Source of the DNA: Muribaculum gordoncarteri
Lineage (GTDB): Bacteria; Bacteroidota; Bacteroidia; Bacteroidales; Muribaculaceae
Reading direction: 5' to 3'
Length of the DNA stretch: 64,000 nt
Assembly: GCF_004803695.1 (NCBI RefSeq)
Contig: NZ_CP039393.1
Coordinates: 1,736,001 to 1,800,000, forward strand
How positions within the stretch are numbered: the stretch's first letter is position 1; every line of letters begins with the position of its first letter. A program made the translations under genes and the position numbers. This document shows, piece by piece, positions 1 to 64,000 of the stretch. Below the pieces are notes generated by a model that was given only the letters and a program-made list of their open reading frames with translations, was not told the origin of the DNA and made no database searches.

Positions 1-708
1 CATGCCCTGCTCAATGAAAACAGCATTCAGATTTTCCATATTCGACAGACATATCAGCTCATTTATAGAGGCATAATCGCGTATGTTGCCTTTCAAGTCA
101 GGATGAGCCTCACGCCATTGCCTGGCAGTCATCCCAAACATTGCCACGTTGAGCACATCGGCCTCGTTGGCATAGATGATGTTGGCCTGTTTCGCCGTAA
201 CTTCCGCAGGGACAAGATTCTGCTTTATGGCATCGGTGTGTATGCGATAGTTGATTTTCGACAGCTCGCGCTTTGCCGACCATCCAAGCAGCTTCTGCTC
301 CTCTTCCTTAAGTCGCTGAAATTCCTTGACTATGTAAATCTTGAACTCCGGGCTTATCCACATCGCAAACTCAAAGGCAATATCCTTATGGGCATATGTG
401 CCTCCATAGCGCCCGGCCTTTGCCTGAACACTTATTGCATTTGTTCTCGCAACAAATTCCTTGACACTTATCTTGAAGCTATTGAGACCCGACTGACTTT
501 TAATTATGGCGAATTCGCCATAATTAAAATGTGGATTATATACCTTTTCCCAAATGCCTATGTATTCAAGCGTATTGCGATTACGCAACCAATCGGTAAT
601 GAAAAAATCCCCGTCTTTGGCACGTAACATATCCGTCAGACAAATATAGTCTTCGCCGTCCACCTTTATAACATTAACTTCGGTATTCTGCACAGAGATT
701 TTTGCCAT
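1..708 (-). CDS. KilA-N domain DNA-binding protein (C-terminus cut by window edge)
   Basis: The frame begins with ATG at 708 and reads 236 codons to the left edge without a stop, so the C-terminus is missing. The N-terminal half has KilA-N hallmarks: YICLTDMLRAKDGDFFI near residues 21-37, NPHFNYGEFAIIK, then GRYGGTYAHKDIAFEFAMW and FKIYIVKEFQRLKEEE. KilA-N is a DNA-binding fold found in phages, large DNA viruses and many Bacteroidetes chromosomes; orphan chromosomal copies have no settled function. The later part (ANEADVLNVAMFGMTARQW) matches the usual C-terminal region of Bacteroidetes KilA-N proteins. Codons around residues 60-70 contain a perfect 32-bp DNA palindrome. No clear promoter was found; an (AAT)10 tract lies about 110 bp upstream. 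The family call is firm, the role unknown. Confidence 0.85.
   Translation of the reverse strand, partial: MAKISVQNTEVNVIKVDGEDYICLTDMLRAKDGDFFITDWLRNRNTLEYIGIWEKVYNPHFNYGEFAIIKSQSGLNSFKISVKEFVARTNAISVQAKAGRYGGTYAHKDIAFEFAMWISPEFKIYIVKEFQRLKEEEQKLLGWSAKRELSKINYRIHTDAIKQNLVPAEVTAKQANIIYANEADVLNVAMFGMTARQWREAHPDLKGNIRDYASINELICLSNMENLNAVFIEQGM
498..529. repeat. 32-bp perfect palindrome inside the KilA-N gene
   Basis: Positions 498-513 are the exact reverse complement of 514-529, with an EcoRI-type GAATTC at the centre. The palindrome falls in codons for the conserved NYGEFAII part of the KilA-N domain. An unbroken 32-bp palindrome is far longer than coding constraint alone would require. Confidence 0.9.
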
Positions 709-819
709 AACACTGTTGTTTTTTAGCCTTTGTAATATGTGATTGCAATTATTTGCTCAGATGCAAATTAAAGAAAAATAGCAGTGCTGTACAAATAATT
801 CTATCGAATAATTGCGCCA

Positions 820-849
820 AATAATAATAATAATAATAATAATAATAAT
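820..849. repeat. (AAT)10 trinucleotide repeat
   Basis: Ten uninterrupted AAT units lie between the divergent KilA-N gene (start 708) and the membrane protein operon (start 1076). Tracts of this kind can change length by slippage. Here it could alter spacing in the upstream region of the KilA-N gene. No promoter element was recognised next to it, so an effect on expression is only a possibility. Confidence 0.9.
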
Positions 850-950
850 TCAACGCCTGTTAATACATTAATATTCACTACGCTACAAGTCTCTACCCTG
901 CTGCAGGGGAAACGCGGAACCGTATCCGATATAAAATTTATTGACAAATA

Positions 951-982
951 TTTGGTTTATAAAATAAACTTGTTTATATTTG
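951..982 (+). promoter_or_regulatory. Bacteroidetes-type promoter of the membrane protein/regulator operon
   Basis: TTTG at 951-954, a 20-bp spacer and TATATTTG at 975-982 match the Bacteroidetes primary promoter pattern. It points to the gene at 1076. The first dyad (955-969) fills most of the spacer, so a protein bound there would block the polymerase. Confidence 0.75.
955..969. promoter_or_regulatory. Operator-like dyad, copy 1
   Basis: GTTTAT-AAA-ATAAAC is a perfect 6+3+6 dyad inside the promoter spacer. The same 15 bp recurs at 1033-1047. The winged-helix protein encoded by the second gene of this operon (1699) is the natural candidate ligand, giving autorepression; this is inferred. 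Confidence 0.6.
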
Positions 983-990
983 CATCATGA

Positions 991-1020
991 AAGAGCGGAA
1001 TCGCGCGACCGCTCTTTTTT
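991..1020 (+). terminator. Terminator-like hairpin in the operon leader
   Basis: AAGAGCGG (991-998) pairs with CCGCTCTT (1009-1016) around a 10-nt loop and runs into six T residues. It lies just downstream of the promoter and about 55 bp before the first gene, so it could act as an attenuator or end a short leader RNA. Confidence 0.6.
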
Positions 1021-1032
1021 AAGACAATTCCG

Positions 1033-1047
1033 GTTTATAAAATAAAC
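1033..1047. promoter_or_regulatory. Operator-like dyad, copy 2
   Basis: This is an exact second copy of the dyad at 955-969, 78 bp downstream and just before the coding region. With one extra pair on each side the symmetry covers 1032-1048. Two sites on either side of the leader hairpin would suit looping or a roadblock mechanism; binding is inferred. Confidence 0.55.
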
Positions 1048-1075
1048 CAAATGAAAATCTCTAAACTCCTTAAAA

Positions 1076-1699
1076 ATGGAAGAACGAAAACTTACCGAAA
1101 AAGAGAGCCTTGAAGTAATCACTTCAATGATTTCTCGCACCAAAGAGCGTTACATGATGGGCGACGGAAACATCATGTTGATGTGGGGCTATCTCATCCT
1201 TACGGTCACGGCCCTCATCTGGATTCTAATCGCAACGACCCACAATCAGCAATGGAACTGGCTTTGGTTTGCCATCTGGATTGGAGGAATAATAACTCCA
1301 ATAATGAGCCGCAAGAAGCAGATCAAGTCGGGTGTTAAAAGCTATTCCGACAAGATAATGTCACGAATATGGTCAACCGTAGGCTTTTCAGGCCTGGCAA
1401 CTACACTGATGTGCTTAGGATTCCTGCTCATTATGGGCCTCGACACATGGAACACGATGTTCGCGTTCGCACTTATCATAGTGCCTTTTGCCGAGATAGC
1501 CCAAGGTATAGTCATCAGGGAAAAGTCATTCATATTCGGAGGCGCGATAGGAATGCTTCTTGGCATATTCACCATTTGCTGCATATCGGGCAATGTGACG
1601 CTCTACGCCAACTGGTTTTTGCCGATGTTCATGATCGCAATCATCTTCATGATGGTCATTCCCGGACACATTCTCAACTATAAAGCTCGTAGAAACTGA
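1076..1699 (+). CDS. Six-TM inner membrane protein paired with a winged-helix regulator
   Basis: This 207-residue protein has a charged N-terminus (MEERKLTEKESLEVITSMIS) and six predicted hydrophobic spans near residues 35-54, 62-77, 102-120, 128-147, 153-171 and 180-200. No catalytic motif is visible. Similar membrane proteins are commonly encoded just ahead of a small winged-helix regulator in Bacteroidetes, and here the TGA overlaps the regulator's ATG by one base, so the two are surely co-translated. The ATG at 1076 starts the frame; the ATG at 1051 is in another frame. Function unknown; it may be a sensor or target of the regulator, or a transport or stress protein. Confidence 0.8.
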   Translation: MEERKLTEKESLEVITSMISRTKERYMMGDGNIMLMWGYLILTVTALIWILIATTHNQQWNWLWFAIWIGGIITPIMSRKKQIKSGVKSYSDKIMSRIWSTVGFSGLATTLMCLGFLLIMGLDTWNTMFAFALIIVPFAEIAQGIVIREKSFIFGGAIGMLLGIFTICCISGNVTLYANWFLPMFMIAIIFMMVIPGHILNYKARRN

Positions 1700-1980
1700 T
1701 GAAAGAATTGAATCCACTTCTTCACTCCCAATTGCGCCTTGCCATAATGTCAATATTGATGAACGTTGACGAAGCGGATTTTGTCTATCTCAAAGAGAAA
1801 ACCGAATCCACGGCAGGTAACCTGAGCGTCCAGCTCGACAAGCTGTCGACAGCAGGCTACATCGCGGTCAACAAGGGCTTCCTCGGCAAAAAACCACGCA
1901 CCGTGTGCACGATAACCGACGCCGGCAGGAAAGCCTTCGAAGAATATGTCGACGACCTGCGACAATACCTGCACCTTTAG
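1699..1980 (+). CDS. Small winged-helix transcriptional regulator
   Basis: This 93-residue protein is essentially one winged-helix domain: helix-turn-helix around FVYLKEKTESTAGNLSVQL, recognition helix leading into DKLSTAGYIAV, then a wing at KKPRTVCTITDAGRKAFEEY. It resembles the short MarR/PadR-like 'winged helix DNA-binding' family of Bacteroidetes, which lacks a ligand domain. It overlaps the membrane protein gene by one base. Two identical dyads upstream of the operon are the obvious candidate binding sites, so it probably represses its own operon. Confidence 0.85.
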   Translation: MKELNPLLHSQLRLAIMSILMNVDEADFVYLKEKTESTAGNLSVQLDKLSTAGYIAVNKGFLGKKPRTVCTITDAGRKAFEEYVDDLRQYLHL

Positions 1981-2004
1981 GCCCCGTTCCCCCACCCTCC
2001 CTGC

Positions 2005-2040
2005 ACAACAAAGGCTGAGCCATCGACATGACTCAGCCTT
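2005..2040. repeat. 36-bp hairpin repeat, copy 1
   Basis: AAGGCTGAG (2011-2019) pairs with CTCAGCCTT (2032-2040) around a 12-nt loop. All 36 bases, loop included, recur exactly at 6066-6101. No T-tract follows on the + strand, so it is not a textbook terminator here, although it sits where one for the regulator operon would be. Confidence 0.85.
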
Positions 2041-2062
2041 CGCTGCAAATACATAATTCCAC

Positions 2063-2092
2063 TTTGTCACTGCTGAGATGCAGTTTGTCACT
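2063..2092 (+). promoter_or_regulatory. Putative LytTR-type direct repeat upstream of the barrel gene
   Basis: TTTGTCACT occurs at 2063-2071 and again at 2084-2092, so the two 9-mers are exactly 21 bp apart with a 12-bp gap. LytTR regulators such as AgrA bind paired 9-bp direct repeats with that spacing. A -7-like TACTTTTG lies at 2122-2129, with no proper -33 box in position, which suits an activator-dependent promoter. The LytTR regulator at 5336 is the likely ligand. Confidence 0.55.
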
Positions 2093-2151
2093 TTTATTTC
2101 AACCGCACATTCCATCCTACATACTTTTGTGAAAAAGTAAAACAACACATC

Positions 2152-4323
2152 ATGAATACCAATCTAATCACATTATGCCTCCTCCTTACCGGAATAAACA
2201 TCATGAACGCTCAAGATAATGGCAACATAGTCACCGACAGTGTGCGATTCGCCAATCTGGAGGAGATTGTCGTGACATCACGGAAACCCCTGTCCATCGT
2301 CAGGGCTGACAGGATTTCATATTTGCCTTCGGAAATGACATCGGCAATCGGCTCCAATGTATATGACGCACTACAGTCAATCCCTGGAGTATCCATCGGC
2401 AGCAATGGGGTGATATCAGTCAATGGAGAGAGCGGAATAAGCGTCTATATCGACGGACGGAAGTCGATATTGACAGGTGAGATGCTGATTTCACACCTCA
2501 AGTCGCTGTCGACATCCGGTATTGAAAAAATAGAGATACTCACAGTTCCCGGCGCTAAAAGGGATGCATCCGAGGCCACAACCATCATAAATCTGCAAAA
2601 GAAGCGAAAGAAGGACGAAGGGTTTACCATTGGCCTAAATTCCGGTGGGCATATCGGGAAAGCGCGTAATGTCTATGGAAACATATATACGGAATATCTT
2701 ATGAACAGCCACTATCTCCAACTTACATATTCAGGGAATAGAGCACGTAACGCCTCCAAATTATTCACAGTGCGTCCATATAGCGATAACGATGAGCATT
2801 TGCAACAGAATTACGATCGTATCCGGCACGATGTCATGCACAATACAGGTTTTTCCTATGACTATCAGCCCAATTCTTCATTTAAGACAGGAAGTGTCAT
2901 TAATTATAACTATTTCAGGCGCAGAGAGCCGGCTGTCATGACAACATTTATTCCCGATAGCAAGCCTACGGTTACGGATAATACCGCATGCTTCATCAAT
3001 AAAAATATTTATGGCGGAGTGTATCTGAAACGTATATTCGATCACCCCGAAACCGATTTCAACCTATCGCTTGATTTCTTCAACTATCACAATTCCGAAG
3101 ACCAATTCATGAATGACAACACCGGGAATTCGATTATAGGAGATATGTCGAGCAAAATATTCGGATTGGTGGGAGCGATGGATTATCGACGGCTGCTTTC
3201 ATCTCATTGGCATCTTTCATGCGGCACCCGCATATCTTATGTAAAGATGAACAGTCATGGAGATTATGAAGACCTTAAAGCCGCACAAATAAACTCGCGA
3301 CAAAATCAGGCCGACAATTTCGGTTCCGATTTTGGATATAACGAAAATGTCAATGCTCTATATTTTGAGTCCAAATCCACCTATGGCATTTCAGCGTTAT
3401 CTTTAGGCGCGAGAATGGAACAAAGCTCTACACATAATGCATTCTCAGGAAATGAAAGCGCCGAATCCAAGGATTACACCAGGCATGGCTTTCGCATATA
3501 TCCGTCTGTGGCATTGTCGATTAACGATTCTGAATCAGGGAGCTGGGTTCTATCCTACTCTGAAAAAATAACGCGTCCTCGATTTGCCGATTTAGATCCG
3601 TTCATACACATATTCGACGACATTACACATGTAGGGGGAAATGTCAATCTTAAAGAAGCTATAAGCCATTGCATCGATATGGCCTATTCAAATAATTCAT
3701 GGTTGAGAATAGGAGTCCGAGCCATATATACATCCGATGAAATAGTAAAATGTTATCGTGAAATAACCGACAAAACAGTCTATGTGACGCCTGAAAATTT
3801 ACCTCGGTATCTACAGTTCATCGGTACTGTTTCGGCAGCCAACATAAACATAAGCTCATGGTGGGCTTCATCCATAACCGCAAATATAGTGTATTCCAAC
3901 TACCATTTTCCAGCATCGCTCGATTCGTCGTCCAACATAATGTTCACCCCGATGATCAATGTCATGAACCGCCTGAATCTCCCTTATGGATGGGCTACCG
4001 AACTGAATGTTTCCTACAGGGGCAAAGCGGCCTATGGTCAGGCTGAAGTATCATCGTCATGGAGCGCATATTTAGGATTTAGGAAATCATTCTTCAACAA
4101 TAGCCTAAATTTGGCAATATACATGAACGATGTTTTCAACACCAACCGTACATGCTCAAAAATAGTAATTTCGGGGCGTGAAGCTTCTTTACAAGAGCGT
4201 GAATTTGAAAATATGAGAAGATTGGGCGTTTCACTCTCCTTTCGATTCAATTCAGGCAAAAATACTTCCGGCAAAGAGAATCGCAAATCTTGTATAGACG
4301 AGATGAATCGCGTAAATTTGTAG
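2152..4323 (+). CDS. TonB-dependent-receptor-like outer membrane barrel protein
   Basis: This 723-residue protein starts with a signal peptide (about residues 1-20, ending MNAQ). It lacks the usual carboxypeptidase-regulatory-like front domain and goes straight to a plug-like region: LEEIVVTSRKP (TonB-box-like), NVYDALQSIPGVSIGSNG, SVYIDGRKSILTGEML, IEKIEILTVPGAKRDAS. The rest is rich in alternating barrel strands and ends as an outer-membrane barrel of the OMP_b-brl_3 type. The likely role is uptake or sensing of an unknown ligand. It is followed after 38 bp by a LytS-like kinase and a LytTR regulator on the same strand. The cassette reads visibly more AT-rich than the genes at 6125 onward, which hints at separate ancestry. 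Confidence 0.8.
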   Translation: MNTNLITLCLLLTGINIMNAQDNGNIVTDSVRFANLEEIVVTSRKPLSIVRADRISYLPSEMTSAIGSNVYDALQSIPGVSIGSNGVISVNGESGISVYIDGRKSILTGEMLISHLKSLSTSGIEKIEILTVPGAKRDASEATTIINLQKKRKKDEGFTIGLNSGGHIGKARNVYGNIYTEYLMNSHYLQLTYSGNRARNASKLFTVRPYSDNDEHLQQNYDRIRHDVMHNTGFSYDYQPNSSFKTGSVINYNYFRRREPAVMTTFIPDSKPTVTDNTACFINKNIYGGVYLKRIFDHPETDFNLSLDFFNYHNSEDQFMNDNTGNSIIGDMSSKIFGLVGAMDYRRLLSSHWHLSCGTRISYVKMNSHGDYEDLKAAQINSRQNQADNFGSDFGYNENVNALYFESKSTYGISALSLGARMEQSSTHNAFSGNESAESKDYTRHGFRIYPSVALSINDSESGSWVLSYSEKITRPRFADLDPFIHIFDDITHVGGNVNLKEAISHCIDMAYSNNSWLRIGVRAIYTSDEIVKCYREITDKTVYVTPENLPRYLQFIGTVSAANINISSWWASSITANIVYSNYHFPASLDSSSNIMFTPMINVMNRLNLPYGWATELNVSYRGKAAYGQAEVSSSWSAYLGFRKSFFNNSLNLAIYMNDVFNTNRTCSKIVISGREASLQEREFENMRRLGVSLSFRFNSGKNTSGKENRKSCIDEMNRVNL

Positions 4324-4361
4324 ATAAATACCATATACACCGCAAATTATAACAAAAAGCA

Positions 4362-5339
4362 ATGAAAATAGCACCATTGATTTATGCCTCGATATTATTT
4401 TTACTGATCAGGCTTGTTAATGATGTACCTATGGGACACAATTATTTTACCCATTCACCAGAATTTATAGCAATTGAATTAATGGGGTTGATTGGAGGCT
4501 GTTATCTATATTTTTTCGCGGCAAACCGATGGATTAGAATTTGTGCCGACCGCAATATCCTCATTGCATTGGAGTATCTGGTTGTCGTCATATTTGCAGT
4601 CACGTTACCTGTCATGATAATGATAGTTTCCCATGAAACTCCATTTTACGATTATCTGCCCGAAATTGTAATTCCTGTCACCATCACGCTTCTCATGTCG
4701 CTGTTGCTCTATACCATTCTAAAGTACGGTTATCAGAAACTACGGGAAAAAGAAGCACAGAACGAGAATGTAAAAACCGAATTGCGCCTGCTTAGGTCGC
4801 TATATCATCCCCACTTTCTGTTTAATATGTTGAACACTATATATTTCAGCATCGACGAGAATAACACCAAAGCTCGGAATACAATCGAACAGATGGCCGA
4901 CTTTATGAGAATGCAACTATATGAGGATGATGAACCCATACCGATTGAGAGAGAAATTTTAGCATTGAAAAGCTACATTGAACTGTGTCGCACCCGTTAT
5001 GGCGACTCGGTGGAAGTGTCGGCATCCATTGATGCCCGATATCCTCAAGATAGGATTCACCCCTATCTCCTGCTCCCTATTGTGGAAAATGCATTCAAAC
5101 ATTCGGGAGGCACCCCCAAACGAATCCATATCAGCCTTATGCGATTGCCGGGAATAGTTGATTTCAAGGTTGAGAACACTCTTCCCGAAATGAAGCATGA
5201 CAAAATCATGCATGATGCATCAGGAATCGGGTTAAAGGCCCTTAGGAGAAGACTTGTCCTTTTATATCCGGGCAGATATGATTTTGAGGAGAGAAGTGAT
5301 TCAGGACTATATTCAACGCATTTACTAATTAGATTATGA
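4362..5339 (+). CDS. LytS/YehU-type membrane sensor histidine kinase
   Basis: This 325-residue protein has four predicted hydrophobic spans in its first 125 residues (about 5-20, 36-53, 68-90, 101-121), a short coiled linker (KLREKEAQNENVKTELRLL) and then the His_kinase core. The phosphoacceptor motif is YHPHFLFNMLN (His151); most relatives have QINPHFLFN, so the residues before the proline differ. The ATP-binding N-box is PYLLLPIVENAFKHS and a G-box SGIGLKALRRRL follows. There is no periplasmic domain of note, so the signal is probably sensed in the membrane or passed from the barrel protein. It overlaps the response regulator by 4 bp (ATGA). Confidence 0.88.
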   Translation: MKIAPLIYASILFLLIRLVNDVPMGHNYFTHSPEFIAIELMGLIGGCYLYFFAANRWIRICADRNILIALEYLVVVIFAVTLPVMIMIVSHETPFYDYLPEIVIPVTITLLMSLLLYTILKYGYQKLREKEAQNENVKTELRLLRSLYHPHFLFNMLNTIYFSIDENNTKARNTIEQMADFMRMQLYEDDEPIPIEREILALKSYIELCRTRYGDSVEVSASIDARYPQDRIHPYLLLPIVENAFKHSGGTPKRIHISLMRLPGIVDFKVENTLPEMKHDKIMHDASGIGLKALRRRLVLLYPGRYDFEERSDSGLYSTHLLIRL

Positions 5340-6061
5340 ATAATAACATTCCTACATTGTCGTGTGCAATCATTGATGATGAACCCACAGCCCGCTACGG
5401 CATTGCGAGCTATATAAATCGAACTCCTTGCATCAATTGTGTAGGAGAGTTTCACGACATTCCGTCATTTGAAGCCTATCTTAAAACAAACAAAGCTCCC
5501 GACATTGTATTCATGGATATATGCATGCCTGAAGTATCGGGACTGGATTTCATATCCAACTGCACGATTGATTCAGCGATAATAATAATTACCGCCTATG
5601 AACAATATGCCCTTAAAGGATATGAGCTTAATATTTCCGACTACCTCCTTAAACCTGTTTCCTATATCCGTTTCCAAAAAGCCATAGACAAGGGTCGTCA
5701 GTATCTTGATTTTAAGCGTAACGCCACAGTCGAGGATTATATATTCGTACGCTCCGACCGCATCATTCACCGCATAGATTTAAGGGACATAGTCTATATT
5801 GAATCTCTTGAGAATTATGTGCGCATAATGACTGTTTCCGATTGTATAATCGTGAGAACCACATTGAAGGATATACTGAAAAGTCTTCCGTCCGAGAAAT
5901 TTGTTCAGGTTCATAAATCATTCATAATCAATCTGACGCGCATAGGAAGCATCGAAAAGAACGTTATAAAAATGAATCCGGTTGGAGAAATAAATATCTC
6001 CCGCAACTACAAGAAATATTTATTTCAACTTATAGAGCCGGAAAATAACCGGTTTTGTTAA
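5336..6061 (+). CDS. LytTR-family response regulator
   Basis: The receiver domain covers about residues 8-120: acidic pocket IIDDEPTAR, phosphoacceptor Asp61 in FMDICMPEVSG, and the conserved lysine in DYLLKPVSY. The LytTR DNA-binding domain covers about residues 140-235: YIFVRSDRIIHRIDLRDI, YIESLENYVRIM, FVQVHKSFIINLTRI, NISRNYK. It is translationally coupled to the kinase at 4362. Its probable target is the 21-bp-spaced direct repeat upstream of the barrel gene at 2152, which would make the three-gene cassette self-regulating; that link is inferred. Confidence 0.92.
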   Translation: MNNNIPTLSCAIIDDEPTARYGIASYINRTPCINCVGEFHDIPSFEAYLKTNKAPDIVFMDICMPEVSGLDFISNCTIDSAIIIITAYEQYALKGYELNISDYLLKPVSYIRFQKAIDKGRQYLDFKRNATVEDYIFVRSDRIIHRIDLRDIVYIESLENYVRIMTVSDCIIVRTTLKDILKSLPSEKFVQVHKSFIINLTRIGSIEKNVIKMNPVGEINISRNYKKYLFQLIEPENNRFC

Positions 6062-6065
6062 ATAT

Positions 6066-6102
6066 ACAACAAAGGCTGAGCCATCGACATGACTCAGCCT
6101 TT
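6066..6102. terminator. Bidirectional hairpin terminator; 36-bp repeat, copy 2
   Basis: AAAGGCTGAG (6071-6080) pairs with CTCAGCCTTT (6093-6102). It lies between the convergent LytTR and GH43 genes, so it probably serves both. Positions 6066-6101 match 2005-2040 exactly, including the loop. Confidence 0.75.
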
Positions 6103-6124
6103 ACTGCATTTATTACGGACAGAC

Positions 6125-8197
6125 TTACTGTTTCTTGGGGACTATGGTGTAGGTCTTAACTACGCCGTTGTAGTCAAACTTCACAACTGCCTTGTCGGTA
6201 GCCGACTTGGGCTGAGTGATGTCAATCTTAACCTCGGGGTTGTCACACACGGCAACAATCTTGGGAGTAGCCGATGACATGAGTCGATAATCAACCTCAT
6301 ATTGGTCATATCCGGTGTAACCGTTGTCGCTGGTCGAGCGAACGGGGTGTTCGGGAAGGTCGAGTGCGACATCGTTTACTGCAATCGTCACCTGGGGAAC
6401 TACAGGACACTCAAGAGGAGCGTTCTTGGTACTGAATCCGAGTCCCTGAAGCTCGCACACGAGATTTCGTGCGCCGCGAGGACCTTCGGCAACAAGGAAT
6501 ATGGCATGCTTGCCCTCAAGACCGTCAACAGCGTCCGACACATCGATGGTGTACTTTGTCAACTCCTGCGGAGAGCCTGCGGGCACCTTGATTTCACCGA
6601 TTTTCTTGCCTTTCCATGCATCGTTGTCCCAGGGACCGTCGAGCCATACGCTTATAGTAAAAGGCCAGCGAGCCTTGGGAGTGAGGAACAGATTGAATTC
6701 GGTACCGTTGCCCTTCTTGGTTCCGGCAAAAGGCTTAAGACCGTCCTTTGCCTCGTCAAGGCCACCGAATCCGAAGTACTTGTAACCCACGATTTCGCCA
6801 CCGGCCATGGTAACGGGCATGTTGTTGTCCCAGATGTCCCATGAATCCTGCTGCGCTCCTATGTTGGAAAGATAGCAGGCATATCCGGCCGAATAGTACT
6901 TATAGGGATCAAGTCCGTAAATCTGGAAACCTTCCGAAGTAACCTCGGCACCGGTGTATTCGTCACCGTTGGAAGCCTTTGCGCTCCACTTTCCGTCCTT
7001 GCTGTAGGGGTCATAACCTGTAATGGTAACCTTTCCGCCCTTTGCTACGGGAGTTTCGTCCCATTCAATCTTCACGGGTGCCACCATAGGCTGACGGGCA
7101 AATCCGAATCCGCGTGGCGGACGGTGGTAGAACACATACCATTTGCCGTTTATCTCCTGAAGACTTCCGTGAGTGTTATGAGCGGCGTTGGTAGCCTCGA
7201 GAGCATCACCCTCCTTGTTGAGCACGATACCGCGCGAGTCGACAAGAACGCCTCCGCTGCGCCAGGGACCCAGAGGAGAGTCACCGAATGCATAGCGCAG
7301 TGTCGAGTTGGAGCTGCCCTGTCCGTAGTCGGGGCCTGAATGACCCGAGAATATCATTATGTACTTGTTGCCAACCTTACGTATCGACGATGCCTCGAAG
7401 AAGTTGAAATCGCCGGGATTCTGCTCCTTGTAAAGAGCCGGATATTCGGTGCCTTCGGGGTCGCGCACTACACCGTAACGCACACCGGCGGGCACAAAGT
7501 AAGGTATCACCTCAGTACCGGGACGCACCGAGTACATGGTATTCTGGTCCAGCTGTGCGGCCGATGAACGCTGGAAGCCCCAGAATCCATAGGCGCGGAA
7601 GCCGATTTTATAGTCGGGGTCCGACTTGTCGGTTATGTTCTCTACATAGATTGAGGGGTCAAATCCGAGGATACTGCCCTCTACGGTCTGTGATCCGTCG
7701 GGTGTGAGGTTCACAGGCACAAAAGGTCCGTCGGGACGGCTTCCCTTGCACACCATCGCCTCGCGACGCGGGCCACGGCTGTGGGGATAGAGATAATACT
7801 CCTTTTTACCGTTCTTGCGCTTTACCTCCACAAGGTCGGGGGCAAACATGACATCCCACTTACCGTCCTTTTCGTAGGTAAATATGGGGCCCTCGTCACG
7901 CCAGTCGGTAAGGTCCTCAACCGGAGCCGACCACATTCTGATGTCGGGACCGCAATATTCATTAACCCTGAGGTCATGCGATCCGATGATGTAAGCACGA
8001 TATTTTCCGGGGTTGTCAGGATCCTCAAACACACGAGGCTCACCGTCGGGCAAATGCTCCCACAAAGGTAAGTAAGGATTACCCACACCAACCTTCTCAT
8101 TCTTCGCGCCGTAAATGTCGCCGGCGCCGAATGTCACGGCAGCGAAGCATAGCAACACCGCAGCCATTTTTCCAAAAGCAATGTTTTTTATCTTCAT
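6125..8197 (-). CDS. Secreted glycoside hydrolase family 43-like protein
   Basis: This 690-residue protein has an N-terminal signal peptide (about 1-30, ending GAGDIYGAK). A five-bladed propeller of GH43 type spans about residues 38-390. The three acidic positions expected in GH43 can be proposed: a base around Asp59 (RVFEDPDNP), a pKa-modulating Asp180 (LGFDPSIYV) and an acid Glu268 (FNFFEASSIRK). The region after about residue 395 looks like one or two beta-sandwich carbohydrate-binding modules. Family members release arabinose, xylose or galactose from plant or host glycans; the substrate cannot be told here. No SusC/SusD pair is adjacent, so it is not in a classical utilization locus. Confidence 0.8.
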   Translation of the reverse strand: MKIKNIAFGKMAAVLLCFAAVTFGAGDIYGAKNEKVGVGNPYLPLWEHLPDGEPRVFEDPDNPGKYRAYIIGSHDLRVNEYCGPDIRMWSAPVEDLTDWRDEGPIFTYEKDGKWDVMFAPDLVEVKRKNGKKEYYLYPHSRGPRREAMVCKGSRPDGPFVPVNLTPDGSQTVEGSILGFDPSIYVENITDKSDPDYKIGFRAYGFWGFQRSSAAQLDQNTMYSVRPGTEVIPYFVPAGVRYGVVRDPEGTEYPALYKEQNPGDFNFFEASSIRKVGNKYIMIFSGHSGPDYGQGSSNSTLRYAFGDSPLGPWRSGGVLVDSRGIVLNKEGDALEATNAAHNTHGSLQEINGKWYVFYHRPPRGFGFARQPMVAPVKIEWDETPVAKGGKVTITGYDPYSKDGKWSAKASNGDEYTGAEVTSEGFQIYGLDPYKYYSAGYACYLSNIGAQQDSWDIWDNNMPVTMAGGEIVGYKYFGFGGLDEAKDGLKPFAGTKKGNGTEFNLFLTPKARWPFTISVWLDGPWDNDAWKGKKIGEIKVPAGSPQELTKYTIDVSDAVDGLEGKHAIFLVAEGPRGARNLVCELQGLGFSTKNAPLECPVVPQVTIAVNDVALDLPEHPVRSTSDNGYTGYDQYEVDYRLMSSATPKIVAVCDNPEVKIDITQPKSATDKAVVKFDYNGVVKTYTIVPKKQ

Positions 8198-8349
8198 TAT
8201 ATTAACACTGTTAAAAATTCTTCATGTTTTACAAAGTTAGCCAATAAACGATGATTGTGAGCGTAACCTGTGTTACATATATCTTTGGCTACGTTACACG
8301 ATTAGCCAAATCACATAAAAATCACTAACTTTGCGAAAATTTTATCGAC
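8198..8349. promoter_or_regulatory. Divergent promoter region between the GH43 gene and fmt
   Basis: Toward fmt there is TAACTTTG at 8326-8333 with TTAG at 8302-8305 (20-bp spacer). Toward the GH43 gene there is TAACTTTG on the minus strand at 8232-8239, with no good -33 box. Between them are an inverted repeat GTAAC-CTGT-GTTAC (8263-8276), a third GTTAC at 8293-8297 and a direct repeat TTAGCCAA (8237-8244 and 8302-8309). These could bind a regulator of the GH43 gene, none of which is encoded nearby. Confidence 0.5.
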
Positions 8350-9312
8350 ATGAACAAGGAAGAACTGAAGATAGTGTTTCTCGGAACGCCTGAATTTGCG
8401 GTCGAGAGCCTCAAGCGCCTCCACGAGGGAGGATACAACATTGCAGGCGTAGTGACGATGCCCGACAAGCCTGCCGGACGCGGACACAAGCTGCTGCAGT
8501 CGCCGGTAAAGCAGTATGCCGTGGAACACGGAATGCACCTCATGCAACCCGCCAACCTAAAGAACCCCGAATTTGTCGACGAGCTGCGCAGCCTCAATGC
8601 CGACCTGTTTATCGTCATCGCTTTCCGAATGCTTCCCGAAGTGGTGTGGAGCATGCCCCGACTCGGCACGTTCAACCTCCACGGATCGCTGCTTCCCAAA
8701 TACCGAGGCGCCGCTCCGCTGAACTGGGCGGTGATAAACGGCGACACCGAAACGGGTGTGACTACATTCTTCCTGAAACATGACATCGACACCGGCGACA
8801 TAATCGACCGCCGAAGCATCCCGATAAATCCCGAAGACAATGTAGGTGACATCCACGACCGCCTGATGATGCTCGGCGCCGAACTCACCATCGACACCGT
8901 ACAGCGAATACTCGACAGCAACCTGACGACAACGCCGCAGGACGAGCTGACCAAAGGCGTGGAACCCACACCGGCTCCCAAGATATTCAAGGAAACATGT
9001 CACATCGACTGGACACGTAACGCACGTGACATACACAATCTCGTGCGCGGACTGTCGCCCTACCCCGCCGCATGGTGTGAAATTGTGTCGACCGACAACG
9101 ACATCAAGACTATTAAGATATTCACAACAGCCGTTACCGACGATAACGCATCGGCCGCGCCGGGAACCATAAAGAGCGACAATCACCGCATGCTCATCGC
9201 CTGCGGCGACAAGTGGCTCGAAGTGCTGTCGCTTCAGCTTTCAGGAAAACGACGCATGGATACAGCCGAATTTCTGCGCGGATTCAATCCGGCCGCCTAT
9301 AAGGCACAATAG
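8350..9312 (+). CDS. fmt: Methionyl-tRNA formyltransferase
   Basis: This 320-residue protein formylates initiator Met-tRNA using 10-formyl-tetrahydrofolate. It has the opening FLGTPEFAVESLKRL, the loop PDKPAGRGHKL, the signature FNLHGSLLPKYRGAAPLNWA, and the catalytic stretch HDIDTGDII. A C-terminal OB-type domain begins near residue 210 (IDWTRNARDIHNLVRGLSP). Length and motif order are typical. Its stop codon directly abuts the stop codon of the convergent sprA gene, with no base between them. Confidence 0.97.
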   Translation: MNKEELKIVFLGTPEFAVESLKRLHEGGYNIAGVVTMPDKPAGRGHKLLQSPVKQYAVEHGMHLMQPANLKNPEFVDELRSLNADLFIVIAFRMLPEVVWSMPRLGTFNLHGSLLPKYRGAAPLNWAVINGDTETGVTTFFLKHDIDTGDIIDRRSIPINPEDNVGDIHDRLMMLGAELTIDTVQRILDSNLTTTPQDELTKGVEPTPAPKIFKETCHIDWTRNARDIHNLVRGLSPYPAAWCEIVSTDNDIKTIKIFTTAVTDDNASAAPGTIKSDNHRMLIACGDKWLEVLSLQLSGKRRMDTAEFLRGFNPAAYKAQ

Positions 9313-12300
9313 TCATCGGTCAAGGCTCAGATTAAGCGTAACACCGTAACTTCCCGTGCTCGTGGGGTAAGCGCTCGATGAAATGAGCGGAGTGTTGACC
9401 TGACGGTCGATAAACGCTCCGAGCGTCACCCTGCGGTTAAGCACATAATTGGCCGAAATGTTGAAGCCTATCGTCCTCGTGCCCGATGTGGCCTGGGTAT
9501 AGTCGGTTTCGATGCGTCGTATGAGAGCCTGATTCTGTTGATAGGAGAAATCGGCATTCACCGTGAGGTCGTTGCTTATGCCGTGGCCTGAGCCGCGCAG
9601 TCGCAGCACGGTGTTGAATCCCACAATTTTGTAGCCCACTCCCACCGTGACATTGTTGCTGCAGGCTTCAACAAGCTGTCCGGCATCGGAATTGAGCGTC
9701 AGTGTGCGACCGTCACGATATTCGGCGCTTATGCGCAGGTCATTCTTTAGCGTGACCTGAATGCCGAGCAGCGGAGCAAACCGTTCAGTTATTGAAACCG
9801 ACGATATGTTGTAGGGTGACGAAGGCACAGGCTGTCCCGTCAGCTCATCGCGGGTGAATCCCAAATCACCGTCGACACTCATCCAGTCGAGGAATGACGA
9901 ATAGGAGCCTACCGTGTAGGTACACTGATAGGCATGAGAGAGCGTCACCGCCTTGAACCATCGGTCGAGCGAACCGATGCGAATCAATCCGTCATAGGTC
10001 ACGCGCCAGTTGGGCAGCACATGAGCCAGCGACGGGAAGGGATTAAGATATATCTTGCGTGCATCAACGCCCGTGTAAGCGGCTAAAAACGCAGGTATGA
10101 GCACATCGCTGCTTGAATGGTTGACTCCCGCAACCGAGGGGTCAAAGACGCGTCCTGCGACAGGATTGTCCTTCATGAAACCGCCCATAGGATAACGCAA
10201 TCCAGCATAACGTGCCTCGACACGCCCGGCCACAACAGGTATATTCTCCAGGAACCGGTCAAATGCGTCACTATGGTATCCGTCGATAGCCTTAAAGCGA
10301 TGAAGCGATGTGGCAATGGCGCAATGCGTCTTGGTGTAGCTTCCGGTGCGCGTGACAGGCATGTCGTCATACATGAATTGTATCTGATTGGTGCGGTTGT
10401 CAGTGCGGTTGTTGGTGAGCTTGATTTTAAGTCCCCTTATGGGTTCGAGGTCGATTTCAAATGTCACCTCACTCGTGCGCGACCATATAGCCGGCGATGT
10501 CTGTCCGTCGTCACACAACAGCCATCCGCGCTCCTTTGCCTTGTTCACATAATCTTCGTTGACAAAACCGAAAGCGAAGTCCAGTCCCGGAGCCATGGGG
10601 CCGTAACTGCGCGACTGTCCGAATACATTGCCTATCTCGGGATTAAACAGCGGCACCGACAGCGACCCGGTGGAACGGAAGCGCACATTGACGCCTCGCA
10701 GCATCATGGCAAAGCGGGTGGCGTGCTCACCGATGTCACTCCATGTAGTGCGGCGATTGTCGATAACCTCAGTTACCGTAAACTTAAGATTTTGGTCGCC
10801 ACGGCTCAATACCTCGACACGGTTGCGGTCAAGGACTTTGGTGCGCACTCTATAAGGCTTTCCGTCAAGTGTCGTGGCCGCAACCCTCACCTTGTTGTTG
10901 CGCAGATTGTGTCGTATCACGATTGAAGTGTCGGCCGACAATTTGAACGTTCGCTCGTAACGCTTGGCTCGCGTAGGCGCAGCGCTTCCACGGCTCGATG
11001 ACGAAAAGCGCCGATTGACCCTCTTGAGATATTCAAATTTATTATACAGTCCTTCAACATTTATGCGTCCGTCGACATTCCACGAAGCCTGGCTGTTGAT
11101 GGTGTTGCCTATGTCGACACCGTCAATCTCAGCTCCGCGATTCCAGCGGTACACGGCATTATAGCTCATTGTACCCGACATGAAGTCAAGCACAGGTATG
11201 CGATTGAACGGAGCGCGATATGACGCGACAAAGCTCTGATTGTAGGCCCACGGCGTGCCGAGGTGCATTATGCTGTGGATTACGGTGTCACGCCACTCGC
11301 GGTAACGGTCGGGAAACAATTTGCGATTCACGGCTCCCATTGGCTCGTCGATTCGTGCCGATGTATTGGATATGAACGTGAAGCTCAGCCGATTGGTAAG
11401 ATTCCATGTAAGGTTTAACTGACGGTCCCACAGAAAATTCTTTGACACCGAAACCGGCAACGTGAAATCGCGGTCGACCTCACTGCGTGTCTGCGACTCA
11501 TAGTAGTAGCGTGACATCGTTGTGATAAACGAAATGTTGGCGGGCAGATAATTCAATTCAAGTTCCGACAGGAATCGCAGGTTACGCAATTTGGAGCCGA
11601 TCCATCCGAAGGGTTTGACTCCCTTTACAAACGGATTCCACTGATACTGGAACGAGCCGCGATAATCGTTCACATATTGATACTGAGTTGTGGGATTACG
11701 GTCGTTACGCTTGTTAAACGAGAAATTAAACGTGAAGTTGGCCGGATCCCAGGGCATGGGATTAGCGCTTCTAACATCAAAGCGCAATCCCGATATGCTG
11801 AAACTCTTCACCGTAGAGCGATCGACGGCATAATTCATTATCGAGTCACGCTCGGCACGTGTGTCGGCAATGTCGAGGGCATCCTTCAGAAGCACGTCAC
11901 GGTCGAGAGGATTATATTTGGGTGTGCTCTTCTCATTCATCACCGAATAGAACACGGGAGCACGCAGCTTCATCTTTTCGGGTAGGAAGCGCCCCACATC
12001 GACTTGAACAGCAAAGTTGTATTGACGGTAATCGTCCATGCGCCGCGAATTGAGAGGCTGGTCCACCGCACCGAAACCTGATGTTTCATAATGTGTCCCG
12101 AAGTTGAATGTCGCTATGTCCGATACTCCGAGATTGACATTGGCCTTTGCCGCCCAACCTCCGCTCTCGTCAAAGTCGGTCACCTTCAATTCATTGACCC
12201 ACACAATGCCGTCGCGTGCCGTCGACGCATTGTTGCGCACACCTATCATCATCACCCTCACATCGCTCAACGAGGGATTTCCGAGCACTGACATGCGATT

Positions 12301-15300
12301 GGATTCCTTGTCGGGGTCCCTGCCCTCAAACACCTTGTTGTAGCTGACAGTGCTGTTTTCGCTACGCATCGCCGCATTTCGCATCTTCTTCAGGTCAACA
12401 AGATTCTGCAGCACGAAGTCAAGGCGATTGGCCTCGGGCCACACCTTGTAACGCTCACTCGCCGGCTCCTGTGAATAGTGTCCGTGAGGAGTCAGTTCAA
12501 GAGGTATCTCATACTCATAGTAGTTGTTTTTCACATCGGAACCAAGTCGCAGGAACAGTGAAAGCTCACCCGACTGCAGATTGGTCAGGTCGTCAATAAG
12601 GCTCTCGGCATGTACCCACATCTGAATACGCTTATAGTTACGCAAATCGAGGGATGTGTTACGGTAGACGGCACGTGCGTCACCCGACTGAAGCCCTGTC
12701 ACCTTCATCGACATCGACTGCTCGTTGAGCTGCGTTATCTGCGACTGTCCCGGGTCGGTTATTCGGCTCACACCCGGAGGCAACACATAATTCACAGGCT
12801 CGCGCCCTGCATTCTCCTCGATGTTTACAACCGACAGGTCAAGCTCGCCTTCGGCCGGAGCGTCACCTCGCGAATTGAGATTGAAGTCATAGGCCCGCCA
12901 CTCCCCGCGCACAAGCTCTAGAGTAGCAAAGCGCAAATGCGTAACCTGCTTGAACCCGGTGAGGAAAATGCGGGCAAACCTTACGGTCGAGAAGTCGGAT
13001 ATGGAGCCTACAATGCGTTCATAGTCGCTCAACGGAATCTTGAACTGATACCACTCCACCTGCTGATTCTCACCGTCACGTGTACGCACAAGCGACACCT
13101 GCTTGTCGGTGATGTAGTTCTTTCCCACCACAAGATCTTCGGGACGAATCGACACCTTGTACTGGAAGTAACGCTCATACTCGTTGAGCGTGTTGTCCTG
13201 ATTTATATCCTCGACATCGGGGCCAGTGCGAGCCGACTGATACAAAGGATCGGGAGCATCCTCGGGCGAAAGCGAGTTGCCTTCAACTCCGTTGTAACGC
13301 TTGTAACGCTCCAGAATCGATAGCCGCTCGGCATCGTAGTCGTAACCTCGGTAGAAGTGGTAGTTGTCGCCGGCCGGGTCATTGAATGCCGAAAAGCGGT
13401 CGCTCTTCATTCGTTCTATCGTGGAGGGCGGAAGCTTGCGCTGCAACCGCTCAAGATAGTCACGATAAGCACCGAAACCGAACTCCTCATCATTCTTCAA
13501 GCCGTCAAGACCCACATCCTGCACAAGTCGCGACCCTCGGTTGTTGTCAAAGGCATAGGTCAATGAATTCTGCTTGGAAACTCGTCCCCACACCGTTTCG
13601 GTGAGATACTCGTCGTTACGGTCGTAGGGTATTCCATTCTCGTAGGACTTCATTCCGTCCTTAAGTATGTCCTCGCTTATCTCACCGAAGTTAATATACA
13701 TGTCACCGCCGTCATAATTCGGGTTGTCGGGGTCGAGAAACGGATTCATCAACCAGAACTGCACATACTCAATATTGGCCTGCTCGAAATTAGTGTTGTC
13801 GAGTCGCCTCATTATACCACCCCATCGCTTCTCGGGATTAAGCAGCAGTGCGTTATCGTCGATGTCGAATGCATCAAGGTTATAAGGGCCTCGTTCAGTG
13901 GGATAGTATGACAGATTCAGTGTCTGTATTATGTTTGATTCGCCGTAGTTGAGCTGACGGTCGGGGAAAATCTCGGTGGATGTGACTTCACGCACATAGG
14001 GGTTGGAGAGCTGCTTCAGGTCGGATGCAATATATCCCGGCACGAGCGACGAGTTACGCTGCGTGAACATGCGGTCGATGTAGTACCATGCAAGCAGCGC
14101 GCGGTTTTTGCCATAGTCGACATTATTGGACAACGCCGCCTCGGGGAACAGTGCATCGGGGCCCGCCTGATAAGGTGTCGACGCCAGATTCCATGCGTAG
14201 GGCGAACGGAGGTCGATGCCGGTCTGTGTCGACTCAAAATCATCGACATAGGAGCTGCCCTTGTTGGAACCCGACTTCTGTCCGCGAGGCACAAGGTGGG
14301 CAAACTCGGCCTGCACATTCAGTGTCGACGGCTGCACGGCATTAACCGTAGGAATCTTGTTGATGAGATTGGTGAGCCAGAAGAATTGCTTGTTATAGGA
14401 GAGATTCAGTCCCCATATAGTGTTGTTTATAATCTCGTCACCAATGTTGACCTTCTCGGTAAGCGCCTTCTCCGAGAAGTGCATCACTGTGGCGCCGAGA
14501 TTGAAGTCGTTGCTGAACCTGTAATTGAGGTCGAGTCCGAGCAGTGTCTTGCGCTGGGTGCTGAACAACGATTGATTTTCAAGCGTGACGCTTATGCTCT
14601 GCCCCGAATCGATTATGCTCTGATTGGTTATCGTCACGATACCCATCGAATAGTCGACCGTGTAGTCGCTGTTTTCAACAAGGCGCACACCTCCGGCCAT
14701 CACCACAACCGACCCACGCGGCACATTCATGGCGTTAAGCCTTATCTGTGCGCCGTTGGAGGCCTGATATTCACCGGTAAGAATGAATTTGTTCTTATCG
14801 GCAAACTGGCGTGCGACGACAAGTGTCGAGTCATACAGCTCCTGGTACACGTAACGTTCGGCAATGACAGGATTGTCAATAGCTCGGGCAAGATGCTTTC
14901 CAAACGGCTCCACCACGGGAAAAATCACCTTTCCGGTCGAAGGAAGTATCGTGTAGCCGTCGATGAAGTCAAAGAGTCCATCGGGATTGGACGCCTCGTT
15001 GGCGTCAAGACGGTCAAGATTCATCACCTGCAGCAACGGCTTGTGGGACAATCGGGCTATAGGGAGGTAATTTATCGGTGTGCCGGTAGTGTCGCTCAGA
15101 TATTTTATATTCAGCTTGAAATTGGACGGCTCCACCTGATAGGCCCCGAGCGAATATACATTCTTCATCATCAGATGCCACATGGGCTGATGCGGGTCGA
15201 ACGTGGTGCTCTTTAGCATCTTGACATAGAGCGACTGGTCGGACACGGTTATGTCGGATGAAAACTCGCCCACCTGAAACACCTGCCCGTTGTAGGTGTA

Positions 15301-16731
15301 TTCATAGGCCACGCCAAGCACCTCATCAGCATTTAGCGCGACATTCAGCGACAGATATCCGAGCGTGGAATTCAGCGTGTACTCCGACGACTGTAGAAGT
15401 CGTGCGCTCTCAACTTTCTCAAACTCCCGGCCTCCTTCTATACCGAATGCCTGCAGTGGCGCAAGCGCCTGCGTGACCATGTTGATGTTGCGTGCATCGG
15501 GATATTCATCCTTGATAACCGTCAACAGATTGTTGGAGCGATTGGATGTATTTTTTATAGCGGGATCGGGACGCCAATAGTCGCTTGCAAGCACCTTGCT
15601 CTCGCCAAGATCCATGAAAGCGATAATGTTGCGCGATTGACTGTAGTTGCCGCTCTTGTTGGTAATCCACACCTCAATGCGCGTTATCTTGACGCCCGAC
15701 GACACGAGAGGTAAGCGCGAGGCAAACTCATCGTAATTGTCGCGGAAGAAGTGTCCGAGAAAATAGTGACGGTTGGCATCATATTCATCAGCATTGACGG
15801 TAAACGGAGTTGTCTGCACTCCACCACGGGTGCTCACCGAGCGTGACTCACTGTTTTGCTGCGACACCAATGCCGTAGCCGTGAGTCGGCCAAACTGAAG
15901 CTGCGTCTTGATACCGAACAGCGCAGTGCTTCCGCGTATCAACGACGAGCCGGTGGTCATGCTCACGTTACCGGCCTCTATCGACTTGACGATGTCGTCC
16001 TCGGTGCCGTCATATTGCAGCTTGATGTTCTTGCTGTCAAAGTCAAATGTCGCATCGGTATTGTAATTCATGCCGAATTTCAATCGGTCGCCCACCGATG
16101 CATTCACAGTTGCCTGAATCTTCTGGTCGAAGTCGAAATAGGTCTTGCGTCGCGAGGTCAGCGACAGGGCGGGATTATCGGTCTTGGTGCTTTTTATTCC
16201 GGTGGATATGAGCACCGTACCGCGTGTGCGAAGCTGAATGCCACCGGGGCCGAATATGCGTTCGAGCGGTCCCGAAGCGAAACTCATGTCGAGCACATTG
16301 AAGGGCTCACGCTCCTTGACGCTACGCCCCTCGGTCATTGAATTGCGACGGTTGAAGTAACGCTGCATCGAGTGGCGCATGTCGATGTCGTAATATTGCG
16401 AAGGAGTGAGCATGAAAGGTGTAGCTATGTCCCAGTCGCCAACTTTGGTGCGCACGATGTAACACCCCGACTCGGGGTCATACTCAACTTCAGTGACAAC
16501 ATTGGAGGGAGTGTCGAGATCAAGAGCAAACTCATCCTTGGCAAGCGACTCATAGTCGGGAGCGACAGTAGGACGCACCGGGAAGCGCAATGAGAGGCTG
16601 TCAGTCGCCCCGTCACCACCTTCTCCGTCGCCCGGCTCGGCGGCAAAAACCGAACCTGCCATGCAACCTAACACACAGCAAACCGCTACGATGAGAGCCC
16701 AACGGCATATATGATGAATTATACCTTCCAT
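9313..16731 (-). CDS. sprA: SprA, type IX secretion translocon / gliding protein
   Basis: This is a giant outer-membrane protein of 2,472 residues, the usual size for SprA (roughly 2,400). SprA forms the 36-strand barrel pore of the type IX secretion system, which exports proteins carrying a C-terminal sorting domain. Recognisable segments include RIFGPGGIQLRTRG, PFVKGVKPFGWIGSKLRNL and a very long run of barrel strands ending in VTLNLSLDR. The frame extends to a GTG at 16749, but the ATG at 16731 is preferred because it gives a clean signal peptide (IIHHICRWALIVAVCCVLG... through VFAAEPG). ruvA lies 49 bp upstream on the same strand, a neighbour pairing often seen in Bacteroidetes. No other type IX gene is in the window. 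Confidence 0.95.
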   Translation of the reverse strand: MEGIIHHICRWALIVAVCCVLGCMAGSVFAAEPGDGEGGDGATDSLSLRFPVRPTVAPDYESLAKDEFALDLDTPSNVVTEVEYDPESGCYIVRTKVGDWDIATPFMLTPSQYYDIDMRHSMQRYFNRRNSMTEGRSVKEREPFNVLDMSFASGPLERIFGPGGIQLRTRGTVLISTGIKSTKTDNPALSLTSRRKTYFDFDQKIQATVNASVGDRLKFGMNYNTDATFDFDSKNIKLQYDGTEDDIVKSIEAGNVSMTTGSSLIRGSTALFGIKTQLQFGRLTATALVSQQNSESRSVSTRGGVQTTPFTVNADEYDANRHYFLGHFFRDNYDEFASRLPLVSSGVKITRIEVWITNKSGNYSQSRNIIAFMDLGESKVLASDYWRPDPAIKNTSNRSNNLLTVIKDEYPDARNINMVTQALAPLQAFGIEGGREFEKVESARLLQSSEYTLNSTLGYLSLNVALNADEVLGVAYEYTYNGQVFQVGEFSSDITVSDQSLYVKMLKSTTFDPHQPMWHLMMKNVYSLGAYQVEPSNFKLNIKYLSDTTGTPINYLPIARLSHKPLLQVMNLDRLDANEASNPDGLFDFIDGYTILPSTGKVIFPVVEPFGKHLARAIDNPVIAERYVYQELYDSTLVVARQFADKNKFILTGEYQASNGAQIRLNAMNVPRGSVVVMAGGVRLVENSDYTVDYSMGIVTITNQSIIDSGQSISVTLENQSLFSTQRKTLLGLDLNYRFSNDFNLGATVMHFSEKALTEKVNIGDEIINNTIWGLNLSYNKQFFWLTNLINKIPTVNAVQPSTLNVQAEFAHLVPRGQKSGSNKGSSYVDDFESTQTGIDLRSPYAWNLASTPYQAGPDALFPEAALSNNVDYGKNRALLAWYYIDRMFTQRNSSLVPGYIASDLKQLSNPYVREVTSTEIFPDRQLNYGESNIIQTLNLSYYPTERGPYNLDAFDIDDNALLLNPEKRWGGIMRRLDNTNFEQANIEYVQFWLMNPFLDPDNPNYDGGDMYINFGEISEDILKDGMKSYENGIPYDRNDEYLTETVWGRVSKQNSLTYAFDNNRGSRLVQDVGLDGLKNDEEFGFGAYRDYLERLQRKLPPSTIERMKSDRFSAFNDPAGDNYHFYRGYDYDAERLSILERYKRYNGVEGNSLSPEDAPDPLYQSARTGPDVEDINQDNTLNEYERYFQYKVSIRPEDLVVGKNYITDKQVSLVRTRDGENQQVEWYQFKIPLSDYERIVGSISDFSTVRFARIFLTGFKQVTHLRFATLELVRGEWRAYDFNLNSRGDAPAEGELDLSVVNIEENAGREPVNYVLPPGVSRITDPGQSQITQLNEQSMSMKVTGLQSGDARAVYRNTSLDLRNYKRIQMWVHAESLIDDLTNLQSGELSLFLRLGSDVKNNYYEYEIPLELTPHGHYSQEPASERYKVWPEANRLDFVLQNLVDLKKMRNAAMRSENSTVSYNKVFEGRDPDKESNRMSVLGNPSLSDVRVMMIGVRNNASTARDGIVWVNELKVTDFDESGGWAAKANVNLGVSDIATFNFGTHYETSGFGAVDQPLNSRRMDDYRQYNFAVQVDVGRFLPEKMKLRAPVFYSVMNEKSTPKYNPLDRDVLLKDALDIADTRAERDSIMNYAVDRSTVKSFSISGLRFDVRSANPMPWDPANFTFNFSFNKRNDRNPTTQYQYVNDYRGSFQYQWNPFVKGVKPFGWIGSKLRNLRFLSELELNYLPANISFITTMSRYYYESQTRSEVDRDFTLPVSVSKNFLWDRQLNLTWNLTNRLSFTFISNTSARIDEPMGAVNRKLFPDRYREWRDTVIHSIMHLGTPWAYNQSFVASYRAPFNRIPVLDFMSGTMSYNAVYRWNRGAEIDGVDIGNTINSQASWNVDGRINVEGLYNKFEYLKRVNRRFSSSSRGSAAPTRAKRYERTFKLSADTSIVIRHNLRNNKVRVAATTLDGKPYRVRTKVLDRNRVEVLSRGDQNLKFTVTEVIDNRRTTWSDIGEHATRFAMMLRGVNVRFRSTGSLSVPLFNPEIGNVFGQSRSYGPMAPGLDFAFGFVNEDYVNKAKERGWLLCDDGQTSPAIWSRTSEVTFEIDLEPIRGLKIKLTNNRTDNRTNQIQFMYDDMPVTRTGSYTKTHCAIATSLHRFKAIDGYHSDAFDRFLENIPVVAGRVEARYAGLRYPMGGFMKDNPVAGRVFDPSVAGVNHSSSDVLIPAFLAAYTGVDARKIYLNPFPSLAHVLPNWRVTYDGLIRIGSLDRWFKAVTLSHAYQCTYTVGSYSSFLDWMSVDGDLGFTRDELTGQPVPSSPYNISSVSITERFAPLLGIQVTLKNDLRISAEYRDGRTLTLNSDAGQLVEACSNNVTVGVGYKIVGFNTVLRLRGSGHGISNDLTVNADFSYQQNQALIRRIETDYTQATSGTRTIGFNISANYVLNRRVTLGAFIDRQVNTPLISSSAYPTSTGSYGVTLNLSLDR

Positions 16732-16780
16732 TGCATAGTGGATGTCCACTCCCGACAGCCACTATACCTCGTCACTATCT

Positions 16781-17362
16781 TTAAAGCATGGCAAGAGCCT
16801 TCTTTATAGCCTGCTCCACCTTGATTGAAGGATCGGCATCAAAGAGCTTCTTCAACACTTTCTGCGACTGCTGACGCGCAAAGCCGAGCATCACCAGTGC
16901 GGCAAGAGCCTCGTCGTAGGTATCGGATGTAGCCGACGGTTGTAATAGTAACGCTTCCTCGGCGGGTTTTATTTTATCCTTCAAGTCGACAATGACACGT
17001 TGCGCAGTTTTTATTCCTATGCCCTTCACATTTTTAAGCCGGGCATGGTCGCCGCTTACAATAACCACCTCCAATTCAGGGGCGGGAATCGACGACAAGA
17101 TGATGCGGGCAGTGTTGGCACCCACTCCCGACACGCCGATAAGAAGGCGGAAGAGGTTACGTTCACGCTCATCGACAAATCCGTAAAGCAGATGCGCGTC
17201 CTCGCGTATCACTTCATGGACAAGAAGCTTCACATCGCTCTTCCCTTCCAAAGCCTCGTAGGCCGGAAGTGTTATGTTGAGCATATATCCGATACCGGCA
17301 GTTTCAAGCACGGCATAGGCTGGAGTCAGCTCTGAAAGCACGCCCTTTATATATTCTATCAT
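16781..17362 (-). CDS. ruvA: Holliday junction branch migration protein RuvA
   Basis: This 194-residue protein carries the N-terminal OB domain (MIEYIKGVLSELTPAYAVLE), paired helix-hairpin-helix motifs (LLIGVSGVGANTARIIL and VKGIGIKTAQRVIVDLKDK) and a C-terminal domain that contacts RuvB (DEALAALVMLGFARQQ). RuvA binds four-way junctions so that RuvB can drive branch migration. The open frame extends 20 codons further upstream, but the added residues do not belong to the family and a promoter lies in that stretch, so ATG 17362 was chosen. It probably forms an operon with sprA. Confidence 0.96.
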   Translation of the reverse strand: MIEYIKGVLSELTPAYAVLETAGIGYMLNITLPAYEALEGKSDVKLLVHEVIREDAHLLYGFVDERERNLFRLLIGVSGVGANTARIILSSIPAPELEVVIVSGDHARLKNVKGIGIKTAQRVIVDLKDKIKPAEEALLLQPSATSDTYDEALAALVMLGFARQQSQKVLKKLFDADPSIKVEQAIKKALAML

Positions 17363-17378
17363 AAACGCATATTTTCCA

Positions 17379-17409
17379 CAAAAATACAAAAATATCGACT
17401 GCTTGCAAA
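17379..17409 (-). promoter_or_regulatory. Promoter of ruvA-sprA
   Basis: On the minus strand TTTG (17409-17406), a 19-bp spacer and TATTTTTG (17386-17379) fit the Bacteroidetes pattern and end 16 bp before the chosen ruvA start. This supports starting RuvA at 17362. Confidence 0.75.
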
Positions 17410-17423
17410 AACTCGCCGACATA

Positions 17424-17456
17424 AAAAAAGTCGCTCTTTACGAGCGACTTTTTTAT
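17424..17456. terminator. Strong bidirectional terminator
   Basis: GTCGCTC (17430-17436) pairs with GAGCGAC (17442-17448), flanked by A-run and T-run on both sides so the stem extends further. It lies after the TPR gene (stop at 17481, minus strand) and ahead of the ruvA promoter, so it insulates the two operons. Confidence 0.9.
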
Positions 17457-17480
17457 ATTGATATGGTAGGATAATGCCTG

Positions 17481-19097
17481 TTACTTCATCTTGTCGATGT
17501 AATCGCGAAGAGCCTGGTTGGTGGGATCGAGTTCGTAAACCTTCTCGTAGTACTCCTTGGCCATGGGCACATCACGCTCCGAGATGTAGTAGGATGCAAT
17601 CTGGCTGTAAGCCTCGTTGTAGACATCCTTGTTCTTGGTCTTGTTTTCGGGATCCTTGTCAAGCATCGAAACAACCTGCATGTAAGTGTCGGCCATCTCC
17701 TTTGAGGGCTGATTGTCGTTCTTCACGAGGAACATACGGGCCTTGTTACGCACGGGAACATAGTGATCGGGAACACGCTCGATAACCTGGTCGATGGTAG
17801 CGATTGCGTTGTTGATGGCGTTCTGCTTCTTCTCTGAACCGTTCTCCGAAGTAGCGGCTACGTTCTGATAACGGTTGGCAAGAATAACGAGGTCGTTGGT
17901 CACATAGTCACCACGGTCAATGAAGTTCTTGAACACCTCAAGAGCCTTGTCGTAGTTCTTCATGCCTGAATAAGCCGAGCTGAGTGCCTTGTAGAGGTCG
18001 CCCTTTTCAGGATTAACCTCAAGAGCCTTCTCGTACTCAAACACTGCAAGTGAATCCTCACCGAGTTCCTCAAGTACCTGAGCGTAGGTAGAGTAGTCAT
18101 TGGAGGTGTACTTGTTCTTAGGATCGTTGAGAGCGAAGAAACGCTGAGCGAGCTGCTTAGCGGCAGTGTAGTCCTTCATTGCAGCCTTGTCAAGGAAGGC
18201 GATACGCTGAAGCTGGAAGTTGTTGGGATCGCTGGCAAGAAGCTTGTTGGCAATGGCAATACTCTCATCGTAGTGCTGACCGTAGTAGAGAAGTACTGAA
18301 TAGCGCACCTCATCCTCGGTAAAGTGGTTGGGGTTGTTGATGTAGTCGCCATAAGCCGATGCAGCCTTTGCCCACTGGTCGTTCTGATAGTACTTCTCAG
18401 CGAGTTCGCGCTGACCGAGAGCTGAATTGGGGCTTTCCTTAAGAAGCTCCTGCAGCTTTGCGATAGCATATTCGGGGTTCACGTTGAAGTAAGCGTTGGC
18501 ATACTTAACGTAAGCCTCGGGCAGACCCTTTGAATAAAGGATAGCGTTCTCGTAGTTTCCGGCAGCGTCACCCCACTCCTTCTCGGCAGCCTTCATGTCA
18601 CCGCGAAGAACGAAGATGTCGGGTTCCTGCTTGTTGGCCTTGTAAGCCTGCTCAAGATTCTTGTCGATTTCCTTGGCATACTTAACGGGGTCGGTGTTGA
18701 AGTAAGCGCGAGCGATGGCAACCATCACCTTGGCATTCTTCTTGTTGATTTTGCGAGCCTCATCAAAGTAATTTGATGCAGCCTTTGCGTCACCGCCCAT
18801 AAGTGCGAGTTCACCAAGACCTACCTTGTTGAAGGCGTTGTTGGGATCAGCGGCAAGGCCCTTTTCAAAGTCAGACTTTGCTGCGGTCAAATCCTTGTCA
18901 TGAACGGCGATTGCACCAAGATAGTAGTAGGCAACAGCCTTGTCGGTAGAAGCATCGTTAAGATTACGCTCAAGAAGAGTCTTGGCGTTTTCGTACTGTC
19001 CGGCCTTGAAGTATTCAACTCCGTCCTTGTAACCTTGCTGCGCCGATACGCTTAAAGCCCCTGCAACTAACAGGGATAACAAAAGTTTGATTTTCAT
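17481..19097 (-). CDS. Periplasmic or surface TPR-repeat protein
   Basis: This 538-residue protein has a signal peptide (MKIKLLLSLLVAGALSVSAQ) and at least a dozen tetratricopeptide units from about residue 23 onward, such as GYKDGVEYFKAGQYENAKTL and GDLYKALSSAYSGMKNYDKA. TPR arrays hold protein partners together rather than catalyse. It is the last gene of an operon with a PstS-like lipoprotein (19171) and a small membrane protein (20165). Bacteroidetes genomes often show TPR proteins beside TonB or PstS-like genes. The exact role is unknown. Confidence 0.88.
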   Translation of the reverse strand: MKIKLLLSLLVAGALSVSAQQGYKDGVEYFKAGQYENAKTLLERNLNDASTDKAVAYYYLGAIAVHDKDLTAAKSDFEKGLAADPNNAFNKVGLGELALMGGDAKAASNYFDEARKINKKNAKVMVAIARAYFNTDPVKYAKEIDKNLEQAYKANKQEPDIFVLRGDMKAAEKEWGDAAGNYENAILYSKGLPEAYVKYANAYFNVNPEYAIAKLQELLKESPNSALGQRELAEKYYQNDQWAKAASAYGDYINNPNHFTEDEVRYSVLLYYGQHYDESIAIANKLLASDPNNFQLQRIAFLDKAAMKDYTAAKQLAQRFFALNDPKNKYTSNDYSTYAQVLEELGEDSLAVFEYEKALEVNPEKGDLYKALSSAYSGMKNYDKALEVFKNFIDRGDYVTNDLVILANRYQNVAATSENGSEKKQNAINNAIATIDQVIERVPDHYVPVRNKARMFLVKNDNQPSKEMADTYMQVVSMLDKDPENKTKNKDVYNEAYSQIASYYISERDVPMAKEYYEKVYELDPTNQALRDYIDKMK

Positions 19098-19170
19098 CGT
19101 TTTAATAAATCTGTTTTGTTGTTATTTCAGTTATTATAATATTATGAGCTTTGTATTGTTTCAAATAATT

Positions 19171-20139
19171 CTAATTCAAATTCACCATACGCGGTTGTAC
19201 CCGAGCCGGCAATATACCTGTGCGCTGAATTATCTTCTGGCCTATTGTGCCGGTTACGAATGAATAAAAACCGTGGGAAAGACTGCCATTGGCCGATGTC
19301 GTAATCATGTAGATCGAGCGATATAGCGGATAGCGTCCGTCGTAGATGTAACCCTGATAGGGCTTATAGGCTTCGATGCTGTCGTCGCGGCGCACTTTAA
19401 GAACCTTGATTGAAGTGTCAAACTCGGCCACCGTGGTGTCCTGACGCTCAAGCGACTTTATGCGCTCCTCGCGAGGGAGGTCACGTGTGCGCATGTCGGC
19501 GCTGATCCAGCTTACTCCTATTATACCGAGCGCACTCTTGCGCTGCTGAACCTGAGCAAACACCTCCTGATTGGAATTCTGTGCGTAGACATTGGGCGAG
19601 AATTTGCGACCGTTCATCAGCGAATCACGCATATACTGCACGGTGCTCGAGCCTTCGTTGTCAAACACTACCTGAATCTCACCAAGCTTGCTGGGCTCGA
19701 TTTGATCCCATCGCGTGATTTCGCCCGACAGAATTTCGCCGATCTCCTTTTCCGAAAGTATCTCAACGGGATTTCCGGGGTTTACTATAAGGGCGATGGC
19801 ATCTACCGCTATGCGATTGGAGCGCACGAGCTTCTTCTCGCTCTTGAGGTAGGCCTTCTCCTTCTCGGTAAGGTCACGTGCTATCACAATGGTCTTGGTG
19901 CGGAAATCAAGAAGAGAGTCTATGCACGCTTTTTCGGAAACGTAATAGGGGATGATGTTGGCATTGCCTTTGGTGGTGTACTCAAACACATCAATCTCCT
20001 GATTCATTATGTTTTCAAAGCTGTCGTCACACACTATTGTCGCCAGTCCCGAAGTACTGGTGTTGGTCGGGGCCTTACGGCAGGAGCCAAGTCCGAGCAG
20101 TGACGCGCTTAATAATGCTATGGCTATTTTCAGTTTCAC
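19171..20139 (-). CDS. PstS-like phosphate-binding family lipoprotein
   Basis: This 322-residue protein has a lipoprotein signal (LLGLGSC, Cys20), so it is membrane-anchored. The rest resembles the PBP-like/PstS fold: TIVCDDSFENIMNQEIDVF, IALIVNPGNPVEILSEKEIGEIL, SGEITRWDQI, and a serine-rich ligand loop NEGSSTVQYMRDSLM. True PstS works with PstCAB, none of which is nearby. In Bacteroidetes this paralogue usually sits with TPR and TonB-type genes, so ligand and partner are uncertain. Confidence 0.85.
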   Translation of the reverse strand: MKLKIAIALLSASLLGLGSCRKAPTNTSTSGLATIVCDDSFENIMNQEIDVFEYTTKGNANIIPYYVSEKACIDSLLDFRTKTIVIARDLTEKEKAYLKSEKKLVRSNRIAVDAIALIVNPGNPVEILSEKEIGEILSGEITRWDQIEPSKLGEIQVVFDNEGSSTVQYMRDSLMNGRKFSPNVYAQNSNQEVFAQVQQRKSALGIIGVSWISADMRTRDLPREERIKSLERQDTTVAEFDTSIKVLKVRRDDSIEAYKPYQGYIYDGRYPLYRSIYMITTSANGSLSHGFYSFVTGTIGQKIIQRTGILPARVQPRMVNLN

Positions 20140-20164
20140 GTTATTCAGGATTAATTATTACTTA

Positions 20165-20404
20165 CTATTCAGGATCGCCGACATTACGGTCGATGCCCTT
20201 GAATTGCCGATAGGCTCTCCAAAGTCCGTAAACGATGAAAAGACATCCGCCAACCCAACGAAGCCATTGCCAGCCGTTGTCCATCCAGTTGAAATAGTTG
20301 ATTAACAACAAAATACCCATTCCTACGTATATTATTATCATAATAATACCGAAAATGGTGCGAGCGGTCTTTCCGCCATTGTTTCCTGTTCCTTCGTTGC
20401 TCAT
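20165..20404 (-). CDS. Small two-TM membrane protein
   Basis: This 79-residue protein has two hydrophobic spans (about residues 16-34 and 47-62) joined by a tryptophan-rich loop (NWMDNGWQWLRWVGG). It heads the operon with the PstS-like and TPR genes: only 25 bp separate it from the PstS-like start. No domain is recognised. Conservation of similar small proteins in this position elsewhere makes it a likely real gene. Confidence 0.75.
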   Translation of the reverse strand: MSNEGTGNNGGKTARTIFGIIMIIIYVGMGILLLINYFNWMDNGWQWLRWVGGCLFIVYGLWRAYRQFKGIDRNVGDPE

Positions 20405-20715
20405 AACAAAAAGTTTTTAGTGTTTAAATGATGCGGCATACGCTTGAACGAATGCCTATATCATACTAACACCCGGCTTAGTTAATAGTTCGTAAACAAA
20501 CGATTGCACAAAGCCTGCAATATAATTTCCGGCCTGAGAGGAGCATCGTGACAATACTCTTTCACCGACCAAAATTTTAGGTTTGTAAAGTTAAATAAAA
20601 AATCTCAATTTAGTAATCATGGGTTAACATATTAATTACAATTAACACGCAGATTCCTCTTTTTTCATCGATTTTAGGTACTTTTGTAATAGAAACAAGA
20701 TTCAGAAGCACAAAA
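20405..20715. other. 311-bp divergent intergenic region ahead of rarA
   Basis: The region separates the minus-strand TPR operon from rarA. On the + strand TACTTTTG at 20679-20686 is a plausible -7 box for rarA, without a clear -33 box. No canonical leftward promoter, RNA gene, riboswitch or small open frame was recognised. Confidence 0.5.
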
Positions 20716-21993
20716 ATGCAAGCACCACTGGCCGAGCGGCTACGACCGCGCACAATCGAAGAATACATAGGACAAACTCATCTGGTAGGCGACGGTTCCA
20801 TACTGCGACGCATGATCGACACCGGTCATGTGGCATCGTTCATCCTGTGGGGTCCTCCCGGAGTGGGCAAGACCACGCTTGCACGCATAATAGCCAACAC
20901 CACCGAGTCGCCGTTCTATACACTGAGTGCGGTTCACTCGGGAGTAAAGGAGGTGAGAGAGGTGCTTGAACAGTGCAAAGCCGACGCCCGAAGCATATTC
21001 TCAAAAGGGCGCCCCATACTGTTTATCGATGAAATCCATCGCTTCAACAAGTCGCAGCAGGACAGCCTGCTCGGTGCTGTCGAGAACGGAACCGTGACAT
21101 TGATAGGAGCCACTACCGAAAATCCCTCATTTGAAGTGATTCGCCCGCTATTGTCACGCGCCCAGGTATATGTGCTTAAGCCTCTCGAAGAGGAGCAGCT
21201 GCAAGAGCTGCTTCAACGCGCCATAACCACCGATGAAATCCTGAAAAAGCGTGACATCAGGGTCGAGAGCACCACGGCCCTATTCAGATTCTCGGGAGGT
21301 GACGCACGCAAATTGCTCAACATCCTCGACCTGCTGGACCAATCAACACCCCAATCCGAACCTATTGTAATAAACGACGAGGTGGTCACCAACCGACTGC
21401 AGGAGAATCCCGCCGCATACGACAAAAGCGGCGAGATGCACTACGACATCATTTCGGCATTCATCAAGAGCATCCGCGGCAGCGACCCCGATGCGGCAGT
21501 CTACTGGCTCGCGCGGCTCATAGCCGGAGGCGAGGATCCCAAATTCATAGCCCGCCGACTCGTAATACTGGCCGCCGAGGACATAGGCCTCGCCAACCCC
21601 AACGCGCTTCTGCTCGCCAACGCCACATTCGACACCATCCACAAAATCGGTTGGCCCGAGGGGCGGATTCCGCTGTCGGAATGTGCCATATACCTTGCCA
21701 CATCGCCCAAGAGCAACTCGGCCTACATGGCCATCGATGCAGCATTGAGTCTTGTCGAGAAGACAGGCAACCTGCCCGTGCCGTTGCATCTGCGCAACGC
21801 GCCCACCAAACTGATGAAAGAGCTCGACTACGGCAAAAACTACAAGTATGCCCACGACTATCCGGGCAACTTCGTGCGACAGGAGTTCATGCCCGAAGAA
21901 CTCGGACATCCATCGCTATGGAAACCCGGTGAAAATCAGTCGGAAGCAAAGCTGCGCGCACTACAGGAGAACCGCTGGGGCAAAAAAAATTGA
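20716..21993 (+). CDS. rarA: Replication-associated recombination protein A (RarA/MgsA ATPase)
   Basis: This 425-residue AAA+ ATPase is related to clamp loaders and acts at stalled replication forks. Walker A is GPPGVGKT (46-53), Walker B is ILFIDEIHRFNKSQQD, sensor 1 is IGATTENPSFEV, and the C-terminal tetramerization part contains AVYWLARLIAGGEDP and RRLVILAAEDIGLANP. Length and order match the family. It stands alone on the + strand before the sigma factor operon. Confidence 0.96.
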   Translation: MQAPLAERLRPRTIEEYIGQTHLVGDGSILRRMIDTGHVASFILWGPPGVGKTTLARIIANTTESPFYTLSAVHSGVKEVREVLEQCKADARSIFSKGRPILFIDEIHRFNKSQQDSLLGAVENGTVTLIGATTENPSFEVIRPLLSRAQVYVLKPLEEEQLQELLQRAITTDEILKKRDIRVESTTALFRFSGGDARKLLNILDLLDQSTPQSEPIVINDEVVTNRLQENPAAYDKSGEMHYDIISAFIKSIRGSDPDAAVYWLARLIAGGEDPKFIARRLVILAAEDIGLANPNALLLANATFDTIHKIGWPEGRIPLSECAIYLATSPKSNSAYMAIDAALSLVEKTGNLPVPLHLRNAPTKLMKELDYGKNYKYAHDYPGNFVRQEFMPEELGHPSLWKPGENQSEAKLRALQENRWGKKN

Positions 21994-22000
21994 CATTTTC

Positions 22001-22031
22001 TGTCACATTTTTCCTCATTCATTCGTCTATA
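22001..22031 (+). promoter_or_regulatory. Putative ECF sigma-dependent autoregulatory promoter
   Basis: TGTCACA (22001-22007) and CGTCTATA (22024-22031) are 16 bp apart. The CGTC core at -10 is typical of ECF promoters and differs from the usual Bacteroidetes pattern. It lies about 80 bp before the ECF sigma gene, so self-activation is likely but inferred. Confidence 0.5.
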
Positions 22032-22112
22032 ATATGTATTCATCGATGACGCCCTCCAAGAGGAGAGCATCACCGCTGCTTAAACCATAAAAATACCGAC
22101 GAGCAACTACCA

Positions 22113-22613
22113 ATGGACTCTACGACTTTCAAAAAAATGATATTGCCACACTACGAGGAGATGTATCGGGTGGCCTATATCATCCTTGAAGATCGACATG
22201 ATGCCTTTGACGCAGTGCAGGAAGCAGTGGTGAAGTTGTGGACGAAGCGCGAAGAACTTGAAGGAATCCAGTCGGCCAAGGGTTTCTGCATGACGACAAT
22301 AAAGCGACAATGCATCGACATGACAAGGACGCGCTATCGCCGTAACGAGCCTCTTGACATCGCGTTGGAAAACGACGAAGCCGATGACGACCTCGTCAAG
22401 CGCATCGACCAGCGCGACACGCTGGAAAAGGTGACGCAGCTGATGGATACACTGCCGGCCATCCAACGCGAGGCTTTGAGGCTGAGAGCCTACTCCGACT
22501 GCTCAGTAAAGGAGATTTCGGAGTTGCTCGGAATAACCACCGACAACACAAGGACTCTGCTGTCGAGAGCCAGGCGACAACTTAAAGAACTATACAAACA
22601 TCTCATAAGATGA
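22113..22613 (+). CDS. ECF-type RNA polymerase sigma factor
   Basis: This 166-residue protein has region 2 (YEEMYRVAYIILEDRHDAFDAVQEAVVKLW) split by nothing unusual and region 4 (LPAIQREALRLRAYSDCSVK then EISELLGITTDNTRTLLSRARRQLKEL). It lacks regions 1 and 3, as expected for ECF sigmas. It directs RNA polymerase to a small regulon. It overlaps the following membrane protein gene by 4 bp (ATGA), forming an operon with it and a DUF4252 gene. Confidence 0.93.
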   Translation: MDSTTFKKMILPHYEEMYRVAYIILEDRHDAFDAVQEAVVKLWTKREELEGIQSAKGFCMTTIKRQCIDMTRTRYRRNEPLDIALENDEADDDLVKRIDQRDTLEKVTQLMDTLPAIQREALRLRAYSDCSVKEISELLGITTDNTRTLLSRARRQLKELYKHLIR

Positions 22614-23131
22614 ACGAGGAAATATATCAAATAAAACAACTGCTAAACCTCTATTACTCGGGGCTTTCGTCGCAAATCGACGAAAAATGCCTTGACCGCT
22701 ACTTCGCCGACATGAAATCGGTGCCCGAAGAGCTTATTGTCGACCGCGACCTCTACATCGCTTCAAGAAAGCGTCCCCACATAGAGGTGCCCGAAGATCT
22801 TGGTCCGCAGCTCGGATTGCTAATCGATCATCTCGAGCGCCAGGAGCATACCCACAACCGAGGCCGCCGCTGGATCACAACCGGAAGCGTAGCTGCCGGA
22901 GTGGCTATAGTAATTTCGCTGGCGACATTCTTCTTTTTCGGTTCGGAGAGCAATCCCTATGAGATAACCGACCCTCAGATTGCATCGTTTGAAACCGAAA
23001 AGGCGCTCCTTGAGGTGTCGGCAAGCCTGAAAAGAGCCGACAAGCAGATGGCACTTGTAAATGATGAGATAACCAAAATAGGTATATTGTACAACGACTT
23101 TCTAAACGCTAACAACGATGAAGTTAAGTAA
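22610..23131 (+). CDS. Probable anti-sigma factor, single-pass membrane protein
   Basis: This 173-residue protein has a cytosolic N-terminal part (MNEEIYQIKQLLNLYYSGL), one membrane span at about residues 90-110 and a periplasmic tail with a coiled-coil look (SLKRADKQMALVNDEITKIG). Position directly after, and overlapping, an ECF sigma gene plus this topology argue for an anti-sigma role. No ZAS zinc motif is seen. It overlaps the DUF4252 gene by 14 bp. Confidence 0.8.
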   Translation: MNEEIYQIKQLLNLYYSGLSSQIDEKCLDRYFADMKSVPEELIVDRDLYIASRKRPHIEVPEDLGPQLGLLIDHLERQEHTHNRGRRWITTGSVAAGVAIVISLATFFFFGSESNPYEITDPQIASFETEKALLEVSASLKRADKQMALVNDEITKIGILYNDFLNANNDEVK

Positions 23132-23588
23132 CTACATATTGAACACAATGTTTGCGGCAATGCTGCTGATTCCTGCGTCACTGACGGCCCAAAACAAGAC
23201 ATTTGAAAATCTCGCCAAGAAAGAGAATGTAGAGTATGTCTACATTCCGCAATCGATGCTCAAGTCTATGGACGGAATGCAGTTTAACGGCTCAATCAAC
23301 CTGTCGCAGGCCGTAAACAAGCTCAAAAGCGTTGAAGTACTCGCGTGTCTGGATCCCGTTACAATCGAAATGATAATACCCGCGCTTAAGGAAGATGCCG
23401 ATAAGATGGAAACATTGAGCAAGGTAATCGACGAGGGCGACTCGGTCGAAATATATGCAGTGCGTAATGGAGAGCGATTCAGCGAGTTGTACATAATCAA
23501 TGTGACGCGCTCCGACGCTGACAAGCACGAGCTGTCGGCCATCTACATAACTGGCGACTTTTCAGCCGACGACTTAAAGAATTTATAA
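23118..23588 (+). CDS. DUF4252 exported protein
   Basis: This 156-residue protein has a signal peptide (about 1-25, ending LTAQ) and the DUF4252 pattern: FENLAKKENVEYVYIPQSML, then IDEGDSVEIYAVRNGE and LYIINVTRSD, ending in a hydrophilic tail. DUF4252 proteins are regularly encoded with ECF sigma and anti-sigma genes in Bacteroidetes, and some are stress-induced; the function is not established. It ends the three-gene operon and is followed by a terminator. Confidence 0.85.
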   Translation: MKLSNYILNTMFAAMLLIPASLTAQNKTFENLAKKENVEYVYIPQSMLKSMDGMQFNGSINLSQAVNKLKSVEVLACLDPVTIEMIIPALKEDADKMETLSKVIDEGDSVEIYAVRNGERFSELYIINVTRSDADKHELSAIYITGDFSADDLKNL

Positions 23589-23663
23589 TCGATACTTCTA
23601 CAACATAACCAGTAATAATTCAATTTACATTTTTATTAAATAAACATCCGCTTCAAAAACTCA

Positions 23664-23705
23664 TCAGGCACATAAGCTGGCGAAGCCAATGTGCCTGAAT
23701 TTTTT
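23664..23705 (+). terminator. Intrinsic terminator of the ECF sigma operon
   Basis: TCAGGCACAT (23664-23673) pairs with ATGTGCCTGA (23689-23698), followed by a T-rich run from 23700. It lies between the DUF4252 gene and the convergent patatin gene. Confidence 0.9.
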
Positions 23706-23730
23706 ATACCTATGTCAGTAATAAGCCCCG

Positions 23731-26055
23731 TCAATGCATGAACGTGGGGGCGAGGAAGAAGAGTCCGAACGACAGTCCGAAGTTCCACTTTGTACCGGGA
23801 TTATTACAATAGTTGGCATAAGCCGTGAGATGGGCAAACGGCAGTGAATAGATGGCCGCCACCTCGCCAAAGAATGCCGGATCGCTGAACCAATCGCCGT
23901 AATGCGGCGGTACACCTGCCTTTCCGCCCTTCACCCTGCGCCAGGGCATGAAGCCGTGGAACTCGCCACGCACCTGAAACATCTGGCTGATGGTCCATAT
24001 CGGTTGCAAGCCCAGCGTGACATACTGCGGAGCCGATAATGCCGTGTTGAACACGCTATAGGTCGATGCCGTGGGATGAAATGCGGGAAGCATGACCATC
24101 GTAGCCGCATAGTTGTCATGGAGCTTTTGCGATGAAGCCACCACGTTGCCCTCAAAACCCATAGTGAAATTACGGCTTACGCCCCAATAGCGTTCATAAC
24201 GGAATGTAAACTCACCCCACCCATTTGTGTCGCGCACCTCAAGCGAATTGTCGTTCAGCGGATAGTAGTATTCATTGCCGTAAACGCCGTCGAGCGTGGC
24301 CCTTATCAACATTCCCGATGTTGGATAGAGCACATCGTTGAGCGTATTGTAGGCATAGTGCAGCCTAATTTGTCCGAGCACATTAGTGAGCCTGTCACGG
24401 TTGTCGGCGCTTACAATCAAGTCCTTGTAGAATCGTGAGCTAAGGCGCCCCACCCCGAGGTCGAGCTCAACCTTTCCGCTGCGTCCGGCCGCCATGCCGT
24501 AACGCAATCGGGCAAAAGCCTCCGACGATGTAACCAACGTGCTTCCGCTGTCATAGAATATGCGGTCGTTGTCATACATCTTATGTCGTGAGATGACGGC
24601 CTGAAGCTTCAAGTAGGATGGGATGGCCGATTTCATCGAAAGCCTGAGGTTTAACGCGCCGGCAAGATAGTTCTGCCCCACCCATCCGTTTATATCGGAG
24701 TTAAGCGAATTGAAGCTAAGCGTATTGTAACCGGCCGATAGGAACAGCATCGAATTGGTCGACGAACTGATATAGCCGCCAACTCCCACATTGAAGTTGT
24801 TTTTTATGTCGGCACGCAGGTCGAGCGTGAATGTACCCGTGGAGTCATTCAACTCGGCATGCGGCACCAGATTTCGCAACTTGCCCGGCGAGATGGCCCT
24901 GTAATAGGCATCCTTGGCCTGAGCGAGCCCGAATGTATCGGTGCGACCGTTGGTGAACATATATTTTATGAAAGCATTCTGCGACGGAGTGGCACCGTGA
25001 ACCGTTACCGAATCAAACTCCACGTAGGGGGTCTTGGACTTGAACACGGCCCTGCGCAGCTTGCGTGCTTCCGATGGAACTCGCGCCGTGACGCGGCTCT
25101 TTATCGAATCCATCATCGACATGGCATGGTCATAACCTATTTTATATATAGTGCGACAAGCCTCAAAGTCAAGAAGCGAGAACTCTTCAAGGTGGATGCG
25201 AAGCTTTATGCCCTCGTCGGCAGGAAGCGAATAGTCATTATTCTGTATTATCATGTCCTCGACCTGGCTGAAGAGGTCGTTGATATTAGGCTTGGAATCG
25301 GGCGAACTCACATCGACACCTATCATGATGTCGGGAGCGAAATCCTCGCGCATTACATCGACAGGAAAGTTGTCGTAGATGCCGCCGTCATAGACCAGCA
25401 CACCGTCCATTTCGATAGGCTCAAACACTATGGGAAACGACATTGACGCACGTATGGCATCGCCGAGCGAGCCCGAGCGACACACAATCTTGTGCTTGTT
25501 GTAGACATCGGATGTCACGCACCTAAACGGAACAAACAACTTGTCGAAATCATCGCCGCACTGGGCCGAATAGGCAGCAAAGAGATTCATGAACTCAAAG
25601 TTCATAGGCAGCGGATTGATTATGCTCGACGGAAGAATCGACTTTGTAGCGGCACTGTCGCCGAGATTCACATTCACAGTAGCGAGCCGAGGCGTGGGAT
25701 CATCCTTGGCATAATAGTAGACGAGCGACGGATCGATCTCGCCGGTCGACCAGTAGTGGAAGCCCTTTGATTCAATAAGTTGCATCATCTCGGCGGGCGT
25801 ATATCCCGACGCATAAAATCCGCCGACAATCGCCCCCATCGATGTTCCGGCAATGTAATCAATGGGAATGTCGTTATCCTCAAGAGCCTGAATCACGCCT
25901 ATGTGGGCAATGCCTTTGGCACCGCCACCGCTTAACACAAGGCCTACCGACTGCTGAGCATCGGCAACCCCACTACAAGTTAACAAGATGATCGAAGCCC
26001 CAAAGGCTACGACATATTCCCTCGCTTTTTCAATAATTTTTACTTTTAGAGCCAT
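23731..26055 (-). CDS. Patatin-like phospholipase fused to an Omp85-type barrel
   Basis: This 774-residue protein has a signal peptide (about 1-33), a patatin domain and a C-terminal barrel. The glycine-rich oxyanion motif is SGGGAKG (42-48), the nucleophile Ser72 lies in GTSMG, and the dyad Asp223 in YDGGIYDNFP. A POTRA-like segment (VEFDSVTVHGATPSQN) precedes a 16-strand-type barrel ending in an aromatic-rich strand. The architecture is that of PlpD/type Vd autotransporters and FplA. The lipase presumably acts on phospholipid at the cell surface or after release. The start overlaps the end of serB by 26 bp. Confidence 0.92.
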   Translation of the reverse strand: MALKVKIIEKAREYVVAFGASIILLTCSGVADAQQSVGLVLSGGGAKGIAHIGVIQALEDNDIPIDYIAGTSMGAIVGGFYASGYTPAEMMQLIESKGFHYWSTGEIDPSLVYYYAKDDPTPRLATVNVNLGDSAATKSILPSSIINPLPMNFEFMNLFAAYSAQCGDDFDKLFVPFRCVTSDVYNKHKIVCRSGSLGDAIRASMSFPIVFEPIEMDGVLVYDGGIYDNFPVDVMREDFAPDIMIGVDVSSPDSKPNINDLFSQVEDMIIQNNDYSLPADEGIKLRIHLEEFSLLDFEACRTIYKIGYDHAMSMMDSIKSRVTARVPSEARKLRRAVFKSKTPYVEFDSVTVHGATPSQNAFIKYMFTNGRTDTFGLAQAKDAYYRAISPGKLRNLVPHAELNDSTGTFTLDLRADIKNNFNVGVGGYISSSTNSMLFLSAGYNTLSFNSLNSDINGWVGQNYLAGALNLRLSMKSAIPSYLKLQAVISRHKMYDNDRIFYDSGSTLVTSSEAFARLRYGMAAGRSGKVELDLGVGRLSSRFYKDLIVSADNRDRLTNVLGQIRLHYAYNTLNDVLYPTSGMLIRATLDGVYGNEYYYPLNDNSLEVRDTNGWGEFTFRYERYWGVSRNFTMGFEGNVVASSQKLHDNYAATMVMLPAFHPTASTYSVFNTALSAPQYVTLGLQPIWTISQMFQVRGEFHGFMPWRRVKGGKAGVPPHYGDWFSDPAFFGEVAAIYSLPFAHLTAYANYCNNPGTKWNFGLSFGLFFLAPTFMH

Positions 26056-27277
26056 CGGAAATGAAAGAGTCTTTAAAACCTATAAAATATAACACTCCAT
26101 CAAGCCCGATTGTTGATATGCTCTGCCCTGCCGTGGCCTTAACCTTAGGTTTGGCATGGAAAGCGATTCCAAGTCCTGCCGTGGCAAGCATGGGAAGGTC
26201 GTTGGCTCCGTCACCCACCGCTATGGTCTGCGCTATGTCGATGTTTTCGACCTGAGCAAGAAGCCTTAACAGCTCTGCCTTGCGTCGGCCGTTGACAATC
26301 TCGCCTACGTAACGGCCGGTAAGTTTGCCGTCGACTATTTCAAGTTCATTGGCGTATACATAATCTATGCCGAATTTCTGTTTAAGATAGTTGCCGAAAT
26401 AGGTGAATCCGCCCGAAAGTATCGCTGTCTTGAATCCGGCACGTTTCAGCACCTCCATCATGCGGCCCACGCCTTCGGTCACGGGAAGATGCTCGGCAAT
26501 GTCACGCATCACACTCTCGTCGAGTCCCTTGAGAAGGCTTACACGCTCCCTGAAGCTTTCATCGAAGTCGATTTCGCCGCGCATGGCCCGCTCGGTTATA
26601 GCCTTAACCTTGTCACCCACCCCGGCGCGCATTGCAAGCTCGTCGATCACCTCCGTTTCAATGAGCGTCGAGTCCATATCGAAGCACACGAGGCGACGAC
26701 AACGGCGGTACATAGTGTCCTCCTGAAGAGATATGTCAAAGTCCTCACTGCCTGACAGCTGCATGAACTGCGACTGCATTTCGCTCACATCACGCGGATT
26801 TCCACGCACCGAAAATTCCACGCACGACTTGGTGCGCGACTCGGCCGTTTCCTCAAGCGGAACTCGACCGGTCAATCGCTGAATACTGTCAATGTTAAGA
26901 TTCTGGTCGGCAATTATACTTGTCACGGCAGCAATCTGCTTCGCAGTCAGCCGTCGGCCGAGAAGCGTCACTATCCAGCGGTTTTTGCCCTGCAGCGTCA
27001 CCCACTCCTCATATTCGGCAACCGATATGGGAGTGAAGCGTATCTGCACGTTGAGCTCGCTCGCCTTGAACAGCAAGTCCTTCATTATGTTTCCCGACAC
27101 GTTACTATAGGTCTTGAAAAGCAGTCCGAGCGACAATGTATGGTGTATGTCACTCTGTCCTATGTCAAGAATCGCCGCATCGTAATTGGCAAGAATCTCG
27201 GTAAGCGCCGATGTCACACCCGGGCGGTCATATCCCGATATGTTGACAAGAATCAGTTCAAGGTGAGGCTGTTCCAT
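26030..27277 (-). CDS. serB: Phosphoserine phosphatase SerB with two ACT domains
   Basis: This 415-residue protein performs the last step of serine synthesis, phosphoserine to serine. Residues 1-180 form two ACT-like regulatory domains (LILVNISGYDRPGVTSALTE and WIVTLLGRRLTAKQIAAV). The HAD core follows with the DxDxT motif CFDMDSTLIETEVID (Asp200, Asp202), AILSGGF and the metal site VGDGANDLPML. The double ACT arrangement is common in Bacteroidetes and actinobacteria. It is 12 bp after the BadF-type kinase gene and overlaps the patatin gene, so the three are one operon. Confidence 0.95.
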   Translation of the reverse strand: MEQPHLELILVNISGYDRPGVTSALTEILANYDAAILDIGQSDIHHTLSLGLLFKTYSNVSGNIMKDLLFKASELNVQIRFTPISVAEYEEWVTLQGKNRWIVTLLGRRLTAKQIAAVTSIIADQNLNIDSIQRLTGRVPLEETAESRTKSCVEFSVRGNPRDVSEMQSQFMQLSGSEDFDISLQEDTMYRRCRRLVCFDMDSTLIETEVIDELAMRAGVGDKVKAITERAMRGEIDFDESFRERVSLLKGLDESVMRDIAEHLPVTEGVGRMMEVLKRAGFKTAILSGGFTYFGNYLKQKFGIDYVYANELEIVDGKLTGRYVGEIVNGRRKAELLRLLAQVENIDIAQTIAVGDGANDLPMLATAGLGIAFHAKPKVKATAGQSISTIGLDGVLYFIGFKDSFISDGSKSKNY

Positions 27278-27289
27278 GCTGTGTTATTG

Positions 27290-28141
27290 TTACAATGTCG
27301 ACGAATGATACTTGACAAGCCCCTCCATAGGAGTTTTCAGTATGGTGTCAATCTTGGCGTCAAGCGCATCGGCCGCCTCGTTAAGCACCGACTTATAGTG
27401 ATAGGCAATCGAGCCTACGAAGCTCACAGGAAGTGTGCGATAACGGTCGTACTGTGCCACATTACGCACGAAGAACGACTTGAACTCATTCAGCACAAGA
27501 CGGTGTATGGCAGGCTCCTCGATGTTTTTAAGCAGGAACGGAGTTACCGATGCCAAAAACCGGTTGGGAGATGGCTCCTTATATACACGGCGCACTATAG
27601 CATTACGCTCAAGATTATACTCATCAAGGAATCGGTCGCACAGCTCACGGGGAAGCTGATGCTTGAGCACATCGCCTATCAGCAGTCGGCCGAGCACGGC
27701 GCCACTGCCCTCGTCGCCCAGGATGTATCCGAGAGGGCTTACGTGATCCTTTATCTCATGTCCGTTGTAGTAGCAAGAGTTGGAGCCGGTGCCGAGTATG
27801 CAGGCAATACCTTCGTTATGTCCGAAAAGTGCGCGTGCGGCTCCGAGAAGGTCGGAGTGAGCCTCGATGGTTGCAACATTCAGATTCTGACGGATAGCTC
27901 GTCGGACATTTCGGCAAACCTCTTCATCGATGCAGCCCGCACCGTAGAAATACACTTCAGTCACCTGCTCGGCAAGGTCGCCGAGCTGAAACATCAATTC
28001 ATCATCAAGATACTGCGAAATCTCCTCTTCGGTGAGCATAAGCGCATTGAATCCTGAAGTAAATATCTGCTTGACCACATTTCCGTGATCGACAAGACAC
28101 CATTCAACTTTGGTGCTTCCGCTGTCAGCTATCAGTTTCAT
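27290..28141 (-). CDS. BadF/BadG-type sugar kinase (N-acetylglucosamine kinase-like)
   Basis: This 283-residue protein has the ASKHA nucleotide-binding fold: phosphate 1 loop LIADSGSTKVEW at the start, GAGCIDEEV, and ACILGTGSNSCYYNG followed by GYILGDEGSGAVLG. The pattern is that of bacterial N-acetylglucosamine kinase and relatives in the BadF family. The frame extends 47 codons upstream to 28282, but the family begins at MKLIADSG and a -7 box (TAAATTTG, 28169-28176 minus) lies in the extension, so ATG 28141 was chosen. It leads the operon with serB and the patatin gene. Confidence 0.88.
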   Translation of the reverse strand: MKLIADSGSTKVEWCLVDHGNVVKQIFTSGFNALMLTEEEISQYLDDELMFQLGDLAEQVTEVYFYGAGCIDEEVCRNVRRAIRQNLNVATIEAHSDLLGAARALFGHNEGIACILGTGSNSCYYNGHEIKDHVSPLGYILGDEGSGAVLGRLLIGDVLKHQLPRELCDRFLDEYNLERNAIVRRVYKEPSPNRFLASVTPFLLKNIEEPAIHRLVLNEFKSFFVRNVAQYDRYRTLPVSFVGSIAYHYKSVLNEAADALDAKIDTILKTPMEGLVKYHSSTL

Positions 28142-28362
28142 CTTATTCCAACAAATTAAAATAGACTGCAAATTTACAAAAAAATCCATATTGTCATTTA
28201 AAATGCAGCCATAGATTGAATCCTCGCTCAACATTTCGGCCTTCCACCCCGCTAATAGAGCCAAAACAGGCCGACTCGTCATTCTTCAAAAAATATATCA
28301 AATTATAACAATCTGAAAATCAATAGTGATTAAAAATAATCACAAAAAAAGTTCCAATAAGT

Positions 28363-28393
28363 TTTGGCAGTTTAAAAATAATGCCTACCTTTG
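28363..28393 (+). promoter_or_regulatory. Promoter of the tRNA-Gly/Gly/Leu cluster
   Basis: TTTG (28363-28366), a 19-bp spacer and TACCTTTG (28386-28393) make a near-ideal Bacteroidetes promoter 32 bp before the first tRNA. Confidence 0.85.
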
Positions 28394-28425
28394 CATCGCA
28401 ATCGCGAAAAAACAGGTTGCCCAAC

Positions 28426-28498
28426 GCGAAAATAGCTCAGTTGGTAGAGCACAACCTTGCCAAGGTTGGGGTCGCGGGTTCGAGTCCCGTTTTTCGCT
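28426..28498 (+). tRNA. tRNA-Gly (anticodon GCC), copy 1
   Basis: A 73-nt cloverleaf with acceptor GCGAAAA/TTTTCGC, anticodon loop CTTGCCAAG (GCC) and T-loop TTCGAGT. No CCA is encoded. A second, identical copy lies 63 bp downstream. Confidence 0.97.
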
Positions 28499-28561
28499 CA
28501 AGAGTACAATAACATACTTAAGTCAAGACTCCTTGAGCCAATCAAGAAACAATCGCAATTC

Positions 28562-28634
28562 GCGAAAATAGCTCAGTTGGTAGAGCACAACCTTGCCAAG
28601 GTTGGGGTCGCGGGTTCGAGTCCCGTTTTTCGCT
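28562..28634 (+). tRNA. tRNA-Gly (anticodon GCC), copy 2
   Basis: Identical in all 73 positions to the copy at 28426-28498, which indicates a tandem duplication kept uniform by gene conversion. It is presumably co-transcribed with its neighbours. Confidence 0.97.
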
Positions 28635-28659
28635 CAAATTCAAGGCGACTTGACCAAAT

Positions 28660-28743
28660 GTCCGGGTGGTGGAATTGGTAGACACGCTACTTTGAGGGGG
28701 TAGTGGCCGTTGGGCTGTGTGAGTTCGAATCTCATCTCGGACA
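28660..28743 (+). tRNA. tRNA-Leu (anticodon GAG)
   Basis: An 84-nt class II cloverleaf with acceptor GTCCGGG/CTCGGAC, anticodon loop TTGAGGG (GAG), a long variable arm and T-loop TTCGAAT. It reads CUC/CUU codons. It is the last gene of the tRNA cluster and the candidate attachment site for the accessory strip that follows. Confidence 0.95.
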
Positions 28744-28748
28744 CCTCG

Positions 28749-28793
28749 AAAATCCGCAAGTAATTGAACTTCAATACTTGCGGATTTTTCTTT
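28749..28793 (+). terminator. Terminator of the tRNA cluster
   Basis: A 14-bp stem (28749-28762 with 28775-28788) ending in a T-run follows tRNA-Leu by five bases. Confidence 0.92.
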
Positions 28794-28802
28794 TTTATTC
28801 CC

Positions 28803-28821
28803 GTCAACCATCTGTCAACCA
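28803..28821. repeat. 11-bp-period direct repeat after tRNA-Leu (possible integrase arm site)
   Basis: GTCAACCA occurs at 28803-28810 and 28814-28821, exactly 11 bp apart, 60 bp after the tRNA 3' end. A similar arrangement with a different sequence follows tRNA-Thr at 59232. One-helical-turn repeats beside a tRNA are typical of tyrosine-integrase arm-binding sites, though no integrase gene is in this strip. Confidence 0.45.
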
Positions 28822-29147
28822 AACCAATATAAAATTAGACCGAATTGGAAATCACAAATTGTGATATCATATTCCGTCAAGATGGGAATGAGGCGTAAAC
28901 AGCATGTGTTCACGGAACTTGGCATGGCTATACCGTCCTAAAACCTTTCGTAATCTTTATATCGCACCGTGCATGATGAACTCATGTACATTGAGCAGCT
29001 TACCTAAGTGATGCCATTTCAACTGTTTTTCACCCGATTTCCATGTTTTATCAATTATTGTCATTATATTTGCATTTGCGTGATTTTTACTGCTTTCGCA
29101 CCGTCCGGCATTATGGAGGTCTACCAAATCAATATATAAGCTAAGCC

Positions 29148-29723
29148 ATGAACGAATTGCAGTTAATCCAGAGCAAAATCTACGAAATACGGGGTCAAAA
29201 AGTGATGCTCGACAGAGATTTGGCCGAGTTGTATAATGTCACGACCTCCAATCTTAATAAGGCAGTAAAACGAAACATACGACGCTTTCCCGATGATTTT
29301 ATGTTTCAACTGACCAAAGCCGAATTTGACGAGTTGAAAACAAACTTGATATTCCAAAATGGAACATCAAACTGGGGCGGTACTCGAAAGTTGCCCTATG
29401 CTTTTACGGAGCAAGGATTGGCCATGCTTTCGGGATTGCTAAACAGTGACATTGCAATTAAGGTAAATATCAATATAATGCGGGCATTTGTTGCAATCCG
29501 TCAGATGATAGCCGACAATTCACCGCTCAAACGACTTTCCACGCTTGAAAAGAACTTCAACGAACTAAAGCAGGACTTGGAAGAGATTTTTGCCGACTAC
29601 AACGACATCAACGAAGATACACGCGCCCAAATAGAAGCAATCAACACCACACTTGCCGAGCTTCAGGCAAAGCCCAAGAACACGCCCCGCCGCCCCGTAG
29701 GCTTCATTAAACCCAAAGAATGA
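29148..29723 (+). CDS. ORF6N domain DNA-binding protein
   Basis: The N-terminal part of this 191-residue protein matches the ORF6N domain: IQSKIYEIRGQKVMLDRDLA, LYNVTTSNLNKAVKRNIRRF, PDDFMFQLTKAEFDEL, LPYAFTEQGLAMLSGLLNSD, INIMRAFVAIRQM. A coiled-coil-like tail follows (STLEKNFNELKQDLEEIFAD). ORF6N proteins come from phage regulators and are common in Bacteroidetes accessory DNA; the role here is unknown. It faces the LuxR gene tail to tail, 35 bp apart. Confidence 0.9.
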   Translation: MNELQLIQSKIYEIRGQKVMLDRDLAELYNVTTSNLNKAVKRNIRRFPDDFMFQLTKAEFDELKTNLIFQNGTSNWGGTRKLPYAFTEQGLAMLSGLLNSDIAIKVNINIMRAFVAIRQMIADNSPLKRLSTLEKNFNELKQDLEEIFADYNDINEDTRAQIEAINTTLAELQAKPKNTPRRPVGFIKPKE

Positions 29724-29758
29724 TAAACGCGGGGATAGCTGCCTGCGCACTATGATCG

Positions 29759-30523
29759 TCAATGAATCAGGTGCATTCTAAACCCGATTTCAACTGCGGC
29801 AGCGGTATTGGTAACGCGAAGTCGTGAAAGTATGTCCTGACGATGGCGGCTTACAGTATGCACCGATATATTAAGCTTATCGGCAATCTGCTTGCTCCCC
29901 ACCCCTTTAGCCAACATAGAAAGTATCTCAACCTGACGCTTGCTGAGAAGCAGGTTATCGTACTGAAGATACTGCTCTGAATCCACAGCCTTGCCCGTAC
30001 GCGTATTTGTCATGCACCCCTCAACCGATCCGTGCGCCAACGGGAAAGGCACATAAGTGCATAAGCCAAGCCAAAGACTGCCGTTGGTATTGCATATTAT
30101 ATAACGTATCGTGTGAAGCACCGACAACGTTGTTCCGTCGGGCTGACGAAGATGTATCAGGCAGAATGCATTGTAGTCGGGCCTCTCCTCAACAGGTATC
30201 GACTGAAGGAAATGATAGAACCTGAGTTCAAGAATATGCCGTTCAAGCAGCTCATCAGCAGGAATTGTATTGAATATCTCGCTCTCAAAAGCCGAACTGC
30301 TGTTCTCGGTATAATCGGGAAGGCCTAATGCATGACCGAATTTACCCGAGTATATATAGCACACATCCTGCTGCAAATCCGATATAACCGCAATGCCGTT
30401 GGTAGCCTGCGCGTAGGCATAGGCATACTCTTTTGCATTTTCCAGCGATTCATCTTTCTGAGCGTCATCGACAAACTGTTGTCCGGTCAACAGCTTTTTC
30501 AATCTTAGTTCGTGTTCCTTCAT
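29759..30523 (-). CDS. LuxR-family transcriptional regulator with PAS-like N-terminus
   Basis: This 254-residue protein ends in a LuxR/GerE helix-turn-helix (about 192-250): LSKRQVEILSMLAKGVGSKQ, IADKLNISVHTVSRHRQDI, LSRLRVTNTAAAVEIGF. The N-terminal part has a PAS-like look (NGIAVISDLQQDVCYIYSG) and could bind a small signal. It is divergent from two DUF1349-like lipoprotein genes, with overlapping promoters, so it most likely controls them and itself. The last 83 bp of the gene recur, decayed, at 32296-32378. Confidence 0.9.
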   Translation of the reverse strand: MKEHELRLKKLLTGQQFVDDAQKDESLENAKEYAYAYAQATNGIAVISDLQQDVCYIYSGKFGHALGLPDYTENSSSAFESEIFNTIPADELLERHILELRFYHFLQSIPVEERPDYNAFCLIHLRQPDGTTLSVLHTIRYIICNTNGSLWLGLCTYVPFPLAHGSVEGCMTNTRTGKAVDSEQYLQYDNLLLSKRQVEILSMLAKGVGSKQIADKLNISVHTVSRHRQDILSRLRVTNTAAAVEIGFRMHLIH

Positions 30524-30546
30524 TTCAAATTTGGTTATTATTCACC

Positions 30547-30613
30547 ATTGCAGCATCAGGTATCGCAAGCTAATTTTGCAACAAAATTACAAATAACAAC
30601 CAACTTACACAAC
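30547..30613. promoter_or_regulatory. Opposed promoters sharing a palindromic pair of -7 boxes
   Basis: Rightward: ATTG at 30547-30550, 20-bp spacer, TAATTTTG at 30571-30578. Leftward: TAATTTTG on the minus strand at 30582-30589, 20-bp spacer, GTTG at 30610-30613. The two -7 boxes with the intervening CAA form a perfect 8+3+8 palindrome. The promoters physically overlap, so only one can be used at a time. Confidence 0.6.
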
Positions 30614-30624
30614 ATCAAAAATAT

Positions 30625-31377
30625 ATGACTACAAAAAACATCATCACATTGGCAATGCTGGCCGTAACAATGGCATCATGCAGCCAAAAACAGCAAGAAG
30701 AAAAAACAACTGCAATCATCACCTCAACAACTGAAAAAAACGACACCGTCATGAAAGAATTTGTAAAAGAGAATCTGTATTGGACGCGCGAGCCTAAACA
30801 GTATGTCATCACCGATTCATTGATAACCATTGAAACAGAACCCAATACCGACCTTTGGCAGCGCACCTACTATGGCTTCAGCAACGACAATGCCCCGGTG
30901 CTCCAGATGAAGACATCATGCCAATACTTCTCATTCACGGTAAAGACTGAATTTAACAGTTCGGCCCTTTTCGACCAATGCGGAATTGCCATATACCTTG
31001 ACAGCGACAACTGGATGAAAGCCTCTATCGAATACGAAAACGAAGATTATCAGCGATTGGGAAGCGTGGTAACCAACAACGGATATTCCGACTGGGCAAC
31101 CCACGACATACCATCGTCAATACGTGAAATGTGGTACCGCCTGAGTCGCCGAGGCAGCGATTATTACATCGAAACAAGCCTTGACGGAATCACATTCAAC
31201 CAGATGCGCGCTTTCCACCTGTTTAAAGGCGACGGAGAAATATCATTCGGCATATATGCAGCAAGCCCTGTCGACCACTCATTCACAGCCCGATTCTCCA
31301 ATATGGAAATGGGAGAATGTAAATGGGAATCATGGTCGGCCGAGGAAACCGGCTTCAACCAAACTCAGTCTAAATGA
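30625..31377 (+). CDS. DUF1349-like lipoprotein (jelly-roll fold), first of a pair
   Basis: This 250-residue protein has a lipoprotein signal (AVTMASC). The rest resembles the DUF1349 / regulation-of-enolase type concanavalin-like fold: PNTDLWQRTYYGFSNDNAPV, FSFTVKTEFNSSALFDQCGI, IYLDSDNWMKASIEYEN, WYRLSRRGSDYYIETSLDG. DUF1349 domains occur in carbohydrate-active and stand-alone proteins. It is transcribed away from the LuxR gene and overlaps the upstream part of a second lipoprotein frame. Surface carbohydrate binding is a guess. Confidence 0.8.
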   Translation: MTTKNIITLAMLAVTMASCSQKQQEEKTTAIITSTTEKNDTVMKEFVKENLYWTREPKQYVITDSLITIETEPNTDLWQRTYYGFSNDNAPVLQMKTSCQYFSFTVKTEFNSSALFDQCGIAIYLDSDNWMKASIEYENEDYQRLGSVVTNNGYSDWATHDIPSSIREMWYRLSRRGSDYYIETSLDGITFNQMRAFHLFKGDGEISFGIYAASPVDHSFTARFSNMEMGECKWESWSAEETGFNQTQSK

Positions 31378-31418
31378 TTGTCACATACCCGCTATTCATC
31401 AAACCAATCAATCACATC

Positions 31419-32165
31419 ATGAAACGAAGCTCAATTTACAATGTAATTATAGGCATGAGCATCGCCTTGATTGCCTGTCGCCCGCAAAGTCAGGAAATTC
31501 AACCCGAAGTGGCAAGTGACGACACTCCAAGCCGAAACAACGTTACCGAATGTATGGTAGCAACACAGGATGTCACATTCACTCATGCGTTAAACAACGC
31601 CGACAAATATGCCAAAGTCCTGGACAACGGCACATTGGAATTCAAGTGTCCCGAAGGTCTTGACTTTTTCATCGACCCCAACGAAGGCAAGCTCACCAAC
31701 ACTACCCTTCCGGCTCTGTTAACAAAGGTAGACAATACAAAACCGTTCACTCTTACGGCTAAAGTAACGCCCGAATTTACACCTGAAGGATTATACAATG
31801 CCGCCGACCTGCTGGTATATGCCAATGATTCACTTTGGCAGAAACTATGCTTTGAACAGGATGAATACGGCATGCACCGCATAGTATCGGTCAGGACAAA
31901 GGGCACATCTGACGACAACAATCATGATAAACTGGATGTTCCGTCGGTATTCCTTAAGATATCATCGGACACCCACACTATTGCAAGCTACTACTCTATC
32001 GACAATAACGAGTGGCACATGGTGCGACTTTATGAAAACTACTACCCCGACAGCCTGTTAGTCGGTGTCAGCAGCCAATGCCCCAAACGCGGCTCCTGCA
32101 CGAGCTTGATTGAGGACATAACGCTCAATGTCGACAATGTTAAAGATTTCAGAATGGGAAAATAG
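31419..32165 (+). CDS. DUF1349-like lipoprotein, second of a pair
   Basis: This 248-residue lipoprotein (signal SIALIAC) shares the layout of its neighbour but is diverged: PEGLDFFIDPNEGKLTNTTL, PFTLTAKVTPEFTPEGLYNA, LLVYANDSLWQKLCFEQDEY, YYSIDNNEWHMVRLYENYY. The frame opens at 31374, but the ATG at 31419 starts a proper lipoprotein signal and is preferred. A gap of 41 bp separates it from the first lipoprotein. They probably arose by duplication and may act together on the cell surface. Confidence 0.75.
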   Translation: MKRSSIYNVIIGMSIALIACRPQSQEIQPEVASDDTPSRNNVTECMVATQDVTFTHALNNADKYAKVLDNGTLEFKCPEGLDFFIDPNEGKLTNTTLPALLTKVDNTKPFTLTAKVTPEFTPEGLYNAADLLVYANDSLWQKLCFEQDEYGMHRIVSVRTKGTSDDNNHDKLDVPSVFLKISSDTHTIASYYSIDNNEWHMVRLYENYYPDSLLVGVSSQCPKRGSCTSLIEDITLNVDNVKDFRMGK

Positions 32166-32189
32166 GCAATAATCAATCGCTTCAAAACC

Positions 32190-32224
32190 AAAAGGCAATC
32201 AAACTCGTGTTGGTTGCCTTTTTA
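32190..32224 (+). terminator. Terminator of the lipoprotein pair
   Basis: A 13-bp stem (32190-32202 with 32210-32222, one G-T pair) runs into a T-tract. It lies 24 bp after the second lipoprotein gene. Confidence 0.85.
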
Positions 32225-32295
32225 AGTATTGCACTTCACAAAATCGATCAACTTTCATCGGAATATTTATGCACACATTTGACATAAGCAATTAA

Positions 32296-32378
32296 CTAAA
32301 CCCGATTTCAACTGCGGCAGCGGTATTGGTAACGCAAAGTCGTGAAAGTATATCCTGACAATGGCGGCCTACAGTATG
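32296..32378 (-). pseudogene. Decayed copy of the 3' end of the LuxR regulator gene
   Basis: These 83 bp match 29778-29860, the last 28 or so codons of the LuxR gene, at all but about four positions and in the same orientation. Nothing of the rest of the gene is recognisable beyond 32378. It is a fragment, not an expressed gene. It implies that a regulator copy once stood here, beyond the lipoprotein pair. Confidence 0.85.
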
Positions 32379-32557
32379 AACACACAAAACCTTTGCAAAG
32401 CGGATATTACATAACACACATCAACAATAATCCCTACTCCGACGGCCCGTAAAGCCAGCGCAAACTCCCAAACAAAACACTTCCGAACAAAAATAGCCTC
32501 ACAAATGTTTCCATATATGTAACATTTTATTAACTTTGCAAAAACTAAGCCAACCTT

Positions 32558-32899
32558 ATGTGCCTGAAAGCAAAGTTTGATATAATATACATGGAGGATG
32601 CCCTAAGTTTTCTCCAATCCTTGCCCGAAAAGGTACAAGACAAGATAGCATTCAACATTTCCAAAAGCCGTTATTTTATAGATAAGGAATTGTTCAAGAA
32701 GCTTAATGATGATATTTGGGAGTTCTGCACAAAATATCAAGGCATGACTTACAGGCTATTGGCGTTTTGGGATAATGAGGTCGGAAGTTTGGTCATTGCC
32801 ACTCATGGCTTTATTAAGAAAACCCAAAAGACTCCGATTAATGAGATAGCCAAAGCGGAAGCACTTAGAAAAGAATATTTTAGCAATAAACAGAAATAA
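32558..32899 (+). CDS. HigB/RelE-type toxin (Gp49-like)
   Basis: This 113-residue protein matches the phage-derived Gp49/HigB toxin family: DALSFLQSLPEKVQDKIAFN, LNDDIWEFCTKYQGMTYRLL, AFWDNEVGSLVIATHGFIKK, TQKTPINEIAKAEALRKEY. Such toxins cut mRNA, usually at the ribosome. The partner antitoxin gene starts three bases after its stop, and toxin-first order is typical of HigBA systems. Confidence 0.9.
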   Translation: MCLKAKFDIIYMEDALSFLQSLPEKVQDKIAFNISKSRYFIDKELFKKLNDDIWEFCTKYQGMTYRLLAFWDNEVGSLVIATHGFIKKTQKTPINEIAKAEALRKEYFSNKQK

Positions 32900-32902
32900 G
32901 AT

Positions 32903-33214
32903 ATGAACAAAATAAAACTTTACACTCATGATGAAATGCTCAACCGCGTTGTCGGTGAGATAGGCACTCCGCGTCGAAATGCAATGGAAGCTGAGCTACA
33001 GTCCTATCTTATAGGAGAGGCAATAAAACAAGCCCGTAAAGAAAAGAAACTCACACAATCGCAACTCGGAGAACTTATGGGGGTACAACGCGCACAAGTA
33101 TCTCGAATCGAAAACGGACATAACTTGACAATTGGCACTATATCAAGGGCTTTTAAAGCACTCGGCATGACGGTTTCTCTCAATTGTGGAAACATGAGTA
33201 TAGCGCTTGGATAG
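32903..33214 (+). CDS. HigA-type XRE antitoxin
   Basis: This 103-residue protein has an XRE helix-turn-helix in its C-terminal half (about 50-95): ARKEKKLTQSQLGELMGVQR, AQVSRIENGHNLTIGTISRA. It should neutralise the toxin encoded just upstream and repress the shared promoter (TAACTTTG 32531-32538). Confidence 0.92.
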   Translation: MNKIKLYTHDEMLNRVVGEIGTPRRNAMEAELQSYLIGEAIKQARKEKKLTQSQLGELMGVQRAQVSRIENGHNLTIGTISRAFKALGMTVSLNCGNMSIALG

Positions 33215-33240
33215 ATTTAAAGATCAACCGACTTAAAATA

Positions 33241-33271
33241 AAAAGGCCGCCTCTTGCGAGGTGGCCTTTTT
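33241..33271. terminator. Bidirectional terminator between higBA and tRNA-His
   Basis: AAAAGGCC-CCTC pairs with GAGG-GGCCTTTT around TTGC with one G-T pair. A-run and T-run on either side let it serve both the toxin-antitoxin operon and the convergent tRNA-His gene. Confidence 0.9.
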
Positions 33272-33274
33272 CAG

Positions 33275-33349
<75 letters not shown>

Positions 33350-33361
33350 ATTTTGATGGTG

Positions 33362-33393
33362 CAAAGGTACAACTATTTTTGTAACGCACCAAA
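33362..33393 (-). promoter_or_regulatory. Promoter of tRNA-His
   Basis: On the minus strand TTTG (33393-33390), a 20-bp spacer and TACCTTTG (33369-33362). It overlaps the end of the capA fragment and is duplicated as an orphan at 35876-35907 by the IS insertion. Confidence 0.8.
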
Positions 33394-33838
33394 TGTTTTG
33401 TACAGAAATTTCTCCAGCGGAGTCATTTTTTGTTGGCGTATTGTAACGGTATCGCGTCCTATGCCTACATTGTGCTTGTTGAATATTCGTTCGGCCGATT
33501 GTGTAAATGCCTTGCACTTAGCCCCGACATCTCCTTTAGTACAGTTTTCGACCGGGACAAGGCGGAAATTTCCCGACGCTGCCGACGGAGGCACCGTAAA
33601 CACCAGTCGGTAATCGGCCGAAGCCACATGCGCCCTACCCTCGTCGTCACGTTCAAGATTCACCTTCACCATGGCACCTCCTCGTGTATCGACGGTCTTC
33701 ATGTTGGATATAAAATTACCGAGTGAATACACGACTACAACGTTGGAGCCGTCGGCACGGCGACGCATTTCCATAGGCTGAATCACATGAGGGTGACCGC
33801 CTATTATCATGTCGACACCTTGTTCAACAAGAAAATCG
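33373..33838 (-). pseudogene. capA 3' fragment left of IS copy 1
   Basis: This is the last 155 codons of capA, duplicated with the target repeat; the full gene is at 35887-37014. The IS left end happens to fuse in frame, giving an open frame from 33891 or from ATG 33864 (MKMQLSNYR) into DFLVEQGVDMIIGGHPHV. The hybrid lacks the N-terminal metal-binding half of the enzyme, so activity is unlikely. Confidence 0.88.
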
Positions 33839-35863
33839 CGGTAGTTTGACAGTTGCATTTTCATGAATCTTTTTTGCTGGCACGCTTGCACGTGTCAAAT
33901 TTTATTACTATCTTTGTAGCACCGTGTAGCAATCAACGGCAGGGCGGCATAATATGAAGCTGAAAATAACCAAGACAAAAAAGACTTCCATCCTTTATGT
34001 ACAGAAGGCATACAGGGACAAGAACGGCAAAAGTACCTCAAGAATCCATGAGCGCCTTGGAACGCTTGAGGAAGTTCGTCAGAGATGCGGAGACAGAGAT
34101 CCTGTTGAATGGGCCAGGGAATATATCGCCAGGCTTACGGCACAGGAGAAGGAGGGCCGGCAGGTGATAATATCACGTCTGTCGCCCACAAAGCTTATTG
34201 AAAAAGGCGAGGCTCAGAGTTGCGAGAGCGGATATCTGTTTCTTAAACGGCTGTACCATAAGGTCGGGATGGACAGGATATGCGAGGCAATCTCACGTAA
34301 ACATAAGTTCGACTTCGATTTCAACAAAGTTCTGGAGCTGATGGTCTACGAACGGCTTTTGAGACCGGCTTCAAAACTAGGTAATTATCGCAGGAGCGGA
34401 AGCTATATCGAGCCTTTTGATATAGAAAAACAGCATATCTACAGGAGTCTGGATATCCTGGACAGACACGGTGAATACATCCAGAAGAGACTTTTCCTTA
34501 ATTCGTCAAAGGTTGTCGAACGGGATACGACCGTCATGTACTATGACTGCACCAACTATTTTTTCGAGAGAGAATCTGCCGATCCGGACTATGTGACAGA
34601 CAAAAAAGGGAACGTTCATGAACGTATACGCAAGTACGGAGTCTCCAAGGAACATCGACCGAACCCCATCGTACAGATGGGTATGTTCATCGACAACTCC
34701 GGCATGCCGGTTGCGATGTGCATCAATCCCGGCAATGCCAACGAACAGACTACCTTGATTCCAACTGAAAAGATTATAGTTGAGAAGATGGGGGTCAGCA
34801 AGATTGTAGTCTGTACAGACGGAGGTCTCTCTTCTGAAGGCAACCGGTCATATAACTCCACAGCAGAAAGATCATTCATAACGGTGCAGTCAATAAAGAA
34901 ACTGGAGGATAATCTCAGGGACTGGTGTCTGGAACCGACAGGATGGAAACTTGTAAAGTCCGACACGGTACAAAAAGACAAGCGGTACCGGGATGCAGAC
35001 GAGGATGAACTGGAGTTTGACCTGACTGATGCCGATACTGCCCGTTATTACGGAGACCGCACTTTTTATCGCGAGCGTTGGATTGTCAATGAAAAGACAA
35101 AGTTCTCTCAAAGATTGATTGTGACATTTTCATACAAATACCGCGACTACCTCCGATTCCTGCGTCAACGCGAGATTGACAAGGCTGACAGCAATGCACG
35201 TGGAAACAGGACATTGACCAAATCTTATAAGAGCCCTGACAGGTTCCTTTCCGAGACCTACGCCACAGAAGACGGCGAGGTTGCGGTATTCAGAACCGTC
35301 TCCCTGAATCTTGACGCCATATCAGAAGAAGAAAAATATGACGGCTTCTATGCGATATGTACGGATCTGTCTGACAATGTGACGAAAATCATCGAACTGA
35401 ACCATAACCGCTGGGAGTCGGAGGATGCCTTCAGGGTCATCAAGACTGACTTCAAGGGTCGACCCGTCTTCGTCTGGACGGCGGAACACATAAGGGCCCA
35501 CTTCATTGTCTGCTTTATCACACTACTGCTCTTCAGAATAATGGAAAAGGAACTGAACTATAAATACACATCCTCCGCTATAATTGAGAAACTACGGTCA
35601 ATGACTATGAACATAGTCAAGGGAGAAGGCTACAAGCCTAACTTCACACGGGATGATCTTACCGATGACCTACATGCCAAAGCCGGCTTCAGACTCGACA
35701 CCGAGATTGTTACTCGTCAGAAAATCAAACAGATTATTGCTAATATTAAAAAAGGTTAAATATAGATAACCCCATTCCAGTGCTACATATATAGACCCTT
35801 TTGCACATGGCTTCACGCCAATGTACAAAAGGGTTTGCTCGTTTTTGGACTGTAAAAGATGGG
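33839..35863 (+). mobile_element. IS1634-family insertion sequence, copy 1 (2,025 bp)
   Basis: The element runs from CGGTAGTTTGACAGT to the sequence whose complement is CCCATCTTTTACAGT. These ends are imperfect inverted repeats sharing TTTnACAGT. The same 2,025 bp occur inverted at 54614-56638, and comparison of both copies fixes the ends. Contents: promoter (TATCTTTG 33909-33916), one transposase gene, and a large hairpin near the right end (35795-35834) that should stop transcription. Confidence 0.93.
33954..35759 (+). CDS. IS1634-family DDE transposase, copy 1
   Basis: This 601-residue transposase has the family signature VMYYDCTNYFFERES (first catalytic Asp198), a second Asp in VVCTDGGLSSEGN, and the Y2-R-E-like motif HNRWESEDAFRVIKTD with the catalytic Glu. 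The N-terminal part (KTSILYVQKAYRDKNGKSTS) fits the IS1634 group of IS4-like elements. It differs from the copy at 54718 at residue 56 (Glu here, Gly there); I saw no other amino acid difference. It is intact and probably active. Confidence 0.95.
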   Translation: MKLKITKTKKTSILYVQKAYRDKNGKSTSRIHERLGTLEEVRQRCGDRDPVEWAREYIARLTAQEKEGRQVIISRLSPTKLIEKGEAQSCESGYLFLKRLYHKVGMDRICEAISRKHKFDFDFNKVLELMVYERLLRPASKLGNYRRSGSYIEPFDIEKQHIYRSLDILDRHGEYIQKRLFLNSSKVVERDTTVMYYDCTNYFFERESADPDYVTDKKGNVHERIRKYGVSKEHRPNPIVQMGMFIDNSGMPVAMCINPGNANEQTTLIPTEKIIVEKMGVSKIVVCTDGGLSSEGNRSYNSTAERSFITVQSIKKLEDNLRDWCLEPTGWKLVKSDTVQKDKRYRDADEDELEFDLTDADTARYYGDRTFYRERWIVNEKTKFSQRLIVTFSYKYRDYLRFLRQREIDKADSNARGNRTLTKSYKSPDRFLSETYATEDGEVAVFRTVSLNLDAISEEEKYDGFYAICTDLSDNVTKIIELNHNRWESEDAFRVIKTDFKGRPVFVWTAEHIRAHFIVCFITLLLFRIMEKELNYKYTSSAIIEKLRSMTMNIVKGEGYKPNFTRDDLTDDLHAKAGFRLDTEIVTRQKIKQIIANIKKG

Positions 35864-36352
35864 ATTTTGATGGTGCAAAGGTACAACTATTTTTGTAACG
35901 CACCAAATGTTTTGTACAGAAATTTCTCCAGCGGAGTCATTTTTTGTTGGCGTATTGTAACGGTATCGCGTCCTATGCCTACATTGTGCTTGTTGAATAT
36001 TCGTTCGGCCGATTGTGTAAATGCCTTGCACTTAGCCCCGACATCTCCTTTAGTACAGTTTTCGACCGGGACAAGGCGGAAATTTCCCGACGCTGCCGAC
36101 GGAGGCACCGTAAACACCAGTCGGTAATCGGCCGAAGCCACATGCGCCCTACCCTCGTCGTCACGTTCAAGATTCACCTTCACCATGGCACCTCCTCGTG
36201 TATCGACGGTCTTCATGTTGGATATAAAATTACCGAGTGAATACACGACTACAACGTTGGAGCCGTCGGCACGGCGACGCATTTCCATAGGCTGAATCAC
36301 ATGAGGGTGACCGCCTATTATCATGTCGACACCTTGTTCAACAAGAAAATCG
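35864..36352. repeat. 489-bp target duplication, right copy (IS copy 1)
   Basis: Copy of 33350-33838. It restores the 3' end of capA, so the gene to the right stays whole. It also carries an orphan copy of the tRNA-His promoter (35876-35907) that points leftward into the IS. Confidence 0.92.
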
Positions 36353-37014
36353 GCAAGCTGACGCTGTGCAGGCGACGGGAGCAGCTGATACTCCAAGCCC
36401 CAGTGCACGCACACCGCTATCAATTCGGCTCCACAGCTTCGGGTGCGAGCTATGTCACGCGCCATCTTGTCACGATCGATATAGTCGACCACGGCATCGC
36501 TGTTTAGCTTTATGCCGTTGGTACCGTAAGTGTAATTGAGAAATCCCACCTTGAAGCCGGCTATGTCGACAATCATCGGCAACATCGAGTCACGCTCGGC
36601 GGCATTGCGATAGGTGCCGAGATGCGTCACATTGCGCTCGTCGAGTTTGTCAAGAGTGCGCACAAGTCCGCGGTCACGCTTGTCGAGAGTGTGATTGTTG
36701 GCTGTAAGCATCATGTCAAATCCGGCATCGGTCAATGCATCAAGATAGGAGTCGGGCGCACTGAAACAAGGATAGCCCGAATAAGGTTCGCCTCCAAGCG
36801 GTGTTTCAAGATTCACCACCGCATAGTCGGCATCGGAGATGTAGGGCGACAGCGCCGTGAAACAGTCGGAATAGTCATACACCCCGTCACCGCGGGAGGC
36901 AGCATCTATCTGCGCCTTATGCTGCATTGCGTCGCCGGCAAATACAATATCGGCCTTTTCGCTGCCGAAAAGCATCGACACGAACGACAACAGCAACAGG
37001 TGCAACAGCGTCAT
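35887..37014 (-). CDS. CapA-family metallophosphatase-like protein
   Basis: This 375-residue protein belongs to the CapA/PgsA poly-gamma-glutamate family with a calcineurin-like fold: IVFAGDAMQHKAQID, ADYAVVNLETPLGG, MLTANNHTLDKRDRGLVRTL, LIAVCVHWGLEYQL, MIIGGHPHVIQPME. The metal ligands Asp, Asn-His and GGHPH are present. An N-terminal hydrophobic stretch suggests export. No other capsule gene is nearby; in Bacteroidetes it is often a lone gene of unknown substrate. It closes the panC-panD-ffh-folD operon, 12 bp after folD, and its last 155 codons lie in the right target repeat. Confidence 0.9.
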   Translation of the reverse strand: MTLLHLLLLSFVSMLFGSEKADIVFAGDAMQHKAQIDAASRGDGVYDYSDCFTALSPYISDADYAVVNLETPLGGEPYSGYPCFSAPDSYLDALTDAGFDMMLTANNHTLDKRDRGLVRTLDKLDERNVTHLGTYRNAAERDSMLPMIVDIAGFKVGFLNYTYGTNGIKLNSDAVVDYIDRDKMARDIARTRSCGAELIAVCVHWGLEYQLLPSPAQRQLADFLVEQGVDMIIGGHPHVIQPMEMRRRADGSNVVVVYSLGNFISNMKTVDTRGGAMVKVNLERDDEGRAHVASADYRLVFTVPPSAASGNFRLVPVENCTKGDVGAKCKAFTQSAERIFNKHNVGIGRDTVTIRQQKMTPLEKFLYKTFGALQK

Positions 37015-37026
37015 GGCTGTAATTTT

Positions 37027-37908
37027 TTATCCGTAAATAGCTCCCTGGCCTGCAAGAAGAGTGTTCTTCATCAGCGAGCAGATGGTCATAGGGCCTACTC
37101 CGCCGGGCACGGGTGTGATATAGGAGCAAAGAGGAGCCACGTTTTCAAAGTCGACATCACCGCTAAGGCGGAATCCGCTCTTGCGCGTAGCATCGGGAAC
37201 ACGTGTAGTGCCCACATCGATTATCACGGCTCCGGGCTTAACCATGTCGGCGGTTACAAATCCCGGACTGCCGAGGGCGGCGATTATTATGTCGGCCTCG
37301 CGGCATATATCCTTCAGGTCCTTGGTCGCACTGTGACACACCGTAACGGTGGCGTCGCCGGGATTGTGCTTCTGCATCATGAGCATGGCCACAGGCTTGC
37401 CCACGATATTACTTCGTCCGAGTACGACACAACGCTTGCCCTTGGTGGGTATGTCGTAGCGTGCGAGCAGCTCAAGAATACCGGCCGGAGTGGCTGAAAC
37501 GTAACACGGAAGTCCTATCGACATTCTTCCAACGTTTATCGGATGGAATCCGTCGACATCCTTGCGATAGTCTATCGCTTCGATTATCTTCTGCTCGGAT
37601 ATGTGACGCGGCAACGGCAGCTGCACGATAAATCCGTCGACATCATCATCGCGGTTAAGCGAATCAATGGCTTCAAGCAGCTTCTCCTCGGTCACATCAT
37701 CCTCAAAGCGGATAAGCGTCGACTTGAATCCGCACTGCTCACAGGCACGCACCTTGTGAGCTACATACGTTTCACTGCCCCCGTCATGTCCTACGAGTAT
37801 GGCGGCAAGATGAGGACGCTTGCGGCCTTCAGCCACCATCGACTCAACGGCGGCGGCGATCTCCTGCTTTATTTCATCGGCGATTTTTTTACCGTCAATA
37901 AGTGTCAT
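37027..37908 (-). CDS. folD: Methylenetetrahydrofolate dehydrogenase/cyclohydrolase FolD
   Basis: This 293-residue bifunctional enzyme interconverts 5,10-methylene- and 10-formyl-tetrahydrofolate. It has the catalytic lysine region [44 protein letters not shown], the NADP loop [17 protein letters not shown] and [17 protein letters not shown]. It supplies one-carbon units, including the formyl donor used by Fmt. It sits between ffh and capA on the same strand. Confidence 0.97.
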
Positions 37909-37950
37909 ATCGATTCGTTGTTAATTGGTTGTTGCAAACAATTTATCACT

Positions 37951-39282
37951 TTAGCGACGACGCATGTTGCGCATCATCTTCATCGGATTGGCCTTCATTG
38001 CAGTTGCGGCCTTCATCATCTTGCGGGTTTCCTCAAACTGCTTCAACAGGCGGTTGACCTCCTGGATGGTAGTACCCGAGCCGCGGGCGATTCTCTGACG
38101 GCGGCTGCCGTTAATGATTTCAGGATTAGCACGCTCCTGCGGAGTCATCGAGTGGATTATAGCCTCGATGCCCTTGAATGCGTTATCGTCAATGTCAATA
38201 TCCTTTATGGCCTTGCCCACACCCGGAATCATCGATGCAAGATCCTTGAGGTTACCCATCTTCTTGATCTGCTGTATCTGATTCAGGAAGTCATTGAAGT
38301 TAAACTGGTTCTTGGCAATCTTGCGCTGCAGCTCACGGGCTTCCTTTTCATCAAATTGCTGCTGGGCCTTCTCAACGAGCGACACGATGTCACCCATGCC
38401 GAGAATACGGTCGGCCATACGCGCAGGATGGAAGTAGTCGAGTGCGTCGAGTTTCTCGCCCGTACCCACAAACTTGATGGGCTTGGTGACAACCGTGCGT
38501 ATCGACAACGCGGCACCACCTCGGGTATCACCGTCGAGCTTGGTGAGCACTACGCCGTCAAAGTCGAGGCGGTCGTTGAATTCCTTGGCTGTGTTTACCG
38601 CATCCTGACCTGTCATCGAGTCGACGACAAAGAGTGTTTCCTGAGGCTTTATGGCCTTCTTTATGGCAGCGATCTCGTTCATCATCGCCTCGTCGACAGC
38701 AAGTCGGCCGGCGGTATCGACAATCACGAGGTCGTAGTGGTTGGCCTTGGCGTAACTGATTGCGTTCTCCGCTATCTGAACGGGATTCTTGTTTCCTTCC
38801 TCAGTGTAGACCGGAACCTCTATCTGCTCGCCGAGCACCTTCAACTGCTCGATGGCAGCCGGTCGATAGACGTCGCCGGCAACAAGCAGCGGACGCTTCG
38901 ATTTTTCGCTCTTGAGCTTGCGGGCAAGCTTTCCCGACATAGTGGTCTTACCCGAGCCTTGCAGACCCGACATAAGAATCACTGTAGGATTACCCGAGAG
39001 ATTCAGCGGCGCAGTGTCGCCACCCATCAGGGATGTAAGCTCGTCATGGACTATCTTCACCATGAGCTCGCTCGGCTTGATTGCGTTTATAACGTTCTGT
39101 CCGAGCGCCTTTGCCTTCACCGTGTCGGTAAACTGCTTTGCCACCTTGTAGTTGACATCGGCATCAAGCAGCGCGCGGCGCACATCCTTCAGCGTTTCGG
39201 CTACGTTAATTTCGGTAATTTTGCCTTGACCCTTGAGTAGCTTGAAACTGCGTTCAAGTCTTTCACTTAGATTTTCAAACAT
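37951..39282 (-). CDS. ffh: Signal recognition particle GTPase Ffh
   Basis: This 443-residue protein has the N-domain (MFENLSERLERSFKLLKGQG), the G-domain (GLQGSGKTTMSGKLA, DTAGRLAVDEAMM, TKLDGDTRGGAAL) and a C-terminal methionine-rich M-domain (FNDFLNQIQQIKKMGNLKDL, SRRQRIARGSGTTIQEVNRL). It binds signal sequences and 4.5S RNA and targets ribosomes to the membrane. The 4.5S RNA gene was not found in the window. It lies in the panC-panD-ffh-folD-capA operon. Confidence 0.98.
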   Translation of the reverse strand: MFENLSERLERSFKLLKGQGKITEINVAETLKDVRRALLDADVNYKVAKQFTDTVKAKALGQNVINAIKPSELMVKIVHDELTSLMGGDTAPLNLSGNPTVILMSGLQGSGKTTMSGKLARKLKSEKSKRPLLVAGDVYRPAAIEQLKVLGEQIEVPVYTEEGNKNPVQIAENAISYAKANHYDLVIVDTAGRLAVDEAMMNEIAAIKKAIKPQETLFVVDSMTGQDAVNTAKEFNDRLDFDGVVLTKLDGDTRGGAALSIRTVVTKPIKFVGTGEKLDALDYFHPARMADRILGMGDIVSLVEKAQQQFDEKEARELQRKIAKNQFNFNDFLNQIQQIKKMGNLKDLASMIPGVGKAIKDIDIDDNAFKGIEAIIHSMTPQERANPEIINGSRRQRIARGSGTTIQEVNRLLKQFEETRKMMKAATAMKANPMKMMRNMRRR

Positions 39283-39311
39283 ATATCGTAATTATTCTAT
39301 TATTCGGTTAG

Positions 39312-39665
39312 TCACACAAGTCGATTGGTTGCGGTATCGGGGAATATTACCGCCGGCTTGAAGTTCTTGGCCTCGTCAAAAGGCATCATGGCGTAGGCCA
39401 TTATTATGACAATGTCACCCGGCTGCACCTTGCGTGCGGCAGCTCCGTTGAGGCAAATCATGCCCGAACCGCGCTCTCCGGGGATTGTGTAAGTGTCAAA
39501 TCGCTCGCCATTGTTATTGTCGACGATGTAGACACGCTCGCCGGCAATTATGTTGGCGGCATCCATCAAGTCCTGGTCGATGGTGATGCTGCCTATATAG
39601 TTGAGATTGCTCTCGGTCACTGTTACACGGTGAATCTTTGATTTCACCACTTGTACCTGCATCAT
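39312..39665 (-). CDS. panD: Aspartate 1-decarboxylase PanD
   Basis: This small enzyme makes beta-alanine for pantothenate. It has the family opening [20 protein letters not shown] and the self-cleavage site Gly-Ser in [11 protein letters not shown], where the serine becomes the pyruvoyl group. The frame begins at a TTG at 39674 overlapping the panC stop, but ATG 39665 fits the family better and gives 117 residues. It forms a unit with panC just upstream. Confidence 0.95.
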
Positions 39666-39670
39666 TTCTT

Positions 39671-40519
39671 TCAAATAGTGTATTTAATATTATCGATCAG
39701 ACGCACATCGCCGAGATAGACGGTGATGCATCCCACGGCCTGAGATGCCTGCGACCAATCGGTAATAGGCTGCATGTCGGCAGCATTTACGATTTCATAG
39801 TACTCCACATCCATTTCGGGATAAGCGTTTACAGCATCTATCACACTGCGCTTAACCTCCTCGACGCTGCAGTCACGGGCCTTGTCAAGGCTCTCGACCA
39901 TGATGCGGTGTATGTTGGGAGCTATCTCACGCTGGTGAGGCGTAAGCCTTACGTTGCGCGAGCTCAGTGCAAGGCCGTCGGCCTCGCGCTTGATGGGGCA
40001 GTCGACAATTTCGAGATTCTTGAATCCCTCGATTTCGACCATGCGGCGTATCACGGCAATCTGCTGGAAATCCTTCTCTCCGAAATAAGCCCTTGTAGGC
40101 TCGACCATTCTGAACAGCTTGCTCACAATCTGAGCCACGCCGTTGAAATGTCCGGGGCGCATGGCGCCTTCCATAACTTCGGCCACCTTGCCGAGGTCAA
40201 ACACACGGTTGTCAGGTTCGGGATATATCTCCTCTACCGAGGGGATGAATGCGATGTCGACACCTGCGTCGCGCATGCGGGCGCAATCGGCCTCCTCGGT
40301 GCGGGGATAGGTGCGCAGGTCATCGGGATTATTAAACTGTGTAGGATTTACAAATACGCTCACAACGACAACATCATTGTCACCGCGAGCCTTCTCCATC
40401 AATGATACGTGTCCGTCGTGAAGGGCACCCATGGTAGGAACAAGTCCCACCGACTTACCTTCGGCTTTCAATGCGCCAACGACGCTCTTAAGCTCTTCGA
40501 CTGTTCTAATAATTTTCAT
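39671..40519 (-). CDS. panC: Pantothenate synthetase PanC
   Basis: This 282-residue ligase joins pantoate and beta-alanine. Motifs: [20 protein letters not shown] (ATP-binding HxGH), [41 protein letters not shown]. An in-frame TTG lies two codons upstream, but ATG 40519 is preferred. It heads the operon, with a matched promoter at 40552-40583. Confidence 0.97.
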
Positions 40520-40551
40520 TGTCAAATACGCAATTTTTGCTTATCAGAGTG

Positions 40552-40583
40552 CAAAATTACGCAATAAATCAATTATTAGCAAT
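40552..40583 (-). promoter_or_regulatory. Promoter of the panC operon
   Basis: On the minus strand ATTG (40583-40580), a 20-bp spacer and TAATTTTG (40559-40552), about 33 bp before the panC ATG. Confidence 0.65.
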
Positions 40584-40677
40584 GTAATCACCAAAAAATG
40601 CGAAAAAGCCTGCCGACAGGTTGTCATATTCGCATCTTTAGGCTAACTTTACATCACAAAACGCAACGATCCCCCTT

Positions 40678-41310
40678 ATGGAACAAGAATACGCCTCAAC
40701 ACTTCTTGAAACGGCGGTCAACGAGTTGTCGCGACTGCCAGGAATAGGCCGAAAAACGGCTCTTCGCCTTGCGCTGCACATTCTGCGCCAGGACGAAAAG
40801 TACGGAATCGAGCTCGGCGAGGCAATAATAAACCTGCGCAACGGCATACGCTACTGCACCACCTGCCATAACATATCGGAAACCGACACCTGCCCTATAT
40901 GCTCCAACCCCTCACGCGACGCATCGACGGTGTGCGTGGTCGAGAGCGTAAAGGATGTCATGAGCTTTGAAAACACCCGACAGTTCAACGGGCTCTACCA
41001 TGTACTCGGTGGCGTAATCTCGCCCATGGACGGAATAGGCCCCGACCAACTTGAGATAGAGTCACTTGTGGAGCGCGTAGCCAACGGAGGCGTAAAGGAG
41101 GTGATCCTGGCTCTAAGCGCAACGATGGAGGGTGAAACCACCAACTTTTATATCTACCGCAGGCTCGGGACGCTCCCCGTCAAGATAACCCAGCTTGCAC
41201 GAGGCGTATCGGTGGGAAATGAGATCGAATACACCGACGAAATCACACTCGGCCGCTCATTGCTCAACCGCACACTCTTCAGCGAATCATTCAACCAGCA
41301 TCTGCAATGA
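40678..41310 (+). CDS. recR: Recombination mediator RecR
   Basis: This 210-residue protein has the helix-hairpin-helix [20 protein letters not shown], the zinc site [16 protein letters not shown], the Toprim core [14 protein letters not shown] followed by [19 protein letters not shown] and the C-terminal [19 protein letters not shown]. RecR works with RecF or RecO to load RecA on gaps. It overlaps the GNAT gene by 4 bp. Confidence 0.98.
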
Positions 41311-41834
41311 CACCGTTACTGTGCGACGACAAGATTATCCTGCGTGCTGTCGAGGCTACCGACCTTGACACCATACTCGCATGGGAAAACGACACCACCA
41401 TCTGGGAAGTGGGCAGCTCCATGGCACCATTCTCACGGAAATCGATATGGGACTACATCGAGAGCTATAACCCCGACATATTCGCGGCCCGTCAGCTGCG
41501 GTTGATAATCGAGCGCAACGATTCGCGACAAGCCGTAGGGATGATCGACCTATACGACTTTGACCCGATGAACCGTCGCGCAGGAGTGGGCCTGCTGATT
41601 GACCGGGCATATCGCCATCAGGGCTACGGCATGCGTTCGCTCGCGCTGCTCGCCGGATATGCCGGCAAATTCATAGGCATGCACCAGTTGTGGGCTGTCG
41701 TTTCGGTCGACAACTCTCACAGCGTTGATTTATTCAAGAAAAGCGGTTACCGCATCACGGGCCGCATGAAGTCATGGCTACGAAGCGGCAAGAGCTACCG
41801 CGACGCATTCATGATGCAACTCCTCATCAATTGA
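41307..41834 (+). CDS. GNAT-family N-acetyltransferase
   Basis: This 175-residue protein resembles SpeG/RimJ-type acetyltransferases: [40 protein letters not shown], the acetyl-CoA loop [19 protein letters not shown] and [20 protein letters not shown]. The substrate is unknown (polyamine and protein N-terminus are possibilities). It is coupled to recR by an ATGA overlap and its 3' end overlaps the convergent AlgH-like gene by 8 bp. Confidence 0.92.
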
Positions 41835-42429
41835 GTCGAGGATTCTGAGGGTGATACAACCATCCCTTGTAATTGTTTCCCATAGAGCGCACCTGTCCGT
41901 GCCAATATCCGTCCTCGGCACCGAGCAGAAGTGAATCGGCGTCGGTAATCGATGTCACAGCCCACACATTGTCCTTAAGTTCCTCATCCAGTTGCCCTAT
42001 GCCCCATCCGCTGTAACCCAGGTAGAAGCGTATCGTGCCCTCTACCGGATAATCGGAATTTACATAGTCAAGCATGCTGTCGAAATCGCCGCCGATGTAC
42101 AATCCGGGGCAAATGCAGCGCGCACCGGGTATTATGTCGCCCAGTGTGTGGATGAAGTAAAGCCTGTCACACGACATAGGGCCTCCGCAATATATCGGTA
42201 TCGGCTCTTTACGCGTAACGGTGCTGATAAGGTCAGAAAGCGTATAATTGGTCATCTTATTCATCACAATCCCCATCGAAGTTTCACCTATTTCATAATC
42301 AATCAAGCATATAACCGCATGATTGAAATATTTTTCCTTCAAAAAAGGCTCGGCAACCAACAACGCCCCTCTGCAAGGAACACCCTTGGGTAAATCAATA
42401 TTAAATAGGAGCGAGTCAATTTTGTTCAT
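41827..42429 (-). CDS. YqgE/AlgH family protein (UPF0301)
   Basis: This 200-residue protein fits UPF0301: GALLVAEPFLKEKYFNHAVI, TSMGIVMNKMTNYTLSDLI, PIYCGGPMSCDRLYFIHTLG and the closing FYLGYSGWGIGQLDEEL. Biochemical role is unsettled; AlgH was first linked to transcription control. The frame reaches upstream to 42519, but ATG 42429 starts the conserved part (MNKIDSLLFNIDLPKG). Confidence 0.94.
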   Translation of the reverse strand: MNKIDSLLFNIDLPKGVPCRGALLVAEPFLKEKYFNHAVICLIDYEIGETSMGIVMNKMTNYTLSDLISTVTRKEPIPIYCGGPMSCDRLYFIHTLGDIIPGARCICPGLYIGGDFDSMLDYVNSDYPVEGTIRFYLGYSGWGIGQLDEELKDNVWAVTSITDADSLLLGAEDGYWHGQVRSMGNNYKGWLYHPQNPRLN

Positions 42430-42626
42430 AATTCTATAAGTGTGCTTAATTGGCCATAAATATACAAATTCGTTTTGATTATAACAAAATATTTTCATCA
42501 TTATTTTATTCCCTTTCACTTATTTTCAAGTCCATTTTCCCTAATAGCACAAGAAATGCGAAATATAATCCAACATATCATACCCAATTCACTCAACAAG
42601 TAGCGACAACAATATTACGTGATGTT

Positions 42627-42669
42627 TTTGCTAAAATAAAAAATAGGTTTTATATTTGCGCTATAAAAC
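42627..42669 (+). promoter_or_regulatory. Promoter and overlapping dyad of the blaI/M56 operon
   Basis: TTTG (42627-42630), a 20-bp spacer and TATATTTG (42651-42658). An inverted repeat GTTTTATA (42647-42654) / TATAAAAC (42662-42669) with a 7-bp gap covers the -7 box, so a BlaI-type repressor bound there would shut the promoter. Confidence 0.7.
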
Positions 42670-42682
42670 TAAAGGTTTCGTT

Positions 42683-43069
42683 ATGCGTAAGAAGAAAGAT
42701 AAGATCGAGATGACCGACAAGGAAGAGGAACTGATGAGGATATTCTGGAATCACGGTCCGATGTTTGTACGGGAAATAGTGGAACTTTACCCCGAACCCC
42801 GACCACATTTCAATACATTGTCTACATTTGTCCGAAATCTTGAACAGAAAGGATTCGTGTCACATGAAGCGGTTGGCGGCTCCTTCCGTTATTACGCCGT
42901 GGCGCGAAAAGAGGATTTCCGCCGAAAGACTCTCGGCACGCTTATCAAGAACTACTTCGGCAACAGCTATTTCGGAGCCGTGTCGACACTCGTCGAGGAG
43001 GAGAAGATAAGCGTCGACGAACTCAAGGAGCTTATCGACATGGTCGAGAACAAGAATAAGGACAAGTAA
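42683..43069 (+). CDS. BlaI/MecI-family transcriptional repressor
   Basis: This 128-residue protein has the BlaI winged-helix pattern: MTDKEEELMRIFWNHGPMFV, REIVELYPEPRPHFNTLSTF, VRNLEQKGFVSHEA, then a C-terminal dimerization region ending in LKELIDMVENKNKDK. In the classical system the repressor is inactivated through the membrane protease encoded next door. The frame opens at a TTG (42656), but ATG 42683 is preferred. It lies 24 bp before the M56 gene. Confidence 0.93.
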   Translation: MRKKKDKIEMTDKEEELMRIFWNHGPMFVREIVELYPEPRPHFNTLSTFVRNLEQKGFVSHEAVGGSFRYYAVARKEDFRRKTLGTLIKNYFGNSYFGAVSTLVEEEKISVDELKELIDMVENKNKDK

Positions 43070-43093
43070 CAACCAATCCATAAACCGTCAGCA

Positions 43094-44329
43094 ATGGGAC
43101 ACCTGCTCACCTATGCCATCTCGGCGGCCCTGCCGTTATTGGCCATGTACATAGTATATAAATGGCTGCTTGCCTCGGAGAATCAATACCGTTACAATCG
43201 AGTTGTGTTGTTGAGCATGATGTTGTGTGCGTTCATCCTTCCTGCAGTCAATGTATTAGTGCAGCAATTCGCGTCAAATAACGCCACAGTCCAATTAATG
43301 TCACCATTGCCTCAGCCATCGATCGCCGACGATTATGCTGCACAACCGACGACATGGCCAAGGATAGCCTTGATTGTCTATCTCGCAGGAATAGCGGCTG
43401 TCGTAATACACATGGCAATAGTGTGGCTGCGCATAGCACGCATAACGGCATCGGGTACCAAGATACGCGACGGACGCTACATCATAGTACTCACCGACGA
43501 CGACAAAGTCGCACCTTTCAGCTGGCATCGTTACATAGTCATGAGCCTGAGCGACTACAAGCAGGCCGGAGTAATGATAACAGCTCACGAGAAGCAGCAC
43601 ATCGACCGCCAACACTGGATCGACCTCCTGTTGGCCCAATTCATCGTCACGGTCAACTGGTTTAATCCGGCGGCATGGCTTGTACGCGAGGAGCTGAAGG
43701 CCGTTCACGAGTATGAAGCCGACAAAAGAGTTCTCGATTCAGGAATAAACGCCCGTGACTATCAAATGTTGTTGATAAGCAAAGCCACCGGTATGAAATT
43801 CCCGACAGTAGCCAACAGCCTCAACCACTGCAAGCTGAAAAAGCGCATGACAATGATGATGACATCGCAGGCATCGATGTCACGCCGCTTGCGCACCCTT
43901 GCCGCAATTCCGGCCGTAGCCTTGGCCGTGTTGGCGATCAACCATGATGCGGTAGCGGCTGCACTGGACCACGTTAACAATTCAGCATTGTTTTATAGCG
44001 ATGACAAGGAATCGACTCCCGATATAGTCATAATGGGGCACGATGCAACCGATGTGCAAACCGAAAGTAAACATGACGACACATACGGTATATCCGATAT
44101 AAAGGTAATAGGTTACGAAGCAGTACGCAAAGAGCCGGCTCCGAAGCCCGACGACTCTCACGCCCGCGACAGGAAGCCCATGACATCGCCTCGCATATTC
44201 ATAAACGGCATAGAGAAGGACATGGAAGAGATTATGAAGATTGACCCTTCATCAATAGAATCAATAGCAGTAACGCGCGATGACGACGATCGCATATATG
44301 TCACGCTTAAGGACAGAGCGAATCCATAA
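43094..44329 (+). CDS. BlaR1-like M56 membrane metalloprotease
   Basis: This 411-residue protein has membrane spans near residues 5-22, 37-54 and 93-112, the zinc protease motif HEKQH in MITAHEKQHIDRQHWID, and a later span around LRTLAAIPAVALAVLAIN. It has no penicillin-binding sensor domain. The C-terminal tail ends in PRIFINGIEKDMEEIMKI and IESIAVTRDDDDRIYVTL, resembling the plug-like tail common in Bacteroidetes M56 proteins. Together with the BlaI gene it forms a signalling pair whose signal is unlikely to be a beta-lactam. Confidence 0.9.
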   Translation: MGHLLTYAISAALPLLAMYIVYKWLLASENQYRYNRVVLLSMMLCAFILPAVNVLVQQFASNNATVQLMSPLPQPSIADDYAAQPTTWPRIALIVYLAGIAAVVIHMAIVWLRIARITASGTKIRDGRYIIVLTDDDKVAPFSWHRYIVMSLSDYKQAGVMITAHEKQHIDRQHWIDLLLAQFIVTVNWFNPAAWLVREELKAVHEYEADKRVLDSGINARDYQMLLISKATGMKFPTVANSLNHCKLKKRMTMMMTSQASMSRRLRTLAAIPAVALAVLAINHDAVAAALDHVNNSALFYSDDKESTPDIVIMGHDATDVQTESKHDDTYGISDIKVIGYEAVRKEPAPKPDDSHARDRKPMTSPRIFINGIEKDMEEIMKIDPSSIESIAVTRDDDDRIYVTLKDRANP

Positions 44330-44726
44330 ACCCGACTATTACATCGTAAATCTCTTCAAGATTATCAATATCCCCGATAAGTGACTCCAGGGGACATTGC
44401 CCTGTGCCGGCCCTGTTGATGATATAGGGCACAACCTTCTCCGCCATTCCGGCCACGCCGGAACGGTCAAGCAACGACAACGCCTTTTCACTTATAACAT
44501 CGGTGTGATACTCCGCCACACCGCCGAGCGCCATCAGCGCCGCAGCTCCCGCACCCGTAACCTTGTCGGCCACGCGCGCGCCCTGCAGCAATTCACGATG
44601 ATTGGTGTAGAGTTCAAAGAGGTCCTTCACACCCCGGCTGGTGAAGGTCATCACCTCACCGCGGCTTTCGACCACAAGTGTAGCTCCGCTATCGTGCAGC
44701 AGCTCCACAAGTCGGTTCATATCCAT
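44307..44726 (-). CDS. DUF1893 protein
   Basis: This protein of about 139 residues matches DUF1893: MNRLVELLHDSGATLVVESR, GVKDLFELYTNHRELLQGAR, VADKVTGAGAAALMALGGVA. The family is cytosolic with no assigned function and is related to cytidine-deaminase folds. The frame starts at a TTG (44771) inside the upstream gene; ATG 44726 is a more likely start. It overlaps the convergent M56 gene by 23 bp and follows the Fe-S reductase gene on the same strand. Confidence 0.8.
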   Translation of the reverse strand: MDMNRLVELLHDSGATLVVESRGEVMTFTSRGVKDLFELYTNHRELLQGARVADKVTGAGAAALMALGGVAEYHTDVISEKALSLLDRSGVAGMAEKVVPYIINRAGTGQCPLESLIGDIDNLEEIYDVIVGFMDSLCP

Positions 44727-44736
44727 CGATTGCCCG

Positions 44737-46143
44737 TTATGCAAGCGTACCCTGCTTAAGCTGTTCGACAAAGTTGTCTATGTCCCTCATTCGTCGCGGT
44801 ATGTTTATGCCCTGCGGACAATGAGGACGACATTTGTTGCAGCCTATGCAGTGGTTGGCCTGACGCAACTTGGGCACCGAACGGTCGTATCCCACAAGGA
44901 AAGCCTTGCGGGCTTCGGCATAATGCGGATCCTGTGAGCTTTCGGGCACATTTCCCTCATTGACACACTTGTTGTAGTGGGCGAATATCGCGGGAATGTC
45001 AAGTCCGTAGGGACACGGCATGCAATACTTGCAGTCGGTACACGGAACCGTGGGATAATTCAGTATCAGGTTGGCCGCGGTTTCAAGCATCGCAAGCTCA
45101 TCGTCGGTACAAGGCTCCAGAGGCGAATAGGTGCGCAGATTATCCTGCAGGTGCTCCATGTAGGTCATGCCACTGAGCACTGTAAGCACACCTTCGGGAG
45201 TTCCGGCGTAACGGAATGCCCATGAAGCCACGCTGTCGTCGGGACGGCGCTGCTTGTACTGTTCCTCGATGTGCTTGTTGACCTGAGCGAGTCGGCCGCC
45301 GAGCAATGGCTCCATTATCACCACAGGTATGTCACGCTTATGCAGTTCGTTGTAGAGATATTCGGCATTGGTGTTGCTCGGATTGCTCGCCTTGGCATGC
45401 TTCCAGTCGAGATAGTTCATCTGTATCTGCACGAAGTCCCAGCGAATCTCGCCCTTGTCCTGCATCTCCAGAAGATGGTCAAACGCCTCCACATCTCCGT
45501 GATAGGAGAATCCGAGATTGCGTATATTGCCTTTCTTGCGCTCATCCTTAAGGAAATCAAGCACGCCGTTGTCGATGAAGCGGTCGTTCAACTGCTTTAT
45601 GCCGCCCATTCCCACACCATGAAGCAGCATGTAGTCGATATAGTCGACCTTTAGCTCCTTCAGCGATTTGCGGTATATGTCGATTGAGCGCTCACGCGTC
45701 CATGTGTCGGGCGAGAAGTTGGACATTTTAGTGGCGATGAAATATTTGTCACGCGGGTGACGGCTCAAAGCCACTCCCATTGCACGTTCACTGAAACCCT
45801 TGCAATAGGCGGGCGATGTATCGTAATAGTTGACACCATGTTCCATGGCATAGTCGACAAGACGATTCACAGTTTCCTGGTCGATATTGTCACCGTCGGG
45901 ACGGGATTCGGGCAATGTCGGCAGACGCATACATCCGTAACCGAGCAGCGACACCTTGTCGCCGGTGACACTGTTGGTCCGGTAGGTCATCTCACCCGAA
46001 GCCTTCTTGGGTGACGCAGTACCGGCAGGAGCGTCACTTGTCTTCTCCTCCGACTTGGCTCCGCAACGGGCAAGAGCCACAGCGGCGCCCGAAACTCCGA
46101 GCGCACGTAAAAATCCACGACGGTTTATCTTGTTTTTATCCAT
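44737..46143 (-). CDS. Exported aldo/keto reductase with ferredoxin domain
   Basis: This 468-residue protein has a twin-arginine signal with a lipobox-like end (RRGFLRALG...ALARC). The barrel has aldo/keto reductase features: GYGCMRLPTLPESR, VNYYDTSPAYCKGFSERAMG, VDYIDYMLLHGVG. Two 4Fe-4S motifs follow near the C-terminus: CTDCKYCMPCPYGLDIP and CIGCNKCRPHCPQGINIP. It is transcribed 13 bp after a polyferredoxin membrane protein, its likely electron partner. Substrate unknown. Confidence 0.92.
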   Translation of the reverse strand: MDKNKINRRGFLRALGVSGAAVALARCGAKSEEKTSDAPAGTASPKKASGEMTYRTNSVTGDKVSLLGYGCMRLPTLPESRPDGDNIDQETVNRLVDYAMEHGVNYYDTSPAYCKGFSERAMGVALSRHPRDKYFIATKMSNFSPDTWTRERSIDIYRKSLKELKVDYIDYMLLHGVGMGGIKQLNDRFIDNGVLDFLKDERKKGNIRNLGFSYHGDVEAFDHLLEMQDKGEIRWDFVQIQMNYLDWKHAKASNPSNTNAEYLYNELHKRDIPVVIMEPLLGGRLAQVNKHIEEQYKQRRPDDSVASWAFRYAGTPEGVLTVLSGMTYMEHLQDNLRTYSPLEPCTDDELAMLETAANLILNYPTVPCTDCKYCMPCPYGLDIPAIFAHYNKCVNEGNVPESSQDPHYAEARKAFLVGYDRSVPKLRQANHCIGCNKCRPHCPQGINIPRRMRDIDNFVEQLKQGTLA

Positions 46144-46156
46144 GATTGCAATTTTA

Positions 46157-47632
46157 TTAAACGTTACGGTGAACTTCGTGTCCCTCTACATAGATGGCGC
46201 TGAACGGGCGCGACGGGCACAGATTCTCGCATGCGCCACAGCCTATGCAACGCTCGGTGTTGACCGACGGCACCTTGGGCGAATCGGGGTTGTCGGCATC
46301 AAGCGATATCATCGTTATAGCCCCCACTGGACAGTGACGGGCGCAGTTGCCGCATGACACGCCCTCGGTCACGGGAAGACAGTTGTTGCGCACCCACACT
46401 GCATGTCCTACCTGAGTGGCGCTTCGCTCGGCCCGGTCAATGGGAAGAATGGCCCCGGCAGGACACACATCGGAGCATGTCGTACACTCGGGTCGGCAAT
46501 ATCCTCGTTCAAATGACACCTCAGGCTGCATGAACGTATCCAGTTCGGTCGAAGGACGCAACACACCGTTGGGACAGTTGCTCACACAAAGCTGACATGA
46601 TGTGCAATGCTTAGTGAAGTTGGCTATGCTGCGGCTTCCGGGAGGAGTTATGCGAGTCTGTCGCACAGGCTTCTCTTTATCAATAATAGTCGCGAGGCCG
46701 CCGTCGACAGTCTTCTCCTCGGCCTTCAGCACTGCGGTTCCGGCAAGAATGGTGCTCACTGTCAGGAATTGGCGGCGTGACTTGTCAACCGACTCATCGG
46801 CCTCCTTGACCGATGACTTTGACCTGTGGGCATAGGTCAACGCTCCCTGCTTGCAATAGCCTATGCAGTCCATGCAGGCCACGCAGCGTGTATAGTCTAT
46901 CTTCTGATTCTTTGAATCGATGCACGACGCCTTGCAGTGGCGGCCGCACGATCCACAGTGATTGCACTTTGAAGTGTCGATGACAGGCTTAAGCCATGAG
47001 AACTGCGACAAGTAGCCCAGTATTGTACCAACCGGGCAAACAGTGTTACAATAGGTGCGGCCATTCATCCATGCAAGCACGGCAACCACGATGAATGTGA
47101 TTGCGGCAACAGCCACCATGGCCCATGTCACGTAGTAGTCGACATGCCAGAAGGTGTAACTGTCGGGCGACTCGGCCGCAGCGAGTGCATTGTTGGCATC
47201 GACATATAGGGGCTTAACCAGCGAGCTGACTATTCGTCCGTATTCACTGTAAGGCTCGATAAATGCGGCAATGCGTGCAAGTCCCAATGCTATAAGCAGC
47301 ACAAACAGCGCAAGCATCGTTATTCGGAGCCAGGTGACGGCAGGCGAATATGTAAACTTGCGGCGCTTGGCCACCTTTCCGTGAATCCATGATATGACAT
47401 CCTGCATAACTCCGAGCGGACAGAGCACTGAGCAATAGACGCGCCCGAAAATCAACGACACAACTACGAGAACGGCCACTACGACTACATTCATCGCAAG
47501 CAAAGCGGGCATGAACTGCCACTTGGCAAGCCATCCTACATAGCGGACAGCCGTTCCGGTGACATCAAGGAACAGCATCGTGACAGCAAGCAAGCATATC
47601 ACAGCAAGAATTACACGAATTGTTTTTAACAT
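46157..47632 (-). CDS. NapH/CcoG-like membrane polyferredoxin with internal Tat-like segment
   Basis: Residues 1-215 form a NapH-like membrane part with at least four spans and the cytosolic motifs YCSVLCPLGVMQD and YCNTVCPVGTI. Ferredoxin motifs follow: CNHCGSCGRHC and CVACMDCIGYC (223-260). At 285-305 SRRQFLTVSTILAGTAVL looks like a twin-arginine signal in the middle of the chain, followed by four more clusters: CTSCQLCVSNC, CRPECTTCSDVC, CGNCARHC, CIGCGACENLC. The protein thus appears to fuse a NapH-like and a NapG-like subunit. It probably passes electrons across the membrane to the aldo/keto reductase next door. Confidence 0.88.
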   Translation of the reverse strand: MLKTIRVILAVICLLAVTMLFLDVTGTAVRYVGWLAKWQFMPALLAMNVVVVAVLVVVSLIFGRVYCSVLCPLGVMQDVISWIHGKVAKRRKFTYSPAVTWLRITMLALFVLLIALGLARIAAFIEPYSEYGRIVSSLVKPLYVDANNALAAAESPDSYTFWHVDYYVTWAMVAVAAITFIVVAVLAWMNGRTYCNTVCPVGTILGYLSQFSWLKPVIDTSKCNHCGSCGRHCKASCIDSKNQKIDYTRCVACMDCIGYCKQGALTYAHRSKSSVKEADESVDKSRRQFLTVSTILAGTAVLKAEEKTVDGGLATIIDKEKPVRQTRITPPGSRSIANFTKHCTSCQLCVSNCPNGVLRPSTELDTFMQPEVSFERGYCRPECTTCSDVCPAGAILPIDRAERSATQVGHAVWVRNNCLPVTEGVSCGNCARHCPVGAITMISLDADNPDSPKVPSVNTERCIGCGACENLCPSRPFSAIYVEGHEVHRNV

Positions 47633-47715
47633 GACTATAGCACTGTATTTGTTGAATGAAACAAATTTAAATATAATAATCGTACCGACTTATATATTTA
47701 ATATTTTTTATCAAA

Positions 47716-47747
47716 TTTGGAAAATAAGAGGAATTTGCCTACTTTCG
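47716..47747 (+). promoter_or_regulatory. Promoter of folP-cdaA
   Basis: TTTG (47716-47719), a 20-bp spacer and TACTTTCG (47740-47747), one base off the -7 consensus, 22 bp before the folP start. Confidence 0.65.
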
Positions 47748-47769
47748 CATCAACAATAAATTTTCGATT

Positions 47770-48645
47770 TTGACTGCACGACACTTCACTCCATTTACAC
47801 TTAATCTGCGCGGAAAGCTTGTTGAGTTTTCGCGTCAGCAGGTGATGGGCATAATAAATGTAACGCCTGATTCATTTTACTCGGAGTCGCGCACTCAAAG
47901 CCACGACGACATAGCCCTGAAGGCAAAGAAAATGCTTGACGAGGGAGCCGACTGGCTCGACCTCGGAGCATACTCCACGCGTCCCGGTGCCGATGATGTC
48001 ACGCCGGCCGAGGAGATTGAAAGACTAAGAACAGGAATGCGTGCAATACGCTCCGTTGCACCCGATGCTATAGTAAGCATCGACACATTCCGTGCCGATG
48101 TCGCACGACAGGCCGTGGAGGAGCTGGGAGCCGACATGATAAACGACATTTCGGGAGGTTTGCTCGACGATGACATGCCCTCGACCATCGCGAAGCTCAA
48201 GGTTCCCTACGTGCTGATGCACACACGCGGAACTCCGGCAACGATGCAGCAACTCACCGACTATCGCGATGTCACCGGCGATGTGCTTGCCGAGCTTGCA
48301 CGCCGAATCGACATATTCGGCATGGCGGGAGTCAACGACATAATCGTGGATCCGGGATTCGGATTTGCCAAGACGGTAGAGCAGAACTACCGATTGCTCC
48401 GCGACCTGGAGGCATTCCATGTGTTTGAACGCCCCCTGCTCGTGGGTGTGTCACGCAAATCCATGATATACCGCACCTTCGGCACAACTCCCGACGAAGC
48501 CCTGAACGGCACTACCGTCATAAACACGATTGCGTTAATGGCCGGAGCATCGGTGCTTCGCGTCCACGACGCTAAAGAGGCCGCCGAGGCGGTAAAAATA
48601 GTTGAACTCACTTACAACGACAAGACATGGCTCCATTTGGAATAA
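47770..48645 (+). CDS. folP: Dihydropteroate synthase FolP
   Basis: This 291-residue enzyme condenses p-aminobenzoate with dihydropterin pyrophosphate and is the sulfonamide target. Motifs: VMGIINVTPDSFYSESR, DWLDLGAYSTRPGADDV, VSIDTFRADVARQAVEELGA, MINDISGGLLDD, IIVDPGFGFAKTVEQNY, VGVSRKSMIYR. No ATG exists before the conserved core, so the TTG at 47770 is taken as start. It overlaps cdaA by 19 bp, a pairing common in Bacteroidetes. Confidence 0.95.
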   Translation: MTARHFTPFTLNLRGKLVEFSRQQVMGIINVTPDSFYSESRTQSHDDIALKAKKMLDEGADWLDLGAYSTRPGADDVTPAEEIERLRTGMRAIRSVAPDAIVSIDTFRADVARQAVEELGADMINDISGGLLDDDMPSTIAKLKVPYVLMHTRGTPATMQQLTDYRDVTGDVLAELARRIDIFGMAGVNDIIVDPGFGFAKTVEQNYRLLRDLEAFHVFERPLLVGVSRKSMIYRTFGTTPDEALNGTTVINTIALMAGASVLRVHDAKEAAEAVKIVELTYNDKTWLHLE

Positions 48646-49409
48646 AAGACGCTCTCGACATATTCATAGTGGCATTGCTGCTTTTCTACCTCTACCGAAT
48701 CATGAAGGAGTCGGGCACTATCAACATCTTCTTCGGAGTGCTGGCATTCATCATCGTGTGGGTGGTGGCATCGGAGATTCTCGAGATGCGCCTCATCGGT
48801 ACGATTCTCGACAAAGTGATGTCGATAGGCCTCATAATACTTGTGATTCTGTTTCAGGACCAAATCAAGAGATTCCTCGTCGAGCTCGGCAACCATAAAC
48901 GCTGGAGGTTCCTGCGTGACATGTTCCGTCATCACCGAGGCGACAAGAGCAACGACGCCGACACGCGCCGATGGGTTATGCCGATTGTCTACGCCTGCAT
49001 GTCAATGTCCAAGGCCAAGACCGGAGCGTTGATCGTAATCGAACAATCGATTCCACTTGAGAACTATGAGAAGACCGGCGACATGATCGACTCGGCAATA
49101 AATTCACGATTGATTGAAAACATTTTCTTCAAGAACTCACCCCTGCACGACGGTGCGATGATAATAGCCCATGAACGCATAAAAGCTGCCGGATGTATTC
49201 TGCCGGTGAGCCATGACACCAACATTCCGCGTTCAATGGGATTACGCCACCGCTCGGCACTCGGCATCAGCCAGGCCACCGACGCAGCCGCAATTGTAGT
49301 AAGTGAGGAAACAGGGGGTATATCATTTGCCTACCGAGGCTCAATCGTAAGCCGACTGTCATCGACCGACCTCGAGCATCGCCTGTCGCAGCTCGTCGCC
49401 AACGAGTAG
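48627..49409 (+). CDS. cdaA: Diadenylate cyclase CdaA (DisA_N domain)
   Basis: This 260-residue membrane enzyme makes cyclic di-AMP. It has two or three N-terminal spans (ALDIFIVALLLFYLYRIM, TINIFFGVLAFIIVWVVA, VMSIGLIILVILF) and the DisA_N core with the DGA motif NSPLHDGAMII and the RHR motif MGLRHRSALGIS. Cyclic di-AMP controls potassium and osmotic balance. It overlaps folP and ends the operon. Confidence 0.96.
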   Translation: MAPFGIKDALDIFIVALLLFYLYRIMKESGTINIFFGVLAFIIVWVVASEILEMRLIGTILDKVMSIGLIILVILFQDQIKRFLVELGNHKRWRFLRDMFRHHRGDKSNDADTRRWVMPIVYACMSMSKAKTGALIVIEQSIPLENYEKTGDMIDSAINSRLIENIFFKNSPLHDGAMIIAHERIKAAGCILPVSHDTNIPRSMGLRHRSALGISQATDAAAIVVSEETGGISFAYRGSIVSRLSSTDLEHRLSQLVANE

Positions 49410-49448
49410 CGCGGAGCATCAACAACCGCAGGCAAAACTACAGCGCCG

Positions 49449-49676
49449 CTATTCGTCGCCGCAACATCCGCGATAGTCGTCACACGGCTTTTCTTCCGAC
49501 TTATTGCGCTCACACTTGTCGATGAGCGCACATCCGATACATGACGGATTCACGCCTTTACGTGTGTTTTTGTATATCCTGCGCGCATAACTTACAATGA
49601 AGATCAACGCACATATTACAATCAAGCCCACCCACACCCATTGCAGTGTATAGTCGGTTATCTTAAACGCTACCAT
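49449..49676 (-). CDS. Small Cys-rich single-pass membrane protein
   Basis: This 75-residue protein has one membrane span (about 12-30, WVWVGLIVICALIFIVS) and a tail with clustered cysteines (CIGCALIDKC, CDD, GCC). It resembles the FeoB-associated Cys-rich family, but no FeoB is nearby. It follows the NUDIX gene by two bases and so belongs to the mazG-topB operon. Role unknown. Confidence 0.75.
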   Translation of the reverse strand: MVAFKITDYTLQWVWVGLIVICALIFIVSYARRIYKNTRKGVNPSCIGCALIDKCERNKSEEKPCDDYRGCCGDE

Positions 49677-49678
49677 TA

Positions 49679-50191
49679 CTATTTTATATATTGCTTTATT
49701 AATTGATATTCCTGCTCGAAGTTGGGCGTGAACACACCCTTGCCTACCGAATCGTCAATCTCGTCAGCCGACCAGAACCGGCCTTCGGTAATCTCCTCCG
49801 GATCGGGAACTATGGCTGTCGACTCATCGACATAGACATAGAAAGGATTGATCAGCTCACGTTCACGCGACGACTCAAAAACGTAGGGCGACAACGCTAT
49901 CGGATCGATGTCACGCAATCCGAGCTCTTCACGCGCCTCACGACGAAGAGCGTCAACCACTGCCTCGCCGTAGTCGACATGACCGCCCACCGATGTATCC
50001 CATTTACCGGGCTGAATGTCCTTGTCGCACGACCGTTTCTGCAAATAGAGTCCTGCGCCCGACATAATGACATGGAGATGCACTACCGGATGCAACAACA
50101 TCGAACCGCCGTGACACTCCCGGCGGGTGGCGCTGCCTGTGACATTGCCCGCCTCATCGACAATAGGAAATAACTCTTCGCTGTTCATCAT
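49679..50191 (-). CDS. NUDIX hydrolase
   Basis: This 170-residue protein has a full NUDIX box GGHVDYGEAVVDALRREA followed by REELGL (pattern GX5EX7REUXEEXGU). Flanking features (EELFPIVDEAGNVTGSATRR, LHVIMSGAGLYLQKRS) resemble isopentenyl-diphosphate isomerase-like and YfcD-type NUDIX proteins. Substrate unknown. It overlaps topB by 4 bp. Confidence 0.92.
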   Translation of the reverse strand: MMNSEELFPIVDEAGNVTGSATRRECHGGSMLLHPVVHLHVIMSGAGLYLQKRSCDKDIQPGKWDTSVGGHVDYGEAVVDALRREAREELGLRDIDPIALSPYVFESSRERELINPFYVYVDESTAIVPDPEEITEGRFWSADEIDDSVGKGVFTPNFEQEYQLIKQYIK

Positions 50192-52254
50192 TTATACTGT
50201 TTCTTTATCAAGGATGCAAGTTTGGCCGGAGTGAGTTCCGGTGAGTAATCATTGAAATCAAGCCTCAGTGTGCAACCCTCGCGAAAACGGCTGCACCCGT
50301 AGGCTGCGCGACCTTTAAGGATGTGACCTTGGCCACAGGCCGGGCACACGATGTCGTCGAGCTTCTTTATTCTCGGAGCGCGTGGCTTCTTGGCCGCTTC
50401 GCCCGAATTGTCGCCGCTCCTGGAGCCGGAGCGTTTTTTCTTGACCGGTTCCTCATCGGCCACCTCGATGCGTCGCGACGAGTTGTCGCTCAACACGTTT
50501 ATCACGATGTCGCCTATCAGCGTCTTCAGTTCGGCGATGAAATCGGCCGCCGAGAAGTCGCCGCGTTCGATTCGTCGCAATTTGTTCTCCCACAATCCGG
50601 TGAGTTTCGCGCTCTTAAGCAACTCCTCATTGATGGTTGCCACCAAGTCGATTCCTGCCTGCGACGCCATTATGTTTTTTCGCTCACGATATATGTAACG
50701 CCGCTTGAAGAGAGTTTCGATAATCGACGCACGTGTCGAGGGGCGTCCTATGCCGTTCTCCTTCATGGCCTCGCGCAGCTCCTCGTCGTCGACTGTCTTT
50801 CCGGCCGACTCCATGGCCCGCAGCAAGGTTCCTTCGGTATAGTATTTGGGCGGTTGTGTCTGCTTCTTCAGCAACGAAGGTTCGTGGGGACCGCTCTCCC
50901 CTACCGTAAACGGAGGCAGAATCCTGTCGTCGCTCTGCTCGCCGTCATCATTGCCTTCATTGGAGTCCTTGCCGGCATATACGTTACGCCATCCCGGATC
51001 CACGATTACCTTTCCCGTAGCCTTGAACCCCACTCCTCCGGCTTCACCAAGCACGGTGGTTGCCCGGAATATACAGTCGGGATAGAACGCCGCAATGAAT
51101 CGCAACGCTATTAGGTGGTAGAGCTTGCGCTCATCGCCTATAAGCGCCGACGGCGACTGTCCCGTAGGTATTATGGCATGGTGGTCGGTCACTTTCGAGT
51201 TGTCGAATACCTTCTTTGACTTCGGAATCTTGGACGACAGCAACGGATCCGTCAACGTGGCATAAGGTGTCATCTGCTTCAGTATGACGGGTATTTTGGG
51301 ATATATGTCGTCGCTCAGATAGGTGGTGTCGACACGCGGATAGGTGGTTACCTTCTTCTCATACAGCGACTGGATGAGCCGCAACGTGTCGTCGGCCGTC
51401 CATCCCCACTTCTTGTTGCACTCGACCTGCAGCGAAGTCAGGTCAAACAATCGCGGCGGAGCCTCCTTGCCCTGCTTCTCGGCGACATCCTTTATCACCA
51501 TCGGCACACCCGAGATTTTATTCATGGCCTCGGTGGCCTCGGCTTCGGTCTTGAATCGGCCCGAAGTGGCATTGAATGTCACTTCGCGATACAGGGTCTT
51601 AAGTTCCCAGAAATCTTCGGGTTTGAAATTGGCTATCTCATGATGACGCTGCACAATCAGCGCAAGAGTGGGTGTCTGCACCCTGCCTATCGAAAGCACA
51701 TTGCCCGGCGACGAATACTTCAGCGAATATAGCCTCGTGGCGTTCATTCCCAGAATCCAGTCGCCTATGGCACGTGAAAGTCCGGCATAGTACAGTCGGT
51801 CATAGTCGCTCTCGGGCTTAAGGTCGTTGAATCCCTCGCGTATCGACTCGTCGGTCAGCGAGCTTATCCACAACCGGCGCACCGGGCAGTGTATCTCGGC
51901 TTTCTGCATGACCCATCGCTGGATCAGCTCACCCTCCTGGCCGGCATCACCGCAATTAATCACCTCATCGGCCTCGCCTATAAGGGTCTTGATAACGTTG
52001 AATTGTCGCTCGATGCCTTTGTCGGCTATAAGTTTTATACCGAATCGCTTGGGAATCATCGGCAATGCGCCCAACGACCACCGCTTCCACAGGTCGGTAT
52101 AGTCGGCAGGCTCCTTGAGTGTGCACAGGTGACCGAAAGTCCATGTCACCTTATAGTCACCGCCCTCATAGTAGCCGTCACGCTTGACATTGGCTCCCAG
52201 AATGGCGGCAATGTCCTTGGCGACACTCGGTTTCTCGGTGATGCAAAGCTTCAC
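50188..52254 (-). CDS. topB: DNA topoisomerase III
   Basis: This 688-residue type IA topoisomerase has the Toprim start MKLCITEKPSVAKDIAAILG, the acidic motif EVINCGDAGQEGELIQRW, the catalytic tyrosine in TTYPRVDTTYLSDDI, and HHAIIPTGQSPSAL. A low-complexity basic linker and a C-terminal zinc-finger-like module (CPACGQGHIL, YGCSRFREGC) follow. The start is GTG. It relaxes or decatenates DNA, often with a RecQ helicase. The single chromosomal context beside mazG and NUDIX suggests a housekeeping copy. Confidence 0.96.
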   Translation of the reverse strand: MKLCITEKPSVAKDIAAILGANVKRDGYYEGGDYKVTWTFGHLCTLKEPADYTDLWKRWSLGALPMIPKRFGIKLIADKGIERQFNVIKTLIGEADEVINCGDAGQEGELIQRWVMQKAEIHCPVRRLWISSLTDESIREGFNDLKPESDYDRLYYAGLSRAIGDWILGMNATRLYSLKYSSPGNVLSIGRVQTPTLALIVQRHHEIANFKPEDFWELKTLYREVTFNATSGRFKTEAEATEAMNKISGVPMVIKDVAEKQGKEAPPRLFDLTSLQVECNKKWGWTADDTLRLIQSLYEKKVTTYPRVDTTYLSDDIYPKIPVILKQMTPYATLTDPLLSSKIPKSKKVFDNSKVTDHHAIIPTGQSPSALIGDERKLYHLIALRFIAAFYPDCIFRATTVLGEAGGVGFKATGKVIVDPGWRNVYAGKDSNEGNDDGEQSDDRILPPFTVGESGPHEPSLLKKQTQPPKYYTEGTLLRAMESAGKTVDDEELREAMKENGIGRPSTRASIIETLFKRRYIYRERKNIMASQAGIDLVATINEELLKSAKLTGLWENKLRRIERGDFSAADFIAELKTLIGDIVINVLSDNSSRRIEVADEEPVKKKRSGSRSGDNSGEAAKKPRAPRIKKLDDIVCPACGQGHILKGRAAYGCSRFREGCTLRLDFNDYSPELTPAKLASLIKKQYK

Positions 52255-52265
52255 GGCCCACTCGA

Positions 52266-52691
52266 TTAGTTACGTGTCAGATGACATGTGTCGACACCGC
52301 GCGGCGTGGTGATAATCATCACGCCCGACTGAAGGGTATTCATCTTCGGGAAATCAATCTCAATAGGAATCACGCCGTCGTCCTCCCATTGAAACCAACG
52401 CTTGAAGTCAACGCCGTCAATGTCGTTGGCTCCGTATGTCATGTCGTTGCACTTTAGCACTATTTCGTCGATGCGCTGCGATGTGTGAGGACGGCCCACA
52501 AGCTTGCCGTAAACACGAGTGAGGTCGGCACGATAGTCGATGCTGTCCACTACGAGCGTTATGTGTTCGGCGGCTGAAGCTCTGTATCGGCGTTCAACAC
52601 GGGCCTGGGCAATGAGCACTGCGGCAATCAGAAACAGCACCGAAATGCCAAAAATCCAAACACGGTTCTTCTTATTCACATTTTCACTCAT
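52266..52691 (-). CDS. Single-pass membrane protein of unknown function
   Basis: This 141-residue protein has one N-terminal membrane span (about 11-28, WIFGISVLFLIAAVLIA) and a periplasmic domain (AEHITLVVDSIDYRADLTRV, YGKLVGRPHTSQRIDEI) that looks like a beta-sandwich, ending TTPRGVDTCHLTRN. No family was recognised. It lies between mazG (28 bp away) and topB (11 bp away), so it is part of their operon. Confidence 0.75.
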   Translation of the reverse strand: MSENVNKKNRVWIFGISVLFLIAAVLIAQARVERRYRASAAEHITLVVDSIDYRADLTRVYGKLVGRPHTSQRIDEIVLKCNDMTYGANDIDGVDFKRWFQWEDDGVIPIEIDFPKMNTLQSGVMIITTPRGVDTCHLTRN

Positions 52692-52719
52692 CTTTATATA
52701 AATCTATAGCACGTTGTTT

Positions 52720-53511
52720 TTAATTTTGTTCGATTGATTTGGCCTCATTCCACAGTTCATCCATCTCGGCAAGCGTCATCTCCCTCAAGTTTCGTCCCGC
52801 CTTCTTGGCTGCCGCCTCAACATAGTTGAAACGCGAAATGAACTTCTGATTGGTGCGTTCAAGTGCATTCTCGGGATTCACGCCATAAAGACGCGCGGCA
52901 TTCACCAGGCTGAAAAACAGGTCGCCAAACTCAGCTTCCATGCGATCCTGCGACATGGCATCAATCTCCTTGGCCACCTCGCCTATCTCCTCGCGCACCT
53001 TGTCCCACACCTGGCTGCGCTCATCCCAGTCAAATCCCACATTGGAGGCCTTCTCCTGAATGCGGTCGGCCTTTATCATTGCGGGGAGCGACTTGGGCAC
53101 ACCGGCAAGTACGGTCTTGTTGCCGCCCTTCTCCTTAAGTTTTATCTGCTCCCAGTTCTGCTCAACATCATGCGAATCGTTGACCTTTGTGTCGCCAAAC
53201 ACATGAGGATGGCGGAATATAAGCTTGGCGTTAAGAGCCTCGGCCACATCGGCTATGTCGAAGTCGCCGCTCTCCTCGCCTATCTTGGAGTAAAACAGGA
53301 TGTGAAGAAGCACATCACCAAGCTCCTTCTTGATGTTGGCCTTATCGGAATTGAGCAAAGCCTCGCACAACTCGTAGACCTCCTCTATCGTATTCGGGCG
53401 CAGCGACTCATTGGTCTGTTTTCGGTCCCACGGACACTCCACCCTCAAAATGTCAAGAGTGTCAATGACTTTGCCAAGCGCCTCAATTTTTTCCTCTCTG
53501 GAATGTTTCAT
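52720..53511 (-). CDS. mazG: Nucleoside triphosphate pyrophosphohydrolase MazG
   Basis: This 263-residue protein has two MazG helical domains. The first is complete: ECPWDRKQTNESLRPNTIEE, EVYELCEALLNSD, KKELGDVLLHILFYSKIGEE. The second has EIGEVAKEIDA and EAEFGDLFFSLVNAARLYGV. It hydrolyses aberrant or alarmone nucleotides. It begins the operon and has a good promoter at 53530-53562. Confidence 0.96.
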   Translation of the reverse strand: MKHSREEKIEALGKVIDTLDILRVECPWDRKQTNESLRPNTIEEVYELCEALLNSDKANIKKELGDVLLHILFYSKIGEESGDFDIADVAEALNAKLIFRHPHVFGDTKVNDSHDVEQNWEQIKLKEKGGNKTVLAGVPKSLPAMIKADRIQEKASNVGFDWDERSQVWDKVREEIGEVAKEIDAMSQDRMEAEFGDLFFSLVNAARLYGVNPENALERTNQKFISRFNYVEAAAKKAGRNLREMTLAEMDELWNEAKSIEQN

Positions 53512-53529
53512 AACGTTGATTTATTGATG

Positions 53530-53562
53530 CAAAGATACGAATAAGTTGAGAGCAATGCCAAA
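53530..53562 (-). promoter_or_regulatory. Promoter of the mazG operon
   Basis: On the minus strand TTTG (53562-53559), a 21-bp spacer and TATCTTTG (53537-53530). Ahead of the divergent HAD gene TAACTTTG at 53678-53685 is a matching -7 box. Confidence 0.7.
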
Positions 53563-53713
53563 TTTATTTGAGCATTGCCGAACGTGAGTATCTAAGACGG
53601 AGTCAAATATACGAATAAAATTACCCACTCTCCGCACCAAATCCCACAAAATTATGTTATATAACAACAAAACGATGTAACTTTGCACCAAAATCACATT
53701 AATCTACAACGAC

Positions 53714-54499
53714 ATGAACAAAGCCCTGTTTTTTGACATAGACGGCACATTAGTAAGCTTCAAGACCCATGAAGTGCCCGAATCGACAATCGAGGCTCTG
53801 CAAAAAGCCCATGACCGAGGCAACAAGATATTCATATCGACCGGCCGTCCCTATCAGATAATCAACAATCTCGGCCCGCTGCAGCAGCGAGGTCTAATCG
53901 ACGGCTACATAACGATGAACGGTGCCTACTGCTTCATAGGCGACAATGTGCTGTATAAAAGCCCCATTCCGCAGGAAACGGTGAAAAACGTTGCCGAGAT
54001 AAGCCGACGCGAAGGATTCCCCACCATATTTGTAGGCGAAAAGAGCATTAAAGTGTGTCAGCCCGATGAAGAGGTGCGCAAGATATTCTACGAATTTCTG
54101 CATGTCGAAATTCTCCCTGTGGCGACATTCGATGAAGTGGTCGACATCGAAACCTATCAGATGACACCGTTCTTCACCGTTGATTTTGAGCCAAAGATAA
54201 AGCCCTATCTCAATCAATGCGAACTTAACCGCTGGTATCCTACATTTGTCGACATAACGGCCAAAGGCAACACAAAAGCCCACGGGATAAAGGTGATACT
54301 CGACTATCTGCACCTCAGCGTCGACGACGCAATGGCATTCGGCGACGGAGGCAACGACATTCCCATGCTCCTTGCCGCAGGCACAGGAATAGCCATGGGC
54401 AACTCCGACGACAAGGTGAAAGCCGCAGCCGATTATGTGACGACATCGGTCGACGATAACGGAATTGCCAATGCCCTGCAACGGTTTGGCCTAATATAG
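53714..54499 (+). CDS. Cof-type HAD phosphatase
   Basis: This 261-residue protein belongs to the Cof/YbjI HAD subfamily: motif I FFDIDGTLVSFKTHE, motif II IFISTGRPYQI, cap domain residues about 80-185, and motifs III-IV NTKAHGIKVILDYL and AFGDGGNDIPMLLAAG. Such enzymes dephosphorylate sugar phosphates or cofactors such as FMN. The last 30 codons lie in the 204-bp target repeat of IS copy 2, but the gene itself is whole. Confidence 0.93.
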   Translation: MNKALFFDIDGTLVSFKTHEVPESTIEALQKAHDRGNKIFISTGRPYQIINNLGPLQQRGLIDGYITMNGAYCFIGDNVLYKSPIPQETVKNVAEISRREGFPTIFVGEKSIKVCQPDEEVRKIFYEFLHVEILPVATFDEVVDIETYQMTPFFTVDFEPKIKPYLNQCELNRWYPTFVDITAKGNTKAHGIKVILDYLHLSVDDAMAFGDGGNDIPMLLAAGTGIAMGNSDDKVKAAADYVTTSVDDNGIANALQRFGLI

Positions 54500-54613
54500 C
54501 GTGAAATGTCGTCCATAAATGTTAACGTAACATAACTCGTTGCTCTTAAGCCCCAATCGTAGACAAATCGAGTCGAAAGACGACAATAAGATAGCATATT
54601 TGGAAAAAAATCA
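54410..54613. repeat. 204-bp target duplication, left copy (IS copy 2)
   Basis: From GACAAGG at 54410 to AAAAAAATCA at 54613 it recurs at 56639-56842, a constant offset of 2,229. It covers the end of the HAD gene and its downstream spacer. Confidence 0.93.
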
Positions 54614-56638
54614 CCCATCTTTTACAGTCCAAAAACGAGCAAACCCTTTTGTACATTGGCGTGAAGCCATGTGCAAAAGGGTCTATATATGTAGCACTGG
54701 AATGGGGTTATCTATATTTAACCTTTTTTAATATTAGCAATAATCTGTTTGATTTTCTGACGAGTAACAATCTCGGTGTCGAGTCTGAAGCCGGCTTTGG
54801 CATGTAGGTCATCGGTAAGATCATCCCGTGTGAAGTTAGGCTTGTAGCCTTCTCCCTTGACTATGTTCATAGTCATTGACCGTAGTTTCTCAATTATAGC
54901 GGAGGATGTGTATTTATAGTTCAGTTCCTTTTCCATTATTCTGAAGAGCAGTAGTGTGATAAAGCAGACAATGAAGTGGGCCCTTATGTGTTCCGCCGTC
55001 CAGACGAAGACGGGTCGACCCTTGAAGTCAGTCTTGATGACCCTGAAGGCATCCTCCGACTCCCAGCGGTTATGGTTCAGTTCGATGATTTTCGTCACAT
55101 TGTCAGACAGATCCGTACATATCGCATAGAAGCCGTCATATTTTTCTTCTTCTGATATGGCGTCAAGATTCAGGGAGACGGTTCTGAATACCGCAACCTC
55201 GCCGTCTTCTGTGGCGTAGGTCTCGGAAAGGAACCTGTCAGGGCTCTTATAAGATTTGGTCAATGTCCTGTTTCCACGTGCATTGCTGTCAGCCTTGTCA
55301 ATCTCGCGTTGACGCAGGAATCGGAGGTAGTCGCGGTATTTGTATGAAAATGTCACAATCAATCTTTGAGAGAACTTTGTCTTTTCATTGACAATCCAAC
55401 GCTCGCGATAAAAAGTGCGGTCTCCGTAATAACGGGCAGTATCGGCATCAGTCAGGTCAAACTCCAGTTCATCCTCGTCTGCATCCCGGTACCGCTTGTC
55501 TTTTTGTACCGTGTCGGACTTTACAAGTTTCCATCCTGTCGGTTCCAGACACCAGTCCCTGAGATTATCCTCCAGTTTCTTTATTGACTGCACCGTTATG
55601 AATGATCTTTCTGCTGTGGAGTTATATGACCGGTTGCCTTCAGAAGAGAGACCTCCGTCTGTACAGACTACAATCTTGCTGACCCCCATCTTCTCAACTA
55701 TAATCTTTTCAGTTGGAATCAAGGTAGTCTGTTCGTTGGCATTGCCGGGATTGATGCACATCGCAACCGGCATGCCGGAGTTGTCGATGAACATACCCAT
55801 CTGTACGATGGGGTTCGGTCGATGTTCCTTGGAGACTCCGTACTTGCGTATACGTTCATGAACGTTCCCTTTTTTGTCTGTCACATAGTCCGGATCGGCA
55901 GATTCTCTCTCGAAAAAATAGTTGGTGCAGTCATAGTACATGACGGTCGTATCCCGTTCGACAACCTTTGACGAATTAAGGAAAAGTCTCTTCTGGATGT
56001 ATTCACCGTGTCTGTCCAGGATATCCAGACTCCTGTAGATATGCTGTTTTTCTATATCAAAAGGCTCGATATAGCTTCCGCTCCTGCGATAATTACCTAG
56101 TTTTGAAGCCGGTCTCAAAAGCCGTTCGTAGACCATCAGCTCCAGAACTTTGTTGAAATCGAAGTCGAACTTATGTTTACGTGAGATTGCCTCGCATATC
56201 CTGTCCATCCCGACCTTATGGTACAGCCGTTTAAGAAACAGATATCCGCTCTCGCAACTCTGAGCCTCGCCTTTTTCAATAAGCTTTGTGGGCGACAGAC
56301 GTGATATTATCACCTGCCGGCCCTCCTTCTCCTGTGCCGTAAGCCTGGCGATATATCCCCTGGCCCATTCAACAGGATCTCTGTCTCCGCATCTCTGACG
56401 AACTTCCTCAAGCGTTCCAAGGCGCTCATGGATTCTTGAGGTACTTTTGCCGTTCTTGTCCCTGTATGCCTTCTGTACATAAAGGATGGAAGTCTTTTTT
56501 GTCTTGGTTATTTTCAGCTTCATATTATGCCGCCCTGCCGTTGATTGCTACACGGTGCTACAAAGATAGTAATAAAATTTGACACGTGCAAGCGTGCCAG
56601 CAAAAAAGATTCATGAAAATGCAACTGTCAAACTACCG
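54614..56638 (-). mobile_element. IS1634-family insertion sequence, copy 2 (2,025 bp)
   Basis: This is the inverted equivalent of 33839-35863, with the same length and ends (CCCATCTTTTACAGT at the left, complement of CGGTAGTTTGACAGT at the right). One coding difference (codon 56) was seen. It sits two bases before the -7 box of the GT5-like gene (56844-56851), which survives because the upstream sequence was duplicated. Confidence 0.94.
54718..56523 (-). CDS. IS1634-family DDE transposase, copy 2
   Basis: This 601-residue transposase carries the same motifs as the one at 33954 (YYDCTNYFFE, VVCTDGGLSSEGN, HNRWESEDAFRVIKTD). Residue 56 is Gly instead of Glu, from a single A-to-G change. It is intact. 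Two near-identical intact copies with unscarred duplications point to recent activity. Confidence 0.95.
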   Translation of the reverse strand: MKLKITKTKKTSILYVQKAYRDKNGKSTSRIHERLGTLEEVRQRCGDRDPVEWARGYIARLTAQEKEGRQVIISRLSPTKLIEKGEAQSCESGYLFLKRLYHKVGMDRICEAISRKHKFDFDFNKVLELMVYERLLRPASKLGNYRRSGSYIEPFDIEKQHIYRSLDILDRHGEYIQKRLFLNSSKVVERDTTVMYYDCTNYFFERESADPDYVTDKKGNVHERIRKYGVSKEHRPNPIVQMGMFIDNSGMPVAMCINPGNANEQTTLIPTEKIIVEKMGVSKIVVCTDGGLSSEGNRSYNSTAERSFITVQSIKKLEDNLRDWCLEPTGWKLVKSDTVQKDKRYRDADEDELEFDLTDADTARYYGDRTFYRERWIVNEKTKFSQRLIVTFSYKYRDYLRFLRQREIDKADSNARGNRTLTKSYKSPDRFLSETYATEDGEVAVFRTVSLNLDAISEEEKYDGFYAICTDLSDNVTKIIELNHNRWESEDAFRVIKTDFKGRPVFVWTAEHIRAHFIVCFITLLLFRIMEKELNYKYTSSAIIEKLRSMTMNIVKGEGYKPNFTRDDLTDDLHAKAGFRLDTEIVTRQKIKQIIANIKKG

Positions 56639-56728
56639 GACAAGGTGAAAGCCGCAGCCGATTATGTGACGACATCGGTCGACGATAACGGAATTGCCAA
56701 TGCCCTGCAACGGTTTGGCCTAATATAG
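56639..56728 (+). pseudogene. HAD gene 3' fragment right of IS copy 2
   Basis: This repeats the final 30 codons, including the stop, of the HAD gene at 53714-54499. It has no start of its own and is a by-product of the target duplication. Confidence 0.9.
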
Positions 56729-56842
56729 CGTGAAATGTCGTCCATAAATGTTAACGTAACATAACTCGTTGCTCTTAAGCCCCAATCGTAGACAAATCGA
56801 GTCGAAAGACGACAATAAGATAGCATATTTGGAAAAAAATCA
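56639..56842. repeat. 204-bp target duplication, right copy (IS copy 2)
   Basis: Copy of 54410-54613. It carries the last codons of the HAD gene (through 56728) as a dead fragment and the natural upstream flank of the GT5-like gene. Confidence 0.93.
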
Positions 56843-56881
56843 TTATCTTTGCACACAATTCTATAGTCAATCTTAAAATTA

Positions 56882-57691
56882 ATGGATATCAACAAGGTTC
56901 TATACATTTCTCAGGAAATCACGCCTTACCTACCCAGCACTCCCATGTCGGAGATTTCCCAGAAGTTGCCGCAAGGCATACAGGAACGCGGCTCGGAAGT
57001 GCGCACATTCATGCCTAAATACGGGTGCATAAAGGAGCGTCGCAATCAACTCCATGAGGTGATTCGACTTTCAGGAATGAACATAATCATCGACGACTCC
57101 GACCATCCCCTCATCATAAAAGTCGCCACGCTTCAACCGGCCAGAATGCAGGTCTACTTCATCGACAACGAGGATTACTTCCTGCGCGGACAATCGTCCA
57201 AGGACCTTGAAATAAGGCTGACTCCCGAGGACAACGACGAGCGCATCATGTTCTACGTAAGAGGCGTGGTCGAAACCGTAAAGAAACTGCGTTGGGATCC
57301 CACGTTGGTTCATGCTTCGGGATGGGTATCGGCTCTCGCTCCCATATACTTGAAGCGAGTTTATTCCGACGACCCGTCGTTCCGCAACTCCAAGGTGGTC
57401 TACTCGGTGTTTGACGACAAATTTGACGGAACGCTCGACCCCCGCATGGTGGAAAAGCTGAAGATGGAAGGCTTCACCGACGAAGACCTGAAATCGATAT
57501 CCTCGGCTCCGGTCGACTACGTGGCCTTGAACAAGCTGGCTATTGACTATTCCGACGGTGTGATTCAGGCATCGCCCGAAATTGATTCCGAGATATTGAG
57601 CTACATCAAGGAATCGGGCAAGCCGTTCCTCCCCTATCCCGGCGAAACGGAATATATCGACAAGTACGCCGAATTCTACAATTCGCTCTAA
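56882..57691 (+). CDS. Glycogen/starch synthase N-terminal domain protein (GT5-like, single domain)
   Basis: This 269-residue protein matches the N-terminal half of GT5 glycogen synthase: KVLYISQEITPYLPSTPMSE, GSEVRTFMPKYGCIKERRNQ, VHASGWVSALAPIYLKRVY, VDYVALNKLAIDYSDGVIQA. The C-terminal half with the ADP-glucose site is absent, and full enzymes are about 470 residues, so it may not be a synthase on its own. The usual KxGGL loop is replaced by TPMSEISQKLP. The -7 box is TATCTTTG at 56844-56851. It is followed by a DUF4270 lipoprotein gene 26 bp away, a neighbour pair seen in Bacteroidetes. Confidence 0.82.
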   Translation: MDINKVLYISQEITPYLPSTPMSEISQKLPQGIQERGSEVRTFMPKYGCIKERRNQLHEVIRLSGMNIIIDDSDHPLIIKVATLQPARMQVYFIDNEDYFLRGQSSKDLEIRLTPEDNDERIMFYVRGVVETVKKLRWDPTLVHASGWVSALAPIYLKRVYSDDPSFRNSKVVYSVFDDKFDGTLDPRMVEKLKMEGFTDEDLKSISSAPVDYVALNKLAIDYSDGVIQASPEIDSEILSYIKESGKPFLPYPGETEYIDKYAEFYNSL

Positions 57692-57717
57692 TTACTTTAA
57701 GCAGTACACAATTCACA

Positions 57718-59088
57718 ATGAAAATAAAGAACCTATTCATTGTCACGCTGATTGCTCTCGGAGTCATCAGCTGTAATGAAGACAGCACTATAGGCTCATC
57801 GATTGTCAATGACGAGCTTGCTGTAGTAATCGACTCCACATTTACTGTAACGGGTCATTCGGTGCCCAATGCAAAGATTCAATCACGCACCGATGTACAA
57901 CTTCTCGGAATAATCGACGCAAAAGGCTACGGACATCTGTCAAGCGAATTTGTAACACAATTCATGCCTTCCAACGCGCTTGACACAGTAGGTGTAACCG
58001 TAAACGACATCGACTCACTGATGCTCGGCATGGTCATGAGCGAAGGCCAGTATGTAGGCGACTCCATCGTGCCGATGGGAATCGATGTCTACCGCCTCAA
58101 ACGCGCTCTACCCTATCCCATATTCAGTAATTTCAATCCCGAGGACTACTATTCGCCCGATGACCTCATAGCGTCAAAAATCTATAACGCTACCCGACTT
58201 GGAATGCCCGATTCGATAGCCAAAGTCTACCGCAATAACAAGCAGGTGCCTGTCGAGGTCAAGCTCCCCGTCGAGCTCGGACGCGAATTTTTCAAAAAAT
58301 ACAAGGAAAGCCCTGAAACATTCAACGATCCCGAACGATTTGCCGAGTGGTTCCCCGGACTTTACATCAAAAACAGCTACGGCACAGGTCGTGTGATGCG
58401 ATTCTACAACACATCATTGGCATTGCACTACACCAAGCACATAACCGCCGACTCCACCACCCACATGCGCAAGGCAATAATGGCCGTAACGCCCGAGGTT
58501 GTAAACAACAACAACATGGAGCTTTCGATAAGCCCTCAGATAAAGTCACTCGCACAAACAACTCCCATAGTCATGGCTCCCCTCGGCTACAACACCGAAG
58601 TGACCCTGCCGGCTCAGGACCTGCTCAACCGCTTCCGCTCGCAATCGGGCGACTACACCGTGGTCAACGCAATGACATTTGAGGTTCCTGCCGAAACCAT
58701 CGAGAACGACTACGACATCAAGGCTCCCAACTATATGCTGCTTGTAAGGAAGGACAAGTTGACCGATTTCTTCGCCACGACCCAAATCAACGACGATGTA
58801 ACTTCGTTCTACGCCATCTACAACACAGCACGCAAGTCCTATACATTCTCTGCAATGCGCGGCTATTTCACCGACCTGCTTAAGAAGGACAAAATAACGG
58901 CTACCGACTGCGAGTTTGTGCTCGTCCCCGTCAATCTTAATGTCGAATATGTGCAATCGGGCTACAACACCAATGAAGCCGTTGTAGTGGCAATTGTCCC
59001 CTATGTCGACACTCCCGCAATGGTAAAATTTGACCTCGACAAAGCAAAAATTAAGCTCACATATAGCAAGCAAACGATAAATAATTAG
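57718..59088 (+). CDS. DUF4270 lipoprotein
   Basis: This 456-residue protein has a lipoprotein signal (IALGVISC) and the DUF4270 layout: SSIVNDELAVVIDSTFTVTG, LLGIIDAKGYGHLSSEFVTQ, DSIVPMGIDVYRLKRALPYP, then a C-terminal region ending in VKFDLDKAKIKLTYSKQ. DUF4270 proteins are Bacteroidetes-specific, exported and of unknown function. It follows the GT5-like gene, probably in one transcript. Confidence 0.88.
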   Translation: MKIKNLFIVTLIALGVISCNEDSTIGSSIVNDELAVVIDSTFTVTGHSVPNAKIQSRTDVQLLGIIDAKGYGHLSSEFVTQFMPSNALDTVGVTVNDIDSLMLGMVMSEGQYVGDSIVPMGIDVYRLKRALPYPIFSNFNPEDYYSPDDLIASKIYNATRLGMPDSIAKVYRNNKQVPVEVKLPVELGREFFKKYKESPETFNDPERFAEWFPGLYIKNSYGTGRVMRFYNTSLALHYTKHITADSTTHMRKAIMAVTPEVVNNNNMELSISPQIKSLAQTTPIVMAPLGYNTEVTLPAQDLLNRFRSQSGDYTVVNAMTFEVPAETIENDYDIKAPNYMLLVRKDKLTDFFATTQINDDVTSFYAIYNTARKSYTFSAMRGYFTDLLKKDKITATDCEFVLVPVNLNVEYVQSGYNTNEAVVVAIVPYVDTPAMVKFDLDKAKIKLTYSKQTINN

Positions 59089-59109
59089 TATCTTTGCACT
59101 CGCAAACAA

Positions 59110-59183
59110 GCCACAATAGCTCAGTTGGTAGAGCATTTCATTCGTAACGAAAAGGTTCGTGGGTTCGAGCCCCACTTGTGGCT
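59110..59183 (+). tRNA. tRNA-Thr (anticodon CGT)
   Basis: The 74-nt cloverleaf has acceptor GCCACAA/TTGTGGC, anticodon loop TTCGTAA (CGT) and T-loop TTCGAGC. The anticodon stem TTTCA/CGAAA has an A-C mismatch at its closing pair and the variable loop has six bases rather than five. A -7-like TATCTTTG lies at 59089-59096. The gene borders a mobilizable element. Confidence 0.92.
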
Positions 59184-59188
59184 CATAG

Positions 59189-59221
59189 AATAGCTGATAA
59201 TCGTTTGATTATCAGCTATTT
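59189..59221 (+). terminator. Hairpin after tRNA-Thr
   Basis: A perfect 14-bp stem (59189-59202 with 59207-59220) with a GTTT loop begins six bases after the tRNA. Confidence 0.9.
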
Positions 59222-59231
59222 CTGTAAATTT

Positions 59232-59253
59232 GGGTAGCCAAAGGGTAGCCAAA
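59232..59253. repeat. Tandem 11-bp repeat after tRNA-Thr (possible integrase arm site)
   Basis: GGGTAGCCAAA occurs twice in tandem (59232-59242, 59243-59253), 49 bp after the tRNA. Position and 11-bp period resemble the repeat after tRNA-Leu (28803). Confidence 0.5.
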
Positions 59254-59347
59254 ACAACAAAAAGGTGTACTGTTGAAGAGAACCAAAGAGAACTCATGCT
59301 GTTCTAATTCTAAGGACAAATTGCAATTTTCCTCAAACACATCCCCC

Positions 59348-59956
59348 ATGATAAACGAGCTTGTTCAAAACCTCATTGCCATCAATAAATGCACCGAAGG
59401 ACAAGTAATGTCCTTTGAGAACGCATTGTCCATCGTGAAACTTTACGATGAGATGCCGGAACCGAATAATCTGATTGATGAAGCGGAGGAGATGGCTGCA
59501 TCCGATATTGATGCTCTGGAAAAGTCCGTCATCAAACTCAAAGAGGAATCAGAACGATTTTTGTGTGTCGGTATGCCAATGCTGAAGGAGGTTGATTTCA
59601 AGGCTATCGCACAAAATTATTCACGCACCTTTTATAATAAGTTTCATAAAGCAGAGAAAGAGTTGACAGCATATTGGAGAGAATACTGCCAGTTCAATAA
59701 CCGACTTGACTATCTGGATTTTGATTCCCGGGAATACATAGAAACAGAAAAACTTTGCGAGAAAGCCAAAGCAGAACATGATGAACGGCAAAGGGTGGTT
59801 CGGGAGTTATATGCCGAATATGAACAGGCAAACAAAGATAGCTCACATGTATTCCGGTTCAGAGCTGACTTTCTGGGAACTGTCATTTCCCGATATAAAG
59901 ACATAGCAACTGCGATACTTGCAGACATCAAACGAATCAAGGAGGGCGGTTCATGA
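59348..59956 (+). CDS. Unknown coiled-coil protein, first gene of the mobilizable element
   Basis: From ATG 59348 the protein has 202 residues (a TTG at 59273 would add 25). It is mostly helical and charged: MINELVQNLIAINKCTEGQV, AEKELTAYWREYCQFNNRLD, ETEKLCEKAKAEHDERQRVV, RELYAEYEQANKDSSHVF. Heptad-like spacing in the last third suggests a coiled coil. No known family was recognised. It overlaps the next gene by 4 bp, so both act together. Confidence 0.65.
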   Translation: MINELVQNLIAINKCTEGQVMSFENALSIVKLYDEMPEPNNLIDEAEEMAASDIDALEKSVIKLKEESERFLCVGMPMLKEVDFKAIAQNYSRTFYNKFHKAEKELTAYWREYCQFNNRLDYLDFDSREYIETEKLCEKAKAEHDERQRVVRELYAEYEQANKDSSHVFRFRADFLGTVISRYKDIATAILADIKRIKEGGS

Positions 59957-60363
59957 GGAAGATTTTGATGAAAGATGCCGAGCAGTTTCGCGATACTGTA
60001 TCGGCGAAGCTCTGCAACTGCCTTTATGAAGCCTGCAACGAGGTACTGTTTGAATTTACTACTCCCATAATGTTCAGTTTCTACATGAACATTAGATCTG
60101 AACAAGATTTCTTCCAGCCTATAAAATTCAAGCAGCTTCATATATGTTATATGGTGTATGCTGTGGAGAAATTAATCTCCCCATCTGCACTTGGAAAGGA
60201 ATGGTCATCGCTGTTCCTGAAACGCAGCGGCATAAGTCAGCCCTATTATAAAAGTCATCGGCTCGATGACGCAAGAAGCGATGTCCCGGCTAACATAGAA
60301 TTTCGTGAAAATATAAACAACGCCATCAAAAACTGGGAAGAGATGAGACGTGCCCCACGTTAA
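59953..60363 (+). CDS. Unknown protein, second gene of the mobilizable element
   Basis: This 136-residue protein (DAEQFRDTVSAKLCNCLYEA, FSFYMNIRSEQDFFQPIKFK, GKEWSSLFLKRSGISQPYYK) has no recognised motif, signal or membrane span. It is translationally coupled to the coiled-coil protein at 59348. It could be cargo, a regulator or part of an element-maintenance pair; nothing in the sequence decides this. Confidence 0.65.
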   Translation: MRKILMKDAEQFRDTVSAKLCNCLYEACNEVLFEFTTPIMFSFYMNIRSEQDFFQPIKFKQLHICYMVYAVEKLISPSALGKEWSSLFLKRSGISQPYYKSHRLDDARSDVPANIEFRENINNAIKNWEEMRRAPR

Positions 60364-60404
60364 TCACAATTTCAACACAACAGAATTCGATTTTCAGGAC
60401 TCAC

Positions 60405-60442
60405 AACGCGCTATATCGCTGTATCCCAGCATATAGTGCGTT
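60405..60442. repeat. Long hairpin between the unknown pair and the excisionase-like gene
   Basis: Arms 60405-60421 and 60427-60442 pair over 16 bp with one G-T pair and a single bulge, around the loop TATCC. No T-tract follows, so it may be a DNA-level structure or a terminator for the unknown pair. Confidence 0.6.
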
Positions 60443-60459
60443 TGCATTATTTATATTTC

Positions 60460-60506
60460 GACACAATGTGCTCACATGGTGTCACTTTGGATAGGCGGTA
60501 ACTTTG
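60460..60506 (+). promoter_or_regulatory. Near-perfect palindrome and -7 box before the excisionase-like gene
   Basis: GACACAATGTG (60460-60470) and CACATGGTGTC (60473-60483) are inverted repeats with one mismatch and a 2-bp centre. TAACTTTG at 60499-60506 is a -7 box. The dyad could bind a regulator of the element's transfer or excision. Confidence 0.5.
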
Positions 60507-60588
60507 CATCGGAAACGAAAGGTACTCAATGCATGCCAAGAGTACCCGGGTATTTCCAAAAGTATCTACGAAAATCTGACACTACAAT

Positions 60589-60825
60589 ATGCAAAGAAAA
60601 CTTCTCACCTCTAAGGAAGCTGCACAGTATCTTGGCATCTCGCTATCCTTTCTCCGTAAGATGATGATGAACCGCATCATCCCCATGTACAAGCCTAACG
60701 GCAAACTCTGTTACTTTGATCCTGCAGACCTCGACGCCTATCTTACCAGTGTCCGCATTTCCTCTCAAGATGAAATCAGGGAGCGCGCTAACGAATATCT
60801 ACGCAAGTCTGGCAATCATGTCTAA
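60589..60825 (+). CDS. Excisionase-like helix-turn-helix protein
   Basis: This 78-residue protein is a MerR-like HTH_17/excisionase domain: LLTSKEAAQYLGISLSFLRK, MMMNRIIPMYKPNGKLCYFD, PADLDAYLTSVR. Such proteins bend DNA during excision or control element genes. It overlaps the next gene by 8 bp. Confidence 0.88.
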   Translation: MQRKLLTSKEAAQYLGISLSFLRKMMMNRIIPMYKPNGKLCYFDPADLDAYLTSVRISSQDEIRERANEYLRKSGNHV

Positions 60826-61600
60826 GGGAGTCAACATCTACGAAATCATGCAGCGGTTTTGGCGAGAGAACGAGTATGAGCCATTCTCCACTGCGGAGAT
60901 TGCGCTGTACTTCTTCCTAATCAACCGCGCGAACAGTCGCCGATGGCAGATGCCGTTCAAGTGTCCGACTTCGGTAATCAGCACCGCAATCCAAGTGACC
61001 CGGCAGACTGTTGTCAACACCCGCGAGTCATTGCGAATCCGGAATTTCATAACCTACACCAAAGGCACGGGCAAGGGTTCCCATCCGTTATATTCACTTG
61101 TCTTGACAGATAACTTGACGGAATGTTTGCCGGAGGAATTGACGGAAACTTTGCCGGTTAGCTCAACGGTTGACCTGTCGGATAGCTTGACACCCTATAA
61201 TATAGAAGATAGAAATATTAAAGATAAAAATTATTCTTCAATTAAAACAGGCGATGTGAAGATTCTGAGTTTGGAAGAACTTGAGGTTTTGCTGGTTAAC
61301 GACGAGTTGTGGCTCAATGAAATCATCACCCTTCTTTCTCCCTCCTGTCAAATCGAATTGCCGGATCTGAAATTGTATCTCGGCAACTTCTTCCGCTACC
61401 TCCGTTGCCAGGGAACGAAAGGTAGGGAGGAAGATGACTGCCGGAGATATTTCGTGAACTGGATTAAAAAACAACCAATCAATAAAAACAAAACAACTCT
61501 TAAACCGACAATCCATGCAACAAATCAACCATCCAACGATGCTCGCCGACCTGCTGGCGTCACAGCTAAATCAGCGACAGACTACGAGGGCGCGTTTTAG
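60818..61600 (+). CDS. Replication-type helix-turn-helix protein of the mobilizable element
   Basis: This 260-residue protein starts at ATG 60818, overlapping the excisionase-like gene. The N-terminal half looks like a winged-helix/DnaD-type domain: NIYEIMQRFWRENEYEPFST, AEIALYFFLINRANSRRWQM, ISTAIQVTRQTVVNTRESL. A degenerate leucine-threonine repeat (about 95-130, LTDNLTECLPEELTETL) links to a C-terminal part (YFVNWIKKQPI) typical of Bacteroidales element proteins. It sits before a DnaC-like ATPase, so a role in replication after excision is plausible. Confidence 0.75.
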   Translation: MSKGVNIYEIMQRFWRENEYEPFSTAEIALYFFLINRANSRRWQMPFKCPTSVISTAIQVTRQTVVNTRESLRIRNFITYTKGTGKGSHPLYSLVLTDNLTECLPEELTETLPVSSTVDLSDSLTPYNIEDRNIKDKNYSSIKTGDVKILSLEELEVLLVNDELWLNEIITLLSPSCQIELPDLKLYLGNFFRYLRCQGTKGREEDDCRRYFVNWIKKQPINKNKTTLKPTIHATNQPSNDARRPAGVTAKSATDYEGAF

Positions 61601-62189
61601 GCTTCCGTTCTCAAAGACCGATACCGTCCGTGTACTTCTTGCCGGAGTGAAAGCGGAGGTTGAACGCCGCGACAAGACTTTTGTAATGAGCGAAGCCCTG
61701 TTGACGCAGACCGAACAGATTGCGGAGTGGCTCACGGGCAACCACTCGAAATTCGGGCTTATGCTGTGCGGCGGATGCGGCAACGGCAAGACTACATTTG
61801 TAAAAGCCTTCCAGCAAATTCTCAACAAATTTGAAATGAAAGTTGATGATTATTACTCCGAGCGATACTCCATCCGGATTGTCAATGCCCGCGATCTTGC
61901 GAGGGTTTGCAAAGAGGACTATGACGAGTGGCGCAGTCTCTGTTATAAACGGATGCTTGCCATCGATGATTTCGGAACCGAACCGCTTGAGGTAATGGAC
62001 TACGGCAACGTGCTTTATCCAATCACGGATTTGCTGACTACACGCTACGACCGTCACCTTTATACCATCCTCACCACCAACTTGACACCGCAGGAGATAC
62101 GGCCAAGATACGGCGACCGCATAGCCGACCGCCTCAACGAGATGATGGGCAAAGTCATCTTCGCCAACTCCACTTACAGGACTCCGTAG
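61515..62189 (+). CDS. DnaC/IstB-like ATPase of the mobilizable element
   Basis: This 224-residue ATPase has Walker A LMLCGGCGNGKTTFVKAF, Walker B CYKRMLAIDDFGTEPLEV, and sensor YTILTTNLTPQEIRPRYGDR. It resembles helicase loaders. It overlaps the preceding gene by 86 bp in another frame; ATG 61539 is an alternative start that would shorten the overlap. Confidence 0.88.
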   Translation: MQQINHPTMLADLLASQLNQRQTTRARFRLPFSKTDTVRVLLAGVKAEVERRDKTFVMSEALLTQTEQIAEWLTGNHSKFGLMLCGGCGNGKTTFVKAFQQILNKFEMKVDDYYSERYSIRIVNARDLARVCKEDYDEWRSLCYKRMLAIDDFGTEPLEVMDYGNVLYPITDLLTTRYDRHLYTILTTNLTPQEIRPRYGDRIADRLNEMMGKVIFANSTYRTP

Positions 62190-62405
62190 TCGGAAGTTCA
62201 GCCGCTTGTAGCTGTGCTCCGTAATCGAAACGGAAGTGAAGATGGAGGAGGATTGCAAGGTTGTTTTTTATGTCCCATAAAAATTGGCTCCGTCAACCTC
62301 ACGATTGCCGCATTCTCCGTGGTCTTGAAATCATTCTGATTCCGCATCCTGTCCTTACCTCCTCCATCCTTCTTCCCTCCATTTCTATTTCCAATCAACC
62401 CCACA
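62190..62405. promoter_or_regulatory. Candidate oriT region upstream of mobC
   Basis: This 216-bp gap directly before mobC and the relaxase contains an inverted repeat TCCGT (62218-62222) / ACGGA (62230-62234) with a 7-bp loop and further CCG/CGG half-sites near 62183 and 62290. Transfer origins usually lie just upstream of mobC in such elements. No nick site can be named from sequence alone. Confidence 0.4.
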
Positions 62406-62762
62406 ATGACACTGACAAAACGAATATCCAAACACGGGCGCAAGCCCAAACCGGAGTGGCAGCGACTCCGCAATGAAATCAAGCTACATCTTGATGACGG
62501 AAACTACGCCGTCGTAAAAGATATGGCCCGCGAAGCCGGTCTTTCACTCAATAAGTTCATCACCCGTGCCGTCATGGGCGCAACAATCCGTAAGGCTCTG
62601 ACTGAAGAGGAATACTCGATGGTCCGCAGCCTTCAGGGTATCGCCAATAATCTCAACCAGCTTGCCCGATGCGCAAATGGCATGGGCTTCGATACGGTGG
62701 CAAGCAAAGTTGATAGCCTGCTCACAACAACGCTCGGTTTACTCTCCAAATTCCGTATGTGA
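62406..62762 (+). CDS. MobC-family relaxosome accessory protein
   Basis: This 118-residue protein matches Bacteroidales MobC: a basic N-terminus (LTKRISKHGRKPKPEWQRLR), LNKFITRAVMGATIRKAL, and the conserved LQGIANNLNQLARCANGMGF. It helps the relaxase open oriT. It overlaps the relaxase gene (TGATG). Confidence 0.93.
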   Translation: MTLTKRISKHGRKPKPEWQRLRNEIKLHLDDGNYAVVKDMAREAGLSLNKFITRAVMGATIRKALTEEEYSMVRSLQGIANNLNQLARCANGMGFDTVASKVDSLLTTTLGLLSKFRM

Positions 62763-63934
62763 TGATAGCCAAATTCAAAAACCGAGTTGACTTCTCGGGT
62801 CTGGTAAGCTATGCCAACGACATCAAGAGCGATGAAAAGAGAGGACGGCTATTGTCATATCAGGGTGTCTGTGTCGTTTCCAACGAAACTATTGCTGACA
62901 GTTTCAATACACATCTGCGTCGCCCGGATAGCCGAGGACGGGTACATCATATCGGGCAACCGGTAAAGCATGTGTCTATCTCATTCTCCCCGGAGGACGC
63001 CCATCTGTTCCCCGACAACGAGGATGGTGACCGCTATATGGCGCAGCTCGTTGATGAATGGCTGCGGGGCATGGGTATTACCAATGCACAGTATATCGTG
63101 GCACGTCACTTTGATAAGACGCACCCGCATTGTCATCTTGTGTTCAGCCGGATTGACCTTGACGGCAATATTATCTCCGCATTCAATGAGCGTATCAGTA
63201 GCGCGAAAGTCTGCAAGGAAATCAAGCTACGCTACGGTCTGACATTCGGTAACACGACAGGCGAGAAAGTTAACCGTGATAGACTGCGACCGATTCAGCA
63301 GTTGCGATTCGATGTCAAGTCGGCAGCAATCGTCGCCGCAAACTGCTCGACATCCTGGGCTGAATTCCAACATTCTTTGGAGGCACATGGGATAGAGGCT
63401 TATTTCATTATCAACAGCTCCACGGGAGAAATCCGAGGCATTGCATTCGCCAAAGATGGTTGTCGGTTTGCCGGTTCCAAACTCTCCAAACAGAAACTCT
63501 CCTACGGTAAGCTCGTTGCGAAGTTCGGAGAGCTGCCCAATGTGGGGGTGAACGTTTTGTTCACTCCCTCTCGTTACCATCGGATTAACTCTGAGGAGGG
63601 TATGGGCAAATTGACCGCACCCTATCAAGATTCAAGCAAGGGGGTCGGCGTTCTGCAGACCTCCTCTCGCAATGAGCCGGTTAAAGGTAAAGGGGTTTAC
63701 AAAACGGAAAGTCCTTTTGAGGGAGTGCTACCCGTCAGCACTCCCGCTGAACCAACGGAAGTTAGTATGATACCATTGTCTATAATACTCGATCTGCTCA
63801 CTGGTCCGGCAGTCGTGCAATTTTCCGGCGGTGGAGGCACCACCAACGATCTTGACTGGAATGATGAACGCCGTCGCCGTAAGGAAGCAGAGGAAAACCG
63901 AGATATTCACAAACCGTTCAAACGCCGAAGATGA
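62762..63934 (+). CDS. MobA-type relaxase
   Basis: This 390-residue protein has the relaxase N-terminal domain: VKHVSISFSPEDAHLFPDNE and motif III HFDKTHPHCHLVFSRID with the three metal-binding histidines. A candidate catalytic tyrosine is in GLVSYANDIK near the start. The C-terminal region beyond residue 260 is low-complexity. A GTG one codon earlier (62759) is an alternative start; ATG 62762 overlaps the mobC stop by one base. Confidence 0.94.
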   Translation: MIAKFKNRVDFSGLVSYANDIKSDEKRGRLLSYQGVCVVSNETIADSFNTHLRRPDSRGRVHHIGQPVKHVSISFSPEDAHLFPDNEDGDRYMAQLVDEWLRGMGITNAQYIVARHFDKTHPHCHLVFSRIDLDGNIISAFNERISSAKVCKEIKLRYGLTFGNTTGEKVNRDRLRPIQQLRFDVKSAAIVAANCSTSWAEFQHSLEAHGIEAYFIINSSTGEIRGIAFAKDGCRFAGSKLSKQKLSYGKLVAKFGELPNVGVNVLFTPSRYHRINSEEGMGKLTAPYQDSSKGVGVLQTSSRNEPVKGKGVYKTESPFEGVLPVSTPAEPTEVSMIPLSIILDLLTGPAVVQFSGGGGTTNDLDWNDERRRRKEAEENRDIHKPFKRRR

Positions 63935-64000
63935 ATACAAACGATAAAAACTATGTTGACCGACTGCACAACCAGCAAGTCAACGAGCTTAACGAAATCA
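63931..64000 (+). CDS. Partial gene after the relaxase
   Basis: ATG 63931 overlaps the relaxase stop (ATGA) and opens a frame MNTNDKNYVDRLHNQQVN that runs off the right edge. Coupling suggests another mobilization or partner protein; 23 codons are too few to identify it. Confidence 0.7.
   Translation, partial: MNTNDKNYVDRLHNQQVNELNEI

Follow-up and report, generated by a model that had tools for sequence, protein, structure and literature searches.

An IS1634-family insertion sequence of Muribaculum gordoncarteri that probably targets promoters and makes promoter-anchored duplications

The IS1634 family is described as comprising insertion sequences of about 1.5–2.0 kb that in general generate AT-rich direct repeats of 5–6 bp (PMC2266710, family passages). 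The same passages give long direct repeats of variable length, 8–514 bp, for IS1634 and IS1549, and report no mechanistic model for them as of 2008. Other described elements possess an IS1634-family transposase like the one considered here, but 6-bp direct repeats are reported for ISGka5 and ISPfe2 in the accounts of those elements, and 6-bp terminal words for Acidiphilium IS1634-1 in the relevant part of PMC4549789. The element described below shares both family and long, variable-length direct repeats with IS1634 of Mycoplasma mycoides and IS1549 of Mycobacterium smegmatis. In contrast to this element, which appears to be promoter-anchored, promoter anchoring goes unmentioned for IS1634 and IS1549 in the passages of PMC2266710 that treat them. 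A search of titles and abstracts in the open-licence literature found no report of promoter targeting by the IS1634 family.

Short target repeats are made by the yeast retrotransposons Ty1 and Ty3 and by Tf1 of fission yeast. These elements insert upstream of tRNA genes or at promoters, and their targeting involves contact with transcription or DNA-binding proteins, according to the part of PMC5371812 on target choice. As eukaryotic retrotransposons they are unrelated to the bacterial element and serve as an analogy only; the trait of insertion at promoters is one that the bacterial element appears to display as a pattern in its DNA sequence.

The window, a stretch of 64,000 nucleotides of the M. 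gordoncarteri genome, contains an insertion sequence of 2,025 bp at 33839–35863 (+ strand), slightly longer than the family range, with borders set by the maximal direct repeats and ends common to the other copies in the genome. The ends, CGGTAGTTTGACAG and CCCATCTTTTACAG, begin CGG and CCC, with the C expected at family ends, and the right end (IRR) lies beside the 3′ end of the transposase gene. The first-pass annotation had called this an IS1634-type element, and the call is borne out by the 601-aa transposase (33954–35759, + strand), which matches the NCBIfam profile NF033559 'IS1634 family transposase' with 316.2 bits (cut-off 100, E 4.4e-94) as well as Pfam DDE_Tnp_1 (E 1.5e-5). Among 22 aligned sequences Asp198, Asp289, Glu490, and Lys497 are invariant and Arg486 and Asn483 nearly so, giving the family motif of a DDE triad with R-(3)-E-(6)-K, in which Asn483 replaces the Tyr of the IS4 YREK motif. 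The likely catalytic residues are assigned from this motif. A profile search of solved structures with the transposase gave 0 matches at E values up to 1. The transposase gene may have its own −7 box, TATCTTTG, at 33909–33916 (+ strand), as a motif match.

The element is bordered by two copies of the same 489 bp (33350–33838 and 35864–36352), which are identical at 489 of 489 positions, with the 2,025 bp in between; the maximal repeat stops exactly at these limits. The left, gene-proximal copy retains the promoter of the gene whose promoter is the apparent target, a tRNA-His (GTG) gene at 33274–33348 (− strand, ARAGORN). The predicted −7 box of this promoter, TACCTTTG, is found at 33362–33369 (− strand), 12 nt inside the duplication, with a TTG 20 nt upstream of it and a second copy of the box at 35876–35883. 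The right copy of the duplication retains the end of a PGA_cap gene (35887–37014, − strand, 375 aa), whose 3′ part is duplicated and which is thereby left intact. Just past the tRNA-His gene, at 32558–33214, a Gp49-like (DUF891) gene is followed by an HTH gene, a pair resembling a toxin-antitoxin module.

Both 489-bp copies align to one place, with 69–74% identity, in two genomes of the same genus (G009, locus L082; G002, locus L083), where the empty site holds a single copy directly after tRNA-His. A third relative (G001) also shows one place, with no tRNA found within the stretch taken. No uninterrupted relative with two 489-bp copies was found among the three relatives aligned.

The genome of origin contains 19 full copies of the element, each 0–1 base from the window copy, and partial pieces in two composites. 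One full copy (L019) was left out as it sits in a contig-end stretch whose sequence recurs identically at two other places on that contig. Long duplications were found at all 18 retained insertions, span 58–511 bp, and differ in length at each; exact abutting repeats flank 17 copies (58, 90, 124, 128, 199, 204, 219, 240, 272, 388, 396, 398, 408, 409, 489, 509, and 511 bp). These lengths depart from the 5–6 bp repeats general to the family, a departure that is compatible with membership since PMC2266710, in its family passages, itself gives long repeats for IS1634 and IS1549. The second copy in the window (L010) lies at 54614–56638 (− strand, 1 mismatch) between identical, maximal repeats of 204 bp, one beside the IRR (54410–54613) and one gene-proximal (56639–56842). 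Beside this insertion is a candidate −7 box, TATCTTTG, at 56844–56851 (+ strand), followed by a 269-aa ORF at 56882.

Several rearranged loci and assembly features were also observed. In the composite L006 (L023, G000:C1:592240–595254) the first 990 bp of one copy are fused to a full copy, flanked by a single 106-bp repeat, a structure that could have arisen by nested insertion and later recombination. At L024 (G000:C1:2166997–2171555) the insertions L001 (272 bp) and L008 (509 bp) stand in series with a common right junction. The promoter there seems to have been employed twice, the rebuilt promoter being used again. The contig-end sequence (from 3292091; G000:C1, L021, L022, L081) equals C1:13026–27805, and C1:7796–13100 equals C1:588000–593304 (the L023 region); these repeated stretches are probably an assembly overlap or chimera.

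It is extremely improbable that the 489 bp were duplicated beforehand, or through recombination between IS copies, and not by the insertion. The stacked copies (L001 with L008) and the composite L006 do prove that rearrangement occurs, but the window repeats abut the element exactly with zero mismatches, only one copy exists in G009 and G002, and the length differs from one insertion to the next across all 18. The earlier proposal that the 489 bp are a target duplication is thus upheld by the mismatch-free alignment of the two copies, by the single copy recovered when empty sites were sought in relatives, and by the other lengths at other insertions. What the analysis adds to that proposal is that the duplication is, as judged from its junctions, anchored, with one end at a promoter −7/−10 box and only the other end varying.

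The evidence for anchoring comes from the right junctions, which were counted at 17 distinct sites (L008 was omitted, its right site being that of L001). For the main Bacteroides sigma factor the consensus is TAnnTTTG at −7 with TTTG near −33 (PMC7366714, consensus as given there). A TAnnTTTG box is present at the right junction, on the strand opposite the transposase and in a single orientation, with an exact match at 14 of the 17 sites and one mismatch, judged by eye, at the other three (L007, L014, L018); random positions in the window give 1.4% as the null frequency, AT-matched ones 3.0%, and the insertion regions as a whole 2.2%. The target is AT-rich at the start of the right junction (the fifth base is T at 16 of the 17 distinct sites) but not at that of the left junction, where all 18 insertions have a pyrimidine at position −2. 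The duplicated segment lies upstream in every one of the 18. The position of the box end varies within 12 nt on either side of the junction, with no single fixed place, and a TTG 19–21 nt upstream accompanies just 12 of 20 boxes (null 16/52, p 0.006). Downstream, a same-strand ORF dominates at 16 of the 17 sites, the 17th being the tRNA-His gene of the window.

Relatives of the element were sought in other genomes. In a sample of the order, one of 295 genomes, the genome of origin, matched the transposase alignment at E ≤ 1e-100; in another sample, near-identical or about 40% relatives occur in G206, G173, and G198. The copy in G206, from the same taxonomic family, is near-identical but split. 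In G198, which belongs to another genus of that family, a 36%-identical element has duplications of 111 and 252 bp, besides two imperfect ones of 164 bp (2 mismatches) and 873 bp (3 mismatches); all four copies have TAnnTTT|G at the junction. One G198 copy carries a tandem duplication of its left end (37 bp; L077:4749–4822). Across 84,980 species scanned, 463 relatives were detected, of which the best 80 were retained, many of them from Bacillota.

Outside Bacteroidota, 112 ORFs yielded 56 junction sites after removal of 26 without the IRR motif, 24 duplicates, and 6 with short flanks. In these sites, mostly from Bacillota, the 6 nt abutting the IRR are TATAAT in 24 of 56 and within one mismatch of it in 40 of 56, and the last base before the IRR is T in 54 of 56. 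The corresponding null frequencies (exact; at most one mismatch) are 0.07% and 1.0%, rising to 0.6% and 8.0% for AT-matched positions and 0.2% and 1.8% for non-coding DNA. A TTGACA-like −35 element at 16–18 bp accompanies 26 of the 40 (null 14.6%; non-coding 17.7%), and a TGn extension, as in extended −10 promoters, 19 of the 40 (null 8.3%). A same-strand ORF dominates downstream at 31 of 36 sites of the other elements.

At the left junctions exact TATAAT was found in 0 of 30 with both strands checked. Allowing one mismatch, TATAAT-like words occur on one strand in 0 of 30 and on the second strand in 1 of 30. The opposite strand at the right junction carries TATAAT within 8 nt exactly in 6 of 30 and with one mismatch in 17 of 30, and in 7 of 27 within 14 nt; self-complementary overlap of the word accounts for part of this.

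A later set of 398 genomes of the phylum of these Bacillota-type relatives, 30 of them matching, was analyzed with the junction rule unchanged. From its 39 ORFs, 26 sites remained once 7 duplicates, 4 lacking the motif, 1 short one, and 1 already used were removed; 11 of the 26 come from one genome, G1300. TATAAT is exact in 10 of 26 and within one mismatch in 16 of 26, 8 of these 16 having a −35 element. Junctions at two or more mismatches from TATAAT amount to 16 of 56 in the Bacillota-type set and 10 of 26 in the later one. Duplications of 56–352 bp were found in 22 of the 26, with none found for L286, L289, L295, and L333.

Among sites with duplications, a cross-test of the two motifs gave TAnnTTTG at 20 of 24 and TATAAT at 2 of 24 in Bacteroidota, versus 0 of 27 and 15 of 27 in the others. 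This comparison used 27 of 30 other sites, those omitted being L091, L202, and L244 (imperfect repeat; nested beside another IS; N runs). Of 53 transposases with duplications placed in a tree, those of the promoter-targeting elements make up a single clade (100/100, 29 rows); the Bacteroidota elements cluster in the tree, but weakly (92/69).

An ordinary insertion sequence with random AT-rich targets and a long variable duplication, found at promoters through AT-rich non-coding DNA and the loss of in-gene insertions, would account for the AT-rich right junctions, and distant branches do have long duplications without promoter boxes. This explanation is nevertheless very improbable, as it is contradicted by the matched nulls, both at the element's own sites (3.0% against 14 of 17) and outside Bacteroidota (0.6% AT-matched and 0.2% non-coding against 24 of 56), and by the single fixed orientation. 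Very probably, then, this IS1634-family element targets promoters and makes a promoter-anchored duplication. The junctions show the right end directly at the predicted host −7/−10 box or no more than about 12 nt from it, in one orientation, and the left end joined 58–511 bp upstream, in DNA that appears to be non-promoter, with the DNA between duplicated. As a result the gene-proximal copy holds the promoter and its upstream DNA while the other copy holds the upstream neighbor, and the duplication would rebuild the promoter and leave neighboring genes intact.

How the promoter is recognized is a separate question. TAnnTTTG is the motif in Bacteroidota and TATAAT elsewhere; from this dependence on the host we infer that the target is a promoter melted or occupied by RNA polymerase holoenzyme, and with moderate confidence RNA polymerase or the open promoter is proposed as the guide. 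Alternatively, the transposase may read the −10/−7 word directly as DNA, its specificity having co-evolved with the host consensus and RNA polymerase playing no role. The register is indeed fixed in most Bacillota junctions (the last T) and in all four G198 copies, and given that the Bacteroidota elements fall together in the tree, if weakly, a single switch of specificity would suffice. Direct reading is nonetheless rather unlikely: −35 and TGn elements occur beside the word more often than expected, even when compared with words in non-coding DNA, the junction of the M. gordoncarteri element shifts relative to the box, and the downstream genes are oriented as with real promoters. Guidance by RNA polymerase is favored over direct reading on account of the −35 and TGn enrichment, the host-dependent motif, and the loose offset in the element's own genome.

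Long duplications extend beyond the promoter-targeting clade. A search of 156 transposase ORFs flanked on each side by 700 nt or more found long repeats for 95 and none for 61, in a count where loci of one insertion may be counted repeatedly. Bacteroidota elements with transposases of about 500–580 aa have duplications of 34–630 bp (the 630 bp being cut by the locus end). A relative in Mycoplasmopsis gallopavonis has repeats of 44–400 bp in 8 of 10 copies, 2 being unclear, and a −10 box is not evident by eye. The distant branches L167–L193 and L255–L268 show long repeats mostly without a promoter box. Long duplication is, on this sequence survey, the wider trait, and promoter anchoring is apparently confined to a branch. 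As duplications are long even where, in the distant branches, promoter boxes are mostly missing, promoter capture alone does not explain the length, and the two traits are separable.

Outside the promoter clade, a TATAAT-like word is found at a junction in 6 of 29 insertions. Three of these are the copies of Sporomusa G731 (L239, L240, L241), where TATAA|T stands at the left end in 3 of 3; the others are at the right end of L234 and the left ends of L055 and L190. The end that takes the promoter may differ between branches. In a sister branch from the later set, L322, L324, and L325 look alike by eye, others less so. Some right junctions of the distant branches read GGCTTTTT|. Terminators were considered as the target of these branches and rejected, hairpins not being enriched over 29 insertions (median percentiles 0.48–0.63 of the null); T-runs are only mildly raised, at 10 of 58 junctions reading towards the IS (null 3.2%). 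The RNA polymerase footprint was set aside as a minimum duplication length, branches without promoter boxes showing a similar spread. Of 74 duplications in the promoter branch, 4 are shorter than 50 bp (33, 35, 42, and 46).

Based on these observations, the following mechanism is proposed. The transposase–IRR complex would attack a promoter that is melted or occupied by RNA polymerase holoenzyme. With DDE chemistry of the usual kind, the template strand would receive the IRR and the opposite strand the left end; with TATAAT set at −12 to −7, the IRR 3′ end would attack the template strand near −7/−6. The second end would then act on upstream DNA, uncoupled from the first, and synthesis across the long stagger would yield the duplication. 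It is reasonably likely, though by no means certain, that the target is the host transcription-initiation complex as a whole, the IRR hitting the open promoter and the uncoupled end landing upstream so that the target is regenerated and both neighbors stay intact.

For the second step a variant can be envisaged, in which the target 3′ end freed by IRR joining primes displacement synthesis upstream until the advancing fork captures the left end; duplication length would then measure the time before capture. The variable length and fixed polarity agree with this variant, as does, by analogy, the binding of the replication clamp by the transposase of another family member (described in part of PMC4549789), but two independent attacks followed by gap filling fit the data equally, and the variant is put forward tentatively, as a possibility of some weight. 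Wherever the repeat includes the box, the promoter copy at the IRR would be expected to fire antisense into the transposase gene. Additionally, recombination between the long repeats would excise the element with no scar.

The element thus appears to be a member of a known family with a new mode of target choice. Separating the two ends, one fixed at the promoter and one free upstream, makes the question of the long repeats testable, and a target word that differs between hosts in step with their promoter code suggests guidance by RNA polymerase. By analogy, the pattern suggests a safe-landing strategy similar to that of the yeast Ty elements. The element may also offer a possible tool for the insertion of DNA at promoters with genes left unbroken.
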